Source of the DNA: a virus
Reading direction: 5' to 3' (one strand)
DNA length: 35,365 nt
Virus record (IMG/VR): IMGVR_UViG_3300029268_000065
Location: 1 to 35,365 of that record
Shown here: piece by piece, positions 1 to 35,365 of the stretch
Position numbering within the stretch: the first letter of the stretch is position 1
How the letters are laid out: each line of letters opens with the position of its first letter
The notes under the pieces: model-generated
Seen by the model: only the letters and a program-made list of their open reading frames with translations
What the model was told of the DNA's origin: nothing
Database searches by the model: none
Program-made: the position numbers and the translations under genes

Positions 1-119
1 AGAGCATTGATAGTCGTGTAATGCTTGACGAGGACGGCGCTGAAAAATTACTTGGTAAAGGAGATATGCTCTTTGCGAGTGACGCAGGCATTGAACGTTT
101 ACAAGGCTTTAGTTCTTAA
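1..119 (+). CDS. FtsK/SpoIIIE-type DNA translocase, C-terminal end (5' partial)
   Basis: An open frame enters from the left edge (first full codon at position 3) and stops with TAA at 117-119. The 38 residues read SIDSRVMLDEDGAEKLLGKG followed by DMLF and a short tail. This matches the last conserved block of FtsK/SpoIIIE motor domains (the 'SR.ILD..GAE.LLG.GDML' region after the Walker motifs). The protein ends a few residues later, so there is no winged-helix gamma domain of the kind that reads KOPS or SRS sequences. The Walker motifs lie outside the window. The gene at the right edge (33924 onward) ends at the start of an FtsK domain, so this is probably the tail of that same gene in a circular genome; this is inference. 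The replication gene starts 5 bases downstream. Confidence 0.8.
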   Translation, partial: SIDSRVMLDEDGAEKLLGKGDMLFASDAGIERLQGFSS

Positions 120-123
120 TCTT

Positions 124-984
124 ATGGCAAGAGGACGCATTATTGACGCTGTAATATCGCAAAGCAGAAAGGTGAACAGTGTGAGTGACCAAGCGGCATT
201 ATTGTTCACTTGGATACAGGCTCACACTGACGATTACGGGCGCATAGAGGGAGAAAGTGAGGATATTATGTTTCTTGTGGTTCCACGTAGAGGTTGGAAC
301 GCAGAGCAGGTTGAGAGTTACCTCAAGGAACTTTGGGAAATTGGTTTGCTTAAGAAGTATCAATGTGAAAATGGCAAAAGATACTTTGAAGTATATGCCT
401 TTAATGAACATCAGATATTCAGATCAGACCGAGGAAGAAAGGAAAAATACCCTATTCCAACCGAGTTTGACAACCAGTGGTATACCACTGACACCCAAGT
501 GGGAAAATTAAGTTCGGAAACTAAGTTAAGTATAAGTAAAGTTAAGTTAAGTAAAGTTAAGGTGAAGTCGAAAGGTGCCACTGGTAAACCAGTGACCACG
601 CACGCAAAGGTTGAGGAAGTTGTTAAAACTATCACACCAAAAGAAAAGGCAGGACAATTCTTTTCAGGTGTTGAGAGCCTTAAAAACAAACAAGATGTTC
701 CTTGGCTCCAAGAGTTCTTAAACGCTATTGCTCAAAAGAATAACAATGTATCTAAGGCTGCAATTTGGAATGAGATCAAAGCGTTTGCGAATTACTGGAC
801 GGAATTAACCCATACTGGATTAAAACAGCGTTGGGAATGCCAAAAAACGTTTGAAGTTGAGCGCAGATTGATAACTTGGTTCGCAAGAGCAGGTTTCAAG
901 GACTTTAACTCAACAGGATCCTTTGCAAGGTCGGACAAAGGAAAGAATATTATCGGGTTAGACGAGGACGAAAATGCAAACTAA
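124..984 (+). CDS. Phage replication organiser / helicase-loader-like protein
   Basis: A 286-residue protein starting MARGRIIDAVISQS. Residues 1-110 resemble the winged-helix N-terminal domain of phage replisome organisers and DnaD-like primosome proteins: a small basic start, a helical block (SVSDQAALLFTWIQAHTDDY), then FEVYAFNEHQIFRSDRGRKE. The middle is a Lys/Ser/Thr-rich linker (about residues 130-190). The C-terminal part (WLQEFLNAIAQ, IKAFANYWTELT) is helical and may contact helicase or ssDNA. I chose ATG 124 because the translocase upstream stops at 119; an upstream TTG at 25 would overlap it. The gene sits next to RecT and nuclease-translocase genes if the genome is circular, which supports a replication role. 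The exact family is not certain. Confidence 0.62.
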   Translation: MARGRIIDAVISQSRKVNSVSDQAALLFTWIQAHTDDYGRIEGESEDIMFLVVPRRGWNAEQVESYLKELWEIGLLKKYQCENGKRYFEVYAFNEHQIFRSDRGRKEKYPIPTEFDNQWYTTDTQVGKLSSETKLSISKVKLSKVKVKSKGATGKPVTTHAKVEEVVKTITPKEKAGQFFSGVESLKNKQDVPWLQEFLNAIAQKNNNVSKAAIWNEIKAFANYWTELTHTGLKQRWECQKTFEVERRLITWFARAGFKDFNSTGSFARSDKGKNIIGLDEDENAN

Positions 985-1387
985 CTACAATCACCAAGAA
1001 TACGAACAAGAGGCTCAAAACCTCCTAGAACGCTCAAAATGCTATGAGGTGGTACTTTCTACCAAAGACCGCATAAAGTGCGACGCAGACGAATTGTGGC
1101 GTGTTGTGGAGGGTATTAAATCGGGTTCGCCTGTGAAGTTAAGGCAAGGATTGTTCAACCCAAGTTTTTACGTCAGTATTGTACTTGACGAAAAAAGGTT
1201 TGACGATTTCAAAGACAAAGTGTTTGGAGTGTTGAAGTCAAACAAACAATCACTTGATTATGGAAGTGGAAGTTTGCAAAAACTGCCACAATTCAGATCA
1301 ATTGCTGATATTTTCTCGGGAACGAACCTGAAAGCGCTGCAAAGTCCTGAACTTAAGCGATTAAACGGCAATGAAAAAACAACTTAA
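974..1387 (+). CDS. Hypothetical protein, early region
   Basis: A 137-residue protein that I do not recognise. It overlaps the replication gene upstream by 11 bases and the next gene by 17, so the three are translationally packed. It is soluble, with no membrane segment and no obvious motif. The N-terminal third is helical and charged (YEQEAQNLLERSKCYEVV). The middle contains an alternating hydrophobic stretch (PSFYVSIVLDEKRFDDFKD). Position suggests an accessory role in replication or early takeover. Confidence 0.6.
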   Translation: MQTNYNHQEYEQEAQNLLERSKCYEVVLSTKDRIKCDADELWRVVEGIKSGSPVKLRQGLFNPSFYVSIVLDEKRFDDFKDKVFGVLKSNKQSLDYGSGSLQKLPQFRSIADIFSGTNLKALQSPELKRLNGNEKTT

Positions 1388-1763
1388 GGATATGGTTGAG
1401 GAGTGCTTGCGGAACATTCCCGAGACACGAAACAGTGACATTACGCTTATGATTGAGATTTGGAAACGTTACTTTTCGCAGAAAGTTCGCAAAGGTGCGT
1501 CAGGTGAGGAGGGTGTTTGGCTCAAAGACCTATATGAATTGCCACGTGAGGACAACGTAAAGCGTGTCAGAGCAAAACTCAATGCACAGGGAAAGTATTA
1601 CCCTACTGACTGGAAAGTTGCAAAAGCAAGAGGTATCAAAGAGGACATTTGGCGTCAAGAACTCGGCTATCCAACAAAGGATCAGACCATTCACCCAACA
1701 AAAAGCGATAGTTATATGGACGAGCAACGCTCATTCAAAAAACCGCAATTATTCAACAATTAA
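1371..1763 (+). CDS. Hypothetical phage protein (early region)
   Basis: A 130-residue basic, helical protein beginning MKKQLKDMVEECLRNIPETR. Proteins with a similar plan (a start like 'NIPETRNSDITLMIEIWKRY' and a later stretch pairing 'VKRVRAKLNAQGKYYPTDW' with 'VAKARGIKEDIWRQ') are common next to phage replication genes, but I know no biochemical function. The start overlaps the preceding gene by 17 bases. A possible role is DNA binding, from the many Lys/Arg and the helix content. Confidence 0.6.
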   Translation: MKKQLKDMVEECLRNIPETRNSDITLMIEIWKRYFSQKVRKGASGEEGVWLKDLYELPREDNVKRVRAKLNAQGKYYPTDWKVAKARGIKEDIWRQELGYPTKDQTIHPTKSDSYMDEQRSFKKPQLFNN

Positions 1764-1773
1764 GCATTACACT

Positions 1774-1980
1774 ATGGACAAAAACACAATAGCAAATCAA
1801 TTCTTTTTAGAAATCTTTAAGGCAAACAAGCAGTTCGTCTTGGAGGCGTGGAGAGACTGGCAGGACTTTACTGAACAGGCACGCAAAGCAGACGTCAAGA
1901 AGTCATACCCTGACGGGTTCAAAGATCTTTTGGTTGAGCGTTTGGAAAAGGAAATTGTTGATAATTCACCGAAAGAATAA
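1774..1980 (+). CDS. Small hypothetical protein
   Basis: A 68-residue protein, MDKNTIANQFFLEIFKANKQ onward, entirely helical in appearance and acidic at the C terminus (VERLEKEIVDNSPKE). The chosen ATG has the context cactATG, like other starts here (acactATG at 12401). A longer frame upstream is in the shadow of the preceding gene. Function unknown. It is the last gene before the 112-base control region at 1981-2092. Confidence 0.6.
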   Translation: MDKNTIANQFFLEIFKANKQFVLEAWRDWQDFTEQARKADVKKSYPDGFKDLLVERLEKEIVDNSPKE

Positions 1981-2014
1981 GCCCTATGCCGTATAGTAGA
2001 CCTTACAGGCTAAG

Positions 2015-2023
2015 TTATCCACA
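2015..2023 (+). promoter_or_regulatory. Perfect DnaA box (TTATCCACA)
   Basis: TTATCCACA matches the high-affinity DnaA box consensus TTATNCACA. It lies in the 112-base gap between the genes ending at 1980 and starting at 2093. The same nonamer recurs only in other intergenic stretches (3602, 8972, and inverted at 32566), which argues against chance. Binding by host DnaA is inferred. Confidence 0.6.
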
Positions 2024-2043
2024 CCCTACTACTTGCAATCTTA

Positions 2044-2057
2044 TACGGCTTGCCGTA
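2044..2057. promoter_or_regulatory. Palindromic operator-like element TACGGCTTGCCGTA
   Basis: Two inverted 6-base arms TACGGC/GCCGTA flank a TT centre. The reverse complement of the same 14-mer (16 bases with flanks) occurs at 32635-32648, overlapping a strong promoter. A half site GCCGTA lies at 1988-1993 in the same gap, and others are at 3634, 21837, 32619 and 32658 (inverted). Its place upstream of the gene at 2093 suggests a repressor or activator site, or an origin element. Confidence 0.5.
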
Positions 2058-2092
2058 GAGTATAGATATTAGCAATTAAGGACAAATCGCCT

Positions 2093-2278
2093 ATGAAAAA
2101 CAAGGTAATAAAGTTCTACCGAGACAGGGTTTACGGCGTAGTAAAGTTCTACGTCAAAGAAACCGAAGTTGCAAAGGCAATCACCACCTTGACTGGTCGT
2201 AAGACCATTACCGAGGAGGATATGAAAGCGCTTGAGCAACTAGGGTTCACCTTTGAGGAGGTATTGAACGAAAAGTAA
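2093..2278 (+). CDS. Small hypothetical protein
   Basis: A 61-residue basic protein. The N terminus contains an imperfect internal echo: KVIKFYRDR followed by VVKFYVKE, encoded by similar bases. The C-terminal half is helical (ITEEDMKALEQLGFTFEEVL). The start is immediately preceded by the recurrent leader GGACAAATCGCC plus one T. The 12 leader bases at 2079-2090 are an exact complement of 12227-12238 inside the structured region downstream of the portal. Function unknown. Confidence 0.6.
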   Translation: MKNKVIKFYRDRVYGVVKFYVKETEVAKAITTLTGRKTITEEDMKALEQLGFTFEEVLNEK

Positions 2279-2313
2279 TTATTAAAAGGTTCGTTAATCA
2301 ACAAATCGCCATT

Positions 2314-2526
2314 ATGAAAACAGCACTTAAAGTCCTTATCACACTCGCAGTTGTCGTCGGTTTCCTGTTCTTGGTAAACCACGCAATCAGAGCGCAGGAA
2401 GTCGTTGACTGCAATAAACTTGTTGCACAGTCGCAAGAGTTCGCCGAGGCAGGGTTTTATATAACCTCTTGGCAGAAAGATATGTGCGACGCGCACGGTA
2501 TCAGCATTAACGCACCAGTGAAGTAA
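2314..2526 (+). CDS. Small exported or membrane-anchored protein
   Basis: A 70-residue protein with a classical N-terminal signal: Lys at 2 and 6, a hydrophobic core at residues 7-22 (VLITLAVVVGFLFLV), then a possible cleavage after Ala27. The mature part of about 43 residues has two cysteines (33 and 58) that could form a disulphide, which fits an extracytoplasmic location. ACAAATCGCC ends 3 bases before the start codon. A small exported early protein in a phage may act in superinfection exclusion or envelope modification; that is speculation from location and size only. Confidence 0.6.
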   Translation: MKTALKVLITLAVVVGFLFLVNHAIRAQEVVDCNKLVAQSQEFAEAGFYITSWQKDMCDAHGISINAPVK

Positions 2527-2531
2527 CGACT

Positions 2532-2807
2532 ATGGCAACAATAGAAGTATCAAAGTGTTGTCTCGCTGACCTTGTGGAGGACTTTAAGGACAATCCACGA
2601 GACCACCACGACCCGATAGAGATATACACCTGCGCAAAGTGCAAAAAGGAATGTGAGGTTGAGGAGGTGTGCGAGTTTTGCCTTGGCGAGGGAGAGACAA
2701 CGACAATGGAAACCGTCTATGCAGGCGAACCGCACCAAGCACCTATTGGGACGCAGAAGTGTATATGTCGCATTGACGACGACGGGGACGACAGGCAAGA
2801 GGATTAA
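2532..2807 (+). CDS. Cysteine-rich zinc-ribbon-like protein
   Basis: A 91-residue acidic protein with paired cysteines at several places: CC near residue 9, CAKCKKEC near 34-41, CEFCLGEGE near 47-55 and CIC near 77-79. The second and third groups have the CxxC spacing of zinc knuckles, and CEFCLGEGE resembles a DnaJ-type CxxCxGxG repeat. It ends in Asp/Glu-rich residues (DDDGDDRQED). Zinc binding is inferred. The start has the context acgactATGGC, identical to that of the small gene at 9357. It is tightly spaced with the preceding gene. Confidence 0.62.
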   Translation: MATIEVSKCCLADLVEDFKDNPRDHHDPIEIYTCAKCKKECEVEEVCEFCLGEGETTTMETVYAGEPHQAPIGTQKCICRIDDDGDDRQED

Positions 2808-2830
2808 AAAAATTAACTTAAAAAATCGCT

Positions 2831-2871
2831 ATGTTTAACAAACAAAATCTCGTTGACGTAGTACACGAGGA
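2831..2871 (+). repeat. Exact 41-base direct repeat, copy 1 (HU 5' end)
   Basis: Identical to 5118-5158, including all third codon positions. It covers the start codon and the first 13 codons. A 41-base match in a 35 kb sequence is far beyond chance and indicates recent duplication or recombination. Confidence 0.95.
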
Positions 2872-3136
2872 CGCAGGAGAGCATAACGTTGAAATCAAGG
2901 TCGACATTAACGGCAAGGTTCAGGCTCCCGAGTTCCGTATCTCAATTGGAGGACGCGACGTAATTATGGTCAACTCACGGGAGTACCGAAAGAACAAGGT
3001 AATGATCCTTGAACTTACAAGGGAAATCTTGCGCCACATTGACGCTGACAGCCTCATTCACGGGATTGCGGCAGTTCACGCGTCAGAAAAGCACGACATT
3101 GAGGAGTTGCTTAATGGTTTGGGTGTCGGCGCTTGA
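2831..3136 (+). CDS. Hypothetical protein with an HU-derived N terminus (mosaic gene)
   Basis: A 101-residue protein. Its first 41 bases are identical to the first 41 bases of the phage HU gene at 5118, giving the shared start MFNKQNLVDVVHE. After that point the two proteins are unrelated. The rest has a beta-like segment (VEIKVDINGKVQAPEFRIS) and a helical C terminus, with none of the HU DNA-binding arm. A second exact 23-base match (2989-3011) is shared with the YopX-like gene at 6710-6732, in frame in both (KNKVMIL). The gene therefore looks like a mosaic built from phage segments. The leader AAATCGCT touches the ATG. It ends in TGA. Function unknown. Confidence 0.65.
   Translation: MFNKQNLVDVVHEDAGEHNVEIKVDINGKVQAPEFRISIGGRDVIMVNSREYRKNKVMILELTREILRHIDADSLIHGIAAVHASEKHDIEELLNGLGVGA
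2989..3011 (+). repeat. Exact 23-base direct repeat, copy 1
   Basis: Identical to 6710-6732 in the YopX-like gene and read in the same frame in both, encoding KNKVMIL. The bases on either side differ (g/a here, c/g there). KNKVMI is near a segment typical of YopX N termini, so the YopX gene is the likelier source. Confidence 0.9.
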
Positions 3137-3165
3137 GCAAGCGTTCGGTAATCAAGAATAGGCTT

Positions 3166-3567
3166 ATGGAGGGAACACGCATACACATACTCAAGGGGAC
3201 GGGACGAAACTGCACCTGCGGCGATTGTGCGGTGTTGTACGGGGGTTCCTGCGGCACGACCAAGGACAATGACTTTATGGACAGGGTAGAAAAGGTTGCC
3301 CTCAAACTCGGAGCCAAAACCTATATCTGCAAGGCAGACATCAATCGTTTTTTGGAGGGCATACGCCCGATAATCAAGAAACGTTACAAGTGGACGAACG
3401 CGCAGTACGACGAGAAATACTATGTGTGGCTCCCATTCCTGTATATGAACGTAGGATACAGAGAGGACAGGGGGAAGCGATACGAGTATTGGGACGCACG
3501 CAGGGCGTTCAGACGTGCGCGACTGGGTGTTTTGTGGGACATAGAGCGAGGGTTCAAGGTGAAATAA
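3166..3567 (+). CDS. Hypothetical basic protein with a Cys cluster
   Basis: A 133-residue, strongly basic protein (MEGTRIHILKGTGRNCTCGD onward). The N-terminal part has four cysteines within about 18 residues (CTCGDC and GGSCG) that could bind a metal. A helical, Arg/Tyr-rich C terminus (ARRAFRRARLGVLWDIERGF) looks suited to nucleic acid binding. I chose ATG 3166 (context ggcttATG, as at 6678). An in-frame TTG at 3133 would overlap the stop of the previous gene and add 11 residues. It is the last gene before a strong terminator. Confidence 0.6.
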   Translation: MEGTRIHILKGTGRNCTCGDCAVLYGGSCGTTKDNDFMDRVEKVALKLGAKTYICKADINRFLEGIRPIIKKRYKWTNAQYDEKYYVWLPFLYMNVGYREDRGKRYEYWDARRAFRRARLGVLWDIERGFKVK

Positions 3568-3568
3568 C

Positions 3569-3603
3569 AAAGAGCGCTTAAATAAAAGGCGCTCTTTTCT
3601 TTT
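3569..3603 (+). terminator. Intrinsic terminator after the early block
   Basis: AAAGAGCGC (3569-3577) pairs perfectly with GCGCTCTTT (3589-3597) around an A-rich loop and is followed by TCTTTT. It directly follows the stop at 3565-3567 and precedes the promoter of the small terminase gene. Confidence 0.85.
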
Positions 3604-3610
3604 ATCCACA
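3602..3610 (+). promoter_or_regulatory. Perfect DnaA box (TTATCCACA)
   Basis: Exact TTATCCACA overlapping the end of the terminator, about 46 bases upstream of the -10 element at 3656. One of four exact copies, all outside genes. Confidence 0.6.
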
Positions 3611-3632
3611 GGAATAAGGTTTTTATTTTTCC

Positions 3633-3661
3633 TGCCGTAGGAGTATGCTTTGTAGTATCAT
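3633..3661 (+). promoter_or_regulatory. Promoter of the packaging operon
   Basis: A TATCAT -10 at 3656-3661 lies 17 bases after TGCCGT (3633-3638), which also carries the GCCGTA half site seen in other control regions. Only 7 bases separate the -10 from ATG 3669, so the transcript would start at or next to the start codon (leaderless). The ATG at 3645 lies inside the promoter and is therefore unlikely to be the start. Confidence 0.5.
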
Positions 3662-3668
3662 TCACTCT

Positions 3669-4268
3669 ATGGCTACTAAGAGCAATAAAACTAAAAAGAG
3701 CAAAGTTGTTGAACCTCAAACAAAGGCTAAAACAAAAGAGAAAAAGGACTTTCCAATTCCTGTTAAGAGGAATATAAAGCACGAGAAAGTAATTAAAGAG
3801 GTGGTGGAGAATGGTGGAAGTGTGAGTAAGGCTATGAGAAACGTTGGTTACTCTGACGCTTACGCCAAAAACCCTCAAAAACTTAAGAACCTCAAAGGGT
3901 TCAAACAATTGCTTGAGTATTATTTGCCCGAGGGTAAGTTGCTTGAGATACACGACAGACAGTTGGACAGTTGGAAACTGCAATCAATGCTGTTTCAAAA
4001 GCAGGTTGACGACGAAACCATTTTTGAGCTTATGGAGAGCGTACAGTGCGTGGTTAAAAAGGTCGTTGAGATACCAACGGGCAAGCTCGTGTTCTATATT
4101 CAGCCTGATAACCAGTCTCGTAACAAAGCCCTTGAGTTGGGGCTTAAACTGCATAAGCGCCTTACTGACAAGGTTGAGGTCGTTGATAAGACGCCTTACG
4201 CACAGCTCTCGGACGCAGAGCTTGCGGAGAGGATCAAAAAGAATAAGAACTTTTTTAAGAAAAAGTAA
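3669..4268 (+). CDS. terS: Terminase small subunit (predicted)
   Basis: A 199-residue, very basic protein. A Lys-rich tail (residues 1-40) precedes a helix-turn-helix region (EVVENGGSVSKAMRNVGYSD followed by AYAKNPQKL), which fits small terminase subunits that recognise phage DNA for packaging. Next is a helical block (YYLPEGKLLEIHDRQLDSWK) of the kind that forms the oligomer, and the C terminus is basic (RIKKNKNFFKKK). It begins the operon that ends with the large subunit, but five to seven genes intervene, which is unusual. The assignment rests on the HTH, size and context rather than a strong sequence match. Confidence 0.65.
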   Translation: MATKSNKTKKSKVVEPQTKAKTKEKKDFPIPVKRNIKHEKVIKEVVENGGSVSKAMRNVGYSDAYAKNPQKLKNLKGFKQLLEYYLPEGKLLEIHDRQLDSWKLQSMLFQKQVDDETIFELMESVQCVVKKVVEIPTGKLVFYIQPDNQSRNKALELGLKLHKRLTDKVEVVDKTPYAQLSDAELAERIKKNKNFFKKK

Positions 4269-4299
4269 TATACCAAACTTAAACAATAACAAATCGCCT

Positions 4300-4920
4300 A
4301 TGAGTTCATACCAAAAACAAACCAAACACCCCATTACTGGCGTCGCAGAACGTGCAGAATGGCTTGACGATTATTTCGGTCAGCACAACTACGGTGTGCG
4401 TTTTCCCTCTGACGGCAAGGTGTTCCGAGTAGACGAGTTTAATTGGAGTACCAACCCACAGACACTTGCCTTTGAGGGAGTGTTGAACGTGAGTACCCCA
4501 ACTGTTGAACAAACAGAGAAAGGAGATCGCTTTGCAAATCCTATGCACGAGGTTGAGCGAGGTGAGGACGGCAAGGTAACAACCACAACCAAGCACGAGG
4601 ACGGGCGCCAAGACGTCAAAATTGAGGTTACACGGCTTGATCTCAAAGACCCGACACCCGAGGACAAAGCGTCAGCACAGGCGATTGAGGAGGCAATGGC
4701 AAAGAAAATCGTTACCGTCGTTGTGATCCACAAGCCAACCAACGAAAGCGTTACATTCTCAAGCCCTTTACCTCTTGTACGGAAACGTGCAGAGGAGGTC
4801 GTTAAGGTATACAACAAGCGTCTTGCTGAAAAGATAGGCGTTCAAGGCGCCGAGGCACCTACCTCGGAGTTTTGTGTTGTTGAGTTTGACGCAGGACAGG
4901 TAAGAGTAACAAGCCTATGA
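4300..4920 (+). CDS. Hypothetical protein in packaging operon
   Basis: A 206-residue acidic protein, MSSYQKQTKHPITGVAERAE onward, not recognised. It has no membrane segments. A beta-rich middle (VTTTTKHEDGRQDVKIEVTR, later KIVTVVVIHKP) is followed by a helix (PLVRKRAEEVVKVYNKRLAE). The start follows AACAAATCGCC plus T, one of the six leader-abutted starts. A longer frame upstream overlaps terS and is rejected. The next gene overlaps its stop codon by 4 bases (ATGA). Confidence 0.62.
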   Translation: MSSYQKQTKHPITGVAERAEWLDDYFGQHNYGVRFPSDGKVFRVDEFNWSTNPQTLAFEGVLNVSTPTVEQTEKGDRFANPMHEVERGEDGKVTTTTKHEDGRQDVKIEVTRLDLKDPTPEDKASAQAIEEAMAKKIVTVVVIHKPTNESVTFSSPLPLVRKRAEEVVKVYNKRLAEKIGVQGAEAPTSEFCVVEFDAGQVRVTSL

Positions 4921-5108
4921 GAAAAAGGTTTGATTACTTAGTGCTTGATATTTATATGTTCTTTGAAAGTCTTGTTTGGACGATCACTGACTTATTGAGA
5001 GCAAGCAGAATGAGACATACCAAGCGTATGCACGACAGGTATAAACCACCTGTTGCCGAGGACACTGACCAAGCCGAGGCTATTATTAGCGGTCAAGATA
5101 ACAATTAA
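4917..5108 (+). CDS. Small hypothetical protein with a hydrophobic/amphipathic N terminus
   Basis: A 63-residue protein, coupled to the previous gene by an ATGA overlap. Residues 6-27 (DYLVLDIYMFFESLVWTITD) are hydrophobic with interspersed acids and could lie on a membrane. The centre is basic (RASRMRHTKRMHDRYK) and the tail acidic. Function unknown. Confidence 0.55.
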   Translation: MRKRFDYLVLDIYMFFESLVWTITDLLRASRMRHTKRMHDRYKPPVAEDTDQAEAIISGQDNN

Positions 5109-5117
5109 CACAATCGT

Positions 5118-5158
5118 ATGTTTAACAAACAAAATCTCGTTGACGTAGTACACGAGGA
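5118..5158 (+). repeat. Exact 41-base direct repeat, copy 2 (likely source)
   Basis: The 5' end of the HU gene, identical to 2831-2871. Here the encoded residues continue as a normal HU helix, so this copy is the likely source. Confidence 0.95.
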
Positions 5159-5399
5159 AAACGGAGGCTCACGAGCAGGTGCCGAGAGAACTGTTGACCT
5201 CGTACTTGAGACAATCAAGGATCAGGTACACGGAGGCGAAAAGGTAAGCCTTGCAGGGTTCGGTATCTTTACCAAAAAGGATATGAAAGCAAAGACTGCT
5301 CGTAATCCACGCACAGGTGAGGCGGTGAAGGTTCCTGCTCACAGCAAGGCAAAGTTCACGCCTGCAAAGGGTTTCAAGGAGCTTATTAACAGCAAGTAA
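5118..5399 (+). CDS. hup: HU/IHF-family DNA-binding protein
   Basis: A 93-residue protein of typical HU length. The N terminus forms the helical dimer body (TVDLVLETIKDQVHGGEKVS). The beta arm is recognisable from FGIFTKKDMKAKTARNPRTG, followed by the family ending around P-x-x-K-x-KF-x-P-x-K-x-FK. HU bends DNA without strong sequence preference. In a phage it could compact phage DNA, support replication initiation at DnaA boxes, or assist packaging, where terminase partners often use IHF or HU; its place between terS and terL fits the last. The first 41 bases are duplicated at 2831. The leader CAATCGT touches the ATG. Confidence 0.92.
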   Translation: MFNKQNLVDVVHEENGGSRAGAERTVDLVLETIKDQVHGGEKVSLAGFGIFTKKDMKAKTARNPRTGEAVKVPAHSKAKFTPAKGFKELINSK

Positions 5400-5416
5400 T
5401 TAACCAACAAATCGCT

Positions 5417-5713
5417 ATGTCTGAAACACGCAAGCAAGACCAATACAAAATCTATACGTTGTACAACAACGTTGTGGTTCCTATTGGCAAGAAAGACGGC
5501 AAAGAGATAACACGAACTGATCGTGTGCCTCTTGCTATCTTTGACGATAAGAAAGCTCTTGAGACGTACCAAAAGAAATCAGAGTATATAAAACCGTCCT
5601 TTGAGGTCGTTGAGGATTGGGTTGAGTTCAAGCCAAGCGCTGATCGGTTCTCATTACCATTTAACCCTGCCCCACTTGTGAGTGGAGAGCCAAACGACAA
5701 TGGAACTAATTAA
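5417..5713 (+). CDS. Hypothetical protein
   Basis: A 98-residue protein, MSETRKQDQYKIYTLYNNVV onward. A beta-hairpin-like start (KIYTLYNNVVVPIGKK) and a helix (DKKALETYQKKSEYIK) are visible; nothing identifies its function. CAAATCGCT directly precedes the ATG. It overlaps the peptide deformylase gene by 14 bases, so the two are probably translated together. Confidence 0.6.
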   Translation: MSETRKQDQYKIYTLYNNVVVPIGKKDGKEITRTDRVPLAIFDDKKALETYQKKSEYIKPSFEVVEDWVEFKPSADRFSLPFNPAPLVSGEPNDNGTN

Positions 5714-6404
5714 ACCCCACCACAAGCCGTCAGAGCGTGTTACGCGCAAGAACCTAGCCCGAGCGTATGCAGAGGCTAAAGCGCTTGCCACGTTCCTTGA
5801 GGAGGGCAACAAGGCAGGTTTCACGGGAAACTGTAAGTCGGCTGTCGCTATAAGCCACTGTCAGGTGTCCGAGGAACCGCTTGCGATGTTCGCTATCTCA
5901 AGTGAGTTGGTTGCAAAAAGTCAGAAGCACACGCGCCAACAGAACGGTAAAAACTTTTACTTCCCTGCTCAAGTGATATTCAACGCCGAAGTGATTGAGG
6001 CTATGGACGAGGTTGAACGTCTTGTGCCTAAGCGTGAAATGAAACGCAAGCCAAACAGCCACGAGTATGAGGCGATCCTTACCCGAGAGTATAAGTTCGT
6101 TACCAACCTGATTGACGTGCCTGACGCTTGTATGTCGTATCCTGACCGTACCAAAAAGAATACGAGCCGTTACCACACAATCAAGGTGAGGTATCAGATA
6201 ATGCGCTCACTCTTTGGTTTCAAGTATCTCAAGACAGTTACCGAGGAAGTTGAGGCGCTCAAGGCTCACATATTCCAACACGAGATTGACCACGCTTACG
6301 GTATGGATATGTACTTTGGGTATGGTGATCGTAATGATCGCAAGCCCGAGAAACCTTATAAGAACATAGGCTCAACAAAGCCTGTTAACGCTACAAAGCA
6401 ATGA
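5700..6404 (+). CDS. def: Peptide deformylase-like protein (divergent)
   Basis: A 234-residue protein. Three landmarks of peptide deformylase appear in order: a GxxxSAVA stretch near residues 43-50 where the family has GxGLAAxQ; DACMSYPD with Cys144 where the family has EGCLS; and HEIDH at residues 194-198, the zinc-binding HExxH motif with Glu195 as catalytic base. The enzyme removes the formyl group from nascent N-terminal methionine. Viral versions are known in cyanophages and vibriophages, often shorter than the host enzyme. This one is longer and diverged in motifs 1 and 2, so activity is probable but unproven. I prefer ATG 5700 to GTG 5682. The next gene overlaps by 4 bases (ATGA). Confidence 0.75.
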   Translation: MELIKPHHKPSERVTRKNLARAYAEAKALATFLEEGNKAGFTGNCKSAVAISHCQVSEEPLAMFAISSELVAKSQKHTRQQNGKNFYFPAQVIFNAEVIEAMDEVERLVPKREMKRKPNSHEYEAILTREYKFVTNLIDVPDACMSYPDRTKKNTSRYHTIKVRYQIMRSLFGFKYLKTVTEEVEALKAHIFQHEIDHAYGMDMYFGYGDRNDRKPEKPYKNIGSTKPVNATKQ

Positions 6405-6673
6405 AACAAATAATGGTTAAAACACACGAGCAGTACACCGTTGCAGAGGGTGCGTTCGTTATGGTTGTGAGCCTTGATCTTACGCAGGCACAGCCTCGTA
6501 TCACTCTCTCAAAGCCCGATAGTTTCGGAGGGAGTGCAAAGGCACGGGATTATCACTTTGAACTCTCAAACATTGAGGCAGTTGAGGGGTTTGCAAAGTG
6601 CGCAATGAAAGCTGTTGAGATCGCCAAGAAGTCAGCAAAAGATAACGGGGTAAAGAACCCTAAAAAGAAATAG
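6401..6673 (+). CDS. Hypothetical protein
   Basis: A 90-residue protein coupled to the deformylase gene by an ATGA overlap. It looks like a small beta domain (AEGAFVMVVSLDLTQAQPRI) followed by a helix (EGFAKCAMKAVEIAKKSAKD) and a basic tail. Not recognised. Confidence 0.6.
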   Translation: MKQIMVKTHEQYTVAEGAFVMVVSLDLTQAQPRITLSKPDSFGGSAKARDYHFELSNIEAVEGFAKCAMKAVEIAKKSAKDNGVKNPKKK

Positions 6674-6677
6674 GCTT

Positions 6678-7151
6678 ATGTTGCGATATGACTTACGCTT
6701 TTGGGACACAAAGAACAAGGTAATGATCCTTGGGGCAGGAATGTCGCCAAATCAGTTGCCTATCGTTCAGCACGAGAATGGACGCCTTGAGGAGTTGCAG
6801 GGTGAGTTTGTCCCAATGCTCTGTACATATCAGAAAGCAACTAACGGGCTTATTTGGGAGGGAGACGTTATTGAGTGCGACGTGCCGTACTTTATAGCCC
6901 CTGACCTACCACCAACCTTTGTTAAGGCTCGTGGAGTAATGCAGTTCAATCAGAAACGAGGCTCGTTCACAGTAAACATTGCCTCAAGCCCTGAAACGCA
7001 GGGGCAAGAGTTTCAGGTTAAGAACTCAACCATTATTGGTTGTGCAGTCTCTAACCCCGAGCTATTACAAATTGACCACAAAAATTATGAAAACCAAAAC
7101 ACAAGCAAAGACACCGAGAAAGGTGCAGACAGTGGCAAAGGCACCGCCTAA
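6678..7151 (+). CDS. YopX-like protein
   Basis: A 157-residue protein with the plan of the YopX family, common in phages but of unknown function. It opens with a strand like 'R.WD...K.MI' (LRFWDTKNKVMILGAG). A middle block follows (NGLIWEGDVIECDVP, corresponding to 'G..IYEGDIV'). Near the end is TIIGCAVSNPELLQ, corresponding to 'VIGNIYENPELL'. The KNKVMIL segment is shared base for base with the gene at 2831. The 3' end overlaps the next gene by 65 bases. Confidence 0.7.
   Translation: MLRYDLRFWDTKNKVMILGAGMSPNQLPIVQHENGRLEELQGEFVPMLCTYQKATNGLIWEGDVIECDVPYFIAPDLPPTFVKARGVMQFNQKRGSFTVNIASSPETQGQEFQVKNSTIIGCAVSNPELLQIDHKNYENQNTSKDTEKGADSGKGTA
6710..6732 (+). repeat. Exact 23-base direct repeat, copy 2
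   Basis: Identical to 2989-3011, same reading frame in both genes. Here it encodes part of the conserved YopX N-terminal strand. Confidence 0.9.
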
Positions 7152-7404
7152 GTTAGACAAGGACGAAAGCACACGAATACACCGAGCAATCAATTGGGTT
7201 GTCTCAATCATTCTCATTGCGTTCGCTATTTGGAGTATCAACCTTAATGCAGAGAGCCGTGCGTATTTTACGCAGGCAGTTGCTATAATTGCAGAGACAG
7301 ACCACAAGCTGACTGAAATTAAGGCAAACGTTGAGGTGATCAAGAGCCTTTGTCAGCCGACAACCGTTGTCGTACCACAGACACCCATTGACGCCATTGA
7401 GTAA
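7087..7404 (+). CDS. Single-pass membrane protein
   Basis: A 105-residue protein. A basic, Pro-containing N terminus (residues 1-33) precedes one transmembrane segment (about 35-51, INWVVSIILIAFAIWSI). A helical, possibly coiled-coil external part follows (TDHKLTEIKANVEVIKS) and a Pro/Val-rich tail. Topology is probably N-in by the positive-inside rule. It overlaps the YopX-like gene and ends 3 bases before terL. A similar membrane plus coiled-coil plan occurs at 18372. It could be a lysis accessory or an envelope protein; there is no direct evidence for either. Confidence 0.55.
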   Translation: MKTKTQAKTPRKVQTVAKAPPKLDKDESTRIHRAINWVVSIILIAFAIWSINLNAESRAYFTQAVAIIAETDHKLTEIKANVEVIKSLCQPTTVVVPQTPIDAIE

Positions 7405-7407
7405 AAT

Positions 7408-8961
7408 ATGAGTAAAGACACCGTTAAAAAGCAAAAAGACCCGAAAGTTATACAGCGAGAGCCTGATATGACTGACGAGGAGTGGCGAGACTATCAACTG
7501 GAATTGTTGAGGCGTCTTGAACACGAGCGTTACCGATACTATGAGCCAACAGGTGTTGGTGAGGAGTTTATTGACGCCATTGCTTGCGGTGAGAACTTTA
7601 TCGTCCTGTATTCCGCAGGTAACGGAGTGGGTAAGACGGCAACAGGTGCCAACGTGCTTGCTCACCTCTTTTGGAATACAGGAGAGAATATCTACTTTGA
7701 GGGCAAGTTGTTCAAAGAGTTCCCGTTCAAGAAAAAGGGACGTATCATTTCCGATCCAACCAACCTCACAAAAAACATTATTCCCGAGCTTAAGTTTTGG
7801 TTTCCCGAGGGACGATACAAGACGAGCAAGGGTAACAAGACCTTTGAGAGTTTGTTTGAGACGGACACAGGTTGGGAGTTTGACCTTATGACCTATGAGC
7901 AAGACCCGAGAGAGTTTGAGGGTGTAACGCTCGGTTGGGCTTGGTTTGACGAACCGCCACCAGAGGCGATATTCAAAGCCACTGTATCCCGTATGCGTAA
8001 GGGAGGTATCTTGATCATTACAGCGACACCTCTTGCAGGTTCAGCGTACCTGTATGACGCCTTTGCCAAGGGTAATTACACGGTTGAGGTTACGAGTGAG
8101 GAGGGAGGCGTAACAGCCGAGTACGAACGTAAGGTTGCCTATATTGAGGCAGGTATTGAGAGCGCTTGTAAGACGCACGGGATCAGAGGACACCTTGAAC
8201 ACAAGGACATTATGAACATTGTTGCGGAGTATTCAGAGGAGGAGAAACAGGCTCGTATTTACGGTAAGTTCCAACACCTTGTTGGGCTTGTATTTAAGCG
8301 TTGGAATAGGAAAATCCACGTCTTGAGACCGTTTGACATCAACGAGGAGGATTACGTTGTTTGGAATATGCTTGATCCTCACCCGAGAACCAACGACGCT
8401 GTTTTGTGGGTTGCCATTGATCGCAAGGGACGTAAGTTTGTGATTGACGAGCTTTGGATCAAGTGTGAGAACGGTACCAAGGAGCTTGCACAACGTATCA
8501 AGAAAAAGGACAGTCAGTACCGTGTCGTTAAGCACCTCATTGATCCGTCAGCCTCTATCGTTAATCAGCACGACGAGGACGGTAAGAGCCTCACAGATCG
8601 CTTGAGAGACTTTGGTTTGTCCTATGAGGACGCAAGTAAGAACCGTGCTATGTCCAACAGGCGTATTGAGGACGCACTTGCGTATACCAAGCTAGACGGG
8701 GGCGAGGGTGAAATGATTAAGGCGCCTGAACTGTATGTATTTGAGAACTGCCAACAGTTGATTTGGGAGATTGAACACTGGCGTTGGCAGGAGAATAAGG
8801 GGCGCTCAAGTGAGACCAAGAACGCACCTAACAAGCCGATTGATAAGGACGATCACCTTATTGAGGACTTGGGACGTTGTTTGATCGCAGAGCCTCAATG
8901 GTTCCCTAAGCCAAAAAAGGTCAACCAACACCAGTCAATCAGCTTTGATCCATATGAGTAA
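7408..8961 (+). CDS. terL: Terminase large subunit
   Basis: A 517-residue packaging motor and nuclease. The Walker A motif SAGNGVGKT is at residues 69-77. The Walker B is in LGWAWFDE, with Asp181 and Glu182. The coupling motif TATP is at 205-208. The C-terminal RNase H-like nuclease is suggested by acidic positions in NMLDPHPRTNDAVLW followed by FVIDELW, in HLIDPSAS, and near the end in DDHLIEDLG. It pumps DNA into the prohead through the portal and cuts concatemers. It ends the packaging operon that began with terS. Length is normal for the family. Confidence 0.93.
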   Translation: MSKDTVKKQKDPKVIQREPDMTDEEWRDYQLELLRRLEHERYRYYEPTGVGEEFIDAIACGENFIVLYSAGNGVGKTATGANVLAHLFWNTGENIYFEGKLFKEFPFKKKGRIISDPTNLTKNIIPELKFWFPEGRYKTSKGNKTFESLFETDTGWEFDLMTYEQDPREFEGVTLGWAWFDEPPPEAIFKATVSRMRKGGILIITATPLAGSAYLYDAFAKGNYTVEVTSEEGGVTAEYERKVAYIEAGIESACKTHGIRGHLEHKDIMNIVAEYSEEEKQARIYGKFQHLVGLVFKRWNRKIHVLRPFDINEEDYVVWNMLDPHPRTNDAVLWVAIDRKGRKFVIDELWIKCENGTKELAQRIKKKDSQYRVVKHLIDPSASIVNQHDEDGKSLTDRLRDFGLSYEDASKNRAMSNRRIEDALAYTKLDGGEGEMIKAPELYVFENCQQLIWEIEHWRWQENKGRSSETKNAPNKPIDKDDHLIEDLGRCLIAEPQWFPKPKKVNQHQSISFDPYE

Positions 8962-8964
8962 AAG

Positions 8965-8980
8965 TTATCCATTATCCACA
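8965..8980 (+). promoter_or_regulatory. DnaA box pair
   Basis: A perfect TTATCCACA at 8972-8980 is preceded by a near copy, TTATCCATT, at 8965. It lies directly after the terL stop and about 36 bases upstream of the -10 at 9016. Confidence 0.55.
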
Positions 8981-9012
8981 GCCCCTTGTACTATGCTTTG
9001 CAGTTGTACTTG

Positions 9013-9021
9013 TGGTATAAT
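9013..9021 (+). promoter_or_regulatory. Extended -10 promoter before the head operon
   Basis: TGG followed by a perfect TATAAT (9016-9021) forms an extended -10; no good -35 is seen at 16-18 bases. TTGTACT occurs twice upstream (8986 and 9004), spaced like an operator. Eleven bases (TTATTAAGACA) separate the -10 from ATG 9033. The bases TTATTAAGACAAT recur after the -10 at 21867. Confidence 0.65.
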
Positions 9022-9032
9022 TTATTAAGACA

Positions 9033-9299
9033 ATGCAAGTAAGAGATATAACAACAAGTGCATACGAGGGTTGCCCGTTCACGATTGTAAACGTCGGGTC
9101 AGTATTCATTATCACAATGTATATTGACGGTAATTTGCACAGAGGACACATTGTCGCCAAGCGTAATTTTATCCAAACATTAACTGGACAGGATTACACC
9201 AAAAAGCAGTTGGACAATATCGGTAAGTATTGTTCAGTGATCGCTCAAACAACAATTGAAAGCGTCCGCAATGCAAAACGTATGAAAACCAAAAAGTAA
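9033..9299 (+). CDS. Hypothetical protein
   Basis: An 88-residue protein. The first half looks like a small beta sheet (CPFTIVNVGSVFIITMYIDG), the second half a helix ending in a basic tail (NAKRMKTKK). First gene after the promoter at 9016, ahead of the portal. Function unknown; no similarity recognised. Confidence 0.6.
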   Translation: MQVRDITTSAYEGCPFTIVNVGSVFIITMYIDGNLHRGHIVAKRNFIQTLTGQDYTKKQLDNIGKYCSVIAQTTIESVRNAKRMKTKK

Positions 9300-9315
9300 T
9301 TTTCATAAAACAAAA

Positions 9316-9330
9316 GGACAAATCGCCAAA
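9316..9330 (+). promoter_or_regulatory. GGACAAATCGCCAAA leader element (intergenic copy)
   Basis: This copy of the leader motif is 26 bases upstream of the small frame at 9357 rather than abutting a start codon. It is an exact 15-base complement of 12224-12238. Just downstream, TCTTACAAGTTAGCA (9333-9347) is repeated at 33113-33127 before the RecT promoter. Confidence 0.4.
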
Positions 9331-9356
9331 AGTCTTACAAGTTAGCACTTACGACT

Positions 9357-9449
9357 ATGGCGAAAACACCTCACTTCTCAATCAAGACAAGTAACACAGG
9401 CAACCGTGTTGCTCATTTATCAACACCCACTTTATCAGTGGGCTTTTAA
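9357..9449 (+). CDS. Possible 30-residue protein
   Basis: A short frame, MAKTPHFSIKTSNTGNRVAH onward, ending at TAA 9447-9449. Its start context acgactATGGC is identical to that of the gene at 2532, which supports real translation. Its last codons form the stem of a terminator, which is either economical or a sign that the frame is accidental. Function unknown. Confidence 0.35.
   Translation: MAKTPHFSIKTSNTGNRVAHLSTPTLSVGF
9426..9447 (+). terminator. Probable intrinsic terminator
   Basis: CCCACT (9426-9431) and AGTGGG (9437-9442) form a perfect 6-bp stem with loop TTATC, followed by CTTTT. The T run is short, so termination may be partial and allow read-through to the portal operon. Confidence 0.55.
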
Positions 9450-9460
9450 CGTTATTCATT

Positions 9461-9775
9461 ATGAAAAAGAAACTGCAAAAAGTAATTCCTGAAACTTACC
9501 CCTCTTATTCAGAGGAAAAGAAAATGAAAATATACCCAACATTCAGGCTTGGTGCCGACGACCTTATGGAGCTTAAGGATATGGAGGTTGGAAAGAAATA
9601 CAAGCTGACCATTGAGGTTGAGGTTATGGCTAAGAGCCAAGGTTCAGAGTGGAACCAAAACGATAACAAAAAGGAGATCAAGGGAACTCTTAAGGTTATG
9701 AAAGTGGGACTGCACAAAGACAAGGAGGAGGACTTTGAGACCAAACTTGCACGCAAGAAAGGTTTGAGAGATTAA
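9461..9775 (+). CDS. Conserved-looking hypothetical phage protein upstream of portal
   Basis: A 104-residue charged protein. The core has alternating strands (KKYKLTIEVEVMAKSQGSEW, then IKGTLKVMKVGLHKD), consistent with a small beta domain. Short proteins of this style (VGKKYKLTIEVEV) sit next to portal genes in many phages, but I know no assigned function. It is 7 bases upstream of the portal gene, so probably a head-assembly accessory. Confidence 0.6.
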   Translation: MKKKLQKVIPETYPSYSEEKKMKIYPTFRLGADDLMELKDMEVGKKYKLTIEVEVMAKSQGSEWNQNDNKKEIKGTLKVMKVGLHKDKEEDFETKLARKKGLRD

Positions 9776-9782
9776 AACAACT

Positions 9783-11747
9783 ATGCCAAAAATTACCAAG
9801 AAAAAAGAAAAAGTTGTAACAAAGGCAAAGAAAGAAAAAAAGCCTGTTGTTAACTCTGACGAAGTGTCTGACGAAATGGACGCTGAAATTGAGGAGTACA
9901 AAACAAAAGACTTTTCAACACTCATTGCTCAAGTTGAGACCGAGTACAACCTTGGTTGGTTTTCGCATAAGCCTAAGTTTGACGAGTTCGGGGTACGCCT
10001 TAAGCTCTACAACAACCAAAAGCGTGATAAGGAGGCTGTTGGTGATCCTTTGCTGTTCACTATTCACCAGACCGTGCTTGCGTCTCTCTATGACGACAAA
10101 CTAAACGTTACTTTCGTTGCTCGTGAGCAAGGAGACGAGGACGTTGCTGAAAACGATACTACACTTGCCGAATACGACAATGGCGAAATGGAAAAGGACG
10201 AGCTTGATTACGCTTGGGATTGGGACGCAACCTTTTTCGGTACTGGACTTGTTTGCTTAATGGAGTTTGACCGAGACCGAATGTTGCCAATTCCTGAACT
10301 TTGGAGCCGAATGACAACGATTGTTGATCCTCGTGCAACTAGTGTTAACGGAGACCTGCGAGGGCGTGGACGTGCAAGGTTTATGGGGCGTGAGGTACGC
10401 CTTACCAAGTACGATATGGACGAGGCAGGCGTGTACTTTAACTATGGCACCCTAAAGAATGAGACCTCTGACTTGCGATCATTTACTGACGAGGAAGAGA
10501 ACCTTGCTCAAGAGGCAAGAGGAATGGGTAACGTTACCAAGTTCACTGGACTTACTGGCGACAACGTTGATCACCGAGTACTTGAGTGGTTTACCGTATG
10601 GAATGGCAAGCGCTGTTTCGTAACTCTCGCTGATAACCGCACAAAGGTAATCCGATACCGAGAGCTTGAGACAATGGATATTCCGATTATTGATCGTCGT
10701 ATTTACCCTCTACCAAACAGCTTTGACGGTATCTCTATTCCTGACCTTGTTGAGGACAAGCAGAGAGCAAGAGCAGTATTGCAGAACCTTGGGCTTAAGG
10801 GAGCGAAAGCAAACCTGCACCCTATGTACTTGTTCAACACGAACAAGATTAAGAACCGAGCAGACCTTAACTTTGATTACAACAAGTTTATTGGTGTTGA
10901 CGGAGAGGTGAACGGTGCAGTTGCCGTAATGCCAAAGGATCAGATCAAGCAAGAGGTTTCGTTCATTATGGATATTTTGGACGGATCAGCGCAGAAAGCG
11001 ACTGCAACACCTGATATTCAGCAAGGAGCAAACAGCGAAACAAAGCGTACTGCAACTGAACTATCATTACAGAACCAAAAAGTTGATACCCGTTACTCTC
11101 TATCAGCCAAGATGTTTGGTTGGTCAGAAAAGCGTTTTTGGAGACAGTGGCACAACCTGTACAAGACACACTTTAAGGACGGAATTGACGAAAAGATTGT
11201 GCGAGTTGTTGGTGCGCTTGGTGCTGATTACCGCCCATTCCGACGTGAGGACATTATCTCAAAGACTGATCTTGACGTGTCAGTTGAGAGCCGTGTGCTT
11301 TCAGAGGCAAAGCAGTTCAACAAGAGCCGTAACTTTGAGGGCTACCTTTCAATTATTGCTCAAGACCCTACTGCAAACCTGCGATACGGTTTCAAGAGAC
11401 TTGGTAAGTTCAAAGGCTTTAAGAGAGACGAGATTGACCTGCTCTTGCCACCAACGATTGAGGAGTTGCGTGCAGAGGACGAGAACCGAAACCTTGAGAC
11501 TGACGAACTGGTTGAGGTAATGCCTACGGACGACCACATTACGCACCTTGAAATCCATAACAAGTTGAGCGACACCCCTGCCAAGTATGCCCACATAGAG
11601 GCTCACAAGAGAGCAATGCTCTTGGCTCGTGTACGCCCTGACATAATCCCTGCACTACCAAGTGCGCAGAACCCAACAGGGGGAGACGGACTTGATCAGG
11701 GATCAGGTACAAGGACACCAATTAACGACGCTAACATTTCGCTATAA
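9783..11747 (+). CDS. Portal protein
   Basis: A 654-residue protein, in the size range of podovirus portals. A Lys-rich N terminus (1-25) and acidic patch (28-40) precede the body. Portal-like features are a long helical/beta body with LWSRMTTIVDPRATSVNGDL, an AEYDNGEMEKDELDYAWDWD helix, a region around DIPIIDRRIYPLPNSFDGIS followed by a long helix (VEDKQRARAVLQNLGLKGAK), and an SETKRTATELSLQNQKVDTR segment like the crown-side helices that precede the C-terminal barrel. Its place between terL and scaffold/capsid genes is diagnostic. The portal forms the dodecameric DNA channel at the capsid vertex. The next gene starts 4 bases after its stop. Confidence 0.85.
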   Translation: MPKITKKKEKVVTKAKKEKKPVVNSDEVSDEMDAEIEEYKTKDFSTLIAQVETEYNLGWFSHKPKFDEFGVRLKLYNNQKRDKEAVGDPLLFTIHQTVLASLYDDKLNVTFVAREQGDEDVAENDTTLAEYDNGEMEKDELDYAWDWDATFFGTGLVCLMEFDRDRMLPIPELWSRMTTIVDPRATSVNGDLRGRGRARFMGREVRLTKYDMDEAGVYFNYGTLKNETSDLRSFTDEEENLAQEARGMGNVTKFTGLTGDNVDHRVLEWFTVWNGKRCFVTLADNRTKVIRYRELETMDIPIIDRRIYPLPNSFDGISIPDLVEDKQRARAVLQNLGLKGAKANLHPMYLFNTNKIKNRADLNFDYNKFIGVDGEVNGAVAVMPKDQIKQEVSFIMDILDGSAQKATATPDIQQGANSETKRTATELSLQNQKVDTRYSLSAKMFGWSEKRFWRQWHNLYKTHFKDGIDEKIVRVVGALGADYRPFRREDIISKTDLDVSVESRVLSEAKQFNKSRNFEGYLSIIAQDPTANLRYGFKRLGKFKGFKRDEIDLLLPPTIEELRAEDENRNLETDELVEVMPTDDHITHLEIHNKLSDTPAKYAHIEAHKRAMLLARVRPDIIPALPSAQNPTGGDGLDQGSGTRTPINDANISL

Positions 11748-11751
11748 TCCT

Positions 11752-12141
11752 ATGCCCAAAAAAATAACAAAAAAGAAAGAGGTTAAGAAAGTCAACAAAC
11801 GAAAGCCTTTTGATCTTTCTGTTGATCGGGACGATCAGGCACAGGAGGTTATCAGCGCTCTCAAGTCTTTGCAGGCTGACAGAGGTTGGTTACTGCTTAA
11901 GCAAATGTTTGAGGGCAACATTGCCGTCCTGCAAGCCTCTATCTTGGGTAAGGTAAGCCCTGACGACGGTGTAACGCCTCTCACAGAGGACGAGTGCGAC
12001 AGATTGAGAGATAAGCTCTCTTACCTTGAGGAGTTGCTTGATAAGCCAAATAAGATCATTCAGAGCTTTAGGCAACCAGTCTCAACCGTTCCCGAGTATG
12101 ACCCTTACGACAAGGTACCCATACCCAAGGGAAAAGGGTAA
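11752..12141 (+). CDS. Hypothetical protein between portal and scaffold
   Basis: A 129-residue protein with a very basic start (MPKKITKKKEVKKVNKRK) like that of the portal, then a helical body (RDDQAQEVISALKSLQADRG, later LRDKLSYLEELLDKPNKIIQ) and a Pro-rich tail. Position suggests a head-assembly or ejection accessory. ATG 11752 follows the portal stop by 4 bases; a longer frame inside the portal gene is rejected. Confidence 0.6.
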   Translation: MPKKITKKKEVKKVNKRKPFDLSVDRDDQAQEVISALKSLQADRGWLLLKQMFEGNIAVLQASILGKVSPDDGVTPLTEDECDRLRDKLSYLEELLDKPNKIIQSFRQPVSTVPEYDPYDKVPIPKGKG

Positions 12142-12190
12142 GGCGTAAGCGAGTTGTACTGTTCATTGAAAAATTAAATAACGAGTTCTG

Positions 12191-12299
12191 TTGGTTCGGT
12201 GTTGGGTGTAGTAATGCTCGGGCTTTGGCGATTTGTCCTTGGCAACCTGCTATTCCCAACACCGAGCCAATAGGTTCGGGATAAACAAACCGCCAAAGC
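12191..12299 (+). ncRNA. Structured non-coding element with interleaved long stems (pseudoknot)
   Basis: In the 259-base gap between the genes ending at 12141 and starting at 12401, two long inverted repeats interleave. Stem 1 pairs 12191-12206 with 12255-12270 (16 bp, one G-U). Stem 2 pairs 12222-12236 with 12285-12299 (14 of 15 bp, one A-C mismatch). The 5' arm of stem 2 lies in the loop of stem 1, the order of a pseudoknot. An alternative hairpin, CCGAGCC (12262-12268) with GGTTCGG (12273-12279), competes with stem 1. The stem 2 5' arm and its flank (12224-12238) are the exact antisense of the leader GGACAAATCGCCAAA at 9316 and, over 12 bases, of the leader at 2079. No convincing ORF is present. 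It may be a cis-acting 5' UTR, a trans-acting RNA, a packaging RNA, or a DNA-level protein site. Confidence 0.55.
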
Positions 12300-12400
12300 A
12301 AAGAGTACTAGTCATACTTTTTGCCAAACCGTCCGCAATCTTGGTTTTACCCCCATTTTTCCAAGAGAGCGTGTATTAAAAAAGTAATAATAATTACACT

Positions 12401-13150
12401 ATGGGAGAGATTGAAACCAACAAACCTGACGCAGACGATCAGGAACAAACAGTTGAGGAGGAAACCGACACCTCTGAAAATAACGACGGCGCAGACGACG
12501 ACGCAGAGGAGGGCGACGACGCTGACGATAACAACGACGACGGCTCTGACGACGAGGAGGAGACCGACGACGACGAGGACGAAACAGACGATAAAAAGTC
12601 TAAGAAATCCACCTCTAAGGACGAGGAGGACAAAGAGCCACCTGTCAGAAAACGTCCGAGCGACTTTGCTAAGGAGCGAATTGAACGTAAAAAGTCAAAG
12701 AGCCAAGGCAAGGACGACGCTGATACTGGAAAGGACGACGACGAGGACGACGACATTGACCCTGCTGACGAAAAAACCGTTGGCAAGATCGTGGAGAAAG
12801 CCCTTAAGCCGTTCATCGAAAAGCAAATGGCAGACGACGACGATAAGGAGGTTAAGAACTTTCTTAAAGACAACCCTGACTTTGCCAAGTATGAGGCAAA
12901 AGCCCGTAAGTATATGGCTCACCCGTCCCGTAAGGACGTTCCTGTACAGGAAATCTTTTACGGAGTAGCAGGTAAAGACCTTATGGCTATCGGTGCTAAA
13001 AGGAAACAGATCGCTGACAAAGAGGCTAAGAAAACGAAAAGCGGAGGAGGTGCAAGCGACGCAGGCGGTGTTAAACCAGTTGCCGACCTTACGAGGGAGG
13101 AATTGGAGGCAAAGCAAGCGAAAGTTCGTGCCAAGCTCGCAGATCGGTAA
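12401..13150 (+). CDS. Acidic capsid scaffolding protein (predicted)
   Basis: A 249-residue protein immediately upstream of the major capsid gene. Residues 1-65 are almost entirely Asp, Glu, Asn and Thr, and a second acidic run lies near 105-125. Helical segments follow (VGKIVEKALKPFIEKQMADD, NFLKDNPDFAKYEAKARKYM). The C terminus is basic and helical (TREELEAKQAKVRAKLADR), as expected for the capsid-binding end of a scaffold. Scaffolding proteins fill the prohead and leave before or during DNA entry. Assignment is by location, charge pattern and helix content, not by sequence match. Aspartate codons before G are all GAC, part of the window-wide GATG avoidance. Confidence 0.75.
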   Translation: MGEIETNKPDADDQEQTVEEETDTSENNDGADDDAEEGDDADDNNDDGSDDEEETDDDEDETDDKKSKKSTSKDEEDKEPPVRKRPSDFAKERIERKKSKSQGKDDADTGKDDDEDDDIDPADEKTVGKIVEKALKPFIEKQMADDDDKEVKNFLKDNPDFAKYEAKARKYMAHPSRKDVPVQEIFYGVAGKDLMAIGAKRKQIADKEAKKTKSGGGASDAGGVKPVADLTREELEAKQAKVRAKLADR

Positions 13151-13200
13151 TCTTAAACTCTTTGAGTTAAAAGCATTACAAACACTTAATTCTTATTAAA

Positions 13201-14178
13201 ATGGGAAACACAACACGAACTCAAATCCCTGCGGAAGTAAATAACTTCTACGACAAAACGCTGTTAATGCGAGCAGTTCCTGCTTTCATTCACACTCGTT
13301 GGGCGCAGGTGCGTAATATCCCCCGAAAGGCAGGGACTAATACGATCAAGTTCCGACGTTACGGTAATCTCTCACCTGCAACCACAGCGTTGACAGAGGG
13401 GGTTACTCCAAACGGAAGTTCATTATCAGTTACCGACATTACTGCGACAGTTGCGCAGTACGGTGATTTCGTAACAATTACTGACGTACTTGATTACGAA
13501 AGTGAGGATCCAATCCTTATGGAAACAGCCGAGATACTTGGCGACCAAATGGGAGACACGATTGACCAAATCACAAGGGACATTCTTTGTGAGGGTACTA
13601 GTGCCTTTTTCCAAGGTTCAGGATCAACACAGACATCACACGTTGATACAGGAGACGTTATTGACGCAACTGTTGTCAAAAAGGCTGTACGTCTGTTGAA
13701 AAACAACAAGGCTAAGAGGATCACCCGAATGATTGACGCTAGCGACGGAGTTAACACAACTCCAATCAATGCGTCATACATTGGTTTGGTTCACCCAGAC
13801 ACTACATACGACCTCAAGGGGTTGACTGCTACTGGCTGGATACCTGTTGAAAAGTACGCAAGTACTAAAAAGATTATGGACAACGAAGTTGGTGCCATTG
13901 ACGAGGTACGTTTCGTTGAAAGCGTTAACGCAAAGGTGCGAACTGGCGCAGGTCAGAGCGCAAACGACGTTTACTGCACCATTATCTTTGGAGCAGAGGC
14001 TTACGGTACAACTAACGTAAGCGGTGAGGCTGTTAAGAACATTGTTAAGCCTTTGGGTTCAGCAGGTTCAGACGACCCACTTGATCAGCGTGCAACTAGT
14101 GGTTGGAAAATCACTTTTGTGGCTAAAATCCTCAATAACGACTTCATAACTCGTATTGAACACGCTGTAACCGCTTAA
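13201..14178 (+). CDS. Major capsid protein, N4-gp56 family
   Basis: A 325-residue HK97-fold capsid protein of the N4-gp56 family. Recognisable blocks are RTQIPAEVNNFYDKTLLMRA at the start, then AGTNTIKFRRYGNLSPATTA, LTEGVTPNGSSLSVTDITAT, QYGDFVTITDVLDYESEDP, and a later IGLVHPDTTYDLKGL strand. The C terminus (GWKITFVAKILNNDFITRIE followed by HA) ends the P domain. It assembles the icosahedral shell. The start codon at 13201 follows TCTTATTAAA with no Shine-Dalgarno. Length is normal for the family. Confidence 0.95.
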   Translation: MGNTTRTQIPAEVNNFYDKTLLMRAVPAFIHTRWAQVRNIPRKAGTNTIKFRRYGNLSPATTALTEGVTPNGSSLSVTDITATVAQYGDFVTITDVLDYESEDPILMETAEILGDQMGDTIDQITRDILCEGTSAFFQGSGSTQTSHVDTGDVIDATVVKKAVRLLKNNKAKRITRMIDASDGVNTTPINASYIGLVHPDTTYDLKGLTATGWIPVEKYASTKKIMDNEVGAIDEVRFVESVNAKVRTGAGQSANDVYCTIIFGAEAYGTTNVSGEAVKNIVKPLGSAGSDDPLDQRATSGWKITFVAKILNNDFITRIEHAVTA

Positions 14179-14234
14179 GCCCATTCTTGGAGCCAAAGCC
14201 CGATAATTACTAACCGCATATAACGATTAAAATT

Positions 14235-14873
14235 ATGCCAAAGGACACTAAGAAAACGACCTCAAAGCCAAAAGCTGAAAAGGTCAAAAAGGCAAATCCG
14301 ATCCTTGACGACGAAAACGAAGTTGAGGAGGACGAGGAGCTAACCGATACTGAAACCGACGAGGAGACAGTTGAGGACGAGACCGATACTGACGAGGAAT
14401 TGTCTGACGACGAGGACGAGGAAGTTGAGGAGGAGCCTGTTAAGAAGTCTGCAAAGGCGTCAAAGACAGGTAAGGCAAATGCGAAAGCTACTGCCGACGA
14501 GGGCGACAGACCTCTCATTGAGAGAGACACTGTTAAGCCTCGTTCTGATAACCGAATTGAGACACTGTTGAAAGCTGACGCACGAGCTGTAAAAGAAACA
14601 CTGTCTAAGGAACCAAAGGTGCGTATCTTTGTTCCTCTCGGTATCGGAGAAAAAAAGGGAGCGCACGCCTATGAGACCGTTACGATTAACGGTTACAGAA
14701 TGGTGCTTATGAAAGGTGAGTACAGTACTGTCCCTCAATCCGTAGCGAATATGATTGAGAGCCACTACAATATGACCCCCGAGGACACCGAGGCAGGGCA
14801 AGCGTTTCGTCTTGATCGTAACCGTGTGAAAGAGGACGGAATGAGTACAGACGACGCTTTGCTCAATGCGTAA
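14235..14873 (+). CDS. Head-associated protein with acidic N terminus
   Basis: A 212-residue protein directly after the capsid gene. Residues 1-20 are basic, 25-80 extremely acidic (Glu, Asp, Thr), 85-100 a Lys/Ala linker. A folded C-terminal domain follows (VRIFVPLGIGEKKGAHAYET, VTINGYRMVLMKGEYSTVPQ, SVANMIESHY). Small proteins with a 'VTINGY.. .. KGE...VP..VA..' core are common downstream of phage capsid genes and are thought to be structural. The acidic tail could be a second scaffold-like element or interact with basic virion proteins. Confidence 0.65.
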   Translation: MPKDTKKTTSKPKAEKVKKANPILDDENEVEEDEELTDTETDEETVEDETDTDEELSDDEDEEVEEEPVKKSAKASKTGKANAKATADEGDRPLIERDTVKPRSDNRIETLLKADARAVKETLSKEPKVRIFVPLGIGEKKGAHAYETVTINGYRMVLMKGEYSTVPQSVANMIESHYNMTPEDTEAGQAFRLDRNRVKEDGMSTDDALLNA

Positions 14874-14909
14874 CCTGTAAATTATCAACCTTAGTTAACT
14901 AAAAAAACT

Positions 14910-15263
14910 ATGCCCGTAATTACAGACAGTTCAGCAATGTCTCACGCAGAGCTTAAAGCTCTACTTGTGGCAATGCTTGCGGACTTTGGAGGACTTAACG
15001 GTTCCGAAGTTTACGACGCAGGATCAATTGCAGACGGAGACGAGGAAGCCGGAGAAATCACTGTAACAGGTGCCTCTCTTGGCGACTTTGTTCTTGCGTC
15101 TCTAAGTATTGACGTTGCAGACCTTGCTATTACAGCAAGCGTTACAGCGTCAAACACAGTAACGTATCAGTTGCTCAATAACACAGGCAGTGCCGTTGAC
15201 CTTGCGTCAGCGACAGTGTACGTCCGAGTTATCCCGAGAACTCCTACCGTTACCTTGGCGTAA
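14910..15263 (+). CDS. Predicted head decoration-like protein
   Basis: A 117-residue beta-rich protein. After a short helix (SHAELKALLVAMLADF) it has the pattern VYDAGSIADGDEEAGEITVT, GASLGDFVLASLSIDVADLA, ITASVTASNTVTYQLLNNTG and a final VYVRVIP strand. This sequence style is common in small phage structural proteins located after the capsid gene and fits a capsid-surface or neck jelly-roll protein. A GC-rich hairpin lies 24 bases after the stop. Confidence 0.6.
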   Translation: MPVITDSSAMSHAELKALLVAMLADFGGLNGSEVYDAGSIADGDEEAGEITVTGASLGDFVLASLSIDVADLAITASVTASNTVTYQLLNNTGSAVDLASATVYVRVIPRTPTVTLA

Positions 15264-15287
15264 GCCGAGAACGTTCCTTGCCCCTTT

Positions 15288-15309
15288 CAGCGCCTCTCAC
15301 GGGGCGTTG
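15288..15309 (+). other. GC-rich hairpin in the 90-base gap
   Basis: CAGCGCC (15288-15294) pairs with GGCGTTG (15303-15309; one G-U) around an 8-base loop, in an otherwise empty gap before the gene at 15354. There is no T run, so it is not a classical terminator. It may be a processing or stability element. Confidence 0.35.
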
Positions 15310-15353
15310 GGGTGGGACAGGGAGCCATTATCAGAGTTCTAACGTAAACCTCA

Positions 15354-16070
15354 ATGAAATATACAGAGTTTGCAACATATGTAAGGTTCAAGACGAAAAC
15401 AGACAGCACCACGCTGACTGACGCTGAGTTGGTTGCTCTTGCGAACATCAAGAAAGACGAGATCGCAAAAGAGATCGCCAAGACCAACGAGGATATTTTC
15501 GGAATGGAATACTTACGAGACCTTGAGGCTGACGTGCGTGAGTACTCTTTCCCGAGCGACATTTTGTCCAACATCAAAGCGGTGGAGGCAAAGGTTGCAA
15601 ATGGAGGCACAGAGTTCAAGAAGTTTACCGAGTTTGATTTGACAGCGTACAGAGGTACGACTGTTGAGTCAGACATCAGGCAGGCTTTCAGTGGCAAGTA
15701 TCAATTTGATATTTTCCGCAAGTCTTTGTGGCTATTCACGGGAGAGGCGATTGTTGCGGTAACGGAGGGGATCAAACTTTGGGCAATCCAATACCCTGCT
15801 GATCTTACCGGGGCAAAACTTGCGTCCACTGACGATATGTCAGTACAGCCAACCACAACGTCTCACGGTATGCCTAGAGAGGCACACGAGATATGGGCAA
15901 GAGCTGTAATCATTGATTACAAGAACTCTAAGGAAAAGCCCATACCTCTTGACGAAAAGGAATTGAGTTATGACGCTGACCTTAAATTGGTTCTCAATGC
16001 TCTAAAAGGCACGAACCTAGACCGTCAGAACCAAGGCACAGTGCCTTATAACGACGGTTCAAATTACTAA
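15354..16070 (+). CDS. Predicted head-tail adaptor (neck) protein
   Basis: A 238-residue protein. The N terminus is helical (TLTDAELVALANIKKDEIAK followed by EIAKTNEDIFGMEYLR), then come YSFPSDILSNIKAVEAKVAN, a receptor-like insertion, and a C-terminal helical bundle (REAHEIWARAVIIDYKNSKE). This 'A.A..K.EIA..I...N.D.F ... FPSD.L' plan is seen in predicted adaptor proteins that bind under the portal in short-tailed phages. Position between capsid and tail genes agrees. The functional call is a prediction. Confidence 0.6.
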   Translation: MKYTEFATYVRFKTKTDSTTLTDAELVALANIKKDEIAKEIAKTNEDIFGMEYLRDLEADVREYSFPSDILSNIKAVEAKVANGGTEFKKFTEFDLTAYRGTTVESDIRQAFSGKYQFDIFRKSLWLFTGEAIVAVTEGIKLWAIQYPADLTGAKLASTDDMSVQPTTTSHGMPREAHEIWARAVIIDYKNSKEKPIPLDEKELSYDADLKLVLNALKGTNLDRQNQGTVPYNDGSNY

Positions 16071-16089
16071 CCAACTTAACCATAACGCT

Positions 16090-16419
16090 ATGGAAAAAAA
16101 GGAAATAAAGGCACAGGCAGAGGCTTACTGCGCAAATCCAAAGGCGTACCGAACGTCAGAGGAGGGACAAGCAGAGTTCGCAGAACTTAGCGCCCCTGTT
16201 CAGGCAAAGGTACGAGAAATCTTGGAGGGACGCAGAGGTTTCCGACGTGTTAATGGCGTGATTGAGCTTTCACAAGAGGCTCTTGAGGCTGAAATTGCCC
16301 GTTTGGAGGCAAAGGAGGCTGATTACGCTGATCGTGTAAAAGCGATCAAGAAAGTCATTGCAGACCGCAAAGACGAACTTGCAGAGCGATTTGGCGAGGT
16401 TAACGATAACGAAAAATAA
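16090..16419 (+). CDS. Hypothetical helical protein
   Basis: A 109-residue helical protein rich in Ala, Glu, Arg and Lys. A long predicted coiled coil spans about residues 50-100 (IELSQEALEAEIARLEAKEA, then DYADRVKAIKKVIADRKDEL). It lies 2 bases before the next gene. A structural or chaperone role in tail or neck assembly would fit; there is no recognisable family. Confidence 0.6.
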   Translation: MEKKEIKAQAEAYCANPKAYRTSEEGQAEFAELSAPVQAKVREILEGRRGFRRVNGVIELSQEALEAEIARLEAKEADYADRVKAIKKVIADRKDELAERFGEVNDNEK

Positions 16420-16421
16420 TT

Positions 16422-16847
16422 ATGGCAGACGTAATATACAATGCGTTCAAAAAGTACATAATGAACGGATCAATTGACCTTGATACGGACACAATCAACG
16501 TTATGCTCGTTACCGACGCCTATTCGCCTGATCAGGACACTCACGAATACCGAGACGACGTTACCAATGAGGTATCGGGTACTGGATATTCAGCAGGTGG
16601 TTCTGCTCTTGCAGGTAAAGCAGTAACGGCAGACAACACCGACAACGAGGGTGTGTTTGACGCAAACGACTTGGCTTGGTCAACATCAACAATTACTGCT
16701 CGTGGAGCAGTCTTGTACAAGGCTCGTGGAGGTGCCTCAAGTGCCGACGAACTTATTTGTTACATTAACTTTGGTTCAGACAAAATCTCAACAGCAGGTA
16801 CTTTCACAATTGCGTGGAACGCGGAGGGTATCCTGAACCTAAACTAA
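16422..16847 (+). CDS. Predicted virion structural protein
   Basis: A 141-residue beta-rich protein: VIYNAFKKYIMNGSIDLDTD, TINVMLVTDAYSPDQDTHEY, a Gly/Ser/Ala-rich middle (GTGYSAGGSALAGKAVTADN), then STSTITARGAVLYKARGGAS and a final CYINFGSDKISTAGTFTIAW. Proteins with this order (short helix, 'INVMLVTDAY', then 'TARGAVLYK') occur widely in phage structural operons and are probably decoration or neck/fibre proteins. The exact role is unknown. Confidence 0.65.
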   Translation: MADVIYNAFKKYIMNGSIDLDTDTINVMLVTDAYSPDQDTHEYRDDVTNEVSGTGYSAGGSALAGKAVTADNTDNEGVFDANDLAWSTSTITARGAVLYKARGGASSADELICYINFGSDKISTAGTFTIAWNAEGILNLN

Positions 16848-16950
16848 GCAGGGCGCAGGGGTTGGATAGGCGCCTGTTCAAGCCCTCACACACTGGCTCG
16901 GGTGCGATATACTGGAAACAGCAAATCGCCATATCCTACCTGACCAGTAG

Positions 16951-16968
16951 TGAGCGTTGGAACGCTCA
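16951..16968. promoter_or_regulatory. Perfect palindrome upstream of the LamG fibre gene
   Basis: TGAGCGTTGGAACGCTCA is two 8-base arms around GG, 15 bases upstream of ATG 16984 in a 136-base gap. It is followed by AAAAAAC rather than T residues, so it is not a plus-strand terminator. The same gap holds an ACAGCAAATCGCC leader copy (16922-16930) and a TACTGG/CCAGTA pair (about 16910 and 16944). It may be a 5' UTR hairpin or an operator. Confidence 0.45.
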
Positions 16969-16983
16969 AAAAACATATGGCAT

Positions 16984-18354
16984 ATGGGACTAACAAAATC
17001 AGCAAACTTTGCTCTTGCGAACTCTGAGTCGCTAACCAGAGCAGACGAAACAAATTTAGACATAACAGGAAACCTTACAATTGAGGCGTGGATTCGTCTT
17101 GCTTCTACTTCAACAACACGCACCATTGCCGCCAAATGGGGAGATTCTATATCGTGGGATAGAGGAGCGTATGGCTTTAGGTTTACTTCAAATACCCTAA
17201 ATCTAATACTTGCAGGTAGTGGGACTTCTACACCCTCTGTATATGCGGTCTCTGTTGCTTGGACACCCTCAACTGGTGTTTGGTATCACGTCGCTGTTGT
17301 GTATACAGCAAGTGCAGGAAGTGCAAAGTTTTATGTGGACGGAGAACAGCAAGGCTCAACACAAACGGGACTTGATACCAAAATAAACAATGTTTCATTA
17401 CCTTTTACTATTGGAGCAAATCATAATGGAAGCGACCAACCATACAATTTTTTTGACGGAGATATAAGTTTACTAAGGCTATGGGCAGAGGCAAGGACGA
17501 CGGCACAAATAGCAGACAATCTATGTAATGTACTCGGTGCCACGACCAATCTGCGTGGTGAGTGGACACTGGACGATATTGTTACCGACAATTCAGGTAA
17601 TGGGCAGACTTTAACAAACAACAATACCGTTACTTTTACTACGGATTTGCCGACAGTGTGTGCTAGTACGTCGGTAACAGTAAATGCGACTGTCCTTGCC
17701 GCCACTTTCTCTATTATTTCAGCCGTTATATCGGGAACAGCAAATGTCGTTTCAACAGTTCTCTCGGCTGTATTCTCAACTCAAGCACCTGAAATATCAG
17801 CAGGAGCGACGGCAGACGCAGGTGTGTTCACAGCTACTTTCTCAATTCCGACAGTAAACGTAATAACCCCTGACGCACAGGTTGACGTTGGCGTACTTTC
17901 AGCCACATTCTCAATACCCTCTCCAACGCCGTCAGGAGCCTCTAACGTGGACGTAAACGTACAGACGGCTACTTTCTCAATCCCTGCAATTGCGTTCATT
18001 GGGGACGTTTCTGTGGCTCCTAGCGCTCAATCAGCGACGTTCTCGACACCTGTACCCACAATTTCAGCCATTGGCAATGTTTCAGTAGCCGCAAGCGTCC
18101 TTGAGGCGACGTTCTCTATCGCCTCGCCTACCGTTACAGCCGAGCAAAATGCAATGGTCAGTGCAGGCGTACTTGTGGCTACATTCACCACTCCTGCGCC
18201 TACTATCACGGCAGTCAGAAACGTTGAACTTACTGCCACGGTGGTATCGGCAACGTTCTCGGTGGCACGTCCTCGCAAAATGGGCGGCGTGTGGTCGGCA
18301 CAGCCTCGCGTGAACGGGGACGCGGCGTGGACGCCACAGCCTCGGGCGATTTAA
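16984..18354 (+). CDS. LamG-domain fibre protein with tandem repeats
   Basis: A 456-residue virion protein. Residues 1-215 form a LamG/concanavalin-like jelly roll: NLTIEAWIRLAST strand, then AAKWGDSISWDRGAYGFRF, WYHVAVVYTASAGSAKFYVD, and FDGDISLLRLWAEARTTAQI; such domains usually bind sugars. Residues 230-430 are nine repeats of about 22-24 residues, each built around (A/S)ATFS(I/T), predicted to stack as a rigid rod. The C terminus ends RKMGGVWSAQPRVNGDAAWT and is encoded by GC-rich DNA. I chose ATG 16984 (catATGGG, as in the starts at 18682 and 20538) over an in-frame TTG at 16957, which lies inside the palindrome. Probable host-recognition fibre or spike. Confidence 0.75.
   Translation: MGLTKSANFALANSESLTRADETNLDITGNLTIEAWIRLASTSTTRTIAAKWGDSISWDRGAYGFRFTSNTLNLILAGSGTSTPSVYAVSVAWTPSTGVWYHVAVVYTASAGSAKFYVDGEQQGSTQTGLDTKINNVSLPFTIGANHNGSDQPYNFFDGDISLLRLWAEARTTAQIADNLCNVLGATTNLRGEWTLDDIVTDNSGNGQTLTNNNTVTFTTDLPTVCASTSVTVNATVLAATFSIISAVISGTANVVSTVLSAVFSTQAPEISAGATADAGVFTATFSIPTVNVITPDAQVDVGVLSATFSIPSPTPSGASNVDVNVQTATFSIPAIAFIGDVSVAPSAQSATFSTPVPTISAIGNVSVAASVLEATFSIASPTVTAEQNAMVSAGVLVATFTTPAPTITAVRNVELTATVVSATFSVARPRKMGGVWSAQPRVNGDAAWTPQPRAI
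17672..18272 (+). repeat. Nine diverged tandem repeats within the fibre gene
   Basis: Units of about 66-72 bases encode VTV-type strands followed by (S/T)ATFSIP and a Pro/Thr-rich turn, for example DAQVDVGVLSATFSIP and ASNVDVNVQTATFSIP. The copies differ at many bases, so this is an old protein repeat. It is not a CRISPR array: there are no conserved nucleotide repeats or spacers, and the frame is maintained. Confidence 0.85.
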
Positions 18355-18371
18355 CAATAAACATTATCCAA

Positions 18372-18677
18372 ATGAAAAAGACCAACGAAAACCAAGGGAA
18401 AACAACAAGCCTTATACGGGCTATCCTCTCAACAGAGGCAAAGTTCGTCATTGGTATTGTCGGGTTTGTCATTGGCGTCGTTGCGCCTTATTACCAAATG
18501 AAGCAGGACGTGGCGCTCATTCAACAGAGCATTGCAACCATTAACTCAAACCACCTTACCCATACACAGGAATTGGCACAGGAGGTAAAGGACACGGTTA
18601 AGGTTCTGCAAAGTCAGCAACAGCAAATCACGGTGTTGCAGACCCAACAAGCGGTAATCCTTGAGCGCTTAAAATAA
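18372..18677 (+). CDS. Membrane-anchored coiled-coil protein
   Basis: A 101-residue protein: short polar N terminus, one transmembrane helix (about residues 25-42, FVIGIVGFVIGVVAPYY), then a long helical part rich in Gln with heptad-like spacing (VKVLQSQQQQITVLQTQQAV). It lies among tail genes, 4 bases before the HNH gene. It resembles the plan of an inner-membrane spanin or a membrane-interacting tail component. Without a partner gene the assignment is open. Confidence 0.55.
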   Translation: MKKTNENQGKTTSLIRAILSTEAKFVIGIVGFVIGVVAPYYQMKQDVALIQQSIATINSNHLTHTQELAQEVKDTVKVLQSQQQQITVLQTQQAVILERLK

Positions 18678-18681
18678 ACAT

Positions 18682-19122
18682 ATGGTAACAAAAGGAAAAC
18701 AACTTAATACTGGACGCACACATTTCAAAAAAGGAAGTGTGCCTTGGAATAAGGGTAAAAAACTTTCTGATAGCCATAAAGAGTTGCTTTCAATTTCTCA
18801 CAAAGGTCAAAAACCCCACAATTATAAAGGTGGAATTGCAAAGACCAAGGAGTATATACGCTTTTACAAATCAAGATACAAGTTTCAAAAGAGAAACGCG
18901 GAGGGTTCGCACACTTTTGACGAATGGGAAACACTTAAGGCGCAGTATAATTGGAAGTGTCCTTGTTGTGATAAAGCAGAGCCTGAAATCAAACTCACCC
19001 AAGACCACATCATACCAATTTCAAGAGGTGGTTCGGACAACATTGAGAATATCCAACCTCTTTGTGGCTCGTGCAACAGTCGTAAGCACGCGAAGTTAAT
19101 ACCAAAATATATTTATGGCTAA
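18682..19122 (+). CDS. HNH homing endonuclease (free-standing)
   Basis: A 146-residue protein. Residues 12-36 (THFKKGSVPWNKGKKLSDSH followed by KELLS) match the NUMOD3-type DNA-binding repeat common in homing nucleases. The C-terminal HNH domain shows a zinc pair CPCC, the catalytic core TQDHIIPISRGGSDNIENIQ, and the second zinc pair LCGSCNSRK. Such enzymes cut DNA lacking the insertion and spread by repair. It is inserted between tail genes on the same strand; its last 8 bases overlap the start of the next gene. Confidence 0.88.
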   Translation: MVTKGKQLNTGRTHFKKGSVPWNKGKKLSDSHKELLSISHKGQKPHNYKGGIAKTKEYIRFYKSRYKFQKRNAEGSHTFDEWETLKAQYNWKCPCCDKAEPEIKLTQDHIIPISRGGSDNIENIQPLCGSCNSRKHAKLIPKYIYG

Positions 19123-20533
19123 AATTGAAATAAAAAATCTTAATCTAGGTGGGATTGCAGACTCGGACTATTTGGGCGGTGAAAATAGCGTTGCCGAAAT
19201 GGTCGGTTTGGATATTCACTCGGAGGCAGGTGTCATTAAGGTCAACCAAAAACTGACCAAGGACAGTGGCTCTACCGTTGACGACCTTGTTAAGGCACGG
19301 GTTTCTTGCTCTGACGGCAGTACTTACCATTTCGGATCAACAAACGGCAAGATTTGGAAACGAACAAGCGCAGGCACTTGGTCATTGGAGGCAACCGCAA
19401 GCCCTGCCGCAGGTAGTGCAGGTATTTTGGACGCTAAGGAATACCAAGGATATATCTACTATGCAATGCAGTCTCGTCTTGGACGTTGGCAAATTGGTAC
19501 TGCTTGGAGTACCCGAAACGATAGTTGGGCAACATTCACAAACACTGACGCCTCTTGGCACCCAATGAAAATTGTTAACCAAGTTTTGTATATTGGCGAC
19601 GCAAAATATGTCGCACAGGTTGACGTTACAACCTTTTCAGCAAACGCACTTGATATTGCGGCACCTTTGCGTATTAAGAGCCTTGGAAAACTCAATACAG
19701 ACCTGCTTATTGGTACCTACGTTGCCGACAACGTTACAGAGACTGAAATAATCAGGTGGAACACTTGGAGCGTGTCGTTTTCAACCTCTGACAGTATCCC
19801 CGAGGTTGGCGTTAACTGCTTCTTGGATACCGACAACAATGTGATTGTGAACGCAGGCACTAAGGGAAATCTCTACTTTTACAATGGAACCTCGCTTGAG
19901 GAATATAAGACCGTTAAGGGTGTCTACACTGGCTCTGCAAAGGCGTATGTTCACCCAAACGCAAAGTTCAACTTCAACGGTATGCCTCTCTTTGGTTTCT
20001 CAAACGTATCGGGCAATCCTGCCAACCAAGGTGTGTACTCGCTTGCGCGTACAAACCGCAACTATCCGTTCGTACTGAATCTTGAACACGCAATATCAAC
20101 AGGCAACCTTTCAGGCGTTGAAATCGGCTCTATTTGCCAATTAAGCGCTGACCAGTTCCTCGTGGGGTGGAAAGACACCACAGGAGGCACAACGTATGGC
20201 GTTGACGTACTTGACCTCTCTGCAAAAGCAACAGTCGCCTACTTCGTAACGCGAGTGATTATGGCTGAACGCACCTCACTTCTCAATTACGGGCTTGTGG
20301 ACGCTTGCTACCGCCTCTTGCCTACCAATACGAGCATTGAGGTACGCAAAAAGGTCAATGCAGAGACAACGTTCGGAAGTGCTATCACTTCAAAGGTGGA
20401 CGCACGACATATGTTGGTAGCAACCTCGGTTGACATCAACGACGCCACCCGAGCGCAGGTCAAGGTCAGCCTTGTCGCTTCGGCGAACACGGCGCCTGAA
20501 CTTGAGGTCGTGGAAATCGGTGTAAACGTATAA
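19115..20533 (+). CDS. Predicted tail nozzle/hub-like beta-propeller protein
   Basis: A 472-residue beta-rich protein. Repeating segments of about 45-60 residues with Gly/Trp turns (STYHFGSTNGKIWKRTSAGT, EYQGYIYYAMQSRLGRWQIG, LYIGDAKYVAQVDVTTFSAN, GTKGNLYFYNGTSLEEYKTV, FGFSNVSGNPANQGVYSLAR) suggest a propeller, the fold used by nozzle or tail-stabilising proteins of short-tailed phages. A beta-sandwich-like C terminus follows. It sits between the neck genes and the tail fibre. Family membership cannot be confirmed from reading alone. Confidence 0.6.
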   Translation: MAKIEIKNLNLGGIADSDYLGGENSVAEMVGLDIHSEAGVIKVNQKLTKDSGSTVDDLVKARVSCSDGSTYHFGSTNGKIWKRTSAGTWSLEATASPAAGSAGILDAKEYQGYIYYAMQSRLGRWQIGTAWSTRNDSWATFTNTDASWHPMKIVNQVLYIGDAKYVAQVDVTTFSANALDIAAPLRIKSLGKLNTDLLIGTYVADNVTETEIIRWNTWSVSFSTSDSIPEVGVNCFLDTDNNVIVNAGTKGNLYFYNGTSLEEYKTVKGVYTGSAKAYVHPNAKFNFNGMPLFGFSNVSGNPANQGVYSLARTNRNYPFVLNLEHAISTGNLSGVEIGSICQLSADQFLVGWKDTTGGTTYGVDVLDLSAKATVAYFVTRVIMAERTSLLNYGLVDACYRLLPTNTSIEVRKKVNAETTFGSAITSKVDARHMLVATSVDINDATRAQVKVSLVASANTAPELEVVEIGVNV

Positions 20534-20537
20534 ACAT

Positions 20538-20654
20538 ATGGCAAAAGAAACCACAAAAAAGATTTCAAAAAAAGAACTTGAAAAAATCGTACAAAAAAGG
20601 CGGTTATTGATTGTGAAAAATATGGAGAAACGTAAGCAAAAACGAGAAAAATAA
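20538..20654 (+). CDS. Small basic protein (38 residues)
   Basis: A short frame, MAKETTKKISKKELEKIVQK and onward, ending in TAA at 20652-20654. It fills exactly the gap between the nozzle-like gene (stop 20533) and the tail fibre start (20656). Its start context aacatATGG is the same as at 18682. It is a highly charged single helix. Function unknown; the tight spacing argues that it is real. Confidence 0.6.
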   Translation: MAKETTKKISKKELEKIVQKRRLLIVKNMEKRKQKREK

Positions 20655-20655
20655 T

Positions 20656-21828
20656 ATGCCAACAGAAATTGCAAACAAAATAATTACGCCATTCACTGAT
20701 ATCCCGTATCAGTCTCTTGAGGAAAAGAGCAACACAAGGTATGGTTCAGAGTTCTTTAGGGACGTGAACGAGTTGCAGGTTGGTATTGGTGCAGAGGTAT
20801 TTAGAGTTGACCGACAGGGTATTTGGCTTGGTGCCGAGCGTTTTGCTGACGCACCATTTAGCGTTGATATGGAGGGGAATGTTATAGCAAATAACATTAC
20901 ACTTGGAGGATATATACCAACTGGCGGTGCTGTTGGCGACGTTCAAACAACGATTGGAGGTGGTGGGCTTTCTGCGATCAGTGCAAATATAGGAACAATA
21001 ACGGCAGGTACCATTACGGGTGTAACAATTACTGGTGGTACGCTTCAAACAGCGACATCAGGCAGGCGTATAAAAATTTCCTCCTCACCTGCCAACAGTA
21101 TTGAGTTTTACGACAGTACGACCCTTTACGGGGTACTTGAGGCTGACAAGGTGGGAACGGACGGATATATAACCCTAGTTGCTCAAGACGACGGTGCAGG
21201 GCTTTCTGTGTATACAGGTGTTGGCGCTTCCGCTTTTTCCTCAACAACAATGTTTTCAAATGGAGGTAGTTTTGATACTTCGGGTAACGCTTCAAATGGT
21301 TTCAATGCAATAAACGGCAAATATGGTGGGTATTTTATGGTGTTCGGGGACGGTACAGCAGTAGACCGTATCGCAACAGACTTGGAAGTTGAGAGTGATT
21401 GGATACCAAGCGCAAACACAACTTATAACCTTGGTTCAGCAAGTAAAAAATGGAACACAATATACGCCGCAACCGTGTCAGGTTTGACCACTTTAAGTGT
21501 GTCGGGGACAATTAGTGGAACTGCCGTCAACGTAAACAGTGTTCCCGTACCCCGTATTTATACGGGTTATTGTAGCGGTACCACAATGTCCAAGCAGAAT
21601 GTGAGCGCATTTACTCTCACAAATCCAAGTACGGGCAACTATACCCTCACCCACAATTGGGGAAGTTCAAACTACAATATCCAAGTAACTGCTTTGCGTG
21701 CCTCGGGGTCGGGGGCATACATAGCAAAAGTCGCGACACTTGGGACGAATGACTTTACCGTAATAATCTTTGACGACACTGGAACGGCAGACAATGGAGA
21801 TTTTATGGTGGCGGTTTTCCGCAATTAG
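20656..21828 (+). CDS. Tail fibre / receptor-binding protein (predicted)
   Basis: A 390-residue beta-rich protein. The N-terminal part (1-70) could be the virion-attachment domain. Residues 95-140 are Gly/Thr/Ile-rich repeats (ANIGTITAGTITGVTITGGT) typical of trimeric fibre shafts. TTYNLGSASKKWNTIYAATV is a hallmark of phage tail fibres and often precedes chaperone-like tips. The C-terminal 100 residues (YTLTHNWGSSNYNIQVTALR, then VIIFDDTGTADNGDFMVAVF) form a compact beta domain likely to contact the host. Confidence 0.75.
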   Translation: MPTEIANKIITPFTDIPYQSLEEKSNTRYGSEFFRDVNELQVGIGAEVFRVDRQGIWLGAERFADAPFSVDMEGNVIANNITLGGYIPTGGAVGDVQTTIGGGGLSAISANIGTITAGTITGVTITGGTLQTATSGRRIKISSSPANSIEFYDSTTLYGVLEADKVGTDGYITLVAQDDGAGLSVYTGVGASAFSSTTMFSNGGSFDTSGNASNGFNAINGKYGGYFMVFGDGTAVDRIATDLEVESDWIPSANTTYNLGSASKKWNTIYAATVSGLTTLSVSGTISGTAVNVNSVPVPRIYTGYCSGTTMSKQNVSAFTLTNPSTGNYTLTHNWGSSNYNIQVTALRASGSGAYIAKVATLGTNDFTVIIFDDTGTADNGDFMVAVFRN

Positions 21829-21866
21829 TCCACTGTGCCGTATTGTGGTATTACAAGTAACAATGA

Positions 21867-21872
21867 TATTAT
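21867..21872 (+). promoter_or_regulatory. Extended -10 promoter before internal virion genes
   Basis: TGA plus TATTAT is an extended -10, 9 bases before ATG 21882. The following TTAAGACAAT matches the bases after the -10 at 9016. A GCCGTA half site lies at 21837-21842. No good -35 is seen. Confidence 0.5.
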
Positions 21873-21881
21873 TAAGACAAT

Positions 21882-22103
21882 ATGAGAAAGCAACGCAAAA
21901 CTAAAAACGAGCCAACTTTTGACGAAAGAATACGCCAATACATTTCTGACGACAGCGTTTCTCTTAAAGAGTACGAACTGGAAAGAACATTGTGTGTGAA
22001 CTTTCCAAAAAGGAAGTGTGTGCCGTTTTTGTCCTTAATTGCTTTGGCAATTTTGAGGTGGCAAGGCGGTATTTTAGATATGCGGTTTTTTAATAAAAAA
22101 TAA
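21882..22103 (+). CDS. Small hypothetical protein
   Basis: A 73-residue basic protein (MRKQRKTKNEPTFDERIRQY onward) with two cysteines and a hydrophobic stretch near residues 47-60 (CVPFLSLIALAILRW), perhaps a short membrane helix or buried core. First gene after its own promoter and 2 bases before the next gene. Not recognised. Confidence 0.55.
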   Translation: MRKQRKTKNEPTFDERIRQYISDDSVSLKEYELERTLCVNFPKRKCVPFLSLIALAILRWQGGILDMRFFNKK

Positions 22104-22105
22104 TT

Positions 22106-23413
22106 ATGGCAACACAACAACTCAACGTAGATACATCAGTCGTTGACTACCTAAAGTCCACAGGAAAGGACAGCAGTTACAGCTCAAGAGCGTCCCTAGC
22201 CAAGCAGTACGGTATTGCGGATTATGCAGGGTCGGGGGAGCAAAACGTTGCCCTCCTCACTGCGCTCAAAAAGGGTTCGGCACCTAAGACGCCGACGGCA
22301 GTAACCGACCTCGGCTCTGCTTCGTCATACATCAATGCAAACCAAGAGGACGACAAGGCGCGTGCTTCAAAATCAAGCGACGTTCCTGTTCGTTCGTCCT
22401 CACAGTCATACGCAGACATTTTTGCGAACCTGCAAAAGACTATCACCACGGGGCTTGGCACAAAGGCAACTGCACCAAACTTTGAAAGCACTTACCAAAG
22501 CGAACTTTCAAAAGCAGGTATTTCAGACCTTGAAACCAACCTTAATGACCTGACCAACCAAGAAAACGAATTGCGTGCGCAGTTCCGAGTGAACAAGAGC
22601 GCAGAGGAGGGAAAGCCCGTAGCAATGAACGTGATTGAGGGTCGTGTCGGTGAGCAAGAAAAGGCGTCAAACGAGCGCCTTGACGTTGTGCTTCGCCAAA
22701 AGGATTACATCACAAATCAACTCAAGAGTAAGTACGACGTGGTTAACAACATAATGAACCTCAAGCAGTTGGATTACAAAACTGCCTCTGACGAGTACAA
22801 CAACTCATTCTCTCAAAACCTGCAATTGTTCAACACCGTTAAGGGTATTTCTGACAGCGAAAAGTCAGACCTTGAACGTGAGCAAGATAACGCCCGAGCA
22901 AATGCGCAGATCATTTATAACTCTATCCAATCAGGAGGGCTTAAGGTTGAGGATATTTCACCTGATCAAAAGCTCTCAATCACTAAGTTGGAAATGCAGT
23001 CAGGTTTGCCAGTTGGCTTTTACGAGACATTGCAAAACAAGAACCCGAAAGCGGATATTGTTACCTCAACGTCTCGTGAGAGCAACGGTGCAAAATATGT
23101 TGACGTGATTATGAGAAACGAGGACGGTTCACTTTCAACAAAGAGTATGTATGTTGGTGCTGTTGACGCAGGGGGTGGTGGAAAAGCAACCGAGGCAGAA
23201 ACAGTGCGTGCAAATGCAACTAAAGTGGCAACACAACTTAAGGGTGTTGCAGGTGGAGACGGTTACGTTTCACCTGAAAATTACAAAAAGGCTCGTTCAG
23301 CTTGGGTAACAGCAGGCTACACAGCAAAAGACTTTGACGAGAGATTTGGTACGACTTTCGTTAACCCTGACAGTTACGATTTGGCAGGGGTAAGTTTAAG
23401 TGCTTTAGATTAA
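22106..23413 (+). CDS. Predicted internal virion protein
   Basis: A 435-residue protein. The N-terminal module (SVVDYLKSTGKDSSYSSRAS, then LAKQYGIADYAGSGEQNVAL) is a short helical motif seen near the starts of large phage structural or ejection proteins. A long helical section (about 120-280, for example DLETNLNDLTNQENELRAQF and NERLDVVLRQKDYITNQLKS) predicts coiled coils. The C terminus has another small helical domain (PENYKKARSAWVTAGYTAKD). It heads the trio of large genes 22106-29175, likely ejected with DNA. The functional call rests on location and architecture. Confidence 0.6.
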   Translation: MATQQLNVDTSVVDYLKSTGKDSSYSSRASLAKQYGIADYAGSGEQNVALLTALKKGSAPKTPTAVTDLGSASSYINANQEDDKARASKSSDVPVRSSSQSYADIFANLQKTITTGLGTKATAPNFESTYQSELSKAGISDLETNLNDLTNQENELRAQFRVNKSAEEGKPVAMNVIEGRVGEQEKASNERLDVVLRQKDYITNQLKSKYDVVNNIMNLKQLDYKTASDEYNNSFSQNLQLFNTVKGISDSEKSDLEREQDNARANAQIIYNSIQSGGLKVEDISPDQKLSITKLEMQSGLPVGFYETLQNKNPKADIVTSTSRESNGAKYVDVIMRNEDGSLSTKSMYVGAVDAGGGGKATEAETVRANATKVATQLKGVAGGDGYVSPENYKKARSAWVTAGYTAKDFDERFGTTFVNPDSYDLAGVSLSALD

Positions 23414-23419
23414 ACCATT

Positions 23420-26400
23420 ATGGCAAGCCCCCTAGATAACATTTTCGGGGATACCCAAGAGGAGGAAAAGGACAAATTAAAAAATCCCATTTCTAACAGC
23501 AGTCAGTCAAGAACCGTTAGTGCTGATCCGCTTGAGAGTATCTTTACCGCAGAGGACAGAAAACCTACACCAAAACAGGTGCAGGTTGAGAGTTCAGCAA
23601 AACAAGAGGAGCCAAAGAGCTTTTTTGATAAGGCTGTTTCTGTTGCAGGGAAAGTGGCAACGTCTGTTGGTAACTGGTTTTCAGAACAGAGCAGAAAAAA
23701 TGCAGAGGCGTCTTTGCCAATGCAGGAACTTATGCAGGGAAAAACGACAATTGTTAAAGACCCTGTTACTGGAAAAAACAAGATTACAAGCCCTCGTTTA
23801 GAGGCGTACAATGTTGCAAAAACACCAGAGGAAAAAGCTAAAATCCTTGAGGAGGCAAACCAAGACGTACCACTGATCAAGTTTCTTAACTCGGAGGCAG
23901 GACAAAAGGTTACAGGGGCAATTTATAATACGACATCAAACCTACCACTTAAGGCAATCGCTCGTGTTAAGTCTATTGGAGACGATACTTATGACGAGGC
24001 GTATTCCGCACTTGTTGCAAAGAGCAAAGACCCCGAGAACTCAAGATTTGAAAACATAATGTACGGTTTGCAGGACAGTGGTGTTCAGTCAGCAATCGGA
24101 GCGTTGCTTGCTGTTGGTACCTCATACCTCACTCGTAACCCAAAAGCAGGTCAGGCAGTCTCACTTGCCTACTTTGCACCTATTTCAGCAGAGAGCCAAC
24201 GTCAGGACAAAGGACGTGTTGAGAGCTTGGGGAATATCGCAATTGATACTGTCGGGGATACTCTTATTTCAGGGTTTGCCGAGAGCGCACTTAAGTCAGT
24301 GATCAAAGAGGGTGGAGAGACAGCACTTAAGGAGTTTGCAAAGCAAATGGGTAAAGGTTTTCTTGTTGAGGGTACAACCGAACCGTCGCAGACAGTTATT
24401 AAATATGCCAACGATTACAGAAATGCACGAACTGACGCAGACCGTGAGGAGGTTGTTGCCAAGTTCTCGGAGTACGTTAAGTCAGGCGCTATGGTGGACG
24501 AGTTCTTGATCGGTGGACTATCAGGAGCAGGTATCACAGCCGTTGCAACGGGCGCAGGTAAAGCAATTGGCACCAATGTACCAGTTGACCCCTCTTTGCA
24601 GTCTGACGGTGGTTCAGGGGGCGAAAAAGGCACTGTAAAGGGTGAGTTCAACGTTGATTTCTCGGAGGTTCGGGACGAGGCTGTTTCACTTGAAACGGAG
24701 TTGAGGGCGGATCCAAATAATGACACCGCTTTGCGACGCTTGGCGATTGTTAACGAGCAACTTTCTGACTATCAGCAGGCTGTAAAACAGCGTCCTATTT
24801 ATGTTGCCGACGAGACGCAGGATAACCCACTCGCAACCATTGAGACCGTACAATACCCTGACGGCAGATTTACATATTCATTTTCCGCAGACACAGAGAG
24901 CAACAGTATTCAGGCGTCTTTTGTAAATACCGAGACTTATAAGACACAAAAACAAGCGATTGAGGCAGGTAAAAAGGAAATCCTTGCTTGGGTTAAGGTT
25001 CGTTTGGAAACAGCGACGGGTGAGGAGTTGGCGAAACTGAAAGAGATACAGCAGGAACTCAAGACGCCCACCAAGCCAACAGGTGTAAAAGTTTCTCTCA
25101 ATCGGGACGCTAAGGTTTCACAAGAAACGGGAACTATTTTATACAGAGGAGGTCAGGACAAAGGTGCCTCATTTTCTACAAACAAACAAATTGCAGAGGA
25201 TTTTGCAAAAAACCGAGGTGGTGAGGTTTCGGAGACTTCATTGAAAAGAGACGCAAAAATAATTGATTACAGCGAGGTGCCAAATGTTCAGTACAAGGAC
25301 ATTACTGACGACAGTGTTGAAACTTATGCTATCGCAGGGGGTGAAAAAAGGTTGCAATTTATGGAGGGAAAACTTGAAAAGGACTATGCAAAAGCCTCAA
25401 AGTGGGCAAAAGAAAACGGTTATGACGCAATACGATTTCCGACAGAGGGAGAGATTAGAGTTTTGAACGATAAGGCAATTCAAGAGACAGAAAAAGACAA
25501 AAAAACGTCAAAAACTACCGAAAAAGACACCACAAGTAAAAGAGATCAGACGCTTACAGAGGAGGCTAAGAAATATAAAACGTTCGCTCATTTCCTGAAA
25601 GCTCAAGGCAAGCCTTATTATCACGGCACAAAGTCAGCAGAGATTATTGAGAAAGAGGGCTTTAAGAAAATGCCGATCCAAACAGGCGTCAGTGCCTTTG
25701 GTGAGGGTTCTTACCTCACAACTAGCAGAGCAGACGCAAAGGAATACGGTGGGGTTGTTACTGCATACTTGCCGTCAGATATAAAACTCAAAAAAGTCTC
25801 GGACAAGGACGCTTACTCGGTTGATACAAAAAAACTCGTAAAAGAGGGCTTTGACGGAACGGAATTGAGTGCAGGAAATGGTAAAAATATAACAGTATTT
25901 GACCCGTCCGTAATCAAAACCAAAACTCAACTAAAAGCGATTTGGGACAATGCGAAAAGTGCTGACACTCAAAAGCCTGCGGACAAAGAACAGGTGAGCA
26001 AGAATGTTGAAAAGACACGCACAGGCGTTTATCGTGTTACTCAATACAGTGCCAAGGGTGAGGCTCAAGGAAAGGTTGAGGCTCGTTATACCCGTTCAAA
26101 GAAAAACGGAAAGTTATTTTTTGAGGTAACAAAAGACGGTGAGCGTATTGAGAGATTGCCACTTGAAAAGGCAAAGAAAAAGTACGATACCACTGATCGT
26201 CCAACTATGGTTGAGCGTGCTGTTAATGGCGTGAAAGGTGCAGACGGCAAGTGGACTTTGAAACAGAGCAATGCACCAGTTATCAGAAATACCACTCAAA
26301 ATCAGGTTGAAAAGAAACCCGTTAAGGTTAAGGGAGAGGTTAAGAAATCAAAAGCCTTTCAGAGAGTTCAGGAACGCTTGGGAGAGTACGCTGACATTGA

Positions 26401-26887
26401 CGTTAATTACAACCGCTTGAACCTTGCTGACGACACGGCACGGGCGCTTGAGTTCGTGGCTAAGTTTCCAAAGGAGGCAAAGCGTATTGCTCTTGGTATG
26501 CAGGGCGCACCCGAGGGAGTAACTGAAACAGCGATCAGTATTGCTCTTGCTGAACAGGCGTCAGAGGCAAAGGATTTTGCATTGCAGGCACAGCTTGAGC
26601 GCTCACGTTCGTTGCGTCAGACCCGTCGTGGACAGGAGATCGTCTCGGAGCGTGGACGTTTCAATGAGAACAGCCCTCATTTCTTTATGCAACAAGTTCT
26701 TGCCTCAAGGATTGAGAAAGCAAGCAAAGAAAAGTTTAAGTTCCTTTCAAAGAAAAAGGGCGAGAGGTCAGTAAAAACAGTTGAGGGCAAAATGCGTGAG
26801 GGTACCGAGAATATCAAGCGAACGGTAAAGAAAAAGTTGACTGCAACTGACTTGGCGCAGAGTGTTATTGACCAATTGACGTGTTAA
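23420..26887 (+). CDS. Polyvalent internal virion protein with two ART-like domains
   Basis: A 1155-residue protein. Residues 1-150 are disordered or polar; 150-400 are helical with small hydrophobic helices (for example IGALLAVGTSYLTRN and FLIGGLSGAGITAVATGAGK) that may insert in membranes during ejection. Two domains resemble ADP-ribosyltransferases of phage polyvalent proteins. The first (about 570-690) has LYRGGQDKGASFSTNKQIAE with Arg576, and GYDAIRFPTEGEIRVL. The second (about 730-855) has YYHGTKSAEI with His735, FGEGSYLTTSRADAKEYG, then GFDGTEL and ITVFDPSVIK. Polyvalent proteins are packaged and injected to modify host targets. The C-terminal 300 residues are basic and helical. Catalytic activity is inferred, not shown. 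Confidence 0.7.
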   Translation: MASPLDNIFGDTQEEEKDKLKNPISNSSQSRTVSADPLESIFTAEDRKPTPKQVQVESSAKQEEPKSFFDKAVSVAGKVATSVGNWFSEQSRKNAEASLPMQELMQGKTTIVKDPVTGKNKITSPRLEAYNVAKTPEEKAKILEEANQDVPLIKFLNSEAGQKVTGAIYNTTSNLPLKAIARVKSIGDDTYDEAYSALVAKSKDPENSRFENIMYGLQDSGVQSAIGALLAVGTSYLTRNPKAGQAVSLAYFAPISAESQRQDKGRVESLGNIAIDTVGDTLISGFAESALKSVIKEGGETALKEFAKQMGKGFLVEGTTEPSQTVIKYANDYRNARTDADREEVVAKFSEYVKSGAMVDEFLIGGLSGAGITAVATGAGKAIGTNVPVDPSLQSDGGSGGEKGTVKGEFNVDFSEVRDEAVSLETELRADPNNDTALRRLAIVNEQLSDYQQAVKQRPIYVADETQDNPLATIETVQYPDGRFTYSFSADTESNSIQASFVNTETYKTQKQAIEAGKKEILAWVKVRLETATGEELAKLKEIQQELKTPTKPTGVKVSLNRDAKVSQETGTILYRGGQDKGASFSTNKQIAEDFAKNRGGEVSETSLKRDAKIIDYSEVPNVQYKDITDDSVETYAIAGGEKRLQFMEGKLEKDYAKASKWAKENGYDAIRFPTEGEIRVLNDKAIQETEKDKKTSKTTEKDTTSKRDQTLTEEAKKYKTFAHFLKAQGKPYYHGTKSAEIIEKEGFKKMPIQTGVSAFGEGSYLTTSRADAKEYGGVVTAYLPSDIKLKKVSDKDAYSVDTKKLVKEGFDGTELSAGNGKNITVFDPSVIKTKTQLKAIWDNAKSADTQKPADKEQVSKNVEKTRTGVYRVTQYSAKGEAQGKVEARYTRSKKNGKLFFEVTKDGERIERLPLEKAKKKYDTTDRPTMVERAVNGVKGADGKWTLKQSNAPVIRNTTQNQVEKKPVKVKGEVKKSKAFQRVQERLGEYADIDVNYNRLNLADDTARALEFVAKFPKEAKRIALGMQGAPEGVTETAISIALAEQASEAKDFALQAQLERSRSLRQTRRGQEIVSERGRFNENSPHFFMQQVLASRIEKASKEKFKFLSKKKGERSVKTVEGKMREGTENIKRTVKKKLTATDLAQSVIDQLTC

Positions 26888-26904
26888 AATAACGATTAAT
26901 TATT

Positions 26905-29175
26905 ATGCTTTGTATACCAAAAGACATCAGTAAAAAGTTACTCAAATCCGCAAAAAGCGGAGAGTTCAACGTGCAACAACTTACTGAAATGACCTCTAAG
27001 CAGAGGAATGAGTTGTTTGCAAAGTATATGGATAAGGGTACTGCACAGAGCGTGAACGGTTTGTTTGAAAAGGCACTTGTCTCACAACAAAAGACTGCTC
27101 TTAAGAGTTGGGCTGAAAGTGTGTTTGGTACCAAGGCAAAGGAGACGCCAAAATATAAAAATGTAATGCGTAAGATCAATCAACTGGACGAACTCGGTGT
27201 ACTTGATCCAACCGAGGCTGATAGTTTCTTTGCTGATATGGTTGCTGAACAGTTGGGAGTTACGATCACAGCAGAGGAGGCAAAAAATATCTCGGAGCGT
27301 TCTGCGAAGTTGGAGGAGCTTGCGAACGCAAAGCCTGACAACGAGTTTGGATTGCCAAACATTGAGTACTTTAAGGCTCGTCGTGAAATGTTTGATTACT
27401 TGAACGGGCTTGCACCGTCCTCACGAATGAGGATTTTAACCTCAACAATTTTCAGGGGTAATATGCTCTTTTCTATAAAATCACCTGTAACCAACATTGT
27501 TGGTAACACGGTTCAGGGTATTCAACAGGCGTTTGAGCGTCGCCTATCCTCAAAGCAACTCAAGGGAACCAACGGAGAGTTTGCAAAAAAGTATTTCAAG
27601 TTTGCCAATAAGGTTTTCAAAGAGAGTGGGTACGACATTACCCGTATGTTGCATATTGACGACACACAGAGAACTCTTGGTGAGGAAACACCGCAGTCTC
27701 AAGGTGAGGGTAATTTCAGAAAGGTTGGACGTTTTTACGAGGATTTTGTTTTCAAAAAGTTAATGGCGTCGCCTGACGTTGCCTTTTCTGCAATGCACTT
27801 TGCTGACAGTGCCAACCTTGCGTCAACAAAGATTGCTGTTGAGGAGGGTATCAAAGACAAGGAGCTTGCACGCAAACGTGCGCTTGAAATCTTTAAGGAC
27901 GCCTCAAGCCTTGATCCTCAAACAGAGGAGGGGCAATACGTTCGTGCGCAAGCTATTGCGGACGCCTCATACGCTACTTATCAGAACGACAGTTATTACT
28001 CAAGCCTTGCTCTTGCGATCCGCAAGATCGTGAACACAGCGACAGGAGACGTGCGCCTTGGTGATCAGTTAATGCCGTTCGTTAAGACCCCTGCAAACGT
28101 TATTGGTGCAGGTATAGACGCCTCGGGAGTGTCAGCGATCAGAGGAATGTATAACCTCAAAGGTGCCTTGGAGAGTGCAAAATTGGGCAACAGAGAGCCA
28201 CTGAAAGAGGTTGTGAGGGATTTTGTACGTTCAGGGCTTGGACTGTCTCTCGCTTTTATTGTGAGCGCAATGTTTGATCCTGACGATTTTATTGGTGAGT
28301 ACCCTATCTCTCAAAAAGAACAGGAACTTTTGAGATTGCAAAAGGCAGTACCAAACTCAATCAGGATCGGGGACAAGTGGATTTCTCTTGATTACTTTGG
28401 AGCGATTGCCTCACCTCTCGTTGGTATTATGTACGCACGAAAGTACGGAAACGGGCTTGTAAATACTGCATATAAATACGCTCAAGGAGTTGGAACGCAG
28501 GCGCTTAAGTTCCCTGCTTACCGAGCAGTCAAAGACCTGCTTGTTGATTTTGAAAACAGCCTCAATAAGGCAACCGATACAACCAAGACTGTTGAGGAGC
28601 AGACAAAGGATACGCTCACAAGCGCAGGACTGACGGCTGTTGATTTCTTGTCCTCTCGTGTCGTCCCTGCAATCGTTTACGACGCAGGTAAGGCAACCGA
28701 TCCGTATGAGAGAAAGTATGACTATAAAGACCCTGCTGAAAAGTTGCAGTCAAAGGTTCCGTTTGTTCGTAACCAACTACCGATCAAGACCGACACGCTC
28801 GGTAATCAAATTGAGAACGAGAGTGCGATTTCAACATTCCTCTTTGGCGCTCGTGTAAAGACAGCCCGAGAGAGCGAAGTTGTTGACGAGTTGGTGCGCT
28901 TGCAGAGTACAGGAAACTTGCCGTCAATTACTGATCCTGAAAAGACATCAAGCCGAGTTAAGAAGTTCAAGGAGCAAATGGAGGAAAAGGGTACACCTGA
29001 AAAGTATGACAAGGTTGTTCAGAAATACAAAGACGATTTCAATAAGCGTATGAACACTCTTGTTACCTCATTCACTTACAAGAGAGCAGACGACGAAAAG
29101 AAAGCAAAGCTGATCAACGATATTAAGAATGATTTGCTTGATCGCAACCTCAAAATCGGTGGTTACAGAAAATAA
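26905..29175 (+). CDS. Large internal virion / DNA-ejection protein
   Basis: A 756-residue, mostly helical protein. The N-terminal 150 residues are soluble helices. Residues 170-210 (ILTSTIFRGNMLFSIKSPVT then NIVGNTVQGIQQAFE) and 390-450 (LMPFVKTPANVIGAGIDASG, GLGLSLAFIVSAMFDPDDF) recall membrane-active regions in phage ejection and polyvalent proteins; 'PF.KTPANV' is a recurrent motif there. SLDYFGAIASPLVGIMYARK is another hydrophobic patch. The C terminus is a coiled coil. It probably forms part of the channel through which DNA and ejected proteins cross the envelope. It follows the ART protein by 17 bases. Confidence 0.65.
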   Translation: MLCIPKDISKKLLKSAKSGEFNVQQLTEMTSKQRNELFAKYMDKGTAQSVNGLFEKALVSQQKTALKSWAESVFGTKAKETPKYKNVMRKINQLDELGVLDPTEADSFFADMVAEQLGVTITAEEAKNISERSAKLEELANAKPDNEFGLPNIEYFKARREMFDYLNGLAPSSRMRILTSTIFRGNMLFSIKSPVTNIVGNTVQGIQQAFERRLSSKQLKGTNGEFAKKYFKFANKVFKESGYDITRMLHIDDTQRTLGEETPQSQGEGNFRKVGRFYEDFVFKKLMASPDVAFSAMHFADSANLASTKIAVEEGIKDKELARKRALEIFKDASSLDPQTEEGQYVRAQAIADASYATYQNDSYYSSLALAIRKIVNTATGDVRLGDQLMPFVKTPANVIGAGIDASGVSAIRGMYNLKGALESAKLGNREPLKEVVRDFVRSGLGLSLAFIVSAMFDPDDFIGEYPISQKEQELLRLQKAVPNSIRIGDKWISLDYFGAIASPLVGIMYARKYGNGLVNTAYKYAQGVGTQALKFPAYRAVKDLLVDFENSLNKATDTTKTVEEQTKDTLTSAGLTAVDFLSSRVVPAIVYDAGKATDPYERKYDYKDPAEKLQSKVPFVRNQLPIKTDTLGNQIENESAISTFLFGARVKTARESEVVDELVRLQSTGNLPSITDPEKTSSRVKKFKEQMEEKGTPEKYDKVVQKYKDDFNKRMNTLVTSFTYKRADDEKKAKLINDIKNDLLDRNLKIGGYRK

Positions 29176-29188
29176 AAGTCAAGCAATC

Positions 29189-29197
29189 TTGTCCACA
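29189..29197 (+). promoter_or_regulatory. DnaA-box-like nonamer (TTGTCCACA)
   Basis: One base from TTATCCACA, located 39 bases upstream of the -10 of the lysis promoter, in the same relative place as the exact boxes at 3602 and 8972. Overlapping small inverted repeats (ATCTTG/CAAGAT and ATGCAA/TTGCAT) lie around it. Confidence 0.4.
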
Positions 29198-29213
29198 AAT
29201 GCAAGATAACCAC

Positions 29214-29241
29214 TTTGCATAACCTGTACACTTGGTATCAT
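29214..29241 (+). promoter_or_regulatory. Promoter of the lysis cassette
   Basis: TTTGCA (29214-29219), 16-base spacer, then TGG plus TATCAT (29236-29241) as an extended -10. Nine bases separate it from ATG 29251, so the transcript is nearly leaderless. Confidence 0.55.
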
Positions 29242-29250
29242 TAAGGGGCA

Positions 29251-29781
29251 ATGAAAAATAAAGACGGGTATTTATCCCTTTTGGGATTGATACTCACAAT
29301 TGCAATAATCATATTCTTTCTTGTTAAGCCAACAGTTGTCAGTTACGAGGCTTTGCATATTGAAACAGCGTTTGCCAGTACAACTGCTAGTATAAGCACA
29401 AGTACGCCTGAAAAGGTAAACAAATCTCACGACGCTGACGCACCCTTGCCAAAGGTGCTTTTGGATATTGCTTGGTGTGAGAGCCGCGACGACCAAAGCA
29501 AGGTCGGGTATAACTATCGGTACCGCACTATCACTCTTGAGGACGGTTCCACTACCACTGAAAAGTACCTGTGGAGCAAGGATATTGGGCGTTTTCAGAT
29601 TAACGACTACTACCACGCAGAGGCGGCACGGGCGCTCGGTTTTGACATATACACAGAGGAGGGTAATGCACTATACGCCTTAGTGTTGTACAATAGTAAT
29701 GGTACAAGGGACTGGAACCCTAGCAAGTCGTGTTGGAGTGATATTGAGGCTTGGAGGGCAAGGCACCAATCGTATTATTAA
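29251..29781 (+). CDS. Membrane-anchored lytic transglycosylase-like protein
   Basis: A 176-residue protein. Residues 8-25 (LSLLGLILTIAIIIFFLV) form a signal-anchor helix. A Thr/Ser-rich linker follows (40-55). The catalytic domain shows the lysozyme-like layout: LLDIAWCESRDD with probable catalytic Glu77, then DIGRFQINDYYHAEAARALG, and NALYALVLYNSNGTRDWNPS followed by KSCW. It would cleave the glycan strand of peptidoglycan from the periplasmic side while tethered to the membrane. It may be a virion or lysis enzyme; being the first gene of the cassette favours lysis. It is short compared with bacterial transglycosylases. Confidence 0.75.
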   Translation: MKNKDGYLSLLGLILTIAIIIFFLVKPTVVSYEALHIETAFASTTASISTSTPEKVNKSHDADAPLPKVLLDIAWCESRDDQSKVGYNYRYRTITLEDGSTTTEKYLWSKDIGRFQINDYYHAEAARALGFDIYTEEGNALYALVLYNSNGTRDWNPSKSCWSDIEAWRARHQSYY

Positions 29782-29801
29782 AAGTTTTAACACAAAACAT
29801 T

Positions 29802-30065
29802 ATGGAAATTGAACTTATTTTTGGAGGAGTGATCGTATCTTTAATCGTACAGTTTGCTAAGACCAAACTTAATCTCAACGTCGCAGGCGTAATGGTTGTT
29901 GTGGCAATCCTTTCACTCGTTGGAGGTTTCGCTTACAAGGCAATGCTTGCATACGGACTTTGGGAGGCGTTTATCGGAGTACTTACAGCGTCAGGAGCGT
30001 TTTACGCATTTATCCTTAAGAACGTTAAAGACCTTTCAGAAAGTTCAGACAGAGAAACTAACTAA
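29802..30065 (+). CDS. Holin (predicted)
   Basis: An 88-residue protein with three predicted membrane helices (about residues 3-20, 27-44 and 52-70; for example LIFGGVIVSLIVQF, VAGVMVVVAILSLVGGF, AFIGVLTASGAFYAFIL) and a charged C-terminal tail (KNVKDLSESSDRETN). Size, topology and place among peptidoglycan hydrolases fit a holin that opens the inner membrane at lysis. I chose ATG 29802 (acattATGG); an upstream frame begins inside the previous gene. Confidence 0.75.
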   Translation: MEIELIFGGVIVSLIVQFAKTKLNLNVAGVMVVVAILSLVGGFAYKAMLAYGLWEAFIGVLTASGAFYAFILKNVKDLSESSDRETN

Positions 30066-30071
30066 GCCCCT

Positions 30072-31160
30072 ATGCCTGAAATCACTGAAAAAAACACAGG
30101 CTTACTCATTGTCCCACTATCCCCTAAAGCCTATCTTGCAGGTATAGAAACTGGTATTGCCTTTGAGGAACGATTGCCCAAAGGAGACTGGTTTAATTTC
30201 TCGTCAACTGACGAACGACAAAGCACGTCCAAGTACGACACAATGAGTTGTACAACTTTTTCTGCACTCAATTCAATTGAAATGCAGATCAATTGGCTTA
30301 TAAGAAACAATAAGCTAAGTGCAGAGATCATTGATCGTCTTGAGGACTTGGGCTTTTTTGATAGCAACGGAAAGTTTAACTGCTCTGACTGGTTCACGGC
30401 TGTAATGTCAGGTACCACAAAGGGCGGTAACGATTTCGGTTCTGTTTGGGATAGTATCCGCAAGCACGGACTGTTACCTCAACCAGACGGATACAATCCT
30501 GACGATTTTAATTCAACAGAGGAATGGCTTGACCCAACAAGAGTAACCACAAAGCAAAAAGAAACTGCGCTTAAGTTCCTTGAGCTTTTTGAGGTTATGT
30601 ATGAGTTTATTTTATGGGGACAGTCAGACCCGAATGTTATTGCTGAACACCTAAAGCACGCACCAATTCACATTGCAACGCCAGTGTGCGGAGGTTGGGG
30701 CAACGAAAGCGTTGTACATAAATGTGGCATTGAACAGGTGCAACACGCAACTTGCTCTGACGGTACCGAAAAGGACGTTGCCACTTACACATACGATCAT
30801 TACACCCCATTTCATAAAAAACTCGCTTGGGATTACCCGATACCTTGGGCAGTTAAAGGCGTGCTGTCAGTAAAGACACCAAAACCAAAGACACCGTTGC
30901 CTCAATACACGTTCACTAAGAGCTTGCGCAAGGGAGATCGTGGCACTGACGTTGCAATGCTACAAAAGGCACTCAAGGCTCTCGGGTTCTTTAAGTTGGA
31001 TTACACAACTGACTATTTCGGATATTACACCGAGCAAGCTGTTAAGAACTTCCAAGCGGAATATGCTGACGAGGTTTTGAAACCTTGGGGGATCACATTA
31101 CCAACAGGATTTTTTGGTTCAACCTCAATCAAGAAACTTAACGAACTGCTTAAATCCTAG
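30072..31160 (+). CDS. Endolysin-like cysteine peptidase with peptidoglycan-binding domain
   Basis: A 362-residue protein. The N-terminal 270 residues look like a papain-type fold: YDTMSCTTFSALN with Cys60 as likely nucleophile, and His candidates at 200 (IHIATPVCGGWG) and 243 (YTYDHYTPFH). The C terminus is a peptidoglycan-binding type 1 domain (LRKGDRGTDVAMLQKALKAL followed by GFF, then YFGYYTEQAVKNFQAEY). It would cut peptide stems of the wall after binding it. No signal peptide is visible, so release by the holin is expected. The catalytic assignment is tentative. The 3' end overlaps the opposing LAGLIDADG gene by 11 bases. Confidence 0.65.
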   Translation: MPEITEKNTGLLIVPLSPKAYLAGIETGIAFEERLPKGDWFNFSSTDERQSTSKYDTMSCTTFSALNSIEMQINWLIRNNKLSAEIIDRLEDLGFFDSNGKFNCSDWFTAVMSGTTKGGNDFGSVWDSIRKHGLLPQPDGYNPDDFNSTEEWLDPTRVTTKQKETALKFLELFEVMYEFILWGQSDPNVIAEHLKHAPIHIATPVCGGWGNESVVHKCGIEQVQHATCSDGTEKDVATYTYDHYTPFHKKLAWDYPIPWAVKGVLSVKTPKPKTPLPQYTFTKSLRKGDRGTDVAMLQKALKALGFFKLDYTTDYFGYYTEQAVKNFQAEYADEVLKPWGITLPTGFFGSTSIKKLNELLKS

Positions 31161-31614
31161 AGGCTTGAAAGCCGTTTATTTTTCTTATTCTTTGCACGCA
31201 ATCCTCTCTAAAACCAAGACTGTCTTGAGAGATAACTTTTGACCTGCAAGGGTTCTCGTTTCTATATTCAGAAGTGTGATTGATATATTCAATAAATATT
31301 TTTGCTTGTTCTTTTTTTGTCCTTAAAAAGGGTAATATCATAATCAAAAAGTCTCTTGCGTTTTTACCGTGTAGATACCAAATGTGAGTTATTTTTCTGT
31401 TAGTTGCTCTTGCTTTCTTTCGTTTTGAGAGTGAACCACCAAACTGGTTATGTAAATCCTCAAGTAATTGAGTGTCTGTCATTTCAATACTAACTCTTGA
31501 TGTATAAACAATACTTTTTTGACCGTATTGTGTATATGGTTTGTGGCGAGTGATTGTTACCCAACCCTCACCGTCAAATAGACCTGCAACATATTCTAGC
31601 GGTATAATATTCAT
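31150..31614 (-). CDS. LAGLIDADG homing endonuclease
   Basis: A 154-residue protein on the minus strand. YVAGLFDGEGWVTI near residues 8-21 is the LAGLIDADG motif helix and following strand. Later segments (IEMTDTQLLEDLHNQFGGSL, then WYLHGKNARDFLIMILPFL) fit the rest of a single-motif enzyme, which acts as a dimer. It is free-standing, not inside an intron or intein. It lies between the peptidase and amidase genes. Its start codon is the left half of the palindrome CATATG, the right half being the amidase start. Its promoter must therefore lie inside the amidase gene or it is transcribed from afar. It lacks GATG, like its neighbours. Confidence 0.85.
   Translation of the reverse strand: MNIIPLEYVAGLFDGEGWVTITRHKPYTQYGQKSIVYTSRVSIEMTDTQLLEDLHNQFGGSLSKRKKARATNRKITHIWYLHGKNARDFLIMILPFLRTKKEQAKIFIEYINHTSEYRNENPCRSKVISQDSLGFREDCVQRIRKINGFQASRI
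31603..31608 (+). promoter_or_regulatory. -10 element for the amidase gene
   Basis: Perfect TATAAT six bases before ATG 31615, inside the opposing endonuclease gene. It predicts a leaderless amidase transcript. No clear -35. Confidence 0.45.
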
Positions 31615-32169
31615 ATGAAAAATGATCCAAAGTTTTTAATAATACACCACACAGGCGGTACTGATAGCGATCCTCTCGCAGATACTTCGCACCATACTTT
31701 TGATATTGTTAATAATTGGCATAAAAAGTTATGGAACTTCAAAAGTGCCTTGGGCTATTACATAGCATATCACTATTTTATAGACAAGCAAGGCAAGGTT
31801 ACGCAGGGACGCGCAGACACTGACGAGGGTGCGCACACCATTGGCAAAAATCTCTCTAGCCTCGGTATTTGCCTCGCAGGGAACTTTGACGTTACTAAGC
31901 CGACTACGGAGCAGGTAACGGCTCTCAAAGCCCTCCTAAAGGCAAAAATGAGCCAATACAGCATATCTTTGGCTAACGTTGTGCCTCACAGAAAGTTTGC
32001 TCAAAAGTCTTGTTACGGGAACCTCCTGACGGACGCGTGGGTGCAAGACTTGCTTAAAGAGCCTGCACCGACACCCGTACCAGTACCGACCCCGAGCAAC
32101 GACGCTATCAGGGACGAAATCAGGACACACCTTGCGGCGGTAGACACCCTGCTTGGAAAAGTGAAGTAA
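31615..32169 (+). CDS. N-acetylmuramoyl-L-alanine amidase (T7 lysozyme-like)
   Basis: A 184-residue amidase of the type 2/PGRP fold. LIIHHTGG holds the first zinc ligand (His11 or His12); GAHTIGKN follows; PHRKFAQKSCYG supplies His125 and Cys133, spaced eight apart as the zinc ligands His122 and Cys130 of T7 lysozyme. The enzyme cuts the bond between muramic acid and L-alanine. A Pro/Thr linker (about 147-160) leads to a short helical tail (IRDEIRTHLAAVDTLLGKVK), perhaps for oligomers or wall binding. It ends right before a strong terminator. Confidence 0.9.
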   Translation: MKNDPKFLIIHHTGGTDSDPLADTSHHTFDIVNNWHKKLWNFKSALGYYIAYHYFIDKQGKVTQGRADTDEGAHTIGKNLSSLGICLAGNFDVTKPTTEQVTALKALLKAKMSQYSISLANVVPHRKFAQKSCYGNLLTDAWVQDLLKEPAPTPVPVPTPSNDAIRDEIRTHLAAVDTLLGKVK

Positions 32170-32171
32170 AC

Positions 32172-32195
32172 AAAAACCCCACTCGGGGTTTTTTT
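32172..32195. terminator. Bidirectional intrinsic terminator
   Basis: AAAAACCCC (32172-32180) pairs perfectly with GGGGTTTTT (32185-32193) around ACTC, with a T run to 32195. The A run gives a T run on the other strand, so it serves both the amidase gene and the opposing gene whose stop is at 32194-32196. Confidence 0.92.
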
Positions 32196-32544
32196 ATACT
32201 TCAACTATTTTGATACCGTATTGCGCTTCAACGAGTTTCTTTTTGAGGCGGTATACATCAGTGCGCACACCTTTGACATCAATAATTTCCTCCCTGCCGT
32301 CGGCATATTTCACACGAAAGTCGGCGAGATATTTACAAATCTTTTTCTCGTTCAAAACAATTTGAAACGGCACCTGACATTCATACTCCACTACTCGATC
32401 ACGGGGGGTGGTGGCTTTGCGTTGCCAATCCAACTGCATTGCGTATTCTGCCTCCTTTTTGGACATAAACTTTACGCCCTTATATTCCGTTTGCACGTTG
32501 CGATATTTGGAGAGTGTTTTTGGTATGACCAAATAATTTTTCAT
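32194..32544 (-). CDS. DUF1064-like putative nuclease
   Basis: A 116-residue protein from ATG 32544 (a second ATG six bases upstream at 32550 is possible). It has the DUF1064 plan: KYRNVQTEYKGVKFMSKKEA followed by EYAMQL, then EYECQVPFQIVLNE, CKYLADFRVKYADGREEIID with VKG, and a final RLKKKLVEAQYGIKIVEV. DFRV...G..EIIDVKG is the PD-(D/E)XK-like active-site pattern, with Asp, Asp/Glu and Lys. Members are phage endonucleases, perhaps junction-resolving. The -10 next to the start predicts leaderless mRNA beginning at about 32544. It is divergent from the recombination genes, across the putative origin. Confidence 0.72.
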   Translation of the reverse strand: MKNYLVIPKTLSKYRNVQTEYKGVKFMSKKEAEYAMQLDWQRKATTPRDRVVEYECQVPFQIVLNEKKICKYLADFRVKYADGREEIIDVKGVRTDVYRLKKKLVEAQYGIKIVEV

Positions 32545-32550
32545 ACACAT

Positions 32551-32559
32551 AGTATATCA
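32551..32559 (-). promoter_or_regulatory. Extended -10 promoter (minus strand)
   Basis: On the minus strand TGA plus TATACT (hexamer 32556 to 32551) abuts the start codons at 32550 and 32544. Transcription would begin at about 32544, giving a leaderless message. A DnaA box lies ten bases further upstream. Confidence 0.5.
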
Positions 32560-32565
32560 ACAACC

Positions 32566-32574
32566 TGTGGATAA
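32566..32574 (-). promoter_or_regulatory. Perfect DnaA box (inverted TTATCCACA)
   Basis: TGTGGATAA on the plus strand. Seen from the minus-strand gene it precedes the -10 by ten bases, so it could also control that promoter. Confidence 0.6.
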
Positions 32575-32634
32575 CTCAACCTTAATTATCAACGTTTCCT
32601 TGTATTCATTGGGTTTTAGCCGTATCCACAAGAC

Positions 32635-32648
32635 TACGGCAAGCCGTA
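32635..32648. promoter_or_regulatory. Palindromic operator-like element TACGGCAAGCCGTA
   Basis: Exact reverse complement of 2044-2057. It abuts the -35 at 32649, and another TACGGC lies in the promoter spacer (32658-32663). A protein bound here would block RNA polymerase, so a repressor site is likely. Confidence 0.55.
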
Positions 32649-32677
32649 TTGACAGCATACGGCTGATTTGCGATAAT
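32649..32677 (+). promoter_or_regulatory. Strong sigma-70-type promoter
   Basis: A perfect TTGACA (32649-32654), a 17-base spacer, then GATAAT (32672-32677) preceded by TGC, so it is also an extended -10. It is the best promoter in the window and probably drives 32733 through RecT and the nuclease-translocase. The start would be near 32684, leaving a leader of about 50 bases. Confidence 0.8.
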
Positions 32678-32732
32678 GGATATGTCGGAGGTCGGTACGA
32701 CAAACTTAAAATTAAAAATCAATATTCAACTT

Positions 32733-32894
32733 ATGACGAAAAAGAAAGCAGAGACAAAAAAGCCAGCAGAGACAAAAAAGCCAGTCGCAACAATTCAGAG
32801 CAAAGGCGGCAAGGCTGTTGTCAAAAAGTATGGCAAAGACCATATGCGTAAGTTGGTTCAAAAGCGTTGGAACAACGCAAAGAAACCAGCCTAA
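32733..32894 (+). CDS. Small basic KGG-like protein
   Basis: A 53-residue protein. The start contains a tandem duplication, AETKKPAETKKPV, encoded by two nearly identical 18-base units (about 32749-32784). The C-terminal half, SKGGKAVVKKYGKDHMRKLV, resembles small KGG-type stress/phage proteins ('GGKA..KYG.EH'). First gene after the strong promoter, so highly expressed early. Likely nucleic-acid-binding from its charge; no proven role. Confidence 0.6.
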   Translation: MTKKKAETKKPAETKKPVATIQSKGGKAVVKKYGKDHMRKLVQKRWNNAKKPA

Positions 32895-32898
32895 AAAT

Positions 32899-33105
32899 AT
32901 GACATCAAATCTTACAGTAGCAAAACCAAAAAAGAGTATCACGTTTTATTCTCTCTTGGAGAAGTACGACGGAGATATTAAGAAAGCAACAGCAGGTGAG
33001 TTGCGCCGTGTACGTCCAAATGGGCTTTCAAACCTATTCAAGGCGTGGAGAGTATACGACAAACTAAAAAACGAAAACGCACCTGTCGAAAGTGCGTTAG
33101 CGTAA
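32899..33105 (+). CDS. Small hypothetical protein
   Basis: A 68-residue basic helical protein, MTSNLTVAKPKKSITFYSLL onward, with a middle helix-loop-helix look (KKATAGELRRVRPNGLSNLF). It starts 4 bases after the previous stop. It may bind DNA or be a small regulator; not recognised. Confidence 0.58.
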   Translation: MTSNLTVAKPKKSITFYSLLEKYDGDIKKATAGELRRVRPNGLSNLFKAWRVYDKLKNENAPVESALA

Positions 33106-33129
33106 AACCAAATCTTACAAGTTAGCAAA

Positions 33130-33137
33130 TATATTAT
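33130..33137 (+). promoter_or_regulatory. Possible -10 for RecT
   Basis: TATATTAT, holding TATATT and TATTAT, lies 5-7 bases before ATG 33143, predicting a leaderless message. TCTTACAAGTTAGCA just upstream (33113-33127) repeats 9333-9347. Confidence 0.4.
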
Positions 33138-33142
33138 ATCCT

Positions 33143-34009
33143 ATGACTGCAAAAGACACTAGCAAGGACAGTGGACAACAGGTTGCACTCGCACCGATTG
33201 ACCAGTTCCGTGTCAGCCTCCAAAGAGAACACCAGAAATCAATCGAGAACTTTTTTAGAGGAGACAAGGAAAAGGTAATGAAGTTTATGAGTTCAATCGT
33301 CTACTCACTCAAAAAGACGCCGAAGTTACTTGACTGCGAAAAAAGCACACTCATAAATGCCTTTATGACTTGTGCGGAATATGAATTGTACCCGTCAAGC
33401 GTATCAGGAGAGGCATACGTGCTGCCTTACGGAAAAGAGGCACAATTCCAACTCGGGTATCAAGGGGTTATTACACTTCTTTACCGAGCAGGAATGCAAA
33501 ACATCACAGCCGAGATCGTGTATGCAAATGACGATTTTGATTATCAGGCAGGATTAAATCCAACACTCACACACCGTCCAAAGGTATTTGAGGATAGAGG
33601 AAAGCCAATCGGAGTTTACGCAGTTGCAACTCTATCAAGCGGAGAGAAACAGTTTAAGGTTCTTGGAGAGAAAGACGTAATGAAGTTCAAGGAGTTTTCA
33701 AAGAGCAAAACATCAGAATACAGCCCTTGGAACCCAAAGAATGACCCTGAACTCTCAATGTGGAGAAAGACCGCAATTAAGCAATTAGCAAAGTTCTTAC
33801 CAAAAAACAGCACCATTTATGAGGCGTTTGAGAAAGACAACAAGGACAGTCGCATTAGTGACGCAAAGAACCTTGCTGAAAACAGTGACCTTAAAATGGG
33901 TAACTTATTAAAAGAAAATAATTATGACCACAACCAAGAAGTCAACGACAACGAAAAGGAAATCCAAGTTGAAGAAGTTGACACTGCCGACAGTAACAAA
34001 AAGAGTTAG
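33143..34009 (+). CDS. recT: RecT-family single-strand annealing protein
   Basis: A 288-residue recombinase. Diagnostic stretches are CEKSTLINAFMTCAEYELYP, AYVLPYGKEAQFQLGYQGVI followed by TLLYRAG (the RecT 'PQIGYRG.I.L..R.G' block), and NDPELSMWRKTAIKQLAKFL (the 'M..KT..K.L.K.LP' block). RecT coats ssDNA and anneals complementary strands, usually with a partner exonuclease. The next gene supplies a PD-(D/E)XK nuclease and overlaps its 3' end by 86 bases, so the pair is a recombination unit. The last 50 residues are acidic and probably flexible. Confidence 0.93.
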   Translation: MTAKDTSKDSGQQVALAPIDQFRVSLQREHQKSIENFFRGDKEKVMKFMSSIVYSLKKTPKLLDCEKSTLINAFMTCAEYELYPSSVSGEAYVLPYGKEAQFQLGYQGVITLLYRAGMQNITAEIVYANDDFDYQAGLNPTLTHRPKVFEDRGKPIGVYAVATLSSGEKQFKVLGEKDVMKFKEFSKSKTSEYSPWNPKNDPELSMWRKTAIKQLAKFLPKNSTIYEAFEKDNKDSRISDAKNLAENSDLKMGNLLKENNYDHNQEVNDNEKEIQVEEVDTADSNKKS

Positions 34010-35365
34010 AGACGAGGACTTGGCTTGTGAGTACGTTAATTTTCCAGTCCCACATTACAGTTACTCGTCACTCACAAAGTTTGGTTCTGATCCGTTTATG
34101 TTCAAGGTGAACTATATCAACGGAGACCAAATTGAGACAGTAAGTTCACCTGCAAATGTTCTCGGGCGCACAATACACAAAGCACTTGAGACATACCTTG
34201 GTGGAAACAAGGACGTTCCAGTACCAAACAATGACGGTGAGGCAATCAAGATTGCACACGCAACAGCACTTGAGTACTTGAACGGATACTCTGACGGTTT
34301 TATTGAGTACAACACACTCGTTGCGAACCGTGCGAAATTGGAGGAACGATTTGCATTTGTATTCTTTGGTTACATCAAAGAGTTCAATTACAAAAAGTTT
34401 GTCAAAGAGATTGTACTTGTTGAAAAAATGCTCAAGCACAAGATCGAGGTTGACGGTAAAGTTTTACCAGTACCGCTTAAGGGAGCAGCAGACCTCGTAT
34501 ATCGAGACTACAAAGACAGATTGATAATGAGAGACCACAAAATAACCTCTCGTTACTCTGACCCCGAGGCGATTGACGGTGCAAAACTCATTCAGGCAGC
34601 AGTTAATTACTTTCTTGTTGCAGCAGAGACAGGCGAAAAGCCTTACTCAATGATATATGCGGAGTTTAAGATAACACCGAATGCAGACGGTTCACCACAA
34701 ATGCGAGAGTTTGAAATCGTATTTGAGGAACACCCTCTCATTTTCGAGTTCTTTTATCGCTACTATTACGACGTAACAGACGCATTGCTCGGCAATCAAG
34801 TGTTTGTTCCAAACGTGTACGCAATGTATGACAAAGAGGTTTCAATCCTCGCTTACATTCACCGCTTGGATCAGGACGAGGCACGAGAGAAAGCGTTTAA
34901 GAAAAACAAAGTTAGCAACATTACTGACTTTCTAAAGAAACGAATACAGAAAGACGGTGCAATGAAACAGTACCTTGAGACCGTAACAGCAAAGTTCGTT
35001 TCAGCAGAAACATTAAATTATAAGAATATGACAACAGAGGAAAAAATCAAAATGAAACTAGCCGAATACGGGCTTGCTGTTGAGTTTGACAGCAAGGTGC
35101 AAGGCAACTCGGTTGATCTATACCGATATAACCCCTCCATTGGTGTCAAAATGGCACGCCTACGCAATTTTGTTGATGATGTTGAGCAAGTTACTGGAAT
35201 CAGTGGTATTCGCGTCCTAGCACCTATTCCCGGCTCAGAATTGGTAGGTTTTGAGATACCAAAGGAAGTCAGAACATTTCCAAATTTACCAAGTGAGGGA
35301 GTTAGTCAGTTTAAATTAGCTATTGGCCAAACAGTCAATGGAGAAGTAAGAAGATTTGATATTAG
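33924..35365 (+). CDS. PD-(D/E)XK (RecB/Cas4-like) nuclease fused to an FtsK-type translocase (3' partial)
   Basis: 480 residues run off the right edge. After a basic start, residues 40-240 form a RecB/Cas4-like nuclease: HYSYSSLTKFGSDPFMFKVN, then GRTIHKALE with His85, GAADLV with Asp190, MRDHKIT with Asp204 and Lys206, and LIQAAVNYFLV with Gln224, the complete PD-(D/E)XK set. Residues 240-365 are helical. From Met369 the same frame reads EYGLAVEFDSKVQGNSVDLY, IGVKMARLRNFVDDVEQVTG, IRVLAPIPGSELVGFEIPKE and SQFKLAIGQTVNGEVRRFDI, the region just before Walker A in FtsK/SpoIIIE. An internal ATG at 35028 could also make the FtsK part alone. Start ATG 33924 overlaps recT by 86 bases. Confidence 0.8.
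   Translation, partial: MTTTKKSTTTKRKSKLKKLTLPTVTKRVRDEDLACEYVNFPVPHYSYSSLTKFGSDPFMFKVNYINGDQIETVSSPANVLGRTIHKALETYLGGNKDVPVPNNDGEAIKIAHATALEYLNGYSDGFIEYNTLVANRAKLEERFAFVFFGYIKEFNYKKFVKEIVLVEKMLKHKIEVDGKVLPVPLKGAADLVYRDYKDRLIMRDHKITSRYSDPEAIDGAKLIQAAVNYFLVAAETGEKPYSMIYAEFKITPNADGSPQMREFEIVFEEHPLIFEFFYRYYYDVTDALLGNQVFVPNVYAMYDKEVSILAYIHRLDQDEAREKAFKKNKVSNITDFLKKRIQKDGAMKQYLETVTAKFVSAETLNYKNMTTEEKIKMKLAEYGLAVEFDSKVQGNSVDLYRYNPSIGVKMARLRNFVDDVEQVTGISGIRVLAPIPGSELVGFEIPKEVRTFPNLPSEGVSQFKLAIGQTVNGEVRRFDI

Follow-up and report, generated by a model that had tools for sequence, protein, structure and literature searches.

We found that a nuclease of the RecB/RecE type and an FtsK-type DNA translocase are joined in one reading frame in a set of phage genes, and that these genes lie next to a gene for a RecT-like annealing protein wherever the flank can be read. 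The protein consists of a PD-(D/E)XK domain, a short helical linker and an FtsK alpha–beta motor without the membrane and gamma domains. It is probably the exonuclease that partners RecT in a phage recombination pair, and its FtsK pump would feed DNA into the nuclease.

The DNA analysed (hereafter the window) is the whole of IMG/VR virus record IMGVR_UViG_3300029268_000065, a complete record of 35,365 bases. It encodes a tailed-phage gene set of terminase subunits, portal, major head protein, tail and lysis genes and a replication initiator, with the terminase large subunit at 7408–8961 (phrog_2, E 3e-21). The fusion gene begins inside recT at the right edge and its 3′ end lies at the left edge (Table 1). 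The overlap with recT, which the first-pass annotation had pointed out, is 86 nt long (33924–34009); its two frames encode the C terminus of RecT and the Lys/Arg-rich, LPxV-bearing tail of the fusion. In the related loci L001, L002, L063, L066 and others, too, K/R-rich residues precede LPxV or a motif close to it, and this tail might serve for docking to RecT or DNA.

Table 1. Features around recT and the fusion gene, in window positions; residue numbers are those of the fusion protein. The exact start codon of the replication initiation gene was chosen by us, and this start overlaps the end of the fusion gene by a few nt.
Feature	Position	Strand	Evidence
recT, single-strand annealing protein, 288 aa	33143–34009	+	PF03837 E 1.7e-35; phrog_148 E 2.4e-61; TIGR00616 above cut-off
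Fusion gene, 5′ part, 480 codons (480-aa frame 33924–35363), open at right edge	33924–35365	+	complete 685-aa homologue L001:6977–9034
Basic N-terminal tail of fusion, ~39 codons, mostly within recT overlap	33924–34040	+	11 K/R and 3 D/E among residues 1–33
PD-(D/E)XK nuclease domain of fusion, residues 45–260; catalytic H85, D190, D204, K206, Q224	34056–34703	+	PF12705 (PDDEXK_1) E 5e-11
Helical linker between nuclease and motor, ~residues 301–365	34824–35018	+	predicted helices 304–357
FtsK alpha domain of fusion, residues 366–446	35019–35261	+	PF17854 E 3.4e-12
127-nt tract equal to end of contig IMGVR_UViG_3300029268_000072 (L065)	35239–35365	.	exact identity; assembly fork, probable inter-phage exchange point
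Fusion gene, 3′ end: end of FtsK beta motor, without gamma domain, stop 117–119	3–119	+	phrog_1358 E 3.9e-6; L001 codons 648–685, 80% nt identity
Replication initiation protein gene, next after fusion	115–984	+	phrog_1408 E 3.5e-11; counterpart L001:9040–9915

The fusion gene at the two ends of the window

Of the FtsK part, the window contains the alpha domain and the final codons but no more; the right-hand frame is cut off before Walker A, and no Walker motif lies inside the window. Both pieces are found in one 685-amino-acid frame in L001 (IMGVR_UViG_3300008255_000076), a relative 80% identical to the window. Between the counterparts of the two pieces, L001 carries Walker A (GSSGSGKS), Walker B (FVIIDEFAD) and ATQR. 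Its fusion C terminus is nearly equal to the translation of window 3–119, SIDSRVMLDEDGAEKLLGKGDMLFASDAGIERLQGFSS*, which matches the phage FtsK family phrog_1358, and a replication gene (MARGRII...) lies directly downstream of the fusion gene in both genomes. Because L001 has a single frame, the same C terminus and the same next gene, the window contains both ends of one gene, lacking by L001 positions codons 485–647 (~163 codons, ~485 nt). The motor core of the window copy, with intact Walker A and B, is inferred from relatives.

Several proposals of the first-pass annotation were borne out by this comparison. One frame does run through Walker A and B to the left-edge residues in L001, although not in the window itself; the complete homologues have neither a stop nor a frameshift between the nuclease and FtsK parts; and in the relatives the frame continues with its Walker motifs. 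The left-edge frame is likewise a matching FtsK end without a gamma domain, and PF09397 has no match in the record.

Over its last 127 nt the window matches the end of L065 exactly, whereas upstream of this tract the two contigs share only ~60% identity. The usual largest k-mer of SPAdes-type assemblers is 127, and thus the two contigs end at a common node. No third contig carrying the same tract was found. Given the exact suffix in common with L065, we rejected a physical genome end at the right edge in favour of an assembly fork. The pattern suggests that two phages, diverged elsewhere, have recently exchanged the motor part at the boundary between nuclease and motor.

Nuclease and motor domains

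Profile searches found both halves of the protein above cut-off. PF12705 scored 43–59 bits against a cut-off of 22 in the window, L001, L002 and L010, and PF01580 and PF17854 exceeded their cut-offs in L001, L002 and L010. In the window frame, the PDDEXK_1 and FtsK_alpha matches both lie above the Pfam curated cut-offs, the latter at residues 366–446, after the nuclease, where the region preceding the FtsK/SpoIIIE motor had been proposed.

All 20 nuclease domains in the alignment have His85, Asp190, Asp204 and Lys206, and likewise Glu167, Glu247, Lys249, Asn253, Asp255 and Gln259; Gln224 is present in 19 and absent from L002. The catalytic residues of the site originally called RecB/Cas4-like therefore stand, but ‘Cas4-like’ is a loose term for it: the Cas4/AddB cysteine cluster is absent, with no conserved set of cysteines among the 20 domains and no cysteine at all in four of them. 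As a profile against the PDB, the nuclease alignment had no significant sequence match, and the structural matches came from a fold search. An AlphaFold2 model of the window nuclease with its linker (pLDDT 84) matched AdnA (Z 15.2), AddB (Z 14.7) and RecE (Z 14.1), which makes the earlier comparison with RecBCD and AddAB a reasonable one. Between the window and L001, dN/dS was ~0.09 for the nuclease and ~0.03 for the linker (dN 0.036, dS 1.12), and these ratios show that the fusion is under purifying selection. The nuclease tree requires three changes between fused and unfused states and marginally rejects a single fused clade (p-AU 0.045), which would fit either loss of the motor or repeated fusion.

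Against the FtsK alpha–beta motors of E. coli and P. aeruginosa, the motor model scored Z 33 with an r.m.s.d. of 2.2–2.7 Å over ~311 residues, and against HerA it scored Z ~20. AlphaFold2 gave the full L001 protein a pLDDT of 75 and a pTM of 0.48 with low relative-domain confidence, so that the model does not predict how the domains lie relative to one another. Walker A, Walker B and an ATQ sensor were found by pattern in 17 records. No SF1 helicase domain was detected in the fusion at the Pfam cut-off. Complete fusion proteins end ~15–25 residues past the GxGDM motif, and the gamma domain (PF09397) had no match in eight of nine records, the window record included. In L066 (record G897), an FtsK gamma domain has a small frame of its own (6871–7357; PF09397, E 1.1e-25), which lies ~4 kb beyond the 3′ side of the fusion. 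An A-run apparently puts it a single frame-step away from an upstream frame of 116 aa; this domain could act in trans, or the arrangement may reflect a sequencing frameshift. In a small comparison set with six other FtsK motors, the fused motors formed one group with a support of 100/100, and their separation from these six suggests that the motor has been kept over a long divergence.

Distribution and linkage to RecT

Initial IMG/VR scans with profiles built from two or three sequences returned already-known contigs only. Nuclease-only profiles, chosen so that ordinary FtsK proteins would not flood the search, retrieved 10 and then 22 virus loci together with bacterial draft genomes, and a full-length profile retrieved the first bacterial draft genome with the fusion. 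After removal of duplicates, nuclease and FtsK share one frame in 25 distinct records, comprising 21 virus contigs (the window included) and four bacterial draft genomes; a few members are cut by contig ends, and L056, which has undetermined bases at the nuclease–FtsK junction, was left undecided. With this many distinct records, we rejected a chance or artefactual fusion. The claim that a nuclease is tethered in one chain to an FtsK-type motor beside RecT, without a gamma domain, therefore holds for the nearest complete relative and across these records overall.

A RecT-like annealing gene adjoins the fusion in 24 of the 24 loci with a readable flank, a count that leaves aside L092, where the flank is not readable. 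The neighbour was detected by the RecT profile in most loci, by PF03837 in L078 (E 7e-37), and by RecT-like PHROGs in L077, L082 and L053. It usually lies upstream, overlapping the fusion gene or within 10 nt of it in most loci, at ~430 nt in L058/L059 and 356 nt in L076, and it lies downstream in L054 and L055. Gene order thus varies while the linkage to RecT is kept. Unfused relatives of the nuclease adjoin other annealing proteins: ERF (L090), Sak4 (L093) and, for a distant relative, a Rad52-like protein (L024). Three small genomes carry stand-alone chromosomal copies of the nuclease (L020, L021 and L022), with no obvious annealing gene alongside.

Among the cultured phages of INPHARED, no record covered 80% of the fusion and the nuclease alone had no match; a plasmid search matched the FtsK part alone and gave no fusion. 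Of the bacterial FtsK matches in human faecal ‘phage’ records, the four that we read were ordinary FtsK proteins with membrane-like N-terminal segments and not fusions. Among predicted structures of viral proteins the closest is BFVD entry A0A8S5RDL0 (virus sp. ctkyY8, 400 aa), whose name says no more than PD-(D/E)XK nuclease. The contig that carries L010 (genome G001) is 188 kb long and belongs to a bacterial draft genome of ~0.7 Mb; from reading the sequences, we take the neighbour of L010 to be secA and those of L054 to be ftsW-like and murG-like. Genomes in a GTDB sample of the phylum of G001 span roughly 0.5–2 Mb, and such bacterial carriers would be consistent with Patescibacteria. A Saccharibacteria 16S probe sequence had no match, and the draft genomes contained no usable 16S.

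Proposed function, alternatives and known systems

The nuclease is attached at the alpha side of the motor, the place of the membrane domain in cellular FtsK. FtsK translocates DNA from the beta ring to the alpha ring (PMC9410874), and thus, if the motor works as FtsK does, DNA would be delivered to the nuclease, much as HerA drives double-stranded DNA toward the NurA active site (PMC12977600). We propose that six chains would assemble an FtsK-type ring around double-stranded DNA, either where it is broken or at an end arising in replication or packaging. Such a ring would pump DNA from the beta side to the alpha side and into the nuclease, which would degrade one strand processively, and RecT, the product of the overlapping gene, would coat and anneal the remaining 3′ single strand. 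Such a product is likely given that RecT is the constant neighbour and, by analogy, that bacterial NurA–HerA yields a recombinogenic 3′ tail (PMC9960219). The enzyme may be likened to HerA–NurA or AddAB, but as a single polypeptide without a strand-separating helicase.

Some observations count against resection. An FtsK-type pump keeps DNA double-stranded, which would leave strand separation at the nuclease to the nuclease domain itself or to the DNA end, and one HerA–NurA was reported to cut both strands and judged an unlikely resection enzyme (PMC12977600). A stand-alone exonuclease suffices for ordinary phages, and the resection reading does not explain what the pump would add. The main rival, which we consider unlikely, builds on proposals for T. 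kodakarensis HerA–NurA and for DndH/SspH-type defence proteins: here the pump would drive double-stranded DNA into a nuclease that cuts both strands, degrading host or competing phage DNA. This would fit the cleavage of both strands by TkoHerA–NurA (PMC12977600), the make-up of DndH, in which a restriction nuclease is combined with an FtsK motor that was captured and that in some clades includes the alpha domain (PMC10853773), and PADLOC matches of our motor to the defence proteins SspH (E 5e-37) and Mad8. However, these matches are limited to the motor, the five neighbouring window genes that we tested had no match to any defence model, and the fusion has a RecT-like neighbour at every readable locus, just as its unfused nuclease relatives accompany annealing proteins. 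An attack on host DNA, raised by the first-pass annotation, gained no support, as we found no evidence for it.

Bacterial FtsK functions in dimer resolution, and a motor for genome maintenance, aligning or resolving phage concatemers or dimers while the nuclease trims or cuts, would agree with the separate gamma-type domain encoded in L066. We nevertheless regard this role as improbable: the fusion itself has no gamma domain and ends soon after the beta motor, no Xer system was identified alongside it, and the window encodes a terminase. The suggestion of concatemer resolution made earlier is not supported, for the same lack of a gamma domain. Packaging was rejected as the role of the motor because the phage, with its own terminase, would not need it for this. 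Slightly more improbable still is a role of the FtsK part as a vestigial tether or oligomerization scaffold on what is effectively a stand-alone RecE-type exonuclease. The unfused relatives do pair with annealing proteins, which agrees with this, but the ATPase motifs are kept across deeply diverged motors, and the single well-supported group of fused motors argues for long retention.

We thus favour a resection enzyme working with RecT, and its parts are already known. In RecE–RecT and lambda Exo–Beta, a PD-(D/E)XK exonuclease gene likewise adjoins the gene for an annealing protein, and RecE is among the nearest folds, but those exonucleases stand alone with no translocase. One feature of a RecET/Red-type two-gene module, a RecT-family gene beside a PD-(D/E)XK nuclease, is present at all readable loci. 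HerA–NurA also combines an FtsK/HerA-class ring motor with a nuclease, HerA pushing double-stranded DNA into NurA (PMC12977600); it is made of two proteins and NurA belongs to another nuclease family, whereas the fusion is a single chain with a PF12705 nuclease and a motor nearer to FtsK than to HerA. AddAB, AdnAB and RecBCD couple a RecB-type nuclease to a DNA motor as well, although theirs are SF1 helicases. Fusions of PF12705 nucleases, the same superfamily, to UvrD helicases are known; there too the motor is of the SF1 type, and FtsK is not mentioned in that survey (PMC5704561). DndH/SspH proteins resemble the fusion in having a nuclease and an FtsK-type motor in one chain, some with FtsK alpha (PMC10853773), but theirs is a restriction-type nuclease in a far larger REase–DAM–FtsK chain, in a Dnd/Ssp context with no RecT. 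Mycobacteriophage Thibault gp178, a stand-alone phage FtsK-like translocase, shows 34% identity; it has no nuclease in its chain, and a Ku-like protein rather than RecT nearby.

A full-text literature search, with most subscription papers outside its scope, found no published description of a RecT-linked nuclease–FtsK fusion. A RecET-type module whose exonuclease gained an FtsK pump therefore appears to be a new combination. There is an even chance that such fusions make up a class of their own among phage recombination machines. In this class, a ring pump derived from FtsK and an exonuclease of the RecE/RecB type would work as a single ATP-driven enzyme that resects ends and is dedicated to RecT; it would be widespread among uncultivated phages (some of them integrated in small-genome bacteria) and would have evolved separately from RecBCD/AddAB and HerA–NurA. 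Many little-known bacterial viruses carry the fusion beside RecT, where it probably trims broken ends for RecT recombination. Phage annealing proteins and exonucleases are the basis of recombineering; a partner with a built-in pump for double-stranded DNA would add a third way of powering end resection to those of SF1 helicase–nucleases and HerA–NurA, and its one-chain format would be the simplest possible. It raises the testable question of what pumping double-stranded DNA adds to exonuclease resection for an annealing protein. The fusion also adds a recombination system from phages hardly studied so far, with some relatives in bacterial draft genomes no larger than 1 Mb, as is typical of groups in which genetic manipulation is difficult.

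Two other nuclease genes lie near recT on the minus strand of the window, one of the HNH endonuclease type (31150–31614; PHROG) and one of the Holliday-junction-resolvase type (32194–32550; phrog_190, E 1e-33). A stretch of ~200 nt at 1985–2190 is near-identical to L001, exactly so over 89 nt (2011–2099), although the flanking genes are only ~75–80% alike. Rfam had no match for it, and it showed no sign of an RNA fold. It contains a perfect DnaA box (2015–2023), TTATCCACA, and the inverted repeats GCCGTATA/TATACGGC, and at ~1 kb from the replication initiator gene it is a candidate for the phage replication origin.
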